Below are positions 1-64,000 of a DNA stretch of 64,000 nt, piece by piece. The notes beneath the pieces were generated by a model, which saw nothing but the letters and a program-made list of their open reading frames with translations, did not search any database and was not told the DNA's origin. A program made the position numbers and the translations under genes. The stretch is from Tridacna crocea (taxonomy: Eukaryota; Mollusca; Bivalvia; Cardiida; Cardiidae), in the NCBI GenBank assembly GCA_943736015.1, contig OX031057.1:37162501-37226500 (forward strand). Direction: 5' to 3'. Every line of letters begins with the position of its first letter. Positions within the stretch are counted from its first letter, which is position 1.

Positions 1-412
1 GTGGACACCATCGGTAATATTTTAACGAGTGGTGCAGCCACGAGTGAAAATATTACTGATGGTGATCACGAGATGAAATAAATTTCGATCTTTCACCGAA
101 AAAAACAAATATTCTATTTATTTCATGCTTTTAACCCTTTCTGGGAGGAGCTTTAACAAAATCCGGTACAGTTCTTTTCCGTTATTCCCCGTGGCATGCC
201 CCTTCCGCATTGCAACGCATTACAATATTACGTCAAGCGCGAGAAATGTAAGGTATATGACGTCATATTTCCCATGTGGTTGCTAGGCACGCGCAATTTA
301 TCTAGCCAACAAGGACGTGAAAATCGGTATTTTCACTGGTTGTACCAGTGTAAGATCGAAAACTATTTTCCCTGCTATTTCTCGATATCCTACCGGAAGG
401 CATGAAATAAGA
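1..412 (+). repeat. Dispersed repeat J, copy 1 (carries CRE palindrome)
   Basis: This stretch is closely similar to 6745-7128, over about 390 bases and in the same orientation. Both copies contain the phrases CCCTTTCTGGGAGGAGCTTT and GCGAGAAATGTAAGGTATATG, followed by TGACGTCA. The copy is probably cut by the window edge. It lies downstream of the last visible CEMIP-like exon, in what is presumably the next intron. I see no coding potential, and the short frames in it are not conserved between the two copies. Confidence 0.8.
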
Positions 413-713
413 AATTATCCTGTGTACAGGAGAATATCATTTAAGTTATCGATCTTTCGATTGGCCATTCGGGTACTTCGCAAACTTGTGAATTTTCAAA
501 AGAAACGACGATTTGCTAGTCAAGTTTCCCAAGGGTGATGCATGGAGAGTAATGTTATGCTTTAAACCTGTTTTCTGATGACTAGATGGCTACCTTTTTC
601 AGTATACACTCTAGAGCTTCGATCTACTACTGGTAACACCGAGGAAAATTACGAAACTCTTAAGTTGGCATCGTGATAAAACTGATATACAGAGCCTAAA
701 ACATCACTCACTC

Positions 714-759
714 ATTCATTCATTTGTTCGTTTGTTCATTCATTTATACATTCATTCAA

Positions 760-792
<33 letters not shown>
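714..792. repeat. ATTC/GTTC-type and TCTA tetranucleotide microsatellite
   Basis: An imperfect CATT/GTTC tract runs from about 714 to 757 and passes into a pure TCTA array from about 760 to 792. It is a simple sequence repeat. Confidence 0.9.
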
Positions 793-863
793 GATTCCAA
801 ACAAAGTTATATGTAACTGTGCAATTAAAATTAATCAATTACCCTATCGACATGATTCCTTAC

Positions 864-1040
864 CTTTCACAAACACTATACAATAGGCATCATATTGTGT
901 AACATTTCGCAGCAGCAGTTCTCCCTGCCCAATCCCGACGATTTCCTCTAACAACTCAAATAGGGGTTCAACATTTGTGAGAGGATGTGTGATGAAATAG
1001 TTGTTCACAATAACCGATACAACGTCGCCATCGTGCGCCT
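864..1040 (-). CDS. CEMIP-like gene, coding exon 5 (ILEI-like region, second half)
   Basis: This exon is too short for a simple ORF search and was read by hand on the minus strand. The acceptor TTTTTCAG is just right of 1040 and the donor GTAAGG is at 863-858. One frame is open for 58 full codons with a split codon at each end; the other two frames have stops. The incoming phase (2 nt) matches the outgoing phase (1 nt) of the exon at 1777-1936, rebuilding a Glu codon. The peptide has AHDGDVVSVIVNNYF, then an acidic amphipathic stretch and GIGQGELLLRNV. It aligns in order and spacing with the part of vertebrate CEMIP that follows its 'DGRILSVAVNDEG' segment, in the ILEI/FAM3-like fold. The exon ends in phase 1, so the gene continues left of the window. 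Confidence 0.8.
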
Positions 1041-1442
1041 CTGAAAAATCAAATCGAGAAAAAATTAAATGGTACTGAGATTCTTATGCAAACTTAATGC
1101 TTAACCTTTAGAATATACGTATATATATACCAGAGGCTTTTAAGGACGATGTACATTGTGATCAAGATCAGGCTTCACAGTTAGAGGCGCTGTCCCTTGT
1201 TTAGTCAAGATATCGTTCATTTTGAGTCTCATTTGATTAAAGTTTTAGCCATCTGAAGATATCTGGAATATTTCTATCGATGAAATAGAAAGATAAAGAC
1301 GATCAGAGTTATGGTAAGCAAATACGTGGCCCTGCCTCTTTCAAACACGAAACAAAAACTTATTTCTTTTACCTTACTCTCTTGGAGATAATTCAAATAC
1401 GAACCAGAAGACTAAACATGGTCATTAATTTTCTGACGATCC

Positions 1443-1639
1443 AGGGCGCGTATTCACCAACCATTCTTTAGAATATTCTTGGTCTTATTCTCCAAGGTTT
1501 TCCAAATTTGTAAGTAACACAACGTCTGATTGGCTAAACCGAATGGTTTAGCCGATCAGAAGTTGTGTTACTTACAAATGTAGAAAATTCTGGAGAAAAA
1601 GACCAAGAACGTTCTTAACTATGGTGAATACAGGCCCAG
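1443..1639. mobile_element. Foldback MITE F, copy 1 (GTATTCACCAACCATTC ends)
   Basis: Long inverted arms of about 80 bp face each other around a short centre at GGCTAAACC/GGTTTAGCC. The outer ends read GTATTCACCAACCATTC and its complement. Two more copies are at 11619-11816 and 21157-21318. It sits in intron 4 of the CEMIP-like gene. Confidence 0.85.
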
Positions 1640-1776
1640 GACATTGGTTAACTTCTGATACCGCTTGTATTGTTACGCTCAGGAACTTAAGAGAAAAAAA
1701 ACTGCGGCGCTTCAAATGATTTACATAATTATGATAAATGGAGGCACGAACAAAAATCAAAATTTACATTAAATAC

Positions 1777-1936
1777 CTCGCAAAGCCTTTAACATCCAGT
1801 ACAAAGTGTTTTCTTCTTTTACAGGGTCATCTTTCCATAGGTCATAGCCATCGAACAACTTTCTGTTCATTGCATCATCAAATATGTAGACAACTAGGCC
1901 TTCCATCCACCGACGGTGCGCAACCTTGTCGGATGT
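1777..1936 (-). CDS. CEMIP-like gene, coding exon 4 (ILEI-like region, first half)
   Basis: Minus-strand exon of 53 codons plus 1 nt. The donor GTATTT is at 1776-1771. The acceptor is less certain: ATCGAG after a CT-rich run is the best phase-0 choice, and an AAG eighteen bases later would also keep frame. The peptide runs TSDKVAHRRWMEGLVVYIFDD, then a charged tract, then ENTLYWMLKALRE. This parallels the CEMIP order 'HRGVIVHVID..., VQYLNAVPDG', the start of the ILEI/FAM3-like region. Phase agrees with both neighbouring exons. Confidence 0.8.
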
Positions 1937-1967
1937 CTCGATAAAAAGTGAGGAGAGTATCATTAAA

Positions 1968-2345
1968 TAGAGTTTATTTCATCAGCTTGTGGATTATATG
2001 GGGAAATATTTGCCGAAAAAGGGAAAGGTATGCGAAAATAACGAGTGCCGTAAGGCACTCTTTATTTTCGAGGACCTTTCCCTTTTAAGGCAAATATTTC
2101 CCCTTATTAACGAAATGCTGATGAAATAAATTATATATTATATTTCTTCTGATTATTCTATATGAATATACATGTACATGTATATGAATGCCACTTTTAA
2201 AACTAGTCATTGCATCGAAATTAAACAAACTAGTTCCAGATTTTTGGCTTGAGGAAAATATTCACTTTGACGGGGAAATAATTCCCACCAGTTTAAATTA
2301 CGACATTTCTTTACTCATAACATTTCTGAAAATAGAAATATGAAA
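1968..2345. mobile_element. Repeat G, copy 1, with a palindromic left part
   Basis: The segment at about 1999-2105 is a foldback: GGGGAAATATTTGCC and its complement, with AAAGGGAAAGG, GCGAAAATAA and GAGTGCC arms meeting near 2047. The rest (ATGAATGCCACTTTTAAAAC, then GACGGGGAAATAATTCCC) recurs at 17740-17870 and 19028-19150, where a 1.16 kb element splits the copy. It lies in intron 3 of the CEMIP-like gene. Confidence 0.75.
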
Positions 2346-2998
2346 TATAATATTTTACTAATAAACGCAAAAAATGATCTTCACCTGTTAAATTTTGAGA
2401 AAAAAAGACTTAAAATGAAGATGAGCAACGTTTATTCAAAGGCAAGTCGTGTTTTTCTCATATCTCCCATATTTAATTACCTTAAACATGTCTTCCTAAA
2501 GGGTATGTACAGTAAGGTTTAAATATAAGCCGGACAACAAATATCGCGTGCTTAATAAAGACAGCATTATAACAACGTTTCTCACAACTAAAAGTAGCAG
2601 GAAAAGCAGGGGTCTTTTCACACCAACACCTTACATTCTAAATTCAATCTTAATTCAAACTATCAAATAAAACAACTATATTTGCCAGTTGGTGTGGTAG
2701 CAAATAATATTGTCAGTTTAAATTTTAGACTTAAAATCACGTGTTCATCTTCGGGATTTGATGAAAAGATCCGGAGTTCAATTCGAAGAAGTAGTCAGTG
2801 ATGTTCTACATAGAAAAAATGCCTGACACAGAAAATACTTCATAGACAACATGTGTGATACAGAAAACATATCCCGATTTGTTATATAAGTGTTTTAGAT
2901 AACGTCCGTATGTTAGTAACGCCATTTATGGGTATATGAAACATAATAATTTATGGGATATGTATTATCATTTTATCAAACCAGTTAACTGAAATTCT
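2346..2998. other. Unassigned A+T-rich intron sequence
   Basis: Part of intron 3 of the CEMIP-like gene. I see no exon, tandem repeat or strong inverted repeat here. The single 60-codon frame has no recognisable content. Confidence 0.5.
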
Positions 2999-2999
2999 A

Positions 3000-3228
3000 T
3001 TAACTCTTTACCACACGAGAAAATTTTAGACTGGTTCAAATTGAAAGCATTTGCAGAAGACAAAATGAAGGTGATTGAAATTTTGAAATTTGTTTTGTGA
3101 AGGGTAGAAAAGATTGTGGGAAAAGGAGAAAATGCTGGTTACCAGCATTTTCTCCTTTACCCACAATGTTTTCTAAAGGCTTCTTTCTCAGGGGCGTCAA
3201 AAGTAGGGATTGTGTGGTAATGGGTTGA
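3000..3228 (-). mobile_element. TTAA-hairpin MITE (family A)
   Basis: Starts TTAACTCTTTACCACACGA and ends GGTAATGGGTTGA. The central hairpin GGGAAAAGGAGAAAATGCTG / CAGCATTTTCTCCTTT.CCC is clear. The right-hand TTAA has mutated to TTGA. It lies in intron 3 of the CEMIP-like gene. Confidence 0.9.
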
Positions 3229-3744
3229 GTAAGTCTTGGTGAATATCAAATCTTATATGTTATAGTCAACGAGTTAAACAAAATGATAATACACTAACTC
3301 GAATGTGAGATTCTACTTATCATTTAAAAAGAATGGCGGGCAAACTAACATCATCGACCGCTACCTTTAGCCTATATATAGTTTATGTGTCCATGTTTAG
3401 AGGTGTAGTTCGTTTTGAAATACTTATAAATACTAGAAGATAGCTCTGTGATATTTAAATCAAAAGTAGAATTGAACTGCTCATCACTATAAATTTACTC
3501 TCAATTAAACACAAAAGGGACAAAAAAAAAAACCTTTTAATATTCTTGTGTATTATCAATGAGAAGTTACGGGTTCAATGCACTGCTGAATGAAGTTTTA
3601 GGTGATGAAATGACGCATCTGTCACTTGCATATGGCAATAATACGAAAACAAAAACAGACGAGTAAAATTTGTTTCACCCAAATGAAGCCTCACCATACA
3701 TTTGATGTTACGAAAACCGTTCAGCTTTGCTCTGAGGAAACGGG

Positions 3745-3860
3745 GTTTAACGTGTCTGCAAAAACGATCGTCCATACTCAGCTTACACAGTCCCGGCAGG
3801 CTGACCTAGGTCGAAACTTTTTGCTATTGTTTAGTTTTCTGCATGTCAGAGAACCATTCT
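3745..3860 (+). repeat. Family C repeat (GGCAGGCTGACCTAGGTCGA core)
   Basis: Core GCAGGCTGACCTAGGTCGAAACTTTT followed by TTTTCTGCATGTC. Related pieces are at 4515-4640, 8150-8280, 31505-31620 and 61965-62075. The core commonly forms a short CAGCCTGCGC/GCGCAGGCTG stem. Confidence 0.65.
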
Positions 3861-3969
3861 TAACTATGACTCAGCTGGTCTGTAAACAATCCATCTTATG
3901 CGACGTTTCCCTATTTATAATGCATTACAAAGATGCATTAAACGTCCTTTTCCCTACGGATTGCTTATT

Positions 3970-4232
3970 TGTGACCCATCACGCAAAAAGGGACCTTCTT
4001 GGAACTGCGAAAAGTATCAACCCTGATCAGACTGCGCGAATTGCGCAGGCTGACTAGGGTTGACACTTTTCGCATTTATGACATTTTCTGTAAAGTGCTC
4101 ATTTTATCTTGTTATACAATCACTTTTGAATTATCAACTTCAATTGACCTACACCAATATATTTGATCTGTTTTCATCTAATTGATGTACAGAATTCCCA
4201 GATGGTCCCTTTTTGCGTGGTGGGTGGTCACA
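3970..4232. mobile_element. MITE B, copy 1 (TGTGACCCATCACGC ends)
   Basis: Terminal inverted repeats of about 26 bp: left TGTGACCCATCACGCAAAAA, right the complement with two changes. The interior has a stem at GATCAGACTGCGC / GCGCAGGCTGAC and the phrase TGATCTGTTTTCATCTAATT shared by all three copies (8289-8545 and 10119-10345 are the others). Its right end is about 41 bases from the edge of the CEMIP-like exon at 4274-4431, on the donor side. Confidence 0.85.
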
Positions 4233-4273
4233 TTTGTGTTTTTTCCCCCAGATTACCGAAACCGGGCCATTAC

Positions 4274-4431
4274 CTGGTGACGATAGAGCGGGCTCATTCT
4301 CTCCACCGTCGATGTCAGTTTTGTCCACGATCTTTTAAGTTGACCATACATTTGAAGTTTACCTTGGTCGTGAATAGCGATAAACTTTTCGCCATCCTCC
4401 GTTAAGGTAGTTCTGTCGGCATTTCGGTCTC
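4274..4431 (-). CDS. CEMIP-like gene, coding exon 3 (G8 end and SWT motif)
   Basis: Minus-strand exon with acceptor TTTTTTCCCAG just right of 4431 and donor GTAATG at 4273-4268. It starts in phase 1, completing the Gly codon begun by the G8 exon, then has 52 open codons and ends in phase 0 after CAG. It contains IAIHDQGKLQMYGQLKRSWT followed by KLTSTVE. In vertebrate CEMIP the equivalent place has a Leu-His-Gly / Lys-Leu-Ser-Trp-Thr segment. This is one of the best anchors for the identification. Confidence 0.85.
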
Positions 4432-4514
4432 CTGGGAAAAAAGGTTAAAATGTATCTCGGCTTTTTTTAGTGCCAAACTTATGTATCATCCTCTGTGAAA
4501 AGGGGGATAGAGAA

Positions 4515-4690
4515 ATCTGCGAAAAGCATTAACCCAGGTCAGTCTGCGCTGTCCGCGCAGGCTGACCTGGAAAAAAACTTTTCGATATTAATTTTATCAA
4601 TTTTCTGTATGTCGAATGACCAGTGCACATTATGATACAGCGCATTGATATACACAACAAATTTCATGGATCCCTTACTATGTCATGCCT
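4515..4690. repeat. Family C repeat copy
   Basis: GTCAGTCTGCGC / GCGCAGGCTGACCTGG stem followed by TTTTCTGTATGTCGAATGACC and a TGATACAGCG segment. The layout is the same as at 31505-31620. Confidence 0.6.
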
Positions 4691-4715
4691 TGGTAGGATG
4701 CATCAAAGAAATGCA

Positions 4716-4950
4716 TTAACCCTCTACCAGACAATCCCTGTTTTTTTCACTATCCTGAGATAGGAGCCTTTAGAAAACATTGTGGAAAAAAAGGGAAACA
4801 ATTCTGGTAACCAGTATTTTCCTCTTTTCCTACAGTGTTTTCTGCCCTGCTGGAATCAGATTTCAATTTCCGTGTTATATTTATTTTGTCGTCTTATTTT
4901 GGCTTTCAATTTGGACCAGTCTAAAATTTTGTCCTTTGGGAATGGGTTAA
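4716..4950 (+). mobile_element. TTAA-hairpin MITE (family A)
   Basis: TTAA at both ends (TTAACCCTCTACC ... GGGAATGGGTTAA). The central hairpin has decayed arms around CTGGTAACCAG. It lies in intron 2 of the CEMIP-like gene. Confidence 0.88.
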
Positions 4951-5118
4951 GTCCCCTATAGTTAGACCATGACTGATATCAATTTGGCCTCTTTCGACGA
5001 CTGACAATTTAAACCTTATCCACCTGAATAAGTGAAATGAAGTTTTCAAGCCAATGGTAAAACACTAAATTCAGCTATTTCAAAAAATATTCTAGAGAGT
5101 AAGATATCTTCTTATAAG

Positions 5119-5180
5119 ACAGTGTAGATCCAAGATCAGACTGCACGTTCTGTGCAGTCTGATCTTGACCTACACTGTCT
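5119..5180. repeat. GATCAGACTGCAC hairpin
   Basis: Near-perfect palindrome GATCAGACTGCAC-GTTCT-GTGCAGTCTGATC, flanked by GTAGATCCAA / TTGACCTAC. It is the core stem of family C. Similar bare stems are at about 45790-45830, 49345-49380 and 63525-63565. Confidence 0.75.
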
Positions 5181-5809
5181 GCAAAAGGTCAGTGAGTCGT
5201 GCTTAGCAACCTCAGCTTTCGGGTTAGTAAATTACCTTTGCTAAGTATACATTTCATTTCTGAAAAAAAAAAATTCTTATAAAGGCATTTCAAGGTTATT
5301 TTGTCCTCATTCTAATTCTAAAAACAATAGCCTTACCAGAGTAATTTCAAAGTTGCTCTGTCCATATTTCCATTCAAAAACATAGCCTACTGAGAGCAAA
5401 GGAAAAAAGAAACCTTACTGACACCAGTTTTCAATTCGAAAAAGAAAAACTTAAAACAAGAGCAATACCATTGTTGCTGCGTCAATATTACTATTATCAG
5501 AAAAAAATGACATTACCTTTTTATTTCTATATTTTCATTCGAAAAAAGCAGATGGCATCATAATGCCATTTCAATGTTACTTTGTACTTATTTCCATTCT
5601 CAGAAACACACACACACACAAAGATACTCTGACACGATAAATTCCAATGCTTTCATTTTACAAAACAAAAACCTTTATAACAGCAATTTCAATATGGCCG
5701 TTCCAGAATGTCTCAACAATGCAGATAGTGCAAATTTAACATGGGATTGTATCGTTATGCAGTATGATACTGATCAGGATTCAAAGGCAAGTATAGAAGG
5801 GAAAGACGC

Positions 5810-6041
5810 TTAAACGCGTTACCACACCATCCCAAATTTTAACGGCCCTGAAAAAGAAGTCTTTTGAAAACATTGTAGGAAAAGAAGAAAATGCTGGTAA
5901 CCAGCATTTTTCTCCTTTTCTCACAATGTTTTCTATTCTTCTCAAAACAATTTTTAATTTTTTGGGCTATATTTATTATGTCGTCTGCCAGTGCTTTCAA
6001 TTTGGACAGGTCTAAAATCTTGTCGTTTGGTAAAGGTTTAA
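5810..6041 (+). mobile_element. TTAA-hairpin MITE (family A)
   Basis: TTAA-type ends and the full central hairpin GAAAATGCTGGTAACCAGCA. It lies in intron 2 of the CEMIP-like gene. Confidence 0.9.
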
Positions 6042-6318
6042 ACCATTACCAACGTCACAGCTTTCCACCTTGACTTATCTATTTCCAGCGATTGAGATAC
6101 ATGTAGTGTTTCGCACTAATGCCGCAGCACAGGATCATTATTGTGTCACTTGACAAAGTTTATTTGGCAAAGGAACTGTTTCCCACAGAAGAATATTTTG
6201 TAAAATAATGGCATGTGAAATCTAGAAAAGTATTTTGGGGTGTACTTGATGCTGCGATGAAACTGAAATAATGTGAAAAAAAACTGCGTCAAACATCATC
6301 TAAAGCAAACCTACCTAC

Positions 6319-6535
6319 CTTTCAAATTAATTTCGACTGTACCGTTGTGGCGACATATTTCACTGCCTATAATCAGATGTCCATGCTGGTTAACAAGGAT
6401 TGAATGCGTCCATATGACGATCACGTGACCTTGGTTGAAGACAAGTCTCCCATTTCCGGTTATTACGATAGAGTTCACTTCCAAGTACTGAACATCCAGC
6501 AAAGTACCTTCTGTTATATACAAGTCTGTTGAGGA
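6319..6535 (-). CDS. CEMIP-like gene, coding exon 2 (G8 domain)
   Basis: Minus-strand exon of 72 codons plus 1 nt. The acceptor is CTTTTCATCTTACAG just right of 6535 and the donor GTAGGT is at 6318-6313. The peptide begins SSTDLYITEGTLLDVQYLEV, continues SIVITGNGRLVFN, then HSILVNQHGHLIIGSEICRH, and ends GTVEINLKG. This is the G8 pattern: alternating beta strands, conserved glycines, and a 'GG.L..GS..CP..G...I.L.G' tail. G8 domains occur in CEMIP, CEMIP2/TMEM2 and fibrocystin-type proteins. The flanking exons select CEMIP. Incoming phase 0 and outgoing phase 1 fit exons 1 and 3. Confidence 0.88.
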
Positions 6536-6744
6536 CTGTAAGATGAAAAGGAAATAAATCATGTTTCTTTATTTTTTTTTCAATTCCAGAACAAGCTGTC
6601 AATCTTTTGAAAGAATCTTTTTTTGGCGATGCCCGGATCGGCAGCAAGAATTTACAGAATACTCGACTCAATTTGGTTCGAATATTGAATGACTACTTAG
6701 ATCACGGGATATATCATGACATAGATAAATAGAGAATATTTGTT

Positions 6745-7128
6745 TTTTTCCGGCGCAGCCACTCGTGAAAATATTACCGATGGTGTTCACGAGATTTCGA
6801 TCTTTCACCGAAAAAAAACAACAAATATTCTATTTATTTCACGATTTTAACCCTTTCTGGGAGGAGCTTTATCAAATTCCAGTACAGTTCTTTTCCGTTA
6901 TTCCCCGTGGTGTACCCCTCCCGCATAGCAACACATTACAATATTACGTCAAGCGCGAGAAATGTAAGGTATATGACGTCATATTTCCCATCTGGTTGTG
7001 AGAGACGCGCAATTTACCTAGGTAACAAGAACGTGAAAACCGATATTTTCACTGGTGATACCGGTGTAAAATCGAAAAATATTTTCACTGCTATTTCTCG
7101 ACATCCCACCGGAAAGCATGAAATAATG
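6745..7128 (+). repeat. Dispersed repeat J, copy 2
   Basis: Same sequence as 1-412. At the left a weak foldback pairs AATAGAGAATATTTG (about 6730-6744) with CAAATATTCTATT (about 6825-6837). It carries TATGACGTCATA at 6972-6983. It lies in intron 1 of the CEMIP-like gene. Confidence 0.8.
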
Positions 7129-7853
7129 TCAAATTGTTTAGGACAACAGTATGATACGAAAAGCAAAAATACGTATATCATTAAGAAGGAGATTTCTGGT
7201 CAAAACTCAGAATAAATTAAGGTATGGTGTTGGCCCAGGTTCAGACTTTAGGTTTGTTTGAAGGGATAACGTGAAGCGACAAACACAGTTATTTTTGTTT
7301 CTAAGGTTGTGAGTTTTCACGCTGTAGTCTTAGCTCTTTTAAATAACTGTGAGAAAAGAAGCAATTTGTTAAAACAAGCCATGTCGTGTAAAATCCGTCT
7401 TTTCTTTCTTTAAAAGTTTGTCTTTATTCAAAGGTACTGTACTCGGGGTTATCACAGAAGGATAGGCATATGAGAAGGAAAAGCAGCAGTGTTTAACTCC
7501 CATGCAAAGCTTGATTGGACGCTCCACCCCCTATCTTTTTTTAATCACCAAAATTGTCCTTCGTTTTCAAACATGAAAATAAAATTAAGCCTGACAAAAT
7601 CTTACCCCCCCCCCCCACCCACGTCTCCCCTCAATATTGCATTTCCTCTTACAGCTATGGTTATTACGCATAGTTCTTTATTCACATTGAACAATGAAAG
7701 TACATGAGGTTGCGACAGGTGTGGCCCGTATATCATCTTATCTTGTAAAGGTATTTCATACAATTACTAACAAGATGAACTGCCATCTCGTTTTCGGTAT
7801 CGAAAAATGACAATGCCCTGGTATACTGATGCATGGGAAGTCTGTACTGTATT
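7129..7853. other. Unassigned intron 1 sequence with poly-C tract
   Basis: I see no exon. The only landmark is a C-rich run at about 7604-7620. Confidence 0.5.
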
Positions 7854-8075
7854 TTAACCTTTTCGCAAACAATTCCTGGTTTTTACGACCCAGAGCCTTT
7901 TGAAAACATTGTGGGAAAAGGAGAAAATGCTGATAACCAGCATTTTCTCCTTTTCCCACAGTGTTTTCTACCCTACTCGAAACAAATTTCAATTTTTGAG
8001 CTACCTTTATTTTGTTGTCTGCAAGTGCTTTCAATTTGGACAAATCTAGAATTTTGTCGTTTGGTAAAGGATTAA
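7854..8075 (+). mobile_element. TTAA-hairpin MITE (family A)
   Basis: Ends TTAACCTTTTCGCAAACAA ... GGTAAAGGATTAA. Near-perfect hairpin GTGGGAAAAGGAGAAAATGC / GCATTTTCTCCTTTTCCCAC. It lies in intron 1 of the CEMIP-like gene. Confidence 0.92.
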
Positions 8076-8149
8076 ACTAGCTATTGGATTTTAGAACTAA
8101 ATATCAGTGATTTATATAAAGTTTGAACCATGCTCTATAAAAAGGATGT

Positions 8150-8288
8150 CTGTTGCATCTGCAAAAAGTATCAGCCCTTGTCAGCCTGCGCAGTCCAGGC
8201 AGGCTGACCTAGGTCGAAAACTTTTACTATAGGCCATTTTTCTGTGTGGATGAACATAATTCAATTGTTTGTCAGTCATAATTAATTT
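8150..8288. repeat. Family C repeat copy
   Basis: TCTGCAAAAAGTATCAGCCC, then the GTCAGCCTGCGCAG / CAGGCAGGCTGACC stem and the TTTTCTGTGTGGATG tail. It abuts a family B element. Confidence 0.65.
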
Positions 8289-8545
8289 CTGACCCATCAA
8301 GCAAAAAGTGACCTTCTCGGAACTGCGAAAAGCTTCAGCCCTAGTCAGACTGCGCGAATTGCGTAGGCTGACCAGATTTGACACCTTTGGCTTTAATGAC
8401 ATTTTCTGTGTGAAAAGTGGTCATTGTACCTTCTTATATAACCATTTTTGAGTTACATTACATTGACCTGCACTGTCGTTGATCTGTTTTCATCTAATTG
8501 ATGTACAGATTACCCTGATGGTCCCTTTTTGCGTGATGTGACACA
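8289..8545. mobile_element. MITE B, copy 2
   Basis: Ends TGACCCATCAAGCAAAAAG and CTTTTTGCGTGATGTGACAC. The interior matches copies 1 and 3. It lies in intron 1 of the CEMIP-like gene. Confidence 0.8.
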
Positions 8546-8875
8546 TCTTATGAACTAAGAATAATGCAATATATTATATACCTAGCAGTGAAATCTTGGA
8601 ATTTACCAGTTTAATAAATTTTGATATCATCACTAGTGATGACATCAACTTTCACTTTCACTTCCTGCCGTAATTAAGGAACTACTTTTTTTTCATTATG
8701 CACTTATAGATAGTGTTAATTGTAGGTTCTATATTTTCAACCAGACAATCCAACTACTTTTCTCAGTCTAAACACACATAAAAAAATAAAATTACAAAAA
8801 TATTCTTGAAATATTTTCTTTCAAACGAAAAATTAAAAATAATAATGTTAATAATGTATATAATAAATAGAATAA

Positions 8876-9022
8876 TCAACTGGTTATTTTTTACATGAAA
8901 AATATCTCACTCGGATGCGTCGTAAGGCGTTAAAAAAACTCGTGCTGCGCACTCGTTTTTTCAACGCCTAACAACGCATCCTCGTGAGATATTTTTCATA
9001 TCAAAAATAACCTGTTGATTAT
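8876..9022. mobile_element. 147-bp foldback hairpin element
   Basis: Arms AATCAACTGGTTATTTTT ... GAAAAATATCTCAC ... GCGTTAAAAAAACTCGTG pair with CGAGTTTTTTCAACGC ... GTGAGATATTTTTCAT ... AAAATAACCTGTTGATT. They meet at a short GCTGCGC centre near 8958. It is almost one continuous stem of about 65 bp. No coding content. Confidence 0.85.
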
Positions 9023-9104
9023 CCTCTATGAATTACACGGTATAATGGATATAGGAGGTGCACTGAACCCACTGTCCCTAGAGCAGACTTGTACATCTCG
9101 ATAG

Positions 9105-9275
9105 CATTTTGCAGATGAAACGATATGTAGCTCATGTGACGAGGTTTCTTTTGAAAGAGTTGAAAGATTATTGGTAAAAGATAAAATGCTGACTACTATT
9201 TCTCTTTTTCCCCAAAAGTGTTTCCAAAAGCCTCTCCACAAAAGCTCATTTTGGATATGTCGGTAAAGGGATAGA
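9105..9275 (-). mobile_element. Degenerate TTAA-hairpin MITE (family A)
   Basis: Recognisable centre GGTAAAAGATAAAATGCTGACTACTATTTCTCTTTTTCCCC and GTCGGTAAAGGGATA end. The left terminus is lost. Confidence 0.55.
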
Positions 9276-9487
9276 GCTTTACACGTTTTATGTCACTGCC
9301 AAAAAAGATAATAATAATAATTGTATGTAATGTTGATAGGTTTCAGGCAAATAAACTACTCAAAATTTGCTAGGGATCACCGTAAAAGATTCACTCTAAA
9401 TATATATATGTGGCATGTATCATGTATGATTTTACAGTAAGTTACATTGCCACACTGAGCAATAAACTGACCGATGGAAATAGATCT

Positions 9488-9656
9488 TTAAGCCTTTACC
9501 TCACAATGCTGGATACCAGCATTTTTTTTTCCTTTTTCAACAATGTTTTCTACCCTATTACAGACAGCATAGTGCACGTTGCATTTACTTTTTGGTCAGC
9601 AAATGCTTTCAACTTGGACAAATTTAGCGTTTTACAGTATGGTAAAGAGTTTATGC
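9488..9656 (+). mobile_element. Degenerate TTAA-hairpin MITE (family A)
   Basis: TTAAGCCTTTACCTCACAAT start, CTGGATACCAGCATTTT centre, TGCTTTCAACTTGGACAAAT and GGTAAAGAGTTTA end. The left hairpin arm is missing. Confidence 0.65.
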
Positions 9657-9774
9657 AAAACTATTAACTATTGTAACTTATAAACCCATACAGAAATATT
9701 CAAGTGATCCCTATCAAAGTTTGAGTAGTATATAACTGCATATACGTCTTGCATCCCTTTTTACTCTCATGGAG

Positions 9775-10026
9775 AAAATGGCTTTTATCAATACGTTTGA
9801 GGAAAAACAGGCATGTTTTAGCTCCAGATTTCTCTAAACTGCTGATTATAGCTGAATGAATCGCACCAGGTGGGGTTTCATTGTTTCACTGAGTAAAAGT
9901 TTATTTTAGTTTGAAATTCAAAGTAACGGTTGTCGCATGGAAAAGTAGTCTGGTTCTGTAACGAGGATGCCCAAACTAGATAGATGTGTATTTGTAGAAT
10001 GCCATTTAGTGGGAGATAATGCTGAA
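9775..10026 (+). repeat. Dispersed repeat I, copy 1
   Basis: Matches 43980-44233 in the same orientation. Shared phrases are ATCAATACGTTTGAGGA, TCAAAGTAACGGTTGTCGC and GAATGCCATYTAGYGGGAGA. It is non-coding and of unknown type. Confidence 0.75.
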
Positions 10027-10118
10027 AATTTAAACTAATAATGTTATCCTGTCGATGCTGTGAAGAAAAGAAAAATTAGTTTCAGTTAAACCTTGGACGA
10101 CAATTAAATAAAACATTT

Positions 10119-10345
10119 GTGACCCGTCACGCAAACAGGGACCATATTGGAACTGCGAAAAGCGTCAGCCCTATTCAGAATGTGTAGATTCGACACTGCT
10201 CGCTTTTATAATATTTTTTTTGTATGAAATGTGGTCATTCTACCTTGAACTAATAACTTAAATCAACCTGCACTGTCTTTGATCTGTTTTCATCTAATTC
10301 ACTTACAGAATTCCCAGGTTGTTCCTGTTTGCGTGACGGGTCACA
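10119..10345. mobile_element. MITE B, copy 3
   Basis: Inverted ends TGTGACCCGTCACGCAAACA and TGTTTGCGTGACGGGTCACA. This is the best preserved TIR pair of the three copies. The interior stem has partly decayed. It lies in intron 1 of the CEMIP-like gene. Confidence 0.85.
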
Positions 10346-10419
10346 TTTGAGCCATGTTCGGACGGAAAGGGTATGATGACCAGCTCAGTATATTGCATCA
10401 AGGAAAGGAAACGCGTTTT

Positions 10420-10600
10420 TGCCAGAGCAAGGCTCATCATCATAGAAAAGAGAAAATGGGGTAACAGCATTTCTCCTGCGGCCATATTGTTTTTCTACTA
10501 TTTGATTGAAAAGTCCCAACAATTAGCCACGTTTGATCATAGTCTGAAAATGCTTTCATATCGAAAAAGTCTAAAATTTGTTGTTTGTAAAGAGTTGTAT
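10420..10600 (+). mobile_element. Degenerate TTAA-hairpin MITE (family A)
   Basis: GAAAAGAGAAAATGGGGTAACAGCATTTCTCC centre, then TGCTTTCATATCGAAAAAGT and TTTGTTGTTTGTAAAGAGTT. Confidence 0.55.
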
Positions 10601-10653
10601 CATCAAATTCCTCATTTCGAAAATCGGATTATGTCATGTAATCTCTATTCATC

Positions 10654-10881
10654 TTAACTCTTTACCAAACGACAAAATCTTAGATTAGTCCAAATTGAAA
10701 GCACTTGCAGACGACAAAATAAACGTGGCTCAAAACTTGAATATTGTTTCCAGCAGGGTAGAAACCAATGTTGGAAAAGGAGAAAACGCCGGTTACTTGC
10801 ATTTTCTCCATTTCCCAACATGTTTTAACAGGCTTCTTTATCAGGGTCGTAAAACAATGGATTGTTTGGTAAAGGGTTAAG
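10654..10881 (-). mobile_element. TTAA-hairpin MITE (family A)
   Basis: Complete: TTAACTCTTTACCAAACGAC ... GGTAAAGGGTTAA with TTAA at both ends. The hairpin arms are partly mutated. It lies in intron 1 of the CEMIP-like gene. Confidence 0.9.
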
Positions 10882-11138
10882 CATTTTCATCTATTTCCAC
10901 ATTATCACTTTTCACCATTTGAAAACGAATTTAATACATCAAACGAAACTATTTGACTGAGCAAAACTAAAAGACGTGTGAAGCCGTTCTCAGTATAAAT
11001 TTCAAGGACGGTGTCAGATTTTAAATTTACCATGTTTGATTGTATAACATGGGCATAGACATGGTTTCAGGCCATTCATCTATGACACAATATAAAATTA
11101 ACAAATAATAAATATGAATACTTTGTAGAAGAACCTAC

Positions 11139-11258
11139 GTCATAGCCTGTAAACAATTCCGAAAACTTCCTCAAGTTCGAATCCTCGTGGGGACACAGGA
11201 CGCTCCACACACCCCCAACAAAACTCAACCAACAAATCAAGCGTACAAAAGTCGTCAT
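11139..11258 (-). CDS. CEMIP-like gene, first coding exon (signal peptide)
   Basis: Forty codons on the minus strand from an ATG at 11258-11256, which has G at -3 in the Kozak context. The donor is GTAGGT at 11138-11133, and the exon ends in phase 0, as the G8 exon requires. Residues 1-20 (MTTFVRLICWLSFVGGVWSV) are a classic signal peptide. The mature start, LCPHEDSNLRKFSELFTGYD, resembles the short Cys-Pro-led linker before the G8 domain of CEMIP. A cleavable signal with no cytoplasmic tail favours a secreted CEMIP-type protein over membrane-anchored CEMIP2/TMEM2. About 277 residues are encoded in the window against about 1,360 for vertebrate CEMIP, so this is the N-terminal fifth. The family binds and promotes breakdown of hyaluronan. 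Whether this protein does so is inference. Confidence 0.78.
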
Positions 11259-11317
11259 GTCTGCAGAATGCAACGTATATGAATACGCAAACCAGCAGGT
11301 CGACGTTCGACCGACGA

Positions 11318-11346
11318 TTACGTCATTCTGGAAATGATTTATACTT
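11318..11346 (-). promoter_or_regulatory. Possible core promoter of the CEMIP-like gene
   Basis: On the minus strand TATAAA lies at 11343-11338, about 80 bases before the start codon, followed by TGACGTAA (CRE-like) at 11325-11318. A start site about 30 bases after the TATA would give a leader of roughly 50 bases. A single TATA match in A+T-rich DNA is weak evidence, and an upstream non-coding exon is possible. Confidence 0.3.
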
Positions 11347-11618
11347 ATTGACTAAGTGTTTCTTCTTTCTACTCTCAGCCATCTGTTCTTAAACGTGTCT
11401 ATCCCACTCTTTGCAAGCCATGATGTCTGGGATGGCTTCTTTTCACCAGCCATTCGAAATAAATTATGAAGCTTATTTCTCAAGAATTTTCTACTTTTGA
11501 AAGTGGCTCATTTTTTTAATTGGCTAAACATTTGATTTATCCAATCAAAAGACGGGTCACTTTCTGAATCAACAATCCGCTAAAAAAGCAATTTAGAATG
11601 GTTTGCAAAAGGAGTCCT

Positions 11619-11816
11619 GGGTCCGTATTCACCAATCATTCTTGAGAACATTCTTTGTCTTGTTCTTCAAGATTTTCTAACTGAGAAAGTAACAGAAATT
11701 CTGATTGGCTAAACCATTCGGTTTAGCCAATCAGAAGTTCTGTTACTTTCACATTTACTAAATTCTGAAGAATAAGACTAAGAATGTTGTTAAGAATGGT
11801 TGGTGAATACGGACCC
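11619..11816. mobile_element. Foldback MITE F, copy 2
   Basis: GGGTCCGTATTCACCAATCATTC and its complement GAATGGTTGGTGAATACGGACC are the outer ends. Arms of about 90 bp meet at GGCTAAACCATT / GGTTTAGCC. Confidence 0.88.
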
Positions 11817-11948
11817 CGATATCTTTCTTGTAAACGATAGTACGTGAAAATCATTTAACACTTATCCCGCTCAATAACTACAATGAAATTTTCTTTTTGA
11901 TAGCTGAAACCGAAATATCGCTATTTCAAAGTTATGTTTTAGGGAATA

Positions 11949-12033
11949 ATATCGTCGGTGTACTTCCAAAACCTCGTAACTACAGCTTGTAACAAGCTGT
12001 TGTTACGAGGTTTTGGAAGTACACCGACGATAT
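11949..12033. mobile_element. Perfect 32-bp-arm hairpin
   Basis: Arms 11949-11980 and 12002-12033 are exact complements over 32 bp (ATATCGTCGGTGTACTTCCA...). The 21-nt centre is itself partly palindromic (ACAGCTTGT/AACAAGCTGT). The lack of any mismatch implies recent origin or constraint. Confidence 0.9.
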
Positions 12034-12447
12034 ATCCTTATCGGACAGTGAAAATGAAAGATCAGACTGCGTGCTCTGTGCAGGTCAGGTCAGTATAAGC
12101 CTAAGGGTTAACACTTTCGCACAGGCTGGTCGTAATCCCTTTTCTGTTCCAATTAATTTTACAAAATAAAATTCATTCTAAAAGGCTGATGGACTTTTCT
12201 TGATGAAGCATCGATTCCAACCAATGTTCAAGCATTGATTCCAACCAATTATAGGTTCATTTATGATTATGTAAAAGAAATGGTCCTGCTTTTTTAGGGT
12301 TGTTCTCGAAGACCACAGTTGTTCCGTGGAAATACGCTACCTCGCAGTATCGAACAGTATGGATCCTAGATCGGCTACGATCTTGATCAACAGGGTCAGC
12401 CTTGAAACCGGATAGACGACTATGTCGAAACAGTGACATTAAAAGAA

Positions 12448-12560
12448 GTGTTTTATCTATCTATCTATCTATCTACCTATCTATCTACCTACCTATCTTT
12501 CTTTCTTTCTTTCTTTCTTTCGTTCTTTCAGACAGCCTTTCTTTCTTTCAGACAGCCAGA
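12448..12560. repeat. CTAT and TTTC microsatellites
   Basis: A CTAT/CTAC array (about 12450-12498) passes into a TTTC array (about 12498-12532), followed by a CAGACAG-type tract. Confidence 0.9.
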
Positions 12561-12888
12561 CAGACACTAAGACAGATTTAAAAGGCAGGCCGTCAACAGA
12601 GCTGACAACTATAAGAGAGTTAATCTGTCCATTCCGTTTGTTAAACACCAGAGTTATGTCCCTTCTCCGAGTGACTCATGTGAGGAGATGGCTAAATCGC
12701 GCAGGCAATGTGCACGTTTGACTACTTCCAAATTCGCACCGTCCCGGTCTAAAAACACGCTTTTGATACAGGTCGAAGTAGTCTGATCGAACAGAAAATG
12801 TTTAAACTGGTCCCTAGTTCACTAAAGTTATACAGTAAAGGTGGCAGTACACTGTTGTCAGCTTATAGTACGTTCACAAATCAGTAAA

Positions 12889-14867
12889 TGCCGCCTGCCG
12901 GTGTAACGTTGTAAAGTGACCCCCATAGAATAATGACCCCCCGGTCATTATTTTATATAGAATATCGACTCCCCGGTCATAATATTATGACCGGGGACCC
13001 CTCACGTAGAATTGTGACCCCCTATAGAATAACGACCCCCACATACACACCCAAACTCTTACTCTAACCCTCACCCAACTAAGGTACACTTACAACATAA
13101 TTATCTCCACCGATACGCATCGGAGGTGTAATGGCACCCGTCCGTGCATGCGTCCGTCCGTACGTGCAGAATTTTTTGACCGCAACTCTCCATTCATTAT
13201 TGGGCGGAACCGATTCAAACTGGCTGGTTAGGCGCTTCCACCGCATCTGTATGGGTTCTGATTCGTCTGTACAGTACAGTATTTTCAGGGATTAAGAACT
13301 ACTACCGATGCCTATTTGTGTGGAAAGAACAAATGGTTAAGGTTTCCGACCGAGAATCACTTGCCCCTCACCGTTCTGAGTTCGAGGCCTACCAGGGTTG
13401 TGTATGGGTGTCTGGCATACACACTGTCCTACTTGGCGGTTGCATATTAGAGTGATTCTGTTGACATTTAGTCACTTTAGAGAGATAGTTATCTACGTTT
13501 CTATAATGACACTCAGATTTGGTGTTAAATAAACAGGTACCCGACAATTTGCTTTACAACAGAACGATTTCTGCTACTTTTACAATGCGCTATACGAGTC
13601 AAAATGGTTCCAATAGCTAGGGTCCATTCAGTCGCCTCATTGTATAGTATACACGCAATACTGTGCGGTGGTTGCAGTTTTATTTCTTTGATGTTAAAGG
13701 GAACCGTTCAACCACAATGGTCACTTCAGTATGCAGCGCTCGATAATACGGCTGTTTCGACTGACAGGACGGATGAGCTGCAGTTCAGAGGTGAAGTAGA
13801 AAAAAATGTAGCCTTTAAGTTGAAAACAAAATTAGTAGCATACAAAATAACGTTAAAACGAGTTATATATGTCAGCATCAGCTCCAGTAGAAACAACAAC
13901 AACAACAACAAAAACAACAACAACAACAAATAAACACGACAGTGATTTGAATCGATATACATGCAGAGTATGTTAAATTAGCAATAAGTTAGGTGGGGGT
14001 CAATATTTTATAGATAAAATCAGGAGGGGTCATTATTTTATAAGGGGGGTCAGTATTTTATAGAGAGGGGTCATTATTCTATATAAAATAATGACCGGGG
14101 GGTCATTATTCTATGGGGGTCACTTTACAACGTTACACCGGCGGCAGGTTGGAGATTGAAAAGCAGCTGGAAACTGAATATCGGTGTTGGTAGGTGGCAG
14201 GTCGGCGATCTGCCGAGTGCAGACTTCGGGGCCCCTGAAAATAAATCCGAGGCCATACATCATACAAAATAGTCATCATGACGGTTCTAATAGCACCAAA
14301 GGGACTGAGAGACTTGCCTATTGCTGGGGCTTGGGCTCTGATCTCTTGCGCTTCGGTGCCTTGTCCTTCCCCTTGCCGCTGCCTTTAGGGGCAACTTGTG
14401 GAAGGAAAACATTCTTAAAAATCAGATCCATTTATCTTGTGGTTGATAATTATAATGAACATTTTGTAGTGTGATACGAGAACAATCTAGGTTCATATAT
14501 CCCCCGTAAACCAGCCTGCCGCCGTCAGATTATTGGGCGGGCGCCGGCCGGTGGCAGTTTGAACGCCCGATCGCAGGCCGGTGTCAGGTATAAATGGCGG
14601 GTGTCCGCCAGGTCACCAGGTGGTGGCAGGTAAAATCTGACGGCTGCCGGACTGTCACGTAACTGCCACCGGCCGACGCCCTGACGACGTCCCACATCCC
14701 TCGAACTTAAGAAACTGCCTGGCGCCGCCCGGAGCCCGTCAGGCGGCCTTTTACTGGCAGTTATTTATGACCACTCTCACCGATTTGTAAAAAATCGGCC
14801 GGTGGCATGTAAGTTTAAGAATCCACCGATGTCTAAAAATCGGCAGGCGGCAGTTTCACATTGTGGC
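12889..14867. mobile_element. GC-rich TIR element, host of the 12898-14141 insertion
   Basis: The left end TGCCGCCTGCCG is complementary to CGGCAGGCGGCA at about 14851-14862. Between 14141 and 14867 the sequence is built of GGCGGCAGG / CCGGTGGCAG / ATCGGC words, unlike anything nearby. I infer an outer element split by the inner one. The left part is only about 12 bases long, so the exact limits are uncertain. Confidence 0.45.
12898..14141. mobile_element. 1,244-bp TIR element with 67-bp perfect TIRs
   Basis: Left TIR 12898-12964 and right TIR 14075-14141 are perfect inverted repeats, beginning CCGGTGTAACGTTGTAAAGT. Inside the ends, the phrase GGTCATTATTCTATAGGGGG and variants recurs several times as subterminal repeats. 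The interior has a CCGTCCGT tract, a tRNA-like B-box region near 13380 and a CAA microsatellite (13891-13929). A 109-residue frame at 13604-13933 ends in the microsatellite, matches nothing I know, and I do not call it a gene. I see no transposase, so the element is non-autonomous. Confidence 0.85.
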
Positions 14868-14889
14868 CGTAGTGTTAACTCGTCTCGGT

Positions 14890-16450
14890 CCGCAACACAC
14901 TGAACTGAACTTCCTCAAACAAAGGCCTATATAGTCAGCCTGAATTTATAAGGAACACTTGAATGCAACAGCACAATCCTGATTCTTTAGACCTTATCAA
15001 TAAATCATGTTCAACTTGTGAAATAGGAATATTAATATAAATTAGTGGCATGACCTATTAATATAAATTAGTGGCATGACCGGGGGGGGGGGGGGGAGGG
15101 AAGAACAATGCCATATTTTAGCCTATATTCCAAAATTCATAAAATGCAAACCCAGGAAGCTAGCTTGAAAATGCAAAGCTAATTTGAAACTCAAAACAAC
15201 ACATAATCTGGGGATAAAATCCCAAATAGCACTTTACCATGCCGATTTTTCGCAATCTTTCGTGCCCTGACCCTACCCTTGTTTTCGCTGCTAAAAACAG
15301 CCTCTAGCTCCATGACCCCCACTTTCTCATTTGGGGTCAAAACTATAGAACAAAGAAGGAAAAGCCATGATCCCCTTTTAAACATACAAACCAAATGCTT
15401 CTTTCCTTAATCTAACACAATTCATGGGTGTAATAACTACTCTTCTTATCAAATTTGCGTTTAAAACCTACCCTACTCACTTATTTCTAATTTTGATCTC
15501 TGGCCAATTCGAAGCATACTGTTTACATGTGCCAAAGAATATGATAGTATTATAGGCCAGATTCAATCTCGACCATATCCGCTGTGACGATAATCGAAAA
15601 GACGTAAGTCTGTAAACTTATTGAAGTGTTACCCAAATTTTTTTTTTCCTTGGTTCTATTGCGGTTTAACTCATTAAATGTACATTAACTCTTTCAGTGC
15701 CACTAGCAATGCAAGAACGTATACAAAGATCAGAGGGCAAAGAATGACCAGTACGGGCATTGATCTACACCACCCTCCACTTCATGCTTAATTATGTAAA
15801 AAACACTATTTTCACCAGCAGTGAAACTAGCGAATCTCTATTTATCAAATGGCTACCCTTTTTTAGTATAATACAGTCATCACAAAATCTCTAATCTTAT
15901 GCACGTTTGGGAAATCAGATAAAAGTATTTGATTAAAGCTCTGTAACCATACGCCTCCTTTCTAAATTATCACTGGTCCAGATTATTCTGTGAAATTAAT
16001 AGCCAAAATTGAAGATTGTCAAAAAACACTGTGAATCTTATCATCTTCAGATTCAAAATCGTTATTCGCCAGTTTTTGAGTTTTTTTTTTTATTTCTGTC
16101 TTTGTTGTACACATTTTTCATGTAAAAATTCACACGAAGAAATCTTTGATTTAGGATGTTTTTCAGTACTTGAAACAAAATGGACTGTCCTGAAACAGTC
16201 AAATTCTTAATTTGAGTTGCTTACGATAATTAGAAATACAGGTCCCCGATTGGTAGGTTTCTAGCTTAGGTCCCCGTTTGGGGGGTTTTACAAGTAGGTC
16301 TGTGTGTGGGTGTGTGTGTGTGTGTGTGAAAAACTATGCAATGGAAGACATGCATGAAGTTTCATCAATTTTTATCAAGGACTTTAGAAGATATCCCTCT
16401 CACAGTATACGCCTCCACACTGCTGCCATTTCTCTAGCGAGCTAGAGACT
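14890..16450. other. Unassigned sequence
   Basis: No convincing exon. It holds a 25-bp direct duplication of ATTAATATAAATTAGTGGCA at about 15032-15080, a G-run at about 15081-15095, and a GT microsatellite at about 16302-16328. Confidence 0.5.
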
Positions 16451-16659
16451 AAAGTGTTGAAATTTCTAGCACCTGCCTGGGTAGCTCAATGGATATATGG
16501 TGTTGCTTGTGATCTAAAAGGTTTACGACAGACTGATGGATGGAAAGACGGATGCACAATGGACTCATTGTTAACTGGCTTTGATCAACCAATAAAACTA
16601 TTAAGTTTCATGAAACTATGTCCAAAAGTTGGAGATATATTGATAAAAAAATAAATTTG

Positions 16660-17320
16660 ACATGAAGCCCCCTTTTACCATGATACAGTGATAAAATTGC
16701 AAAACGCTGACAACATGGGCTAGATCACATGATCTGTGAAAATCTCATCCAGATCTGTTAAGGTATGTCCAGTAGATAAAGAGATACTGGTGAAAAATGA
16801 AATATAATATGAAGCCACCTATTCCATGATGCAGCTACAAATCCCAAAACCTTGACAATATGCCGTGGGTCACATGATTATGTGAAATTTCTATGCAAAT
16901 CTGCAGAGACATGTGGAAGGCGCTGCGTTAGGTCACATGATTATGTGAAAATTTCATCCAAATCTGCCAAGAAATGTGGGAGGAGTTACCTTCACAAGAA
17001 ATAGAATAAAATAAAACATGAAGCCCCCTTTTTTTCATGACGCAGCTACAAATCGCAAAACCTTGAGAATATGCGATAAGTTACATGACGAGAAACATTC
17101 AATGAAAATTCTACTCAATTCTGTCAAGAAATACGAGAGGAGTTGTGTTCACAAGAAATAGAATAATGAAGCCCCCATTTTTCATGACGCAGCTACAAAT
17201 CGCAAAACCTTGACAATATACGATAGGTCACATGACGAGAAACATTCTGTGAAAATTCTATTCAATTCCGTGCGTTCACAAGAAATAGAATGAAACACAG
17301 CATGAAACCCCCTTTTTCCA
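16660..17320 (+). repeat. Degenerate tandem array, about five 120-165 bp units
   Basis: Repeated unit with ATGAAGCCCCC, CATGACGCAGCTACAAATCG, CAAAACCTTGACAATATG, GGTCACATGA and TTCACAAGAAATAGAAT. Units begin near 16664, 16808, 17020, 17166 and 17300, with variable internal deletions. It is non-coding. Confidence 0.8.
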
Positions 17321-17639
17321 ATACACCACGAAAACAAGGGTATATTACTGTGGTGTTGCACGGTCATTCTGGGTGAAACTTTTTTTCCTGGATTTCCTAA
17401 TGGTGGTTGATAGATGTGACATGTTCAATGTAAAAACTTTGTATGGTTTTGAAAGCAAGACTCCAAACATCAAAAGTGCACTTAAGTGTAACTTAAGTGT
17501 AACTTAAAATCGCTCCCAGTCGGCCATTTTGCATCGAATAAAAAAAAAACAAAAAAAGTATCTCGGCAGAATGGGTTATTGTACACATGTATGATGTTTC
17601 ACGAAATTCAGTCCTTACGGCACTAGTTATTTTTGCATA

Positions 17640-17870
17640 CCTTTCTTTTTTCGGCAAATACTTCCACATATTAACCACAAGCTGATGAAATAAACTCTAT
17701 ATCTATTTCGTCTGCTTGTGGTTAATATTACGGCACTCGTTATTTTCGCATACCTTTCCCTTTTTGGGCAAATATTTCCCCATATTAACCACAAGCTGAT
17801 GAAATAAATTATACATTATATTTCGTCTGATTATTTTGTCAATGAATGCCACTTTTAAAACTAGTGATCT
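17640..17870. mobile_element. Repeat G, copy 2, left part
   Basis: Contains two direct units with TACGGCACT.GTTATTTTTGCATACC and CCACAAGCTGATGAAATAAA, then ATGAATGCCACTTTTAAAAC. Continues at 19028-19150 after the inserted element. Confidence 0.7.
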
Positions 17871-18327
17871 TTACCCCCCGGTCTCACAGACTCCGATTTA
17901 ATCCCGATTTCGAAAATTTCAAAATCGGCGCGAAATCGGCTAGCTTCGGGAGAGTCGTAGTGCCTCCTGACTCAAATCGGCATCAATTCGGGATCAAAAA
18001 TAAATCGGGACAAAAATTTCAACATGCGCAAATTTTTCTCCCGATTTTGAAAATCGTGCCGAAATCGGCGCACCTCGGTGTACCTCGTACTAAGTCGTCG
18101 TTGTTCTTAGTAAGCAAATCGGCGTTATTCGGTCCTATTTCGGCGTACCTACCTCGGCGATGAACCCCGAATAACGCCGATGTACCACGAGTAACTCCCG
18201 ATTCTCGCCGATGAACTACGACGAGATACGCGACTAGCATCACGAGCTACACCGACCTATACCGAATAACTACGAACTGCTAAGATATCATCCCGTAGTA
18301 CTACGAAGTACCCCGAATTCCGATTGG

Positions 18328-18335
18328 TATAAAAA
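18328..18335 (+). promoter_or_regulatory. TATA box inside the 1,157-bp element
   Basis: TATAAAAA directly preceded by GATTGG (inverted CCAAT), 88 bases before an ATG. The strong match and its place before the only ORF start in the element make it more believable than a chance A+T run. Confidence 0.5.
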
Positions 18336-18415
18336 GGCGAATCAACTTTGAAAACAATTAATTTGCAGATTTTTTCCAAACCTTTAAACGAGACGCTTGC
18401 CTATACTTCGATACA

Positions 18416-18490
18416 ATGGGACCAAAAAGGGGGCTTTCGAAGAAAAAGCAGTCAGCTACAACAGATATGCCTCCTCCATCGAGCACCTAA
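18416..18490 (+). pseudogene. Truncated basic ORF, probable N terminus of a lost transposase
   Basis: ATG at 18416 begins MGPKRGLSKKKQSATTDMPP and the frame stops after 24 residues. The Lys/Arg-rich start resembles the nuclear-localisation leader of many transposases. It follows a TATA box by 88 bases. The stop and the return to TIR-like repeats just after suggest that the coding body was deleted. Confidence 0.45.
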
Positions 18491-19027
18491 GCTACACCAT
18501 TAAGCACAGAGAACTAACCTGACCCTGATTTTATGCCGGATCAGCCAGTTGTCCTGAAAAATGAGTTTGAGGATGACATCTACTATCCATATGATAACTG
18601 ATTTTTTTTTTGCTGTTAATCACGGAATTTATACCCATTGGACGAAATCGGGACATAATCCCGAAGTAAGATTTGAAACTCGTAGTCGATTCGGATCTGT
18701 CGGCGTATGTCGCAGTAAATCTTTGTGCGTCGTAGTCCATCGTAGTAAGAAATCGGGACAATCGGTCTAGATCGTACTGTTTCGTAGTAACTCGGCTCCT
18801 AAACACGGCGTACTTCGGAACAAAATCGGGGCAAAAGAGTAGTAAATCGTATCGCATCGTAGTTTTTCGCAGCCCATCGGGAACACACTGATGTATGTCT
18901 AAAAATACCCCTCGTCCAAGGATGATCGGAGAAAAACGTCTTGAATTCGTGGTAAATCGGAGAAAATGCGCTCACCCGAAGCACTACGATTATTTTGGAA
19001 ATCGGGGTCTGTGAGACCGGGGGGTAA

Positions 19028-19150
19028 GTCAATAAACCAGATTTTCGGTAGGGGGAAATTATTCACTGTGACGGGGAAATAATTCCCCCAGCTTAAATAA
19101 CGTCATTTTTTTACTTATAAAATTTCTAAAAATAAACACACGAAATATAA
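19028..19150. mobile_element. Repeat G, copy 2, right part
   Basis: GTGACGGGGAAATAATTCCCCCAGC and following A+T-rich sequence, collinear with 2260-2345. Confidence 0.7.
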
Positions 19151-19185
19151 TAGTAATTGTTTTTATTTTTTTATTGTTATCCTTC

Positions 19186-19436
19186 GGATGTAGTTCTACC
19201 GAAACTATACTTCATGTTAATATTTAAATGCAATGCCATTTTTCTTCCACAACGTTTTTAAAAGCATGACCAATATAGGTATATGTGCACACAGAATCTA
19301 ATTCATGATTTAATGAGCTTATGAAAACAGGGGTACTATACATTTGGTGTTAATGTCAGTCGTAGTATAATGTTATTTTGTACCATAATGTTCTCAAAGG
19401 CTTTGTAATGAATGCACATAGATGGTTAATATTTAT
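19186..19436 (+). repeat. Dispersed repeat H, copy 1
   Basis: CGGATGTAGTTCTACCGAAACTATA through GGCTTTGTAATGAATGCACA. Nearly identical to 21916-22176, in the same orientation. Confidence 0.85.
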
Positions 19437-19952
19437 CTATAATTTGCTTTTTATGTTATCTTTTTATCTGTCGCAATCCTTTCCAAACCTATTGTTGCAG
19501 ATTTGTAGAAGTCAATTAGCCGGTCCGTTTTGTGATCGTTTGAAACAGTTTTTAAAGGGAAGTTGCTGCCCTAATTGCCAGACTGAAAGTGATGCCTGTG
19601 TCAGTTGTCCTTTCAGATAGTAAGGTATTAGATCTTAATGACCGTGTATGTAGAGAAACAGGCCAAGTCCACATAGACAGGCCGCAATTTTAGACTTGGG
19701 CTTCTTTATACCTGCTAAGAGGGTGCTGCATTAACAGACCCTATATAAGATGGGGCTTTTAAAAATGGTGAAGTATGTGGTAATTTCACTGGTTGGAATT
19801 TAGCCAGTCCCGCGTTAATACCATGCGATGGCTCATTTATTATGTATCTTTGCATAAGTATGTATTATTTAGTATAGTGATATGTGTTATGTATGCCCTT
19901 AAAGGGCCCACTATGGAAATAATAAAACTATTCTATTCTATTCTATCACATT
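19437..19952 (+). mobile_element. LINE 3' end fragment with CTATT tail
   Basis: The segment ends AAAGGGCCCACTATGGAAAT, AATAAAAC and then four copies of TATTC/CTATT (about 19926-19948). A short pentamer tail after a non-coding 3' region is typical of CR1/L2/Jockey-like LINEs. A short frame with CPNCQTESDACVSCPFR near 19570 gives a cysteine pattern but is too short to place. Confidence 0.55.
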
Positions 19953-20095
19953 TGTTTGACGTCATTTTTGACGTCATTTTATACACATTTCATACAAGTA
20001 ATTGGGTCTCATGGAAAATACTGCGTGTGCATTTATGAATGTTTTTGCATCATCCGATCTATATTTTGTGATATATCGTTATGTGATAAAAAGAA

Positions 20096-20236
20096 TCTGA
20101 CATTTGTGGGCGTTTGAGATAAGATTTTATTAAACTCGTCGAGGAAAATGTTATTAAGCTCGCCAAAGAATCGCTTAATAACATTTCCCTAGCCTCGTTT
20201 AATAAAATCTTATCTCAAAAGCCCACTCATGTCAGA
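20096..20236. mobile_element. 140-bp foldback hairpin element
   Basis: Arms TCTGACATTTGTGGGC, TTTGAGATAAGATTTTATTA and AATGTTATTAAG pair with their complements. They meet at GCCAAAGAATCGC near 20166. The stem is about 63 bp with a few mismatches. Confidence 0.85.
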
Positions 20237-20239
20237 TCC

Positions 20240-21156
20240 TATATATCTCATAAGTAGTTTATTGTGTTAGTTGCAAGACAAAATGAATTTTATGAATCCA
20301 TGACTATTTGATGACTTGCTCGGGAAAATACATCACATGATGCCTAACGACTCATTTTACTAGAGCATGACGCAGTTATATTTTATGCTGAAAGAGTTAT
20401 ACGTACATTTTTTACTTCCTGTGTGTGTACCTCACAATCGTCACATTATCCACTTAAAGTACCCATGCATTAAAAAGAAGAGAGTTTTTTTGACGTTTGT
20501 GTGAAATGCACAGTTTCTCTCAACTGCTCTCCCCCTTGCACATGCATGCATTTTTTATCAGAGCATATTGTTTAAGGAAGACCAGTGTATTGTGGGAAGG
20601 AAATGATAACCCAAAGGTAAATTGTTTTGTTTTTATTATTGTTTGACATTAATTCATAAATATTTCTTCCACTGTTCTCTATTTTTTTTTTAAATAAATG
20701 CTAAATTTTCAATTTCTTGTCAGGTATACATAACAATACTTCAATATGAAGAAAGAAACAAAAGGAAAAAAAAAATCAAAGATTAGCTATAAGAACTTAG
20801 ATTTCGGTGGCTAGACCCCGCGGTTGCAAAATGGTCCCATGTAGTCGGAAGTTTTACAGAAAAGTAAATGTATACAAAAATGCACTGAGCAAAATACAAT
20901 TTTTTTTAAAAAATGATGAAATAGACATTATTTCATTTCCACTTAAAAGATTACAACTGCTATTTAAAATAAAGTAAACGTAAACATCTTACAAAAGTAA
21001 AACTGAAACTAAAGGAAATGAAAACCCAGAGAATTTTTAAAATTATTTAAAAAGAAAGAAAGAACAAATTCAAGGATCAGATATACATGTAAATATTGCT
21101 GCATTTTTTTCAGCACTTCAAAAAACTTTCATCAGATATAGAAATACAATAAGATC
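20240..21156. other. Unassigned A+T-rich sequence
   Basis: No exon, no tandem array and no recognisable element. Confidence 0.5.
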
Positions 21157-21318
21157 AGGGCCCGTATTCACCAACCATTGTTAAGAACTTTTTTTTTTTT
21201 GTCTTATTCTCCAGAGTTGTCTACATTTGTAAGTAACACAACTTCTGATTGGCTGAACCATTTCTTGAAGAATAAGATCAAGAATATTCTCAAGGATGGC
21301 TGGTGCATACGGGCCCTG
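21157..21318. mobile_element. Foldback MITE F, copy 3 (internally deleted)
   Basis: AGGGCCCGTATTCACCAACC ... GGTGCATACGGGCCCT ends. The centre keeps only one GATTGGCTGAACCATT arm, so about 35 bp are missing relative to the other copies. Confidence 0.85.
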
Positions 21319-21559
21319 GACTTTGAAGAATTTTTCAGTATTTTGATGGAAATAGTCATTGTTTATGTGAAGAAGTAGATTCATCCTTCACTGCAGTTGA
21401 AATAATAAGATGTGTCAAAAAGTTAGGTACAAAGTATATTCAACTAAAAATATCTTCATAAGCCACCGGTTCACTTATTCATTTATATCATGAAAAAGTT
21501 ACATATGTTTAATTATGTAAATTTTTAGTAAGGCTGCTTATCGAATTACCTTTGATCTT

Positions 21560-21760
21560 TTTCCACACAATACTTACTTTCGACGACTCTGGACTAGAAG
21601 GCTTTAGAAAGCAGCATATGCTCCTTTTAAAGCGCTTTTTCAAGCCTACCTATGACAGAAATCTCCATTTTGCCACATTTCATCTGTTGTCTGCATATGC
21701 TTTCAATCTGGCCCTATCCAAAATTTCATCGTCAGGTAGAGTGCTAAGGAGGGGAAATTT
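21560..21760 (+). mobile_element. Degenerate TTAA-hairpin MITE (family A)
   Basis: CACACAATACTTACTTTCGA, GAAGGCTTTAGAAAGCAGCA, TCTGCATATGCTTTCAATCTGG and TCAGGTAGAGTGCTAAG match the outer parts of family A. The hairpin is lost. Confidence 0.5.
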
Positions 21761-21915
21761 ACCGGAACAAGAATTTTATCCGAGGAACCACTTGATGGAC
21801 CTTTTCTTTAATATGCAAATGACATTTCGTAAAAACGAAATAAAGTGAGAAATTTGCATGTTAAAAAAAAGGTCGAACATGTCAACTTAGGGATTTCGAG
21901 CGTTGTAAATAATAA

Positions 21916-22176
21916 TTGTTATATTTTTTTTCGGATGTAGTTCTACCGAAACTATATTTCATGTTAATATTTAAACGGAATACCATTTTTTCCACAAGGT
22001 TTTTGATAGCTAGTCTAATATAGGTATATGTGCACAAAGAATCTAAGTCATGAGCTTAATGAAAACACAGGTACTACACATTTGGTATTAATATCAGTCG
22101 TGGCATAATGTTATTTTGTACCATAATGTTCTCAAAGGCTTTGTAATGAATGCACATAGATGGATAATATTTATCT
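21916..22176 (+). repeat. Dispersed repeat H, copy 2
   Basis: Collinear with 19186-19436. It is followed by an ATTT/TTTA simple repeat at about 22175-22200. Confidence 0.85.
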
Positions 22177-22293
22177 ATTTATTTATTTATTCTCTTTATT
22201 TCCTCCTAATGGAGATTAATAAATAAATAGTATATTGAACAATTAACAATGAAACAGTGGAAACAAAAACTTTGACATAGACAAAGGGAAATG

Positions 22294-23190
22294 GGTATCA
22301 GGACATTTGCCCCCCGAACTTCTGCCCCCGGACTTTTGCTCCCGTAGGACACCTGCCCCCTGGACATTTGCCCCCGTAGGACATCTGCCCCCTTAGGACA
22401 TCTGCCCCCTGGACATCTGCCACCCGGACATTCGCCCCGTAGGACATCTGCCCCCGTAGGACATTTGCCCCCCAGACATTTGCCCCCTAGACATCTGCCC
22501 CCCGCACATTCACCCCCTCAGGACACCCCCTCCCGGACATTTGCCCTGGTAGGACATCTGCCCCTGGATATTTGCTCCCGTAGGACAACTGCCTCCTGGG
22601 AAACGAAAAGCCTCTTTTAAATGTGAAGAACTAATAACATCATGAATTTTGCTTTATTTTTCTTAAAACGCAAAAAAAGGAATTTTTCATCGGGATTTAC
22701 AGCAGGCGTGCCAGATGAGTAACTGACTCTATAGTTATCATACTGGAAGTTTGATATTAAAACTGACATCAATTAATCAGCCGAAGACTTTCAACAAAAT
22801 AGCACTTAAAGATACAATAGCTGAGAGGTCTTTTTCATATATAGTGCCGGTCAAAATTACCATGTACATTATACCTGTATACCTCAAAGTTGCTTTTTTG
22901 AGATTGTCCCTTAAAAAAGCTACACGTCCAAGTTGTTAACAAACTGAGGGGCAGATGTCCAGGGGGCAGATGTCCTATGGGGGCTTTTGTCCGGAGACAG
23001 GTGTCTGGGGGCACATGTCCTAGGGGGGGCACGTGTCCTAAGGGGGCAGATGTCTGGGGGCAGATGTCCTAGGTTGGCAGATGTCCGGGGGCAAACGTCC
23101 AGGTGGAAGGTGTCCTAGGGGGGCAAAAGTCCGGGGGCACAAGTCCGGGGGGGGCAGAAGTCCAGGGGGCAAATGTCCTAGACCCGGGAA
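22294..23190. mobile_element. Foldback element with minisatellite arms (GGACATTTGCCCCC)
   Basis: The left arm (about 22300-22600) is a tandem array of GGACATYTGCCCCC-plus-spacer units of 14-20 bp. The right arm (about 22946-23183) is the same array in inverted orientation (GGGGGCAGATGTCC). A unique 345-bp core lies between. The outer edges read GGGTATCAGGACATTTGCC and, inverted, GGGTCTAGGACATTTGCC. Long inverted ends made of short tandem units are the hallmark of Foldback-type elements. I found no clean target-site duplication and no coding region. Confidence 0.75.
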
Positions 23191-23359
23191 TGACAACGAA
23201 GCTCTATGTGATAGAATGTTATGTACAAGGTATTCTAGGATCTACACCACTGATACCATGGTATGTAGGAGCATGCGTGAATCAAACAATACGCGATAGC
23301 TTTTTTGTTACCGTGCGACTAAGGAACATGGGTATCAGTTAAGATGCAATTATGTTAGT

Positions 23360-23850
23360 CTTTTATACAGCGTTCAATCATATCGAACTTGCCGAAAGAT
23401 TTCAACCAAACATAATTCGTTCTATGGTACAAAATACTGCAGGAAAAGATTAATAGTATTTAAAGCACTCTAACATTTTGAGATAATGTCAATGAGAACC
23501 CATTTAGCGTTATTCGCTCTCTTAATGATAATGTTAAATTGCGTGTTAAACCTATGAATTCATTTTCGGATCTATATGATAATAATGTAGAATTGTTGCA
23601 AGGCGAATCCCTCTCACCAATCTTACTTTTACGTTTCTTTAACGAAATTGATTTTTTTACACCAGAATACCAATGAATGCTATACTTTATGTTGTTTATC
23701 GATTTATTTGTTGCTATTGAATTGGCGGACGACCCCATCCTTATTCTACTACCGCTTCAAGGTTACAAAGAAATTGTTATCAGCATTTGAGAAATATTTT
23801 GTAAAAGTAGAATTTTTAATTTTAATGTAGCCTACAAAAAGGTAGTTATC
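23360..23850 (+). pseudogene. LINE reverse transcriptase remnant
   Basis: In broken frames the plus strand gives an AFNHIELAE stretch (a decayed AFD...), then VKLRVKPMNSFSDLYDNNVE followed by LLQGESLSPILL. This is the RT block preceding and including motif QG.SLSP. Several stops and shifts interrupt it. No intact YADD is visible in the fragment. Confidence 0.55.
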
Positions 23851-24179
23851 TTTCATAGAGTTAAAAAACTTTGAATGAAAGGAATGAATTTTACATATTC
23901 AGGAAATGATATGAAAAAGTGAACGCTTTTGATTACCTGTGCTAAGTTTTTACTCGTTTTTATTTTTTTCAAAAAAAAAATGGATAAGAAAATTAGTTGC
24001 TTGTGGTAAATGATGTCATAAATTCATAAATAATGTAATTGACACACAGAGACTTTTTAATTTTGAATGTTGCATTGTGAAATAATTATTAATAATATAA
24101 ACATTATTTCTGGATTGATGTTTTAAAATATTTTATGGTTTTTATCTCAAAATTGCTGAGTATAGTTAGCATGCCTATG

Positions 24180-24945
24180 TTTTTAATAGGAATATTTTGG
24201 TAGACTCTAAAGACATTTATAATAAAGTACTATACAATTGTGATATAAGATATGTAAAATACCTGTTAAACGCCGTAAACGCCGATGGAATATTTAAGAA
24301 TTGGGAGGACATAAAAAAAATCCCCAAGAAAAAAATGACTAGAAACAAAGTGATTTTTTTTTTCAAATTTCTATAGCATTATAATTTCAGTTAAATCTTT
24401 CCTTCCAAAACATCATATTTCGATAAAAAAAAGATGCTTTAAAAGGATGTCACATTCCTTCTATTAGCTGTTATTTCTTTCATACGCTGACTAAAACTGA
24501 CACAAATAGACATGTTAATAATACTTTGATACACAACCATGACATACCTTCGAGTATAATTAAATGGGACTCAATATATAACAACGAAATATAGATTGGA
24601 AACAGGTTCATGGAAATGTGTGTAAATGCACAAAGGACACTTATTCACAATGGTTTCAAACAAGAATGATACATAGAATAATTCCAACAAATTGTCTGCT
24701 TTTTAACATGAAATTGATAGATTCTAACTTATGTAAATTTTGTAAACGATATGAAGAAACTATTCTACATTTATTCCATGAACACATCAAATTATCGATT
24801 TGTAATATTGCGGCAATATCAGGTACTTTTGACCGTAATCGACAAATTGATAGTCAAACTTTACCTTTAGGCACATATACACCATACGGACCATTGGACT
24901 GGCTACTTTTAGAATTTAAAAAATATATACAAATATAAACAAAAA
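24180..24945 (+). pseudogene. LINE C-terminal remnant (L1/Tx1-like)
   Basis: Broken frames read YNKVLYNCDIRYVKYLLNAV and DGIFKNWEDIKKIP, then after a gap CTKDTYSQWFQTRMIHRIIP, LFNMKLIDSNLCKFCKRYEE and TILHLFHE. The order 'WFQ.R..HRI....LF.M.....LC.FC...EET..HLF..C' is the C-terminal zinc-finger region of Tx1/L1-group LINEs, as I recall it. The final Cys of the finger is missing. Stops occur between about 24330 and 24600. Confidence 0.6.
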
Positions 24946-25489
24946 ATTCATTTAATGATCGGTTTAAAGAATATTTTGAATTATACCGTGAATATTCATA
25001 ATTGCACAAAAACATATGAAATATGACAAATGTCACATGACTATTGTGGAGCATGCTTATCAAAGTCTCCTATTGCCAGTATAGTGTACAGATACATACA
25101 TGTATATAAACGAATATCTATATAACTTTTTAAACAACGATTCCAGTTTCTTCACTCCATATCCACACACACCTACTCACCCAAACACACACATACTTGA
25201 ACCTATTTATGATTTGATTTTTTTTCATTGTGATTTCTGATTGTTTTTATCTCTCTTTCTCTCCAAATAAAGCCAGATTCAAGTGATGGAACAACTTTAT
25301 TAAAAAATACAATCTACGTTAGTTATATGAAACATCTTTTGTATAAAATATATCATTAAGGACTATTATCTCTAACATCATTAGTGTCTTTAACATAAAT
25401 ACGTTACTAACACATTACTAACAAACCTTCTAACATTGAATTGTAAGGTACGATGGGAGATGGCCACAACTCCCATCATATCAGTTGAC

Positions 25490-26292
25490 GTGGCTGATAA
25501 AAATCTAAGAAAAAGACTTTATCGGGAAAAGTGACTCGTGCAATTAGCGATTTATTACAAGTCAAAAGAGATAAAGAAATTCCTTTAAAGATCATGATTA
25601 ATCTATTTGACACCTACTTGTTGCATCAGTCCTTTACTATTCGAGCAAGGCCTGGGGTTTTGTGACCAATGAATTGACGGAAAGACTACATAAAAAATTA
25701 CTTCGAAAATTGATAAATGTCTAGTCAACAACCACTAATACAGCTAAATGTATCCACGGCAAATTCAGCAGGTATCCATCGAATACTGATAAAAAATGAA
25801 TGCGTATTTTGCACACGTTTCACCGACAAAAAAAAAACTCAATGTATTTTACAACTACACCTGTTAAAAAAGATAAAGTACATACCCTAACCCATGGACC
25901 TACAAAATCAAAGAGTTATTACAATGGACGCTTTTACGACATATTTCCTGCCTCAGTGAAAATAAATACATTTTTGACTATATTTCCTAATCAGCTGAAT
26001 GAGATTTATGTGAGTAAATGGTTCTATTATATCAATAAAAGACATTCACTGTTTGTTTACAGATTGCTAAAAGGAATTTTTAATTGTTCAAAACATTTAA
26101 AAGAAATGAAAATAACATCATATGGGTATACCGTTGTCAGATTACGTCTATCCACCCGTAACCTTTTATTGAAACCGGTCAACATAGAACTATTGCTAGA
26201 AATGAAAAAAAAAATGTATACACATGTACATGTATATTTCGACTGTGCCCTCTTCATGAAATTAAGAACGAGTATCTTTTTTTTAGTTTAAT
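25490..26292 (+). pseudogene. LINE 3' coding remnant
   Basis: Broken frames give PLKIMINLFDTYLLHQSFTI, YSSKAWGF and ERLHKKLLRKLINV, then (25800-26291) LNEIYVSKWFYYINKRHSLF and VYRLLKGIFNCSKHLKEM. It ends with LRLSTRNLLLKPVN. The succession 'LFD..V.P...Y.SE.WGF', '..E..H..F.K..L.VK.ST' and 'W...I......L..Y...K' is the post-RT region of LINEs like the one at 58.8-60.3 kb. It carries internal stops near 25520, 25725 and 25795. Confidence 0.55.
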
Positions 26293-26549
26293 CTGCAAAG
26301 GTTGTAATTTGTATTACTATTGCCATAACAAAGTATTTTGAATAAATCCTACTGTTAAACTGTGAACATGATAAAATATTTCAAATATTGAATGTTATTG
26401 GACTTTTTTTACATAAAGGCAAACGAAAAAAAAAATCTGTCATTCATTAATCATTAGTTATATGGCATACTGTGAACTTAAATATAATGCCCATATTTAT
26501 CAACTTTTAACTGGCTATAAATGACACCTTTCTGGCATGCTGTGGTATG

Positions 26550-26632
26550 AAATAGAACATCAATCGGCTGGTCGGTCAATCGATCAATCGATCAGTCGAT
26601 CGATGAATGAATGAATCAATCAATAAACCAAT
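26550..26632. repeat. Low-complexity TCGATCAATC / GAATGAATC tract
   Basis: Imperfect tetranucleotide repetition of the CAAT/GATC kind. Confidence 0.75.
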
Positions 26633-26730
26633 TATATGACTTTCGTGGAGATGATGAGATGAAAGGAGAGTTACACATGTCAAACGTTTCCCCTACTCAA
26701 CTCTGAAAGCTTACATTGTAAAATTTATAT

Positions 26731-27193
26731 ATATGTCGTAGTCCAAACTGGAATCCAGGCAGATCCGGAATCTGCCTAGACCAAACTAGAATTTGTCTAT
26801 AACAAATCACGATTCCAGTTTAGCTTTGCAGCTCTACAATCTGCCTAAACCAAATTTTGATAATTTCTCGTTGATTATAGGGCGTCTACATATGAAACAT
26901 CTTACTTTTAAACGTAAACCCCAAAATAAAAGAAGTTTTAGTCAGAAATTCAGAGTAAATATAAATTTTGAATGTTTTGTTCTAATAAGAAAGGTGGAAA
27001 AAAGAGCGATTGTGGAAAAAATCATATAAAATGCTTTAAATGGAAATACCTCTCAATTGTAAACATTATTAAATCAATATATTAAAAAAAAATATTAGAA
27101 AACGACGCATTTTAGTCTACACAAAATTTGAATTCTAATTTGGTCTAGGCAGATTCCGGATCTGCCTAGATTCCAATCTGGCCTACGACATAT
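26731..27193. mobile_element. 463-bp MITE with about 75-bp TIRs
   Basis: Ends ATATGTCGTAGTCCAAACTGG and complement. Both arms share GCAGATCCGGAATCTGCCTA followed by GACCAAA.TAGAATT. The inner GATCCGGAATC part is itself near-palindromic. Flanks are TATA-rich, so a TA target is likely. The interior is A+T-rich and non-coding. Confidence 0.88.
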
Positions 27194-27629
27194 ACATATT
27201 CTTCTTCTCATCAATATTCTATTATATAATCATTATTATTGTTATCAATATCATTATTAGTATTGATAGCATTTATCATTATTAGCTTCTTTTTTTCATA
27301 GATTGTTATGTTAAGTATGCATAATTATTTGTTGCATTTTATTCAGCTTGATAATGTGAACTGATTTTTTAGCTCACCTGAGCACAACGTGCTCAGGGGT
27401 AGCTATTGTGACCGGTCATCGTCCGTCGTCCATCCGTCCGTCCGTCCATCCGTCCGTCCGTCCGTTAACAATTTCTTTAAAAATCTTCTCCTCCAAAACC
27501 AGACGGCCAATCTTGATAAAACTTGGCAGGAATGTTGCTTGGGTGAAGCTGAACAAAAATTGTTAAAAGAATTTAATTCCATCAAAAACTCTGGTTGACA
27601 TGGCAACGAAATGGCTGAAAATGGAAAAA

Positions 27630-29060
27630 TCTTTAAAAATCTTCTTGTGACAAACTATAAGGCCGGGAGCATTCATATTTTGTATGAAGCATCATTGGGT
27701 GACCCTTTACCAAATTTTTTAAAATTATTCCCCTTGGGTCATATTTGGGCTTTGCCCAGGCACACCCTATTTTACAAAGAAACAAAGAAGGAAATCTTTA
27801 AAAAATCTTCTTCTGACAAACCATAATGGCTAGAGCATTCATATTTGGTATGTAGCATTATTTGGTGATCCTCTACCAAAACTGTTAAAATTATTCCTCT
27901 GCGGTCATATTTGGGCTCTGCCCGGGCGCACCCTATTTTAAAATCTTTAGAAATCTTCTTGTGACAAAACATAAGGCTGGGGGCATTCATATTTTGTTTG
28001 AAACATCATTTGGTGACCCCTTACCAAAATTGTTAAAATCATTTCCATGGGGTCATATTTGGGCTTTGCCCGGGCGCACTCTATTTTTCATAGAAACAAA
28101 GAAGGAAACCTTTAAAACTTCTTCTGATGACGAATCATAATGGCTAGAACATTCCTTTTTAGTATGTAGCATTAACTGATGATCTTCTACCAAACTTGTT
28201 AAAATTATCCTTCTGCCATCATATTTGGGCTCTGCTCGGGCGCACCCTATTTTAAAATATTTAAAAATCTTCTTGTGACAAAACGTAAGGCCAGGAGCCT
28301 TCATATTTTGTTTGAAACATCATTGGTTGACCCTTTACTAAAATTGTTAAAAATGATTCGCCTGGGGTCATATTTGGGCTTTGCACGGGCGCACCCTATT
28401 ATACATAGAAACAAAGAAGGAAATCTTTGAAAAATCTTCTTCTGACAATTCATAATGGCTAGAGCATTTCTATTTAGTATGTAGCATTATCTGATTATCC
28501 TCTACCAAAATTATTAAAATTATTCCTGTGCGGTCAAATTTTGGCTCTGTCCAGGTGCGCCCTATTTTAGAATCTTTAAAAATCTTCTTGTTACAAACCA
28601 CAATGCCAAGAGCATTCATATTTTGTTTGAAGCATCATTTGGTGACCCCTTACCAAAATTGTTAAAATTATTCCCCTTGGGTCATATTTGGGCTTTGCCC
28701 GGGCACACCCTATTTTACATAGAAACGGAGAAGGAAACCTTTAATAAATCTTTTTCTGACAAACCGTAATGACTAGAGCATTCATATTTGCTATGTAGCA
28801 TAATCTGATAATCTTCAACCAAAATTGCAAGAATTATCCCTCTGCGGTCATATTTGGGCTCTGCCCGGGTGCACCCTATATCACATAGAAACAAAGAAGG
28901 AAATCTTTTAAAAATCTACTTGTGGCAAACCATAAGGGCTAGAGCATTCATATTTTGCATGTAGCATCATCTAGTGACACTTTATAAAGATAATTAAAAT
29001 TATCCCCTTGGGGTCATATTTGGGCTCTGTGCCCTGGTGCACACTATTTCAAATAGAATC
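27630..29060 (+). repeat. Alternating 166/148-bp higher-order tandem repeat
   Basis: The marker GGTCATATTTGGGCT and variants starts at 27737, 27903, 28051, 28217, 28366, 28532, 28680, 28846 and 29012. Steps are 166, 148, 166, 149, 166, 148, 166, 166. Two monomer types alternate: one follows the marker with a CATAGAAACAAAGAAGGAAA segment, the other lacks it. Four dimers of about 314 bp are present. Confidence 0.9.
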
Positions 29061-29084
29061 ATAGAAGGAAATCTTTTAAAATCA

Positions 29085-29253
29085 ATTCCATCTAAAAAGG
29101 AGAAATTGTTTGTAACAAGCAATTTCTCCTTTCTCACAATCTTTTCTACCATATAGATCACTTATTTTTCATTTTAAATACATTTTAGAATGTCATCAGC
29201 AATTTGTTTCAATTTGGAACAGTCTAAAATTTTGTCTTCTGGTAATGGCTTAA
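29085..29253 (+). mobile_element. TTAA-hairpin MITE (family A), partial, inside the tandem element
   Basis: AAAAAGGAGAAATTGTTTGTAACAAGCAATTTCTCC hairpin, CAATTTGGAACAGTCTAAAA, and GGTAATGGCTTAA end. The left terminus is missing. Confidence 0.75.
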
Positions 29254-29473
29254 ACTACAAGTCAAAAAGGGAACAAGACACTGTGAAGAGAAAAATTGAT
29301 GATAAGCAGCAGTTTTTAGCTCCACTGGCCAAAGACAAAGAAGAAAATCTGTAAACATCTTTTTGTGACAAACCCCAGGGTATGCCTTATTTGAAAAGAA
29401 TTAATAGCCTGCCCTTGATAAACCATATAAGTTAAAAATATACTCAGGTGAGCGATATAGGACCATCATGGTC

Positions 29474-29482
29474 CTCTTGTTT
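29474..29482 (+). repeat. 9-bp target-site duplication, left (CTCTTGTTT)
   Basis: Identical to 33781-33789. It abuts the GGGTCCCTATAAA terminus of the 4.3-kb element. Confidence 0.8.
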
Positions 29483-29984
29483 GGGTCCCTATAAAGTAAG
29501 AAACGGAACCGAAACGAAACGGAACGAAACGTTACGAAACGGAACGAAACGCAACGAAACGAAACGCAACGAAACGGAACGAAACGAAACGAAATAGAAC
29601 GAAACGGAATATAACGGGAACGAAACGAAACGGAACGAAACGAAATGAAATCTAGCAGCGTTTTTTTTTTTTTTAAACTTATCTTTTTGTCTCAATTTAT
29701 CGTTTTTCTGTTGTACTGTTTCCAATTGTTTTATCCCACAGTGTAGGTAAGGCGCAAAAGGGTTATGTCACTGAATTTTTGCGATTATTTTGCATTGAAA
29801 ATCTGGTCAAAGTCAAGATTAAGCACTTTTAAAAAACGATAATCCTCTACAAGGGAGTGTGGTTTTAAGGTTGCACAAAAAACATATTAGGTGCAATTTT
29901 AAATATTTGACGTGTAGAGAAAATTTAATTTTGTTCTGTCACTATGGTATCAGAGTATTATCACAGGGCGCCGGAATATGGCGA

Positions 29985-30246
29985 GCCTGGGTAGCACAGT
30001 TGGTAGCGTACAGGACTTCAAAACATGGGTCGCCAGTTCAAATATCCATTCGACAAATTTCTTTCCAAAGATTGATGATAGTCATTGCGACAGGATGCAT
30101 TCCTCTCTCTCTCTCCAGTGATCACCGGTAGTAAGCGATTAAAAGCAGCCAGTGGCTTGGGAAAAATATTACTCTCGAAGTACTTGTAAAAAGAACTGCA
30201 GGAAAACACAGATAGGTGTAATGCAGCGATTTTGTTTGGTTTGTAT
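29985..30246 (+). mobile_element. tRNA-derived SINE, 3' truncated
   Basis: Head AGCCTGGGTAGCACAGTTGG, GTACAGGACTTCAAAAC and GTTCAAATATCC (box A/box B-like). The body TTGATGATAGTCATTGCGAC and GGAAAACACAGATAGG is shared with 32525-32830 and, weakly, 47990-48230. Confidence 0.65.
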
Positions 30247-30390
30247 TAGAGTTTAATGCCTTTTTAACAGCGTAGGTCATATCATGGCGGTCAGTGTCGC
30301 ACTAATGTGTTTCCTGGTTTTTTCACACCAGTACTGACCAGGTCCAGGTCACGAGTCTCATGCGCTAACCACTGAGCTATCCGGCCGGGC
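30247..30390 (-). mobile_element. tRNA-derived SINE, minus strand
   Basis: On the minus strand the head is CCGGATAGCTCAGTGGTTAG, then CGCATGAGACTCGTGACC. The tail is ATGATATGACCTACGCTGTT and AAAAAGGCATTAAAC, the GTTGAAA-GGCGTTAAAC type of tail found on molluscan SINEs. Confidence 0.7.
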
Positions 30391-30434
30391 CCAATGAAGC
30401 GATGCATGCAACGATACAACTCATGTTGTAAAGG

Positions 30435-30571
30435 GCGTTAAATCTTAAGACATTGTAGTAAAGAGAGAAAATGCTGGTAACGAACATTTTATCCTTTTCT
30501 TAAAACATTTTCAAAAGTACTAGTATTCTCCTTTAGGGGCGGTGAAACTCATGATTTTGTAGCAAGGGATT
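30435..30571 (-). mobile_element. Degenerate TTAA-hairpin MITE (family A)
   Basis: GAGAAAATGCTGGTAACGAACATTTTATCC centre and TTTAGGGGCGGTGAAACTCA tail. Confidence 0.6.
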
Positions 30572-30624
30572 TCTTTCTTTCATGTTTAAATCGAAAACTG
30601 AGGTCATATCTGTTCTGCAATGAG

Positions 30625-30840
30625 AGCTGTGATCGTATGGTGGTTAGTGCTTTGCGAAGTAGCCGACATTTCCGGTTCGAATCCTGGTCACGGCAGGTCT
30701 GTGACCGTCGCTATCTCGGCACAGCTTAACAATTTTTAGCTGGCCTTTGGGTTGTAAGGCGTCTTACACCACTTTTCAGACGATTTCAATTCTATGACTG
30801 CATCGGTTGACTCTGCTGACTTTTTTTATTGTTTTTACCA
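30625..30840 (+). mobile_element. tRNA-derived SINE head
   Basis: TGGTGGTTAGTGCTTTGCGA (box A region) and GGTTCGAATCCTGGTCACGG (a good box B). No intact tRNA cloverleaf: the 3' acceptor strand is absent. Confidence 0.65.
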
Positions 30841-31229
30841 CCCAAGCAATTTCATCTCTTTCCTCTTTGTTGTGCATATTGTTGAAAATGTAACACTACG
30901 ATTAGATACGAGCCTTGCTTTTGGCAAAAGGGGGTTTAATGCCTCGCAGTTATGCATGATACCAAGTAGGTCATCATATTATTATGGATACATAATTTCC
31001 CTCTTTGTTTAAAAGCCGGCTGAATCACGATGTACACTGCTCCTTTGACAGGTAGAATATTGACTAGGTAGAATATTGACTAACTAGCAAACATTTTCAA
31101 TTAAGATCAGCCTGCACAGATTGCACCATGCAGCGATACAACTGATATAATGTTTAGTTGAAACATTTTTATCTTACATCGATTGAAAAACAAGTACTTA
31201 CAACTTGTATTTATCTCTCGCTATTCTGC

Positions 31230-31376
31230 TTCCTCGGAACTAAACCAGTACTTGCGCCAAATGTGTGGGCTAATGAAAAATCCCAAAGCTGACACCCGCT
31301 CCCGTGTATCAAACTCGGGACCTGATGATTATTAGGCCGACGCTCAACCCTACGACCACGGACGCCACGCAATAAT
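31230..31376 (-). mobile_element. tRNA-derived SINE head, minus strand
   Basis: Minus strand reads GGCGTCCGTGGTCGTAGGGT, TGAGCGTCGGCCTAATAATC and GTCCCGAGTTTGATACACGG, a box A/box B-like layout with tRNA spacing. Confidence 0.55.
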
Positions 31377-31504
31377 GTTGAAAAGGGTGTTAGACACTAT
31401 ACAGTCAATAAAATCAAGCGTTGGAACATTTCAAGTATGTTTTTTTCCCAGGGTTTTAATTCTTAATTTGAACTATATTCTGTAAAAGAGAGCTTAACGA
31501 ATCC

Positions 31505-31700
31505 GTAAACAGTATCCACCCAGGTCAGCCTGCGCAGTCCCCGCAAGGTGACGTGAGCCGAAACCTTTCCCTATTGGTCACTTTTCTGCATGTCAAAGGA
31601 CCAGAGTACTTCATGTTACAGTGCAAAGTTACACACAAAAAAAGACTTCATGGATCTAAAATTGTGTGAGGACCTACTTGGTATCGTGCATCACGGAGAT
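31505..31700 (+). repeat. Family C repeat copy
   Basis: AGGTCAGCCTGCGCAGTCCC, GAGCCGAAACCTTTCCCTAT and TTTTCTGCATGTCAAAGGAC. The best preserved member of the family. Confidence 0.7.
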
Positions 31701-32003
31701 GTATTAAGCCCCCTTTTGCCGGAGCATGGCTCATTGTATATTTTGTGAACTGTAAGTTAGTATTAACTTATTTTGAAGTCGTCTTTTGGGGCTACTGTTA
31801 GTTAAAATTTCTTTATGTACTTTTTAAGAAACCTCTATTTCTATTTAAAATGAACTAGGACACAGCAAACTGGAAGGTTTCAAACAGTGACTGAAAGGGA
31901 AAAATAGTGCATAAAACTTTTGATGTATCCAGAAACCTTAAAATGAATTGGTACATATGCCGCAGACATAATTTCTCTTAGAAAAATAATTTCAAACCTA
32001 ACA

Positions 32004-32232
32004 TTTTCCAGGGTCCTGAGTGGCTCAGTAGTAAAGTGTAGGACTTGTGACCTGGAGGCATTGGGCTCAATCCTCACTGGATCCACTGGCTTTTTTGTGG
32101 CAAGATCATTCAGAACCCTAGCCAAGTACTGGTGGAACTCACAATAAATGAATCTGTGAGCTGTTGCCGTGATATAACTGAAAAATTGTTGAAAGCGGTG
32201 TTCAATCTAGAATCAGTCAATCAATCAAAATC
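32004..32232 (+). mobile_element. tRNA-derived SINE, near full length (about 229 bp)
   Basis: Head GAGTGGCTCAGTAGTAAAGT, GTAGGACTTGTGACC and GGGCTCAATCCTC. The tail is TGATATAACTGAAAAATTGT, TGAAAGCGGTGTTCAATC and the simple end CAATCAATCAA. The same head and tail recur, inverted, at 63066-63476. Confidence 0.75.
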
Positions 32233-32524
32233 GTCTGTCCCGGTCTCGAAGATTTTTTATGTATGTCTGTTTCATGCAAAAAAAAGACGTTCAATATATT
32301 TAGCCATGTTCAGTGACATAAGGTCTTCGAGGCTTCTATTTGGGATAGAAATCAAAGTGATTGAAAAACAGACAGTGCATGAAGAATGGTGATATCTGCA
32401 CAAATGTACAAAATTTAAATAAAGACTCAAAACCGGCATTCTAATCCGCCTGATATAAATGGATTATTTTTCTAAAGCATCTTGTAAGAATCCAAACCGG
32501 TTTCATTACCGGCAGTAGGTGTTA

Positions 32525-32830
32525 TCAAAAGGTCTCGGTAGCTCAGTCAGTACTGTACAGGACTTGAGAACAGATAGTCGCTGGTCCGATTCCCTACTCT
32601 GCCAATTTCTTTTCGACGACTGATGATAGTTATTGCAGTAAGATTCATTCCTCTTTCGTCAATGGCCGTTGTGTCGGCGAGGGTTATGTAGAAAAGTAGA
32701 AAATGGCTTGTAAACAACGTTATGTTGAAAACTTTTGTAAGAAATTCCAGGAAAGCACCGATAGACCTGCACTGGCAGCTGCTTTGTAATTGAAATTATG
32801 TTGAAATCTGCGTTTAACGCCATACAAAAT
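32525..32830 (+). mobile_element. tRNA-derived SINE, about 300 bp
   Basis: Head GGTCTCGGTAGCTCAGTCAG, GTACAGGACTTGAGAAC and GGTCCGATTCCC. The body TTGATAGTTATTGCAGTAAG-like segment matches 29985-30246. The tail is TTATGTTGAAATCTGCGTTT and AACGCC. Confidence 0.75.
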
Positions 32831-33602
32831 CAATCGTTCATAATCGGTTATCAGTGCATTCAACCTTGCTGTATTTGGACATGAATTTTTAATCACAGTA
32901 TTTATGGAAACAATAAACAAAATATCAACCAGACTGCGACGTATTTGCAGTACTGATGGCTGCCAAAAACCATCTTTGCCAGCCAAGGCTGACGATTCAC
33001 TACGCTACTCTACCCTTGGCGGGATTTTTACATTTCCCCCAATACGCTTTTTCATTGGATGCAGCCAGCCCTAACTGCAACGGATGAGATCGCTCGTTGC
33101 ATTTCATCTTTGATAAAAATAGATCAAGATCACTACCTTTCGAATAGAAGGCAAACATGGAAACCCACGTGGTTGTCTGCTTATCGCTTTCATGTGTATT
33201 CGTAAGCGGTTTGTTAACCGATATTTCATTGGCTTTTAGAAATATGATGTAAAGGGTGTAATAGAGGGCGCATCGCAGGAATCTCGAAATCGGGCTCAAT
33301 CAGCCAAGGTAAGATCCACGTAGTGATCGTAACCTTGGCTCCCGGAGATGGCCAGAAACATGAAGAACATTTTATTGGAGATTTATGTCATAACAAAGTA
33401 AACAATAGTCTAAGTTCACTCAAACCAACATTAAAATAAAATGACTTCATTTAAATTGTCAAAATTCACCAAAGTATCACGATCATAGTGCGCCGTCAAA
33501 ATTCTAAGTCTTACTTCGTAACAATTTCGGCAATCAAAAGTAGGTATATTTACAAAAACAAATTATGTTTTCCTTCTGCTTGATTTTGTACCAAAAATAG
33601 CA

Positions 33603-33764
33603 CTCCGTTTCGTTTCGTTCCGTTTCGTTCTCGTTCCATTCCGTTTCGTTCTATTTCGTTTCGTTTCGTTCCGTTTCGTTGCGTTTCGTTCCGTTTCGTT
33701 GCGTTTCGTTTCGTTTCGTAACGTTTCGTTCCGTTTCGTTGCGTTTCGTTTCGGTTCCGTTTCT
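33603..33764 (-). repeat. Right pentamer array of the 4.3-kb element
   Basis: CGTTTCGTTCCGTTTCGTTG-type repeats, the reverse complement of the array at 29499-29653. Irregular variants (CTCGTTCCATTCC / GGAATATAACGGGAAC, and TTCTATTTCG / CGAAATAGAA) occur at matching places in both arms, showing common descent. Confidence 0.9.
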
Positions 33765-33780
33765 CAGTTTATAGGGACCC

Positions 33781-33789
33781 CTCTTGTTT
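33781..33789 (+). repeat. 9-bp target-site duplication, right (CTCTTGTTT)
   Basis: Exact copy of 29474-29482, next to TTTATAGGGACCC. Confidence 0.8.
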
Positions 33790-34895
33790 AGTCAAGAACT
33801 TGTGTAGCTGACGTGCAATGAATGTCTTGAGACAAGTTTGCAGCAGACGACTTCGAAACATAATAGAATATTTGGATCATGAAAAAAACGCATTTTGATA
33901 GTATTGCATAGCAATACTGAGCCCCCGACCGGCCGTATAACTATATATTGCTGGCAGGTATAGTTTGTGAAACTATGTGGAGGAGAAAGAATGTATTCGA
34001 CCCACTTTCAGAATTATAAGCATCATGTCTGTCTTTGTATGCAATGTTTAAACAAAAGCCAGATATACCTACATGTATAAGCACTTTTCTCGTTGAAGTA
34101 AGTTCATTGAAGAAGCTTTGCAAAGACAAGATGTGTTTGTGAAACACAATTGCCCCTGTCAAAGCAAATTTTCAGAAATATGACCTTTAACTTGTGAGAT
34201 GACCTTGACCTTATCATCAGCAGGTGTGTACCAATGAGAGGTACTAGCTTACCATGTATAAGTGTTATGATTTAATTACTTATCCTAGAGCGGTCACTGA
34301 ATGTGATTTAATACCCACGCCAGCGCTTTGACAGAAAAAAAGCATCAAGTTCAAGGGAAGATAATTCCTCAACCAGAGGGAGTTGACACTTGAAAATTGC
34401 GTCAATTATTCAATTGCAAATCTGCAATATATGATCAATATATGTGCAAAGTTGCACTTTTTACAAATTTTAACAGTGTCATATGATGAGAAATATGAAA
34501 AAATTAACCAATAAAAGCTCAAATTGTATTGACCAATCACAGGAAGGCATGGCTACTTCCAGTCTGATTTAGTCCTCAAGTAGACGTGTCTATAAAATTG
34601 TACACAAATCCGTTACATAATTACTTCCCATTATAATTTTCTCAGCCCCCATGCAAGTTTAGAGGCGTTTAGGATAGAGGGCACCCTAAAAGAAATTCCT
34701 GTAACATCGCCTTTAATCGCCCAAATCCTACGAATTCAGCTAAGATTCGGGTAATCCGTCATCGATTGGCAGGTAGACGCCGCCTACCTGCTCCGATTCA
34801 AGTAGGTCTACTGTCGAAACGTGGTTACCGAAAATGGCGGTCCATGGCAATACCGAATTTCACCAAATTATACTGTTGAAAGCCACACAAAATTA
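33790..34895. other. Unassigned sequence
   Basis: No exon I can support and no repeat that I see elsewhere in the window. From about 34620 the sequence is less A+T-rich and contains the near-palindrome GTAGACGCCGCCTACCTGC. Confidence 0.5.
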
Positions 34896-35158
34896 CACTT
34901 GGTCCATCCTCGGATACCCCGGGGTCTCCCTATTTGCTACGCTACATCGACACCTGGGACAATTGACTAATAAAACTTTGAATCAGCCGCCGAAAATCGA
35001 TACGAAACGTCATAGCGTACAGTCCACTCGCCCATCACAAAATGATGATGGAACCAATGAAAATCCGGTGTGTTCTCTGAACGCCTACCAGATTTAATTA
35101 ACACCTTTCTAGGAGGGGGGATTACGGGGCCTACTGAGGGGCACTGATAATTATAATT

Positions 35159-35262
35159 GTCTTAAAAGCCGTTTGAAAACATCATGGGAAAAGGAGATAA
35201 AACCATTTTCTCCTGGTTCAACACTGTTTTCTAAACCTTTATGGATAATTCCATTTAATGAG
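35159..35262 (+). mobile_element. Degenerate TTAA-hairpin MITE (family A)
   Basis: AAGCCGTTTGAAAACATCATGGGAAAAGGAGA and CATTTTCTCC.... CACTGTTTTCTAAACC. Outer ends lost. Confidence 0.6.
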
Positions 35263-35289
35263 CTTTGATGTTTGATTAACTGTGTACCA

Positions 35290-35476
35290 CAGACTTGAAT
35301 TTTCTGAAGAGAAAACCTTTTGATAACATTGTAGGAAAAAGAAGAAAACAAAAATCTCCCTTCTCTTCAATGTTTTCTAAACTTGATGATTGAATCATTT
35401 GAATTAGCATCAACTTGTCTGCAAATGATTTCAAATGGAACAAATCTAAATTTTGTGGACTGGTGGAGAGTTGAAA
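35290..35476 (+). mobile_element. Degenerate TTAA-hairpin MITE (family A)
   Basis: CTTTTGATAACATTGTAGGA, TCTGCAAATGATTTCAAATGG and ACAAATCTAAATTTTGTGGA. The centre has been shortened to an AAAC loop. Confidence 0.6.
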
Positions 35477-35492
35477 CAAATAAGATAAACTT

Positions 35493-35721
35493 TTAACCCA
35501 TTACCACACAATCCCTACTTTTGACACCCTCGAGAAAGAAGCCTATAGAAAACATTGTGGGAAAAGGAGAAAATGCTGGTAACCAGCATTTTCTCCTTTT
35601 CCCACAATGTTTTCTACCCTTCACAAAACAAATTTCAAATCTTCAGTCTCTTTTATTTTGTCGTCTGCAAATGCTTTCAATTGGGACCAGTCTAAAATAT
35701 TGTCGTTTGGTAATGGGTTAA
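35493..35721 (+). mobile_element. TTAA-hairpin MITE (family A), best preserved copy
   Basis: This copy gives the structure of the family: TTAACCCATTACCACACAAT at the left, GGTAATGGGTTAA at the right, total 229 bp. The arms at 35546-35579 and 35583-35616 are perfect complements over 34 bp, separated by only TAA. The right third, TCGTCTGCAAATGCTTTCAA, is highly conserved between copies. It is non-coding. TTAA at both ends with a CCC start is the terminal layout of piggyBac-type elements, though Kolobok-type also uses TTAA. Confidence 0.95.
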
Positions 35722-35859
35722 TAAAACTGATGCTGTGCTGTTTGGTAAAGAACTAAAGAACTAAATCATGGCCAAACTACTTTCTTTGTCACGTTGTTTA
35801 AATCTACATGTTGTACAATTTTCCTCGAAAGGAAATCTGCATGATAAAGAACTAATTGC

Positions 35860-36400
35860 TCATACTGTGATATGTTCTCATTTGTCACATTGTTACTCTT
35901 TACACTCCTTTGAACAAATCTTAAATCATAGCGTTTCGTAACGAGTTAAAAAGGAAACAACCTGGCAGTAACTATTACTCATAAGAGCATTTTTTTTTGT
36001 CACATTGTTTTCTTTTCGTACTTTGTATGCTCCATTTTGTTGAAAGAGGAATAAATTCAATCATTCATTCATTTGAAATTTAAACAGGATGATGAGTAAT
36101 TATTGCTTATAACAGCCATGACTTCCTTGTCACACTATTTTCTTACAATGCTGTCCCTATACTATAAAACATTTATTGCTTACAACAGCAATGACTTCCT
36201 TGTCACACTGTTTTCTTATAATGCTATCCCTATGCTATAAAGCATATATCTCAATCAATTTGAAAAAAGAAAATACAGTTATAAATAATTAATTTCCATT
36301 AAGAGGAAATCAGTATGATAATGTAGTCGTTGCTCATATTGAGCAGTGACTGCCTTTATCACACTGTTTACTTCTATAATTGTCCTAATAAATGCTGGCA
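35860..36400 (+). repeat. Degenerate tandem array around CTTCCTTGTCACACTRTTTTC
   Basis: Two clear units (about 36107-36168 and 36175-36240) of some 68 bp, with TTATTGCTTAYAACAGC.ATG and ACTTCCTTGTCACACT. Weaker relatives lie at about 35860-35900, 35962-36030 and 36330-36385. Confidence 0.7.
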
Positions 36401-36839
36401 ACTAAGTGGTAATTCTTTCTCTCAAGTTCAAGATATAATGATCATGTAATAATTAGCTAAAACCATTTTTTTTTTTTAATTCTTCTTATGAATAAAGTTA
36501 AATGAAATTAAATGAATTAATTTTCAGTTTTAAATAGATGTTATTTACCTGTAGTGTATCATCATAACTGTTCCCCAAGTAGACCCCCCTAATCCCCTTT
36601 TTACACCCTATGTTATTTTATAGGAGTAGACGTTCGGGGAATAAACCGAAAATCCAGCATTCGGCCATCGGTAAAGCGAGGGAAATTCAATTAATTGTCC
36701 CAGGGGTCGATGTAGCGTAGCAAATAGGGAGACCCCGGGGTATCCGAGGATGCACTTGGTCCTTCTTCTGCTAAATATGTGAAATGAAAATTTTAAGCCA
36801 TTAGCAGAAACTCAATTAACAAAATGCCGAAGTTATTAC

Positions 36840-37019
36840 TTTTTTTTTGGGGGGGGGGGGGGGAGAGTTTACATACAGTACACTCCTCGCGGTTTTTGCT
36901 CGAGTCCGCAAGCCGCGACGGACCAATTTGACCGCGGCAAATCTGCTGTACAGGTATCGGCCGCGGAAACGCGGCGGACGTGTCACCGCGGCCTCAGAAA
37001 ATATCGGGCAACTTCACAG
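36840..37019. repeat. CGCGG-rich sequence, left flank of the LINE insertion
   Basis: After a G-run (36849-36862) the sequence is rich in CGCGG words (CCGCGACGGACC, GCCGCGGAAACGCGG, CACCGCGGCC). It resumes right of the LINE at 38825-38875 (AACGCGGTGGATCGCGG). The LINE therefore landed in this repeat. Confidence 0.6.
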
Positions 37020-38824
37020 CAGGAGGTAAACGATCTCCTAGCAGACGAACAAAATGGATTCCGTGCGAATAGATCGTGTGAAGATCACATTTTTACATTG
37101 AACAGTATTATCCGAAATAATAGAAATGTTTATACGGCTTTCATTGATCTAAAGAAAGCATTTGATTTTATCGATAGGGAACTGCTGCTATACAAATTGT
37201 TACTTACTGGTATAAACGGTAAAATATACAATTCCCTTAGATCTATTTACGCTAGTTCGGAGTCCTGTGTTCGGATAAATAATAACTACTCAGACTGGTT
37301 CCAATGTTCAATAGGAGCAAAACAAGGAGACAGTATATCCCCGACAATGTTCTCAATATTCGTTAACGATCTTGTGGCGGAAATCAACAGCCTCAATGAA
37401 GGGTTTATAATAGGTGACAGAGTAATCTCCCTTTTATTGTATGCAGACGATATTGTGTTGCTCTCGCCGTCAGAGAATGGTCTTCAATACATGTTAGACA
37501 TCGTTTATTCTTGGTGCAGAAAATGGCGGGTTCTTCTTAACACTTCGAAGTCAAAGTGTATACATTTCAGACCTACTCAATATAGAGTGACAGAATTCCA
37601 ATTTAAGATAGGCCAAGACGTGTTAGAGACCGTTAGCTCATACAAGTACCTTGGAGTAATTTTCAATGAGCATCTTAATTTCACTTCCCATTGTGAATCA
37701 ATCTCAAAGGGTGCTGGCCGTGCCTTAGGGGGGATAATTTCAAAACTTTATAAAACTCGAGATCTGGGATTTAAATCATTTGAGAAATTGTTTTATTCTT
37801 GTGTAGTTCCAATACTTGACTACGGCGCCTCAACTTGGGGTATGAACTCGTTTAAATGCAATGAGAATATACAAAACAGAGCTATTCGATTTTTTCTCGG
37901 AGTTCACAGGTTTGCGCCATTAACAGCTATAATTGGTGATACTGGGTGGTTACCATGTTTATATAGACAGTGGCAGTCCGTTATACGCTATTGGAATAGA
38001 CTTCTAACAGTTGATTCAAGTCGTCTTTTGAAATGTGTTTTTGAGAATGACTTTGCCATTTGTACAAAAAACTGGTGTTCCGATTTAAAAACAATTCTCA
38101 CTAAACTAGAACTTATTGAGTATTTTACACACAGACGAATCATTTGCAAAAACCTTGCAGAAACAAGAATAAGACAATATTTCACAAATCAGTGGTTAAC
38201 CAATGTTCGACAAACGTCAAAGCTTCGTACCTACAGAAACTTTAAAGATTCATTCTCTACAGAAAGATACCTACTTTTAAACCTGAATAAAAATGAACGA
38301 TCTGCACTTGCTCAATTACGATGTGGTATTCTTCCACTAAGGGTCGAAACAGGTCGATATAATGGTGAGACTATTGAAAGTCGAGTTTGTACTTATTGTT
38401 GTAAATCTGATGTAGAGAACGAAGTTCACTTTGTCATTTCTTGTGATTTTTACAAAGACTTAAGAATTCAGTCGTTTGGTGATATATTGAACATGAATCA
38501 ATTTACAGAGTTATCTCCCTTAGACAAATTGGCTTATCTTATGAAGAACCATGTTCGCTCACTTGCCAAATTTATTGTTAACGCATTTGAGAAGCGAAGA
38601 AAATCTACCTATTGCTAACGTATATATATAAGTCTATAATTTTGCTTTATAAATTTGACCGGTTATCCAGCATGTGAATTAATATTATAAACATTCCAAA
38701 AACTGACAGTGACTTATAGGCCCATGGGGCCGGGTGTATGTTTGTTATAAATTTTGTCAATTTTTCTTTGTATGTTACGATGTACACATGTCACTATAAT
38801 AAACAATTTACTACTACTACTACT
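37020..38824 (+). mobile_element. LINE, 5' truncated, with open RT frame and TAC tail
   Basis: Non-LTR retrotransposon copy. The coding frame is open from the truncation point near 37020 to the stop at 38616-38618. A 3' untranslated region of about 170-200 bases follows, ending in AATAAACAATT and TACTACTACTACTAC. A microsatellite tail instead of poly-A is usual for CR1/L2-like LINEs. The long uninterrupted frame implies a recent insertion. Confidence 0.85.
37023..38618 (+). CDS. LINE reverse transcriptase (C-terminal part of ORF2-like protein)
   Basis: Copies LINE RNA into DNA at the target site. The frame opens upstream of the first possible start, at TSQQEVNDLLADEQNGF, so the N-terminal endonuclease has been lost by 5' truncation. 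Visible RT blocks are NGFRANRSCEDHIFTLNSII, then TAFIDLKKAFDFIDR (first catalytic Asp), GAKQGDSISPTMFSIFVNDL, LLLYADDIVLLS (catalytic YADD), and KSKCIHF. The C-terminal finger is RVCTYCCKSDVENEVHF with the final Cys in ISCDFY. About 530 residues are uninterrupted. Clade assignment (CR1/L2-like against another invertebrate group) is uncertain. With no endonuclease it is unlikely to move by itself. Confidence 0.85.
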   Translation, partial: EVNDLLADEQNGFRANRSCEDHIFTLNSIIRNNRNVYTAFIDLKKAFDFIDRELLLYKLLLTGINGKIYNSLRSIYASSESCVRINNNYSDWFQCSIGAKQGDSISPTMFSIFVNDLVAEINSLNEGFIIGDRVISLLLYADDIVLLSPSENGLQYMLDIVYSWCRKWRVLLNTSKSKCIHFRPTQYRVTEFQFKIGQDVLETVSSYKYLGVIFNEHLNFTSHCESISKGAGRALGGIISKLYKTRDLGFKSFEKLFYSCVVPILDYGASTWGMNSFKCNENIQNRAIRFFLGVHRFAPLTAIIGDTGWLPCLYRQWQSVIRYWNRLLTVDSSRLLKCVFENDFAICTKNWCSDLKTILTKLELIEYFTHRRIICKNLAETRIRQYFTNQWLTNVRQTSKLRTYRNFKDSFSTERYLLLNLNKNERSALAQLRCGILPLRVETGRYNGETIESRVCTYCCKSDVENEVHFVISCDFYKDLRIQSFGDILNMNQFTELSPLDKLAYLMKNHVRSLAKFIVNAFEKRRKSTYC

Positions 38825-38839
38825 AAACGCGGTGGATCG

Positions 38840-39860
38840 CGGCAACGTTGCGAGGGATCGCGGGGGAAATTCTCCTGGCTGACTGTAAATTTTCATTCTA
38901 AATATCTGTAATTTTCCCCACTGTTTCGGGAACCAGAAACTAATTCTTCCATTACGACCGCGACATTTTCGTACCATTAAATGCGGATATAAGCTTCGCC
39001 AACAGGGATTACTTAATTTAAGATGCCACAAAACGCATTTTAATCAGCTATTCGCTAAGTTACAAATTTGTAGGCCTATCCCATATTTAGTGTTAGCGAT
39101 ATGAAAATTCGAATTTCGGATTAAAAGTGCAATTTCATGCTGGATTCCAAAAACCGAAAACTAAAGTTACTACTTCTTGATTGTTTGTGACTTACAAGCG
39201 TGTACTTTAAAAGTGGAAAAACTCCGACTGGAATGCCAATTAATAACTTAACCCATAGGGCGCCGAAAACCCATAACATAATCTAAAATTTGGAAAAAAA
39301 AAACCCACCAAGAACCAGCATTTTTCAATGTTGTTTTCGTCCTACAAGAGCGCAAAGTGTACATCCAAAATCAGACTGCACAATTCGTGCAGCCTGAACT
39401 TGATTTTTATAAGTCGCAAAGGAAATTATTGTTGTGAATGCCGTATAATGGGTTAAAGAGCAAAACCGTGTAATGTAGCATTATCGAAAATTTACCACTA
39501 CACCCGCGGTCTGAAACTGCACACTAGAAATCAAAGTACTGAAAGTACTGTTGGAAGGCGAGTTTAGAATATAGGCATAACATATTGCAATACATTTTCC
39601 TGTACTTAAATCGCCTCTCCTGATACAGCAAGTCTATAGAGTTGTGCAATGTTCCTGTGCAATGAAGACCAGTTTATCATCCTGAGTTTTAGCAAACGTG
39701 AAGAAGGCTTGTGAAAATATGTTGAAAAAGATTAAAACGAATGGACTTTTCTGAAACTCCTTTCCATTTCATTTGAAGGAAAAGTTTTATGTGATAGCAA
39801 AGAGTTTTAATTTGCTGTTACCCGTATATGTTTTTACGTTGTATAGAAACTTAGATCTAA
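38840..39860. other. Unassigned sequence
   Basis: The first 40 bases continue the CGCGG repeat. At 39360-39420 there is a bare family C stem (AATCAGACTGCAC / GTGCAGCCTGA). Otherwise I see nothing. Confidence 0.5.
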
Positions 39861-39861
39861 C

Positions 39862-40060
39862 CCTCTATTAGCCCAACAATGAGTTTAAAAGGTCTAGGAA
39901 GAAGGCTTGAGAACTTTTGGTCTGAAAAGGAGAATACGGTGCTAATTGACATTTTTCCTTTTCCTAAAATGTCTTCCATCCTATTTCATACAGGTTCCAT
40001 CAATGGTGCCAGATCAAAAAGTTGCTACCTGAAAATGCATTCAATTTTGGAAAGTCTGAT
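39862..40060 (+). mobile_element. Degenerate TTAA-hairpin MITE (family A)
   Basis: CCCTCTATTAGCCCAACAAT, GGAAGAAGGCTTGAGAAC, TTTTTCCTTTTCCTAAAATG and AATGCATTCAATTTTGGAAA match family A order. More shredded copies follow at about 40375-40500, 40590-40700 and 40860-40990. Confidence 0.5.
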
Positions 40061-41734
40061 TTTTTTTTCTTCGTGTAAAGAGCCAAGAAAGTTTCTCCTT
40101 TTCAAAATTAAGTTTTTAAATGGCCTCTTTCTCAGGGTTGTTAAAACTGTACTTGATAGGTTATGGTAAAGGATTAAAGAATAGTTTTTGCTTGAAAATG
40201 CAGTCAATTTTGATAGATCTAAAACACAAAATCTGTAATGAGATGATTAATTTCTTGAAAGTCTGTACCATTTTACTCCATGGATAATTTTATTGAGAGA
40301 GCAAAGAGTTTTTAGAAAGGTACATTTTAGAGTATAGAAACAGAGATTCAGCCTTTCAGATCACAATACTGACTTTCAACAATGTTGAAGAAGAGGCTTT
40401 TCAAAGCATTGTAGGAAAAGTAGCAAATATTGATAATCAACCTTTTGTTTGACTTTCCTACAATGTTTTCCATCTAGGTAACCCTTTACAAAACCCTTCA
40501 GAAAATAACAAAAAATTTGGGCCGTCTACATTAAAGCAATTAGCAGATAATAAGTTAAGAGCAGCTGAAAATGTGCCGTTTGGCTGGGAAAAAGTACAAA
40601 ACATAGTGGTAAAAAGAGAAAATACTGGTGACTAGCGTTTTTTCCTTTTCCAAAAGTATTTTGAAACTTCTTTTTTCCCTTGAGGTTGTCAAAATTTCAG
40701 TGTCGTTCAGTTAAAAAGGCTTTTTTTTTTTTTATTTGTTTACCATTTTATTTGAAATATACTTTATCAAGACTGAAAAAGACTTTCAAAACAAACGACT
40801 TTCAATGTTCAAAACGGAGATTTAACATTTAGATTATAATACATGTGCTGGGTTTTAATGACCTTAAAGAATGGGGGCTTTTTAGAAAGGGAAGGGTATT
40901 TCTCCGTTTTGCGCAATGTTTACCATCCTATCAAGGATAACCAACCAACATCATTTGACGGTTGACTTCTTAGGTCCTATAAGCAAAGTCGAAAGGTGTT
41001 CTTCGTTTATACGATTCTTGTAATCTATGATTCTGTTAACCCTTATACTAGAGTGCTAGATTGATGAAAATGGCATTTTACATCTCGGGCAAAATGCTTA
41101 ATTATTGCAACCCCATCCTGGACTGTTTTGGTCTGGTTATTATAATATAGCTAATCCGACATAAGATTGCATATTCTGTGCAGACTATAGAGTCGTCTGC
41201 CTTGTCTTCAAAAGAGACAGGCGTAATAAACGATCTAAGGGTTCATTGACATTAACGCTTGTCTTTCATTAATCCCGCGTAACCGGAATGTACGTTCAGC
41301 TTGTCGGCAAACATGAAAGCAAAATGATTGCCAATTCGTCAATATTGAGATACACCCTATTCCTTTGTTCGACAAAAATATATCGTGTACAGTTACACAG
41401 ACACAGGCCCTTGGTCCGTGTTCTTAGAAAATCACGAACACGTCCGATGCACTCTAGGACAGTGGGGATTCTCCCTGTCAAGTTAATTTTATCTTTGTGT
41501 TATTCAGTTTTGGAAAAATAGTGTATAGTTGAAGGAAATTCTTTCGAGGAAAATAAATGGGAATATATAAGGTAAAGATTTCAGTTCTAATAATGACGGA
41601 GGTAAGTGATAATGATAACAATTCATTGCGATAAGCGTTTATTCTTTAACTGACAAAGAAATTTCAAGTTGACGTTGAAAGCACTGATTCATACAGATGA
41701 CAAATTCAGGGTGGCCCAAATTAGCGACGAAATT

Positions 41735-41862
41735 TGTTCTTGATAGAAACATTGTGATAAAATGAAAAAAATGCCGGTTTTCGATTGTAATTTCCCCTCT
41801 CCTCTCGATGTTTTTAAAAGCTTGATTTTCAGAGTCGTTTCAAGTGGCCGGTAAAGGGTTAA
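41735..41862 (-). mobile_element. Degenerate TTAA-hairpin MITE (family A), half copy
   Basis: AACATTGTGATAAAATGAAA centre and GCCGGTAAAGGGTTAA end. The left half is missing. Confidence 0.55.
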
Positions 41863-41989
41863 ATATTTATGAATAATTGCTGAACGTTAAGCAACGTAAC
41901 GACCAAAAGAAGAAGTTAAAATTCTTTGCATGTTAAAACGGTTACAGATCATGTTATTGTCATTTTTGACTTAGTAAAATCCGATCATA

Positions 41990-42221
41990 CTCGTATATAA
42001 GGAAAGAAGTGATCAGCCTGGAACCAAGGCTATATACATCGGTACATCATACTGACCAGAACTACTTCGAAATGACACATCTATTGAGATTTCAATTGAT
42101 TTACCTTTTTCTTTTCACGGGTCTTCGGAATCAAAACTCGGCCACGCCGATGCGTAACAATAACCTAGTCATTAATCATAAAGTCAAGCATAACTTTGAT
42201 AAAAGAAAAATATTTCTTTGA
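41990..42221 (+). CDS. Possible small secreted-peptide ORF behind a TATA box (tentative)
   Basis: TATATAAG at 41995-42002 is followed 70 bases later by an ATG at 42072 in good context (GAAATGA). The 49-codon frame to the stop at 42219-42221 starts MTHLLRFQLIYLFLFTGLRN, a signal-peptide-like stretch, and then turns basic (NHKVKHNFDKRKIFL). I do not recognise it. There is no poly-A signal or second exon that I can tie to it, so chance is a fair alternative. Confidence 0.2.
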
Positions 42222-42357
42222 AAGAGAAAATTTTGTTTAAACACTTGATGATTCAAAGGAATTTATTTCATTGAAATTTTACTCCTCACAAAGACAGAAT
42301 AAGGTTGCCAACAGAGGAAAGGGGTCTATCAGCGGTACGTCATTCAAAGAAGTTATC

Positions 42358-42511
42358 CGATTGGTTAGTTCTGGGATAGTAAATTTACATGTACGATCCC
42401 ACTGGTTAGTTGTTTATGCGTTGTGAAGTGGAAGTAGGTCCGAATGACGTCATGTTAGTAGCTTTCGATTGGCTTATAATAGTTATGGTTTATTCGTTGC
42501 TGTAGCAACGT
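42358..42511. promoter_or_regulatory. Promoter-like island: CCAAT boxes, CRE, X-box
   Basis: Within 150 bases lie GATTGG at 42359-42364, the full CRE TGACGTCA at 42445-42452, GATTGGC at 42467-42473, and GTTGCTGTAGCAAC at 42496-42509. The last is an inverted-repeat X-box of the kind bound by RFX factors. X-boxes near start sites mark ciliary genes in animals. I could not attach a clear gene to either side; the minus ORF at 42567-42777 reads towards the island. Confidence 0.4.
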
Positions 42512-42566
42512 GATTATATCAATGAACTGATCCAAAGTATTTTGCATTTGTCAAAAACGATGCTTT

Positions 42567-42777
42567 TTACGAATTCGATTTCATTCCTTCTAGAAACTTG
42601 AAGTTTCTTCTTGCTGCTCTGATTAAATTTACAATGGTCTCGACACTATTTTGTTCTAATGTACTCGAGAAGTATCGAACTATCTGAAAGGCGTTTTGAT
42701 AATGCTGTTCAGAGGCATTTTCAGCAAGCTGCCGAGCGTTGACATATGAAGGCAAAAATGAAAATCTCGCCTTCCAA
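42567..42777 (-). CDS. Unidentified open segment, possible exon (tentative)
   Basis: On the minus strand a frame of about 70 codons runs from a possible acceptor (AAAATAG just right of 42777, poor pyrimidine tract) to a stop at 42569-42567. The peptide has FWKARFSFLPSYVNARQLAE, then SEQHYQNAFQIVRYFSSTLE and SVETIVNLIRAARRNFKFLE. Balanced composition and amphipathic helices look more protein-like than other frames here. I do not recognise a family. Confidence 0.25.
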
Positions 42778-43124
42778 AAAACGCACTATTTTAAAGTTCA
42801 TGTACAACAGGCTTCAGGTGTATTTTCGTCATACATTCTTTCTTACCCTTCATTAGATGAAACAGATATAGCAGTTATTAACCATTTCTTTTTTTTATCC
42901 TGTTTTTATACTTAAAAACTTAAACACAATTTAAAAATTATGCTACCCTGTACGTGTATATTATCACACTGTTTATCCTCATTTTCTCAGTCTCTGGATG
43001 TAAGGAAACCAAAGGGTAACGAATAGAACTGTACATATATTCAGCTTTTTCAAAATGCAGGCTGGATCGTCAGAAAAACAAAACATCGGTCCACATTCTG
43101 AAGTAAAATGATCCTCTTGTTCTC

Positions 43125-43322
43125 TTAACCCTTTCCCAAATGACAAATTTTAGACTCTTCCAAACTGAAAGAGTTTGCAGACGACAATTTTAACTTTCAT
43201 AACAATGGCAGAAAATTATCTGAACGGGCAGAAAACACGCAATTTCTCCTTTTCCCACATTGTTTGCAAAAGACATGTACTGCATACACGTAAAAACAAG
43301 GGCTTGTTTGGGAAAGGGTTAA
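43125..43322 (-). mobile_element. TTAA-hairpin MITE (family A), internally deleted
   Basis: TTAACCCTTTCCCAAATGAC ... GGGAAAGGGTTAA with TTAA at both ends. The left hairpin arm is replaced by GGGCAGAAAACACG. Confidence 0.8.
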
Positions 43323-43349
43323 ATAAAAAACCCCTCTTTTCATTGCCTT

Positions 43350-43581
43350 TTAAACCTTTACAAAAACATTCCCTTTTTTTAAGACGCTGAGGTAGAAGCA
43401 TTTTGAAAACATTGTGGGCTAAGGAGAAAATGCTGGTAACCAGAATTTTCTCATATTTTCCCACAATGTTTTCTACTCTGCTAGAAACAAATTTCGATTT
43501 TTGAGTAACATATATTTTGTCCGTCTGCAAGTGCATTCAATTTGGACCAGTCTAAACTTTTGTCCTTTGATAAAGGGTAAA
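43350..43581 (+). mobile_element. TTAA-hairpin MITE (family A)
   Basis: TTAAACCTTTACAAAAACATTCCC start, GGAGAAAATGCTGGTAACCAG centre, GATAAAGGGTAAA end. Confidence 0.85.
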
Positions 43582-43979
43582 ATAACATATGCAAACTTAA
43601 CACAAAGGAGAGGCAAGGGTTAACTCGGTATTCCTTTGATGTTGGGTATAGCACTCCGGCAGTGTGAAGTACTGTCCCAGTTGTTAGTTCCATATGCACG
43701 TGTCATACTAAACCGACTGACACTTTTTTATACGACCTTATCTAACCCTTCTTAAATATTTACGACTTAGATTCCGATGATGGATTACCACTTCATTTGG
43801 TAAGTCAAAATAACTATAGATCTGTTTAATTTTCTATAAGAAATTAAAAAATATTCGAATAGCAGCGAATGTCCGTTGTCTGCGCATGTCATATTCTTCG
43901 AAGATTCGACTGTCTTATATGACGCATCACTACTAGCCCCGAAAGCGGGCTGACTGTAATATTACGCTCTATAAAGTAG

Positions 43980-44233
43980 CAATGTTGAAAATAGCTTTTA
44001 CGTATCAATACGTTTGAGGAGAAATGTGACCTGCTTTAGCAACAGATTTTTCTAAACTGGTGATCATAGTTGAGTAAATTGCACGAGGTAGCTTTTTATT
44101 GGGTAAACCTTTTTTTTTTGTTTTAAATTCAAAGTAACGGTTGTCGCGTAGGAAAGTGGTTCGGCTCTGTACCCAGGATGCCCATATCAGATAGATGAGT
44201 ATTTATAGAATGCCATCTAGCGGGAGATAATGA
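43980..44233 (+). repeat. Dispersed repeat I, copy 2
   Basis: Collinear with 9775-10026. Confidence 0.75.
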
Positions 44234-44459
44234 GCGAATGTCTAGAAATATGTCGCTTAAAATGTTCGGAATATTTTCTCCTTTTTTTCACCAAAGTTAT
44301 TTTTAAACCGAAAAAACGGTAACATCTCCCTCTCGTCATTTTGCTGCCATTAGGCCTAGATATTGGCGGATCCCATCCCATCAACTTTGCTGAACATAGT
44401 GTAATCTTTTGGACTTGAAGGTTATCCCAGCTAGAATATCTCGCCATACCGCAACAGAT

Positions 44460-44688
44460 TTAACTCATTACCAAATGACAAAATTTGAGGTTTGACCAAA
44501 TCGAAAGCATTTGCAGACGACAAAATAAAAGTGGCAGAAAATTTGAAATTTGTTTTGTGAAGGGTAGAAAACATTGTGGGAAAAGGAGGCAATACTGGTT
44601 AACAGCATTTTCTCCTTTTCCCACAATGTTTTCTAAAAGCTTGTTTCTCGGGAGCGTCAGAAGTAGGGATTGTGTGGTAATGGGTTAA
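44460..44688 (-). mobile_element. TTAA-hairpin MITE (family A)
   Basis: Complete, 229 bp, TTAA at both ends. One arm carries GGAGGCAATACTGG in place of GGAGAAAATGCTGG. Confidence 0.92.
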
Positions 44689-44838
44689 CTTTCGGCACCT
44701 TGGTAGTTTTCGAAAACGAAACTGGGGTTCTCTTCAGCATCTCAAACCTTTCAGCATAAAGCTGCTTTTGCAGAGAAGACTAAGATCAGAAAACGTCATG
44801 CGTTCATATCTTGGAACTTAACTGTCTGAGATTATGAA

Positions 44839-44920
44839 AGACTTTTTTATTATATTCCAGTTCCCAGAAGGCATGTGAAAGACTTTTTTTTTTATTATAT
44901 TCAAGTTCCCAGAAGGCAAA
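44839..44920 (+). repeat. Short tandem duplication (about 42 bp)
   Basis: TGAAAGACTTTTTTATTATATTC, AGTTCCCAGAAGGCA occurs twice in succession, separated only by TG. The T-run differs in length. Confidence 0.85.
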
Positions 44921-45247
44921 TTCGAGAGAGATTAACTCGTTTTTCAATCGGTATAAAATAAATATGTTTAACAGGCAATTAAAGAAGAAGGAAATGGGTT
45001 AAAATGTCTACTAAAAGGAGTGAATTCAATTAGATACACAATATTATTTCTATTTCATCATCATTTTTGGAAAAAAAAACCTATATATGAAATTAATATG
45101 TCAATAGAAATTGTAACAACTAAAGAGAAAGTTACCATTACACTAAAATATTATAGTTCACGTCAGGATTTTTTTTATGATACCGTTCACGTTATAAGTA
45201 GCTTTTCATATTAAAATAGTTCTATCATGAATACTGGTGTGATTTGA

Positions 45248-45271
45248 AAGGAGAGAGAGAGAGAGAGAGAG
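45248..45271. repeat. GA microsatellite
   Basis: GAGAGA run of about 22 bases. Confidence 0.9.
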
Positions 45272-46003
45272 TAAATCAAATATGCCGTATAACTTGCAGA
45301 ATCTTATTACATGCAGAATTTATTTAGATAACCAGATATTATAAATTAATTTATGCATTTATTAACCATCATAATGAAGCCGTCTACCTTCGAACTGGTA
45401 ATCGGCTGACCTACGAAAACAACCATACAATGAGTTATTTTCTCGTTGAGTGCAAACTGAATGAGCCATACTCTGTGAAAAATGGTTCTAATGCATATCC
45501 GTGACGCACCAAGCAAGCCATCACAAAACATGGATCCATTTTATTTAACAACCGACCGAGTCATGAGGTAGAATGACATGCTGAAAATTGACCAAAGAGC
45601 AAAATGTTTCGACATAGGTAAGCCGGTACGTTCTGTGCAGGGTTACCGGAGTTGATACTGTTTGTAGACACAACAAACCAATTTTTCACAGAGCATGGCT
45701 CAAATGGAATCTTATCAACCGTAGGCAAGAGTTGCATAAATAAATTGTAGAATCAGGCTGTTTGGATAACTCTGACACTAGTATGCGGACAGTGATCTGT
45801 TAAAGATCAGACATTGCGTGATGCGTTGTCTGATCTCAATCCACGATGTCTGTAAGAATCGTAACAGGCACTTTAAATGAGTACCAGTTGTTTTGACTGC
45901 ATTCGAGTGCTGTAGGTAATAATGTTTGCCGAAGTAAACAAAGCTGGTGTTAAAATGCATTTAAAAGAGTGAAAATTATGAAGATGACAATCTGTTATTG
46001 CAT

Positions 46004-46045
46004 GGTTGTGCCAGGGATCTTGTATATAAGATCCCTGGTTGTGCC
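46004..46045. mobile_element. 24-bp palindrome between 9-bp direct repeats
   Basis: GGTTGTGCC (46004-46012), then a 24-nt insert of AGGGATCTT-GTATAT-AAGATCCCT, then GGTTGTGCC again (46037-46045). The insert's 9-bp ends are exact complements. It has the anatomy of a transposon reduced to its tips. Confidence 0.6.
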
Positions 46046-46239
46046 AACTGTTTGTCGCTGGATATTAGTACAAATATTAGGTTAAAAGTTGGCAAGTCTT
46101 AAGTTTACTTTTTGCCTGATTTTGACATGATTTGGTCTGCCTGCAACTTGCATTCGGACATAATACACAGATTGTCATCCTCGGAATATTTTCCATACCT
46201 TTAGGTTGAAGCCTATGCTATTCGTATCCTACATCTGAA

Positions 46240-46445
46240 TAAGGCGACAAATTTTTAGACTTGTTCAATTTGTATGCATTTGCAGACAAGAAATTTAGTG
46301 TGTATCATAATTATGATTATGTTTCTCGTTGAAATGTAGACAATATCGTGGAACAATGGTGGTATATTGCTTTACAGAATTTTCTCCTTTCCCAACATTG
46401 TTTTCAAAACCTTTTTACCTGGGCTCCCTAGATTGCTGATACAGG
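46240..46445 (-). mobile_element. Degenerate TTAA-hairpin MITE (family A)
   Basis: CGACAAATTTTTAGACTTGT, TGCATTTGCAGACAAGAAAT and TTTCTCCTTTCCCAACATTG in family order. Confidence 0.55.
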
Positions 46446-46639
46446 CTTTACCCTAGTTTATCCTAAAATAATACAAAAAATAACTCCACCATACAAATAA
46501 CAAAGAATTTAAAGCTTTTAATCTTGTCTCGGCTAGAAAAGCTCACAGTGCATATAGTTGTAAGAGATAGTGCAGCACGATCTTCATCTACATCGTCTGT
46601 AAACGATACTGAAAGGAATTTAAGCTGCAATCGGTGCGT

Positions 46640-46840
46640 TAAGCGTTTACCGAATAATACTATTCGGCTTTTGAAAACATTGAGGAAAAAGGAGAATGCA
46701 GGTGACTAGCAATTTATCTTTTTACTCTGATATTCTAAGACATGTTCTAACTCAAAACAATAGTGAAAAGTTTATAATCGTCGTCTTCTACACATACGTT
46801 TCAGCTCCATTTATTTATTGCTGTATGGACTAAGGGTTAA
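46640..46840 (+). mobile_element. Degenerate TTAA-hairpin MITE (family A)
   Basis: CGGCTTTTGAAAACATTGAG, GGAGAATGCAGGTGACTAGCA, and GACTAAGGGTTAA end. Confidence 0.6.
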
Positions 46841-46906
46841 AGCTTATATTACACCCCGACAACCAAATTTGGCAATAAACACCGGCGGGGGATTGTCCGT
46901 TTATTG

Positions 46907-47115
46907 TTAACCCTTTACCAAATAATCATGGCCCAAGTTTCAAGAGCCTCGAGAAACCATAGTGGGAGAAGAAAATGTGCTGATATCAGCTGCTGCTTCT
47001 CTTCCGACAACGTTTTCACCCAAAAGACAAGTTTCGTTGTTTGAATTACATTTGGTAATCTGCAAATGTTATAGAATTGGATATGGGTAAAATCTGGAGG
47101 TCTGGTAAAGAGTAA
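46907..47115 (+). mobile_element. TTAA-hairpin MITE (family A), diverged
   Basis: TTAACCCTTTACCAAATAAT start, GAAAATGTGCTGATATCAGC centre, GGTCTGGTAAAGAGTAAA end. Confidence 0.75.
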
Positions 47116-47328
47116 ACACGTGTCATTTGTGTATGAAATCCTAACCCTTTATTTTTTAGAACATGACGGAATGTTGTCTCGTAGGAAAAAATAAGATAAT
47201 AGGTCGTAATCATAAATATACCAGTCTTCAAGAACGAAAACAATTATCATATACTCTTCATTTTATCACATGTACATGGAGACAAGCACAACCACTTACA
47301 TTGCACAGATATTATTTTTCCCAACTGG

Positions 47329-47516
47329 TTAACCTATTACAACACAAGACCCAGTCTGAACGGTCCCAAGACAATAAGCAAAGTGGGTAAAGGAAAAATG
47401 TTAACAACATTTTCCCACAAAGTATCCCAACCTTTTTAAGACAACTCTCATTTCAGCAAAAATGCTTTTAATATGGATGAGTTTAATATTTTGTCGTCTG
47501 TTGAACGGATAAAGGT
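47329..47516 (+). mobile_element. TTAA-hairpin MITE (family A), short diverged copy
   Basis: TTAACCTATTACAACACAAG, hairpin GGAAAAATGTTAACAACATTTTCC, and TTTTGTCGTCTGTTGAACGG. Confidence 0.65.
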
Positions 47517-47642
47517 CGAGTTTACCTATCTTCCAACTTTAGAACAAGATCAGCCAAATATGGGGACTGATAATCTTTATTTTGCAAAATGCATGCGTCT
47601 TTTGTTAATTAAACCCTTGTATCCCTTAACACTTTTGAAAGT

Positions 47643-47871
47643 TTAACCCTTTGCCAAACAATCGCTGGTTTTTACGGCCAGGAGAGAGAAACCTTTTGAA
47701 AACATCGTGAGAAAAGGAGAAAATGCTGGTTACCAGCATTTCCTCCTCTTCCCACAATATTTTCTTCCCTGCTGGAAACAAATTTTGCTTTTTGAGTAAC
47801 ATAAATTTTGTCGTCTGCAAGTGCTTTCAATTTGGACCAGTCTAAAATTTTGTCGTTTGGGAAAGGGTTAA
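47643..47871 (+). mobile_element. TTAA-hairpin MITE (family A)
   Basis: Complete, TTAA at both ends, hairpin GGAGAAAATGCTGGTTACCAG, loop TTA in place of TAA. Confidence 0.92.
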
Positions 47872-47989
47872 CACGCTAAAATTTAGTTTACAAACCGAAC
47901 CCTTTTCCCGCTGATCTGCAAGTCCTCTCCCATGATATTTAAGAACGTGATATCCAATCTTGAAAGTTAGCTAGTAATGCAGGCTTATG

Positions 47990-48230
47990 ACGCGGGATCC
48001 AAGATCAGCAAAACTGGTTTCGAGGATTGATACTGGTCATTACGAAAAGATTCATTCTTCTCTGACAACTGAGCATTTTGCTACGATTTGTGGTTAGAGC
48101 AGCAATCAGTGTCTTCATCGTCTTGAAAAATAATTTTACAAAGTGTGGAAAAAAGATGCAGATGCACTGGCTGGCACCCTTGAGTTGGCTGAAATCATGT
48201 TGAGAATAGTGCTCAACACTATATACACGT
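47990..48230 (+). mobile_element. Decayed tRNA-derived SINE
   Basis: GATTGATACTGGTCATTACG, AAAGATTCATTCTTCTCTGA, GATGCACTGGCTGGCACC and GAAATCATGTTGAGAATAGT parallel the body of the SINE at 32525-32830. The tRNA-like head is unreadable. Confidence 0.5.
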
Positions 48231-48259
48231 AATGATTTTTATCTACTCATTGGGAAGAA

Positions 48260-48423
48260 GTCTTCATTGTGAGGAGAGAAAACTGTGATCGTAGCCAGCA
48301 TTTCCTCCTTGTCCCAGAATGTTTTCTATCGTATTGAAGACAAATGCCACGTTTGCTACTTTTAGTCGTCGTCTGCATATGCTTTCAGTTTTGGAAATTT
48401 TTGTGACTTTGTAAAGAGTTGAT
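48260..48423 (+). mobile_element. Degenerate TTAA-hairpin MITE (family A)
   Basis: CCAGCATTTCCTCCTTGTCC, AATGTTTTCTATCGTATTGA, GTCGTCTGCATATGCTTTCA and TTTGTAAAGAGTTGA. The left part is absent. Confidence 0.6.
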
Positions 48424-48929
48424 TTTTAACCCATGGCCAACTTTATCATGCAAATCAAACCCGGTAACTGTTATTTGACCACTATGTAAGCCAATTAAAT
48501 TATGGGAGTTTGATCCCTTTTGGCCGTGAAATCGATCACATACGGAATGATATATTGACTGGCGATCTCTGCAAACCCTTTGCACTTATAACCCGAATTT
48601 CGCGCTTCGAGTGTAGAGGGTTTCAATTTATTGGAAAACAACTCTGCGGGATATCTGGGGTTGTAAATTACTGGGGTACCAAAACTTGTAGGATTTGTTT
48701 TCCTTTCAGGTCTTTCGATTTGATCTACCTCAAATTTTACCGAAAGCACGCGTTTGAAAAATTATGGTCAGCTATGGAAATGCTTTTGACTAGCATTTGC
48801 TCTTTTTCAAGCAATATTGTCATGCCATAATTGATACAAATTGAATAGCTTGAGCCATATCTATTGTGTTGTCTACAACTGCTTTAAATATTCGGGCAGT
48901 CATACATTGTCAGTTCCTGAAGAGTTAAA

Positions 48930-50450
48930 AAAAAAAGAAAATATCCGCAGTACAAGTTTCTTATGATGAGACTAAAGCCGGGGGAGGAGCACGACACGAA
49001 CGCTCGAAATGTAACAGCATGCACATATGTTTAGTGCATTTTTGGAATTTATCTCTGATTTTTTCATCATAATTTTGAATTCAGTCTCTGATATTTTTAT
49101 TGATTTATCAACAAAAATGGTACAAAAGTAAAAATACTTCGGTTGGATACATTTCTGAATAGCTGCCCACAAAGTTAGGATATTATGAAGAGGCTTCTCT
49201 TGTTACGATGTTTTTGAAAACATTAATCTCCAACCTGTAGCATAGAGCTATTACAGTCAGCAGACGGCATTTTATTGTAATTGTTTTGCATAGCATGTCA
49301 CAAATACATGTACGTACATGTATATTAGGCTGGGGAAAGAGTGGTGGTAGATCAGACCACACGGGTATTGTCTGATCTATCATAAACAAAACAACCGAAT
49401 ACAAATTGTACCTTTTAACCTTTATGTTCAATAGGTCAGTTCTGTTTAAAATAATTTCGTCATTTTTGGAAGTCGATTACGTCAGTAATCGGTCTTCCTA
49501 TGTGAACGCTCAGGCATTTGGGAAATCACCCAACAACACTAATATTCAACCAGCGAAAAAAAAGTTCTATGAAATTCAAGCATTTAAACATATAAAACGA
49601 TTGAATTTCAGATAAAAAATGAAATAAGTCAAACTATTGCACTAAACAGATATTTTCTTTGAACTGTTATGACATTTCAATGAATAATTATCAAATCTTA
49701 TTATTTGTTAATACACATATCCTATATTTTTCTATATGAATGCGGACGAATCTAGCCATTCGGCATTACTCAGGTGTTGAGAGGATGTCGCACCACTGCT
49801 AGACTGCTTCCGGTTCGTAGTAGTCCCAAGTGAAAATTTGCAGTAGCTCTTTTGTTGCAGTGTTGTATGGGGCTAAGAGGGCTTTGTGGTATATAATTTA
49901 GATTTGCTTCAAATATAGGCATTGGGGGACCACTTAGATGTATTTTTATTGTATATTGAGTGGACCATTTTGTGTCACTAGAGGATCAAAAAATTGGGGT
50001 CATGGCGGTGAACAGGTGTTTTTGAGAGGGAAAATTCTAGGGTGCCCGTTGTTTTTGAGATTTAGCGAAAAACGCAATCGGTTGACATGTTGTTTTTAAT
50101 GCATTTTTTCGAAGGACTATGGACGTACTTTAGACAGCAAGAGACGGGAAAGCAAAATTTTTGCCATTAAGCGATCTGTGAGGCTTCAGAGATGGCCAAT
50201 TTCACTCTATTTTCAATATGGCCAAAAACCACAGGTGTGACACCAGAGCCATCAAATCGGCCGAGATGTTACGATTACCAATCGGGCACTATTTTATGAA
50301 TGATATGTCACTCGGACCCATGTTCACATAAAAAATAGCTTTCGTTAAAAACGCATCATTAATATTCTTACCTAAAAAATTATTGGTTTGTTACACGTTT
50401 ATTTTTCAAGGCATTTACATTTTCAACAAATATTTGCTTGAATGTCTGAA
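48930..50450. other. Unassigned sequence
   Basis: At 49345-49380 there is a family C-type stem (TAGATCAGACCACAC / TTGTCTGATCTA). No other repeat is shared with the rest of the window, which makes it one of the less repetitive stretches. No exon I can defend. Confidence 0.5.
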
Positions 50451-50463
50451 GTGTTGAATAGCT

Positions 50464-50582
50464 AGTAACCTTATTCATACGCGCAACGTGACTTTCATCC
50501 ACACCACAGCCTTGAAACGGCGGCGAGTGAAACGCAAGGAAGCAAGTCACAATTTGATCTGAACAAACCCAAGGCTGCAAAG
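50464..50582 (+). other. Possible first exon with donor GTAAAG (tentative)
   Basis: The segment ends GGCTGCAAAG and then GTAAAGTT, a good donor. It carries several CpGs (ACGCGCAACG, CGGCGGCGAG). One frame is open through it (…DFHPHHSLETAASETQGSKS, QFDLNKPKAAK) but lacks an ATG. It could be a 5' untranslated exon of the gene whose last exon may be 54801-54899. Weak. Confidence 0.2.
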
Positions 50583-51799
50583 GTAAAGTTCAATGTATTT
50601 TTTGTCTTTTTTGAAATGTGTTTTTGTTTTAAACGTGAAGGACATTACGTCCTTCCTTAGGTATTGTTTAGAAACGAAGTAGGTCAGTGGTTGTTTATAA
50701 AGATTACAGTCGCCATTTTGATTGATTGTAAGCTTGTGAAAGCTTTACGCCTGCGTTTCAGAAGGCTACATTAGTATATAAATATGAATGATTTGTATTC
50801 CATTTGCTGCCATTACTAGTTGAATGTATTGCTCTTCGTCGAAGAAGAATATTTATCAATCCCAAATGTCAACAGTCCTTACAGTGACTGGAAATTTCGA
50901 CCGATAACAATTTCGTCCCATTACAATTTCGGCCCATTCTCCTAACGTGAGTTTACATGGTTTGCATTTGTGTAATAAATCTTACACCTTTATAATCTTT
51001 TAAACTTACCTTTCAGCACTAGGATTTTGCAGCCCTAAGGTGAAAGTATATTGAAATGTTGGAAAAATATAAAATGGTGATCTATTCTTCCCCTTTCATA
51101 TAGTTAATTTTGACTTTAATGCTGTCAACCTGGATCTAACATATATATGCATTTAAATCTTTAAATTGGCTCAGTCAAAAGTATTGCAGCTTTTGTACTT
51201 TCACTTAAAGGTGGCCATTCAGATTTTTGGACGAAATTTATACAAAAATATTAAAATTCATCCTGATACTCCCAGTACCTTTTAAATTTCATTCATAAAA
51301 CCCCAGTAGTCGAAAACCATCCGACAACAAGAGAAATTAGAGATTTACTACGGCCCAGGTCAACACCGACGGGAACCATGGTCTATTTTTAGATGAGCAA
51401 CTTGCTCACTCACTTACCGGAAATACACAAATGATACTTCAAACACAGCGACTGAAGAAGAAGTTTATGGAAAATAACATGTTTGTTATGTTATGGAATT
51501 TAAGAGTCATTAGTCACGTGCCAGTCACTTTACATTCCCACTATGCTTCTTTTGATTTTTGGTGCAAAATCTAAAAATACCTTAAGAGGCTACGTAGCCT
51601 TTTAAGGGAATACCATAAAAAAATGTATACAAAAAGTGTCATGGTATTGAAGTTTTTGAAGTTAATTGACATAATATTTAGTAGATTCATTCAATTTAGC
51701 TGGCAAGTATCATGCAAAATTGATACCTGCTTCTGTAGAGAAAAGGGTTAAACATTAATATTGAAAAAAAAAAAACTAAATGAATGTGCATGCAAAACC

Positions 51800-51990
51800 G
51801 AACAAAAGAAAGCTTTTGAAAACATTGTGGGAAAAGGAGAAAATGCTGGTAACCAATGTTTTCTTCTTTTCCCATAATGTGTTCTTATCCTTTACTGACA
51901 AATCTTATTACTTGTGCCACATTTACTATGTCTCTTGGAATTTCTTTCAATTTTGATCGGTCTGAATTGTGTTGTGTGGTAAAGAGTCAA
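51800..51990 (+). mobile_element. TTAA-hairpin MITE (family A), left end missing
   Basis: Hairpin GTGGGAAAAGGAGAAAATGC with partly mutated right arm, and GTGGTAAAGAGTCAA end. Confidence 0.8.
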
Positions 51991-52056
51991 ATCTGATATA
52001 AAAGGTTTTTTGAAAATTGTGTTTGCATAGGTAAAAAGGCTGTACAGTATGTGTGC

Positions 52057-52285
52057 TTAACCCATTACCACACAGTCCCTACTTTTGACGCCTCTGAGAA
52101 AGAAGCCTTTTGAAAACACTGTAGGAAAAGGAGAAAATGCTGGTAACCAGCGTTTTCTCCTTTTCCCACAGTGTTTTCTACCCTTCCAAGAACAAGTTTC
52201 AATTTTTCAGTCACCTTTATTTTGTCGTCTGCAAATGCTTTAGATTTGAACAAGTCTAAAATTTTGTCATTTGGAAATGAGTTAA
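52057..52285 (+). mobile_element. TTAA-hairpin MITE (family A)
   Basis: Complete, 229 bp. Shares its right-hand TTAA (52282-52285) with the next copy, which is inverted. Confidence 0.92.
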
Positions 52286-52514
52286 CTCTTTCCCAAACAA
52301 CAAAATTTAAGAGTGGTCCAAATTGAAAGCCATGCTGATGACATAATAAATGTGGCTCAAAAATTGAAATTTGTTTAGGGAAGAATAGAAAACATTGTGA
52401 GAAAAGGAGATAATGATGGTTACCCACACTTTCTACTTTTCCTACAATATTTTCAAAAGGCTTCTGTCTCAGGATCGTTGAAAGTCGGGATTGTTTGGTA
52501 GTCTTAAGAGTTAA
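52282..52514 (-). mobile_element. TTAA-hairpin MITE (family A), abutting the previous copy
   Basis: TTAACTCTTTCCCAAACAAC start and GTCTTAAGAGTTAA end. The hairpin is decayed (GATAATGATGGTTACCCACA). Confidence 0.88.
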
Positions 52515-52693
52515 AGGTAACCAGTGGCACTGTTGAGTTGATGCAGAATGCAAACCATTTTAGATATGTCTGTTCGGACTACTTTAGCTTTTAACAATTG
52601 CCACAGTCAGGGAGATTTGTCTGAGATGATTATGATCTTTGATTGAACATTAAAACCAATATTTTATCATCTACAAAAGATGTGAAGCATTCT

Positions 52694-52882
52694 TTAACCT
52701 TTTACCACTCGGTGATGAGTTTTGACACCTCAAGGAAAGAAGCCTCCTTTTCCCACAATATTTTCTACTATGTCATAAGAACAATTGCAGCATTTGATTC
52801 AGATAATGAGATTGAAATTGTTGTCTGCAACTGCTTTCAATTTGGACAAGGCTAGAATGTTGTCAATTGGTAAAGGGGTTAG
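52694..52882 (+). mobile_element. TTAA-hairpin MITE (family A), left arm deleted
   Basis: TTAACCTTTTACCACTCGGT start, then AGAAGCC joined directly to TCCTTTTCCCACAATATTTT. The left hairpin arm and loop are gone. Confidence 0.85.
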
Positions 52883-53384
52883 ACCTGGTTTGTATGTGTT
52901 AGCATGATGCTTTCAAGTGGGATAAAGCAGTTAAGCTAAAGAAATGCGGGCTGAGCTTAACGGGAAGCCATAACCCCTATCTTGCCTATTGCAACATTGG
53001 TCATATTTGCTAATAGTGTAGACCAATGATCAACCTGCATAGCCATTCAGTCTGATGTTGGTCTGCACTGTTGGCAAATTTTACAGTGACTGAAATTTGG
53101 AAGCAAATCTGGAATAGTCTATTCTGGGAAATCAGCAGCATAAGAGGTAAAATTGACCCTTGAAAAGATTTTTGAAAAACGTTTTTGTTAAAGAAAAAAT
53201 TGCTCAACAGTAAGGTGGGTAATTTTAGACAATCAAGGCCCTCTTCAATTCTTTGGACAATAACTTGATGTTGCATCAATCTACAATATGCATCTTTGAT
53301 AAAAGAAGAATGTTAAGTTAAATACTTTTCAGATTTTTGTATGGCTATCATTTGGTTTTTTATCTTTCTTTGTATCTGTTTTAG

Positions 53385-53463
53385 GAAGAGATTGTGAAGA
53401 TTGTGCAGGTCAGAGGGACAGACGTCCAGGTCAAGACAGTTAAGATCTCAAGATGGCACAGAT
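53385..53463 (+). other. Exon-like segment after an acceptor (tentative)
   Basis: TTTGTATCTGTTTTAG precedes GAAGAGATTGTGAAG. The first frame reads EEIVKIVQVRGTDVQVKTVK then ISRWHR and stops. GTCAGAG and GTCAAGA offer donors after Gln codons. It lies between the possible first exon at 50.5 kb and the possible last exon at 54.8 kb. I do not recognise the peptide. Confidence 0.2.
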
Positions 53464-53850
53464 GACTTAAAGGTGTTACTCTGGAGGGAGTGGAGGGAGA
53501 TGAGCTCAAAGAACCTAATGGGTAAATACATACAGCTAACAATTGTTGTTGTCAATACATACAGAGACGAGATGTCAGTGTCAACCAAAACAAAGACTGA
53601 AATTAAGGTATTTAATCCACTGTAGTCTTCCCAGGTTATCCCTAGTGCTCATGGTGAACAGTTGTGATGGGTTGGTATTTTGACTATTGTGTGTCTGTTC
53701 ACCATTAGCACAAGCACATTTACATGTTGCTCCTGAAGTTCTATTTGACAAAGCCCAGAAAAGCAATGTCACAAACTGGCTTTCAGTATCTTTAACAGAA
53801 TCACTAAGATGTAAAAGGATAATTAAACTTTTGACAGTATTGTCCTCAAG

Positions 53851-54079
53851 TTAACCCATTACCATGCAATCCCTACTTTTGACGACCTTTGGAAACAAGC
53901 CTTTTGAAAACATTGTGGGAAAAGGAGAAAATGCTGGTAAGTCGCATTTTCTCCTTTTCCCACAATATTTTCTACCCCTCACAAAACAAAGTTCAAATTT
54001 TCATTCACATTTATTTTTGGTCTGCAAATGCTTTCAATTTGGACAAGCCTAAAATATTGTCATTTGGGTAATGAGTTAA
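53851..54079 (+). mobile_element. TTAA-hairpin MITE (family A)
   Basis: Complete, TTAA at both ends. Hairpin near perfect except for the loop (GGTAAGTCGCATT). Confidence 0.92.
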
Positions 54080-54441
54080 TCTCTTTCAGACCTTGCATGG
54101 CCCAACGTAAGATCTGCAAAAAGATTGATCTTATGCCGTTTGTTTACTAACATGTTGGGACATTCTTATTGGTGTATCAGCATTGATGATAATTCAACAT
54201 TCTTTTTCAGGAGACTGAAATATGGCTATCTTGACTCACTTGTTTCAGTCATTTGCTATTGAAAATAATAGAACCACTGTGATTCTCTAAAATTCTCAAA
54301 GTAACTGTGACTCAAATTATATATTTCCATTATCACCAGAAATTCTAATTTCTATGGGCATAGATCAAGAAAAGTGCAGAGATACTGCAGAAAATCCTTA
54401 CATTGCTAATGCATATTGCAGCTGATTGTTAGGAAACATAG

Positions 54442-54658
54442 TTAACCCATTACCACAGAATCCTTACTTTTGACGACCCTAAGAAAGAAGCTTTTAGAAA
54501 ACAGTATGGGAAAAGGAGAAAATGCTGGTAACCAGCATTCTCACAATGTTTTCTACCCTCCACAAAACAAATTTCAAATTTTCAGTTACTTTTATTTTTT
54601 GGTCTGCAAATGCTTTTGATTTGGGCAAACCTAAAATATTGTTGTTTGGTAATGTTAA
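54442..54658 (+). mobile_element. TTAA-hairpin MITE (family A), right arm shortened
   Basis: TTAA at both ends. The right arm reads CCAGCATTCTCACAATG, so about 13 bases (TTTCTCCTTTTCC) are missing. Confidence 0.9.
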
Positions 54659-54800
54659 CTGCTACTAACACAAATCATGTGTGAAAAATAGCCCAGAATA
54701 TTTTTTTTTTTGTGCGGGAATTTCATACTAACTTGTTTGTTTGATTTTCAAAAGTAAATTCATTTTTTTTTTTTTAATTTCAATGGCTTTTTCTTTTCAG

Positions 54801-54899
54801 ACTTGCCAGGAGCCATCCTCCCAAGTAGAAGGGGAGTTGCAGGCATACATTGCAGAAAACAAGTACACCATCATTAAGAGCGACTACGTAAAGCACTAA
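54801..54899 (+). CDS. Possible terminal coding exon of an unidentified gene
   Basis: A strong acceptor (CAATGGCTTTTTCTTTTCAG) is followed by a phase-0 frame of 32 codons ending at TAA (54897-54899). The peptide starts TCQEPSSQVEGELQAYIAEN and ends KYTIIKSDYVKH. The composition is balanced, with little of the A/T skew of the surroundings. I do not recognise it. An AGCTCACC-type repeat relative begins only about 50 bases after the stop, so the 3' untranslated region would be largely transposon. Other exons should lie to the left. Confidence 0.45.
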   Translation, partial: TCQEPSSQVEGELQAYIAENKYTIIKSDYVKH

Positions 54900-54944
54900 A
54901 CTACAGCAGTGCAGACTCCGACTAATCTCTACAAAGGAAGATGT

Positions 54945-55345
54945 TTACGTGTGTGCGTCCGTAAACTTTTTCTTTAAAAAAACTTCTCCTCAGAAACTAT
55001 GGACTGGATTTCTACCAAATTTTACAGGAATGTTCCTTAGGTGGTCCTGTTTCAAATTCCATCAAATAATTGTGTTCCATGAATAATTCTGGTTGCCATG
55101 GCAACAAAGGTAAAAAACCTTTAAAAATCTTCTCCTCCCAAACCGCTAATTGGATAGCATTATTTTTTTGCAGGAATGTTCCTTAGATAGAGGTCTACAG
55201 AATTCCTTAAAAAAAAAGATCCGTCAAAAAACATGGCTTTTATGGGAGACTCATTTTCCTTTTATGGTATAAAGTAAAATCTTTGAAAAATTTTTTCTCT
55301 CATACTATTCATTTTGATTTCATTGTTGTATTGGAGGTTAGTTCC
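54945..55345 (+). repeat. Fragment related to the AGCTCACCTGAGC element
   Basis: GTGCGTCCGTAAACTTTTTC, CTTCTCCTCAGAAACTATGG, CAGGAATGTTCCTTAGGTGG and GGTTGCCATGGCAACAAAGG parallel 27470-27615. A second unit (CTTCTCCTCCCAAACCGCTA, GCAGGAATGTTCCTTAGATA) follows. Confidence 0.7.
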
Positions 55346-55351
55346 TATGCT

Positions 55352-55581
55352 GGTAAGTCTTTACCATACAGTCCTGACTTTTAACGACCCTAAAGAAGAA
55401 GTCTTTAGAAAACACTCTTGGAAAAGGAGAAAATGCTGGTAATCAGCATTTTCTCTTTTTCCCTCAGTGTTTTCTACTCTATCAAGGAGAGAAATCATCA
55501 TTTCATCAATGTTTAATTTGTTGTCTGCAAATGATTTCAGTTTGGTCACATCCCAAATTTTGTCGTTTGGTAAAGAGTTAA
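55352..55581 (+). mobile_element. TTAA-hairpin MITE (family A)
   Basis: AAGTCTTTACCATACAGTCC start, hairpin GGAGAAAATGCTGGTAATCAG, GGTAAAGAGTTAA end. Confidence 0.9.
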
Positions 55582-55741
55582 AGATGGTTGCTTTACATAA
55601 TCTATAATCCTTTTCATATAAAACAAGAGAACCTCTACACTTTGATTAGTTCTGGTAAAAGTTTGTTGACCTACTGGTGAGCTAGTACAAAGAGGGACAG
55701 GGCTTCATTGTTGTGATAATGCATTTTGTTATCCAATCAAA

Positions 55742-55928
55742 CTGATCCCTGACAAAGAAGACTTTAGAAAACATTGTGGGAAAAGGAGAAATGCTGGTAA
55801 CCTTTTCCCACAATGTTATCTACCCTTCACAAAACAACCTTTAAATTTTCAGTCACTTTTATTTTTTCATCTACAAAATGCTTTCCATTTTGACAACCCT
55901 AAAATGTTGTCATTTGGTAATGAGTTAA
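55742..55928 (+). mobile_element. TTAA-hairpin MITE (family A), right arm shortened
   Basis: GGAGAAATGCTGGTAACC runs straight into TTTTCCCACAATG, so CAGCATTTTCTCC is missing. Ends GGTAATGAGTTAA, sharing its TTAA with the next copy. Confidence 0.88.
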
Positions 55929-56150
55929 CTATAACTAGAAGACAAAATTTTTATAACTGGCCATAATTGAAAGATGTTGCAGACAACATAATAAATCTTC
56001 AAATTAGTAAAACTTGTATCAAAAAGGGTAGAAATTATTGTGTAAAACTAAGAAAATGCAGGTTACTTTTATTTTCTTCTTTTCTCACGTTTTCATAGCT
56101 TTTTTTCTTTTAAAGTGACCTAAAATGCAGGAATGAATGGTAATTGTTAA
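55925..56150 (-). mobile_element. Degenerate TTAA-hairpin MITE (family A), abutting the previous copy
   Basis: TTAACTATAACTAGAAGAC start, GTTGCAGACAACATAATAAA, GAAAATGCAGGTTACTTTTA, GGTAATTGTTAA end. Confidence 0.7.
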
Positions 56151-56559
56151 AAACTTCTCTTCACCGTTACAGAAAAATCAGGCCTGTGGAGCGATACAGG
56201 CGCTCAAGCGCCTCTAGTTTATAGACTTGAGGTAGAATGCTTTCGGAAACATTTTCGGTATACGAGAAAGTGCTTGTAATGCATATTTACTCCATTGGTC
56301 ACCATGTTTTCTTTCTTCAAAAGGCTACTGCACACTTTGAGCAAAAGTTCATTTCTTGTTTGCAAATCTTTTCAAGACTAAATTTTTTTTATGTAGATAG
56401 AGTGATAGATTGATATTTTACATGCACATCATCTGGCTAGTCAGGTTTTTGTGTATTTATTTTCACTTGATTACTTTTTGGTACATGTTCATTATATTTT
56501 TGCCACTACCTTTATGTTTACATGCTGTATCTTACTATATTTGCCTGTTCTTTAACCAA

Positions 56560-56788
56560 TTAACCCTTTACCAAATCATCCCTGGTTTTCACGACCCTGA
56601 GATAGAAGGCTTTTGAAAACATTGTTGGAAAAGGAGAAAATGCTGGTTACCAGTAATTTCTCCTTTTTCCACAGTGTTTTCCGCCTTGCCTGAAAGAAAA
56701 CTTTAATTTTTGAATTGCCTTTATTTTGTTGTCTGCAAGTGCTTTCAATTTAGACCAGTCTAAAATTTTGTTGTTTAATAAATAGTTA
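56560..56788 (+). mobile_element. TTAA-hairpin MITE (family A)
   Basis: TTAACCCTTTACCAAATCAT start. Hairpin GGAGAAAATGCTGGTTACCAG. The right end has become TTGTTTAATAAATAGTTA, and that end is included in the tandem duplication that follows. Confidence 0.9.
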
Positions 56789-57122
56789 CTAGCAGACGAG
56801 AATTAAATTGTCCCAGATTTCAGCAGACAATTTCAAAAAACGGCCAAAAAAGTGGAAAAGGTACTGAAAGGATAAATATAAACATTATTGGAAAGAGACA
56901 CTATTTGGATTATATGAAGAAAGCATTGTGTTGCAATGTACCAGTGTTTAATAAATAGTTACTAGCAGACAAAAATTAAATTGTCCCAAATTTCAGCAGA
57001 CAATTTCAAAAAACGGCCAAAAAGGTGGAAAAGGTACTGAAAGGATAAATATAAACATTATTGGAAAGAGACACAATTTGGATTATATGAAGAAAGCATT
57101 GTGTTGCAATGTACCAGTGTTT
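56773..57122 (+). repeat. 174-bp tandem duplication
   Basis: TTTAATAAATAGTTACTAGC begins at 56773 and again at 56947. The two copies differ at only a few positions (CGAGAATT/CAAAAATT, CAAAAAAGTG/CAAAAAGGTG, CACTATTT/CACAATTT). The first base of the unit lies inside the terminus of the preceding MITE. Confidence 0.93.
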
Positions 57123-57671
57123 ATCTGTAGATTCCTTTGACATAGTGTGCAAGTTGTTGGCTAAATACATGTACTCATGTTTTCTTTTTAAAAATCATCA
57201 TCAAGTATAAGATTTTGAGCTTTTTTTACTTTCATTTATATGCAACTCAAAGCATCAGCAGAGATGAAAATGCTTGTCACAAGCATTTTTACCTTTGGAC
57301 ACAGTGTTTTCAAAAATATACTGAACAACTTTAAAAATCGGGCTAGTTGGCTATGGGTTAAGTTTTGATTCAAGGGCCATTTATTTCTCTTTATACAAGT
57401 GGTATGGTCCCTAAATTTGTCTTAGAAGTATTCTCTGCATTAAACAAATTTAACAGTATGAGAATATACTCTAGCTGAAGTATTAAAATATACTTTCAAT
57501 GTTCATCATACTACAAGGGCATACAATTAAAAAAAAATTCAGAAAGATTTTACAAGCTATTATTACTTATTTTGATGTTTCGAAAATATAAGAAAAATAT
57601 GAGATTTTTGTTTTGGTCCATTAAAATATTATGCAATAAAAGCCACATTTTCTTTTTTATGCAGTTCAAAG

Positions 57672-57900
57672 TTAACTCTTTACCACACGACAACATTTTA
57701 GACTGGTTCAAAATGAAAGCATTTGCAGACGACAATATAAAGGTGACTGAAAAATTGAAATTGGTTCTTGGAAGGGTAGAAAACACTGTGGGAAAAGGAG
57801 AAAATGCTGGTTACCAGCATTTTCTCCTTTTCCTACAGTGTTTTCAAAAGGCTTCCTTTTCAGGGGCGTCAAAAGTAGGGATTGTGTGGTAATGGGTTAA
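57672..57900 (-). mobile_element. TTAA-hairpin MITE (family A)
   Basis: Complete, TTAA at both ends. Hairpin arms GTGGGAAAAGGAGAAAATGC / GCATTTTCTCCTTTTCCTAC with TTA loop. Half copies flank it at about 57260-57362 and 57985-58066. Confidence 0.93.
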
Positions 57901-58664
57901 ACTTCCTAGTCTTTTTGCGAGCCTTTTTGACAGGTCTTAATTGAGACAAAGCACTGGGATAAGAATGTAACACTTAGTATTCAATTGTTTTCTACTTTTG
58001 CCACAATATTTTCAAGCTGCTTCTCTCCAAGAGTAGTCAAAAGTCGTCATTGTGTGCGAAAGGGTATTGACATGTCCTGCTTGAGATGGAGGTGTTTATT
58101 CACAAATATACTGTTTACTTGTTTCAACTACCTTTACATAATATTCATTTTGTTGTGGTACTCGATTCATGTTACGAGAAGATGATACTTCTTTCAAATT
58201 AAAGTGAAAAAAAAAGAAGCTTTGTTTCTGTTCTTCTTTTTGTTTAACTGTTTCATCTTAAATAGTATTGAGTTTTGTTGACTATTTCACTCTGCACATG
58301 ATGAGAAACTTTTGGTCACATCCAAATTGAACCCACCTTCAGACCAGGGGGAACGATTTCTTCATTTACTCAATCTAATTCTAAAATCGACTTCCATATG
58401 GAAGAAGTCAGTGGTTTTGTGAGCACACGGTAAACATAAATCAGCCTGCACATTGTGTTGGAAAATCAAAATTATCTTCAGGGAAGTCAGAAAGCTTATT
58501 TATTGTTCTTTAATACGGCGGCGTTTTCAGTCATTTAGAAAATACATTTTTATCCCTTTTTACACTTTTTAAAGCAACTATCGTATTTTTTTCTTTTTCC
58601 CTGATCATTTGCATTGTGCCGGAGTTCTCCGATGATGACCGAGTCTCACTGTTAGATAAGACGC

Positions 58665-58786
58665 CTATCGGGTGGTAAACGGTCAAAAGTCCCTCCGGTC
58701 ATTATCCCCTACCCCAAAAACAGGTAAGGCGGTCAAAAGCTCCTTTGCGATTTTGCAAGGGCGGTCATTATCCCCTTCATATAATT
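58665..58786 (+). repeat. GGCGGTCA-type repeat, left part (host of the LINE)
   Basis: AAACGGTCAAAAGTCCCTCC, GGTCATTATCCCCTACCCC, AAGGCGGTCAAAAGCTCC and GGCGGTCATTATCCCCTTCA. It resumes at 60668-60766 and recurs at 62955-63043. Confidence 0.8.
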
Positions 58787-58792
58787 ATTTAC

Positions 58793-60335
58793 GACTTTAT
58801 TGAATAATCGTGTTACAAAATTTTGTGATGAAAACAACATAATTTCAGACGCTCAATTTGGATTCAAAAAAGGGGTTTCAACAACGGACGCAATATTTGT
58901 CTTAATGAATATTATAACTAAATATTTGAGTGATAACAAACGTCTTTATTGTATTTTTGTGGATCTAAAGAAATGCTTTGATTCTATAAATAGAAATATC
59001 ATGTGGTATAAAATGAATAAATTGGGAATCAAGGGAAAGTTATTACGAATCGTCAGGGATATGTATAACAAAGTTAAGTCATGTGTTAGGAACAGAAACA
59101 AAATCTCAGACGTTTTCGAATACGGGGTGGGGCTAAGGCAAGGGGAGATAATTTCTCCGATTTTGGCATCTCTGTTCCTAGAAGATCTTGAGCTTTACCT
59201 TCAAGAAAATCCGGAGTCTGGTTTAAGTTTTGATCAGATCACGCTCATCATTTTGTTATTCGCAGATGACATGGTTATTTTTGGCAAGAGTCCAGATGAG
59301 CTTCAAAAGAATATAAATTTGCTGTACGATTACTGTAGTAAATGGGGCTTAGAGGTAAACGTGGAGAAAACAAAAACAATGGTATTTCGAAAACGAGGTA
59401 AATTGGAAGAGAATGAATCATGGACATATAATGGTAGAAAAATTGAATCAGTTGATGATTTTAATTATCTCGGTACAGTATTCCATTACACAGGTAATTT
59501 TGCAGAAAATCAAGAATATATTGTAGGAAAATCAATAAAAGCTTTAAATGCACTACTGATTAACTGTTTTAAATTCAAATTGCCCACTAGTACGCTTTGT
59601 CAACTTTTTGATGCATTTGTTGGGTCAGTTCTCAGTTATGCCTGTGAAATATGGGGCTACAGCAAATCTAAAGCAATTGAGCGAATTCATCTAAAATTTT
59701 GCAAGCGTATACTGCAGGTTAAGTCTAGTACTAACTCTATGGCTGTTTATGGTGAACTTGGTCGTTATCCCCTTTATATATCCAGGTATATAAAAATAAT
59801 TACATCATTTTAAAAATTATTTACGAGCAGGCTTTTCAAGATTGTATAAAAGGAAAACAAAATTGGGTGTATAATGTTAAAAAGATATTTGACGATTATG
59901 GTATGTCCGAAATATTAAAAAATCCTGTCACTCATAATTCTAATCAAATTTTGATAGTTTTGAAACAAAGAATGATCGATTGTTTTCAACAAGAGTGGTT
60001 CTCAAAAATAAATTCTAGTTCAGTTTTAACGGTCTATAGAGGTATTAAAACATCCTTTGCAAAAGAAGAATATCTAGATGCTTTACCGTTCAATGTTCGG
60101 GGATATATTTGTAAATTCAGAATATCAGCTCACTCATTAAATGTACAAACCGGTAGATATGCCAATAATAGGATACCTAGGAACGAACGAATATGTAAAC
60201 TTTGCAACATGGAAGAAGTAGAAGATGAATACCACTTTGTCCTTATTTGTCCAAAATATATGCAATTGCGTAAAAAGTATATTAGTGATTTTTTCTGTAC
60301 AAAACCTAGCATGTATAAATTGGTTACTTTAATGT
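58793..60335 (+). pseudogene. LINE reverse transcriptase, frameshifted
   Basis: Frame 1 (to 59813) reads TLLNNRVTKFCDENNIISDA, then QFGFKKGVSTTDAIFVL, CIFVDLKKCFDSINR, VGLRQGEIISPILASLFLED, ILLFADDMVIFG and WGLEVNVEKTKTMVF. All RT blocks are present, with FADD as the catalytic core. It then has ERIHLKFCKRILQVKSSTNS and GELGRYPLYISRYIK, and is thrown off by a one-base shift in the A-run near 59795. The downstream frame (59800-60337) continues with IYEQAFQDCIKGKQNWVYNV, ..., and a finger ICKLCNMEEVEDEYHFVLICPKY. The N-terminal endonuclease is missing. The clade differs from the 37.1-kb LINE. Confidence 0.82.
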
Positions 60336-60520
60336 GAAGCAACAACAATGATACTTTAATTAAACTTGCCTCTTTTATAAGATCCGCATTAACTATTAGA
60401 TTTGATAGTTTATATTTCAATGAGTAATAACATTTTATAACAGTTTGCTATATTATCATTATATTTCTAGATTTGAAACATGGTTATTCCATGTTATTCC
60501 CAGCTAAGTAGTACTTGTCG

Positions 60521-60549
60521 TATCTGTGTGTGTGTGTGTGAGAGAGAGG

Positions 60550-60590
<41 letters not shown>
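60521..60590. repeat. GT then GA microsatellite
   Basis: TGTGTGTG followed by a GAGAGA run with a GAGGGAGG break. The frame at 60526-60714 is only its translation. Confidence 0.9.
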
Positions 60591-60592
<2 letters not shown>

Positions 60593-60667
60593 TGCTTATT
60601 ATATACAATGTATGTAAACAAGACTATGTATGTTGTACTTGTCTAATAAAGTATATGTTCTGTTCTG

Positions 60668-60766
60668 TTCATAAAATTTTAAAGGCGGTCAAAAACCTCT
60701 CCGCGATTTCGTAAAGGCGGTCATTATCCCCTTCATCAAATTTTGAAGGCAGTCAAAACCCCCATT
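60668..60766 (+). repeat. GGCGGTCA-type repeat, right part
   Basis: AAAGGCGGTCAAAAACCTCT, CGTAAAGGCGGTCATTATCC and GAAGGCAGTCAAAACCCCCA. Continues the repeat interrupted by the LINE. Confidence 0.8.
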
Positions 60767-60769
60767 ATC

Positions 60770-61715
60770 AGTAGCAGACAATGCATGTAGTCCATATGAG
60801 TGGTAACCATGCCGTTTTTAAACTGAAATGGATGCAAGTTCTCAATGTAACAAATGTAAACGAATACTTTGATCGTAATCACAACAAAACACAGGAGAAT
60901 GGGTCAGTAACTTTAAATCAAAATGGACGCAACTTCCCATTTTGCTACAGAAATTAAAATTATATTGAACTGAAGTAGATATATTACAGAATAGTTCAAG
61001 ACATTATGGATTTTAATCATTTTAGAAGAAAAACGTGTTTTAATCGATAATTTTTTTCCCTTCTGAAATTCTATATGACAGGACGTTACAGGAAATCCTT
61101 GGGGACCAGATAATCGATGAATTCCAAGGGCAGTAATTCTTGCTCGACCTGCAGCTGAAAGTTGGGGATGGCTAGTGAGCGAATTGCATGAATTTACCCC
61201 CACATATTTGAAAATTGGTTTATTGCACTACAGTTCACATATAACGATGTAATTGAAGGTTGATATACAAGCACCTGACTTTTTTTATTCTATGTAATTT
61301 ATGACCAGTAATAAGAGGTATACCTTTAAGGCCCGGGGAAGATTAAAGATAAAGAAAAAGGAAAAGCTTTATTTAGTTTCAATAAGGTATTATTCCGCTT
61401 TCAGCTATATTACGGTTATATCACTGCTACAAGTCATTTGTTGATGTGTTCCCTGGTTTCAATATAAACTTTGGTATGAGATCATTAAGCCGTCGCGGCA
61501 CATACGTTGCCTTTTATTTATTTTACCAGAAATTCTGGAAATATCACACGCCAAGGGGACTCTAATGTTTATCATACGCTGCGTTGACTTCTAATCTGAC
61601 TAAACGAGTCCTAAAATTGTATTTCATTTAGTTCACGAACTTGATGATAATTATTATGATGAGTTGTAGTTCAATTTAATAAACATGCGGAGCCATTCTC
61701 TGTGAAAAGGGGGCT
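60770..61715. other. Unassigned sequence
   Basis: No exon or repeat recognised. Confidence 0.5.
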
Positions 61716-61716
61716 T

Positions 61717-61955
61717 AGCCCTTTTCCAAACGATCCAAAGTTTTGAGTTTTCTTCACAAACATTGAAGAACAGGCATTTTGAAAACATTGTGGGAAAAGG
61801 AAAGAGTGCTGCTTACAAGTATTTTATTTTCCTTCTCTAATAATGTTTCCTACCCTTCCCAAAACAAGGGTCAGCTTTTGAGTCACCTTTATTTTTTCGT
61901 CCGCAAATGTTTTGAACTTTGGAATAGTCCTTAATGTTGTTGTTTAGTATAGATT
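61717..61955 (+). mobile_element. TTAA-hairpin MITE (family A), diverged
   Basis: CCCTTTTCCAAACGATCC start, TTTTGAAAACATTGTGGGAA, TCGTCCGCAAATGTTTTGAA, end lost. Confidence 0.75.
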
Positions 61956-61964
61956 TTTGTGTCT

Positions 61965-62080
61965 GCAAAAAGTTTCGACCTAGATCAGCCTGTGCAGTTC
62001 GTGCAGGCTGGCCTGGGCCGAAGTTTTTGTTATTAGTCAAGTTTACGCATGTCAAATGACCAGTTCGCCTCAAGATTCAG
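61965..62080 (+). repeat. Family C repeat copy
   Basis: TCTGCAAAAAGTTTCGACCT, GATCAGCCTGTGCAG / GTGCAGGCTGGCC, GTTTACGCATGTCAAATGACC. Confidence 0.7.
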
Positions 62081-62954
62081 TTCCATAGCTAATTGATGAT
62101 CTGCTTGGTATTATTTATTTGTAGTTTGTAGTTATTGATTACAGAGAGAGAGAAAGACAGAGAGAAACGGATAGAAAGACAGACAGAAAAATAGAAATCC
62201 TAATCATTAGAACATTTCAAGACAGTCTGATCTGAATCTACTCCCATCGCTAAAGAGCACTCAATCGTGACTGACCTACTATGGGTTTTGAAGGAGAACA
62301 CAGATATAATGAAAATAAAATGTCACTTTTCCCTGAAAAGCAGACGGATATGTTTTAAATCAGATCATGTTTCATTTCTTGTAACCGAGGTATATGTAAA
62401 GTTTGATTGAATTTCTCCTTTTTTGTTATGATCACGCGGCACACATATGACAGGCAATAAAGCGGGGATTTCTAAATTTAAAGTTGGTCAACCGAAGCCT
62501 TTAAGGTACATGAGCACTTATATATCTAGCAATAAATTGTGAATTTATTAATTCATTAACAACTATAATTTGGCTATTTTCTTCACGTTTCCTTTCACCT
62601 CAATATATTGGGGTGATTTCTTTAAAACACTCATCATATTCAAAAAACAAAACATAACATTTTAACTGACTATAACTCTGTAAATGCAAGAAAAACAGCG
62701 AAACCTTGACCTTTTAGGACAACTTATTTTTTTAGCATTTTGATCGTCTGATGCAATGTCTTGTTGACATCCATTCTTGCTTTCCCTGTTTAACCCTATC
62801 GGCAAAAAGCAGAAATAACTTATTTTTGCTCACGACAAAGATCAAGATCAGACATCACATGCTTGTCACATGCAATCTTATTTTTAAGCAATTCTGGTCG
62901 CCTGTTTACTCAAGCGTACAAGGCAAAACTCAGCCTGAGTTTCAACATTCGAAT
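62081..62954. other. Unassigned sequence with purine-rich tract
   Basis: A GA/GACA-rich run at about 62141-62190. Otherwise nothing recognised. Confidence 0.5.
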
Positions 62955-63043
62955 AGGTAAACGGTCAAAAGCCCCTCCGGTCATTATCCCCTACCCCCAA
63001 AACAGGTAAGGCGGTCAAAAGCCCCCATGATCCCCTCCGTAAA
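62955..63043 (+). repeat. GGCGGTCA-type repeat, another copy
   Basis: AAACGGTCAAAAGCCCCTCC, GGTCATTATCCCCTACCCCC and AAGGCGGTCAAAAGCCCCC. Almost identical to 58675-58735. Confidence 0.8.
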
Positions 63044-63065
63044 GATGAAGTCTGATTATCGCTTT

Positions 63066-63476
63066 AAAAGCCCTATACAGATTCTGTAAGTGTGAAATCC
63101 GATGATTGTTGATTGACTGTATGTTGTTTAACGCCGTTTTCAACCGTATTTGACTTATATCGCAGAGGCCAGTGTACCTAACAATGCTTTCCCAGGTTGC
63201 TTTTTTATCCATTCAAATCGGTAATTTATCCATTAATCCGCAATTTTCTTTCAAGCCACTGGCTGCTTTCTCACATAACAATTTGAGTGCCAATGGGCAG
63301 CAGTGACAGGTATGAATCGTATCATCAATCCTCAGGAAGGAAACGTCGTCGAACCGGCGACACCCAGCGGCTCGCAAAAACGGGTCGACATGTTCCAAAG
63401 GCATTCTATTAATTACAGTTCTTGGAATTAGGACTCGAGTCCTACACTTTACCTCTGAGCCCTGCAGGATCATGGA
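63066..63476 (-). mobile_element. tRNA-derived SINE, minus strand, long copy
   Basis: Minus strand head CAGGGCTCAGAGGTAAAGTG and TAGGACTCGAGTCC match the head at 32004. The tail AAATACGGTTGAAAACGGCG then TTAAACAACATACAGTCAATCAA matches the tail there. The longer body probably contains extra sequence. Confidence 0.65.
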
Positions 63477-63521
63477 AATAAATGAAAAAATCAAGACCAT
63501 GTTGGGAACAATGTAGATCAA

Positions 63522-63568
63522 GATCAGACTGCGCAGACCATACGGTCTGATCTTTATCTACATATGAA
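63522..63568. repeat. TAGATCAAGATCAGACTGCGCAG hairpin
   Basis: ATGTAGATCAAGATCAGACT pairs with GGTCTGATCTTTATCTACAT around GCGCAGACCATAC. A bare family C stem. Confidence 0.75.
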
Positions 63569-63599
63569 GCTATTCCTAGTCAGTTTCTTTGCAGTCCCT

Positions 63600-63825
63600 T
63601 AAAAATATTTCAAATGTGAACGCCTCGAGAAAGCAGGCTTTTTAATTTTTTTTTACTGAAAATGCAATAATGCTAGGTACCAAAAGTTCCTCTTTTTCTC
63701 ACAATGTTTTGATCCTTAGCGTACAAAAATCACACAAATCAAACACTAACAGCCACAGTGTCCTCTGCCAACACTTTAAAAATGGACAATTAGATAAAAA
63801 GTTTGTTGTTTGGTGACGAGTTTGG
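63600..63825 (+). mobile_element. Degenerate TTAA-hairpin MITE (family A)
   Basis: CGCCTCGAGAAAGCAGGCTT, AATGCTAGGTACCAAAAG, TCTTTTTCTCACAATGTTTT and TTTGTTGTTTGGTGACGAGT in family order. Confidence 0.6.
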
Positions 63826-64000
63826 GGCGAAAAATGGACTGAAATTATTCTTGTAATTGTATTATTACTTTATTCTTTATTGAAAAAGTCTCCATTGAAA
63901 AAAAAAAAATCAAAATGAAACATACTTATTCAGAGTATCTTATATGAGTGATTTGTGTATTGTCATCTTTATCGAACGAGTTGACCAAAATTATATGGAA

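Follow-up and report, generated by a model that had tools for sequence, protein, structure and literature searches.

Tm1, a Mutator/Foldback family of Meloidogyne, combines Foldback ends and 9-bp target duplications with a Phantom-type transposase that carries a FLYWCH domain, and it also has MITE-like members (PMC3169594). For Tetris of Drosophila, membership of Mutator has been suggested from the length of the duplication together with earlier proposals (PMC4079207). Foldback anatomy also arises with other transposases, as in Galileo, whose enzyme is of the P type (PMC3169594, PMC4079207), and whose tandem end repeats were found to contain additional binding sites for the transposase (PMC3688188).

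The window considered here, a stretch of 64,000 nucleotides from the bivalve Tridacna crocea (contig OX031057.1), contains at 29,483–33,780 (4298 bp, no strand assigned) an inserted copy of a DNA transposon family that lacks coding sequence, delimited by its boundaries, by the alignment of copies and by a survey of duplications; the family itself is new, and its Foldback-type, Mutator-like kind is already known. It lies between two exact copies of a 9-bp target duplication, CTCTTGTTT, at 29,474–29,482 on the left and 33,781–33,789 on the right (letters read twice, no strand assigned). Both ends share a 13-bp inverted tip, which reads GGGTCCCTATAAA on the plus strand at 29,483–29,495, where the left-type bases GTAA follow, and recurs inverted on the minus strand at 33,768–33,780 (letters TTTATAGGGACCC), where the right-type bases CTGA follow inward. 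Each end is an inverted array of short tandem repeats with about 30 units, as is typical of Foldback elements: the left array of GAAAC/GGAAC/GCAAC units occupies 29,500–29,650 (plus strand; period 5, 29.8 copies of GAAAC according to Tandem Repeats Finder) and the right one 33,606–33,763 (minus strand; period 5, 31.2 copies of CGTTT), with unit counts as a second source for both. The initial annotation, which had described a 4.3-kb element with pentamer-repeat inverted ends and an exact 9-bp target duplication, agrees in this with both the letters and Tandem Repeats Finder.

Across the 1.05 Gb of the genome, the exact 13-mer tip has 264 occurrences as compared with 20 of a reversed control, an abundance far above chance. 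When the tip patterns were extended by the next bases and at most two mismatches were tolerated, the left one gave 292 matches and the right one 243 (control 0 for each), two sets that overlap because the patterns differ at 2 bases, and half of the tip counts, less the control, puts the family at roughly 120–146 copies. Forty places were picked from the first 100 of the 264 listed tips (contigs C1–C5), and since 39 of the 40 were facing tip pairs, broken copies are under-represented among them. A length of 4.14–4.63 kb was found in 30 of the 39 two-tip copies of this first sample, most of which had been chosen as facing tips at about 4.3-kb spacing. The search for further copies with the same tips, which had been proposed as a check, was thus successful, and the copies read have the same boundaries. 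Their ends vary in length both from copy to copy and between the two ends of one copy, another Foldback trait (crude array span in 37 copies, 39–235 bp on the left and 64–216 bp on the right).

Among 42 two-tip copies read, a count that includes both L043 and L044, i.e. one duplicated locus with identical near flanks, an exact 9-bp duplication was present in 31 and an exact 10-bp duplication in 5, in line with the length of about 8–11 bp, mostly 9, of Mutator-like elements. The remaining six comprise a 10-bp duplication containing one mismatch (L016), two duplications offset by a base or so (L032 and L033), a copy located in a GA microsatellite (L034), a rearranged copy (L011) and a copy that may have a duplication with an indel (L029). 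Absence of such duplications from all other copies had been named beforehand as one adverse outcome; instead, the Foldback-like anatomy and the Mutator-like duplication length both hold across copies. When left flanks were paired with the right flanks of other copies, 0 of 1720 pairs agreed, whereas own flanks match in 36 of the 42 copies. This survey, together with copies nested in one another that each have their own duplication (L027 in L035, L028 in L036), already contradicts the notion that there is no transposon at all but a satellite-like pentamer repeat whose flank similarity stems from segmental duplication, for which the L043/L044 pair offers the one suggestive case and which retains next to no probability.

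The same counts bear on a second alternative, in which a transposase from outside Mutator (Galileo-like P-type, Merlin or hAT) moves a Foldback-like element whose tandem ends arose independently. It can draw on the occurrence of Foldback anatomy outside Mutator and on the fact that no transposase is tied to the pentamer family here. Duplications of exactly 9 or 10 bp, however, differ from those of about 7–8 bp in P elements, a length that does not describe the 42 copies, and from the 8 bp of hAT elements; the target duplication of Galileo is likewise shorter than that of the pentamer family, and Merlin, with 8–9 bp, fits the 10-bp cases less well. Both tandem-ended coding families read in this genome, moreover, carry a MULE domain, though it was this domain that the search had targeted, and we consider a non-Mutator enzyme unlikely.

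Because 29 of 30 aligned full-length copies lie only 1.3–2.3% from their consensus (L039, 4.7%) and the longest stop-free frame of that consensus has 116 aa, the family represents a non-autonomous element that has multiplied in a recent burst, with L074 and L075 as older subfamilies. In the 30-copy alignment, 60-bp blocks diverge by 0.6–4.0%, and no protected block or selection on the interior was seen among them. None of the copies read yielded a transposase, which bears out the remark in the initial annotation that none is readable. L032, L033, L034 and L069 were considered as coding members and turned out to be this element carrying insertions or with some parts replaced, their listed frames not exceeding 138 aa. 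The family could still encode its own transposase in a missed form (with many introns, decayed or of unknown type), as might be argued from the lengths in the first sample, most of them picked at about that spacing, 4.3 kb being long for a non-autonomous element; the short consensus frames, the lack of any block conserved above the rest, 12 MULE frames that do not match the consensus or eight copies and an interior composed in large part of dispersed repeats present elsewhere make this highly improbable.

Within that interior, old SINE-type pieces of one family lie at 29,995–30,223 (plus strand, about 71% to copies near other loci), which we take to be tRNA-derived from its A/B-box-like letters, and at 32,545–32,860 (plus strand, 69–70% to copies near two other loci). 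A short palindromic MITE-like repeat with many further copies in the window is found at 30,447–30,512 and a dispersed repeat at 30,933–31,124, with its inverted relative, likewise dispersed, at 31,508–31,710 (none with an assigned strand). A tRNA-like stretch at 30,626–30,695 (plus strand) scores 20.1 bits (E 1.2), short of the Rfam cut-off of 29. Carried tRNA genes were considered for such stretches and rejected: they are read as SINE-type pieces because ARAGORN returned none (bacterial settings), Rfam gave this one match below its cut-off, and relatives lie near unrelated loci. A genome search with one tRNA-like stretch returned 4524 candidates, of which 40 were scored; as all 40 were at 96–100%, they are copies of the pentamer family or of the window itself, uninformative on other SINE copies. 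A nested MITE-like insertion with inverted ends of about 50 bp (73%) occupies 32,970–33,350 (no strand assigned), between 8-bp direct repeats GCCAAAAA (32,962–32,969) and GCCAGAAA (33,351–33,358). A 389-bp stretch containing it is missing from the two most diverged copies, L031 and L075, which we read as empty sites; one of the multi-copy comparisons behind this insertion covered nine of 13 chosen copies, all but L069, L039, L038 and L022.

Hairpin-only derivatives, a further Foldback trait, are represented by L029 (146 bp) and by L076 (about 100 bp, read without its left flank), the latter with a predicted fold of −51.1 kcal/mol (z −15.3). Seven left tips on C3–C5, seemingly partnerless among the matches listed, were picked by eye, and 2 of the 7 were read. 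L077 was examined as a possible different interior and set aside: the sequence within it belongs to a dispersed repeat that has at least 41 other listed matches, none of those listed lying less than 58 kb from the 80 listed tips compared (80 of 200), and L077 is therefore read as a family copy that another repeat interrupts.

The search for a transposase covered the MULE domain (PF10551). None of its 61 matches lies within 92 kb of 200 listed tips (100 of 292 and 100 of 243), so that the hoped-for full-length copy with a MULE transposase was not found near them; no pentamer array was seen at 20 MULE loci, with 1.5 kb read on each side, and MULE frames from 12 of these 20 loci gave a best E of 0.11 against the consensus and eight copies. 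Since no full-length MULE copy was found, we infer the membership of the pentamer family in the Mutator superfamily. Two MULE-transposase families in this genome do have inverted ends of tandem units of about 14–16 bp. The copies L066, L067 and L068 (3130, 3289 and 3157 bp) end in tandem 14–15-bp units, all three are flanked by an exact 9-bp duplication, and the L066 frame encodes FLYWCH and MULE domains. At L049 and L052, arrays of about 15-bp units lie upstream of the frame, and none was present in the stretch read at L051, the third locus of the L049 family. Window positions 22,300–23,180 match L049 over 491 bp at 83%, which marks this segment as a coding-free relative of the L049 family; no target duplication was discerned around it by eye. 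The pentamer family does not share its tips with the tandem-ended MULEs that were read. As to the earlier view that pentamer inverted repeats would be unusual for a Mutator-like element, inverted ends of tandem repeats as such are not odd for MULEs of this genome; the five-base unit is shorter than theirs.

With a probability of about 0.82, we favor the reading that this Foldback-type Mutator-like family is non-autonomous and moved in trans, probably by a transposase of the FLYWCH-MULE type. In this model, the 13-bp tip and the adjoining pentamer array are very likely recognised by a Mutator-type (FLYWCH and MULE) transposase whose gene lies elsewhere; the array would offer this enzyme many repeated putative binding sites, and the enzyme would excise the element and insert it into a staggered cut, giving the 9-bp and sometimes 10-bp duplication. 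The interior has no coding role and has been copied along as a passenger. SINE-type pieces and MITEs make it up as an old patchwork, one MITE-like piece having been gained after the two most diverged sampled lineages split, with its later carriers producing the recent burst. The arrays grow and shrink and the tip types switch between ends; the most extreme copies are reduced to their two ends, joined in a hairpin of about 100–146 bp. More tentatively, and with doubts outweighing our confidence, several MULE lineages here may independently have acquired ends built as arrays, each of a short motif peculiar to the lineage, because a FLYWCH transposase with a recognition site of a few base pairs can distinguish its ends from the rest of the genome only when many such sites are present; if so, the pentamer family would be the extreme case, in which a five-base unit makes up nearly the whole address label and leaves the interior free to gather SINEs and MITEs and to multiply these passengers. 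The family provides a clean natural series: its copies can be ordered from older to younger, the insertion of a passenger has its empty site, some products are hairpins alone, and array lengths change. Together with the coding MULEs of this genome that have such ends, it offers a route to testing how many repeated end sites are required by a Mutator-type transposase and how other repeats are spread by carriers that lack coding sequence.

Compared with known systems, Rehavkus shares the 9-bp duplication, a minisatellite near an end and kinship with Mutator, but its minisatellite is described as lying before the 3′ end and its transposase as having a PHD finger, whereas the pentamer family has arrays at both ends and no transposase (PMC6446971). 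Galileo is similar in its long, internally repeated ends and differs in its transposase, of the P superfamily (PMC3688188). Tetris resembles the present family in its Foldback anatomy, its 8–10-bp duplications and the failure to find a coding copy, but has end repeats of 220 bp and only three structurally complete copies, in contrast to 5-bp units and a copy number in the range estimated above (PMC4079207). Within the same genome, the L066–L068 family is alike in its tandem-repeat inverted ends and exact 9-bp duplications, and unlike in its longer units, other tips, length of 3.1–3.3 kb and 515-aa frame. The nearest published analogue is Tm1, which likewise has tandem-repeat ends of variable number, 8–10-bp, mostly 9-bp, duplications and members without coding capacity; it has a coding member, whereas the standard member here is 4.3 kb long with no coding member found, and the 14-bp motif C and 7-bp tips of Tm1 are absent from the window element (PMC3169594). 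In Tm1, a unit of about 14 bp is thus combined with two different 7-bp tip motifs, while here a 5-bp unit is combined with a 13-bp tip common to both ends (PMC3169594).

The pentamer-family element in the window is a segment of 4298 bp which starts with GGGTCCCTATAAA, ends with TTTATAGGGACCC, and is flanked on both sides by CTCTTGTTT, so that the exact target duplication claimed in the initial annotation is borne out. The same holds for the claim that its ends run into pentamer arrays, as period-5 arrays continue from the tips (the 13-bp inverted terminal sequences) at 29500-29650 on the left and 33606-33763 on the right. A satellite-like array (27626-29083; units of about 148-166 bp, 314-bp higher order) stops about 400 bp short of the element on its left side.

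A search of the genome (1.05 Gb, 31 contigs) for other copies with the same tips recovered 264 occurrences of the tip 13-mer versus 20 for its reversed control, and longer tip patterns with up to two mismatches gave 292 left and 243 right matches, in overlapping sets, versus 0 for the controls. Forty places were fetched around listed tips, 39 of them being facing tip pairs, with L069, L074, and L075 added later and L037, which has no left tip, excluded from the duplication count. The anticipated 9-bp duplications are indeed present elsewhere: among 42 copies with both tips, 31 have an exact duplication of 9 bp, 5 one of 10 bp, and 6 neither, while left and right flanks paired from different copies agree in 0 of 1720 cases. 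Among the six, L016, L032, and L033 seem to miss an exact duplication narrowly, L029 may have one that contains a one-base indel, and L034 is located in a microsatellite. Rearrangement has affected L011, where another pentamer-family piece forms the flank on the right, though not on the left. Nested copies (L027 in L035, L028 in L036) each have their own duplication; L043 and L044 are a single insertion within a duplicated locus, since they share flanks and duplication.

Length falls between 4.14 and 4.63 kb in 30 of the 39 both-tip copies from the first 40 places, whose choice favors that size. Two copies are hairpins only, namely L029 (146 bp) and L076 (C3:6566729), in which just the two ends of the family form an almost perfect hairpin about 100 bp long. 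Array spans, crudely measured, differ widely between ends and between copies. The four bases behind the tips (n = 37 copies) are GTAA/CTGA in 25, GTAA/GTGA in 6, CTGA/CTGA and GTAA/GTAA in 2 each, and two other combinations in 1 each; among old copies, L075 and L032 have GTAA at both ends, L031 has GGAA/GTAA, and L034, L069, and L074 (about 5%) have CTGA at both ends.

In an alignment of 30 full-length copies, including that of the window, 29 diverge from the consensus by 1.3-2.3% and L039 by 4.7%, with no protected core (60-base blocks diverge by 0.6-4.0%). The consensus, with L039 left out, has no stop-free frame above 116 aa, and 12 MULE frames of the same genome gave no match to it or to eight other copies (best E 0.11). 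This low divergence, with the lack of a protected core, a long frame, or a MULE-frame match, is the pattern expected of a non-autonomous element that has recently multiplied in a burst.

Interior pieces of the window element occur elsewhere too. Two SINE-type pieces of one family are about 69-71% identical to copies beside unrelated loci, another interior repeat is present as two copies in opposite orientation, and a 66-bp palindrome (30447-30512) has many relatives along the window, in either orientation and with about 74-82% similarity; further relatives of it, near L059 and L064, have sub-threshold miRNA matches in Rfam. A MITE-like stretch (consensus 3504-3892, window about 32970-33350) has inverted ends of 51 bp (73%) and is flanked by 8-bp direct repeats with one difference between them. 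It is whole or partial in 37 copies of a 39-copy tree and absent at an identical point from the other two, L031 and L075, which both read as empty sites there. These two diverge most from the consensus (by 9.0 and 9.5%), and we placed the root of the tree on them. The element therefore acquired this passenger before the burst, which came from later carriers; that the two old copies each lost the stretch exactly is a possible but less probable alternative to such a gain.

Tandem-ended MULEs exist in the same genome: L066 (3130 bp), L067 (3289 bp), and L068 (3157 bp) end in 14-15-bp tandem units, all three have exact 9-bp duplications, and the L066 frame contains FLYWCH and MULE domains. Arrays of about 15-bp units lie upstream of the frame at MULE loci L049 and L052, with none within the stretch examined at L051, of the L049 family. 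L067 (with L070 and L071; C11:33398245-33401900; duplication GTTTTGTCC) is inserted inside an array built from units of the GGGGGTTTTGTCCTA type, which may in turn be an end belonging to yet another family. Within the window, the inverted ends of 22300-23180 consist of GGACATNTGCCCCC-type tandem repeats, each about 15-16 bp long, with no target duplication made out there; as it shares 491 bp with L049 at 83%, array included, it is a second coding-free tandem-ended element, related to a tandem-ended MULE. A third segment, at 12897-14142, is another candidate tandem-ended element: its inverted ends of 76 bp (96%) contain repeats of the GGGGTCATTATTCTAT type and enclose about 1.1 kb.

The MULE-coding full-length copy that had been sought was not found, nor any other coding copy, among the copies examined, and none of 61 MULE matches lies within 92 kb of a tip among the tip places listed. 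We infer that the family belongs to the Mutator-like superfamily. A FLYWCH-MULE transposase would act in trans on tips and array, presumably through a cut-and-paste route in which the target cut is staggered by 9 bp, and the array may offer many weak, putative binding sites. For Galileo, the abstract describes one transposase site established by footprinting, the sequence of which led to the identification of more sites in the tandem end repeats (PMC3688188).

Outside Repbase and Dfam, none of the titles and abstract openings listed by literature searches describes the family, which we file as a new family of an already known kind. From the portions of the sources consulted, its nearest published analogue is Tm1 of root-knot nematodes, which resembles it in tandem ends and 9-bp duplications and has a Phantom-type transposase with FLYWCH (PMC3169594); Tetris is a similar case, with no known transposase in the part consulted (PMC4079207). 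Among the cases compared, as described in those portions, only the pentamer family combines a five-base repeat unit and a standard form of 4.3 kb that lacks coding with such a history of passenger uptake, and each of the three features is peculiar to it.
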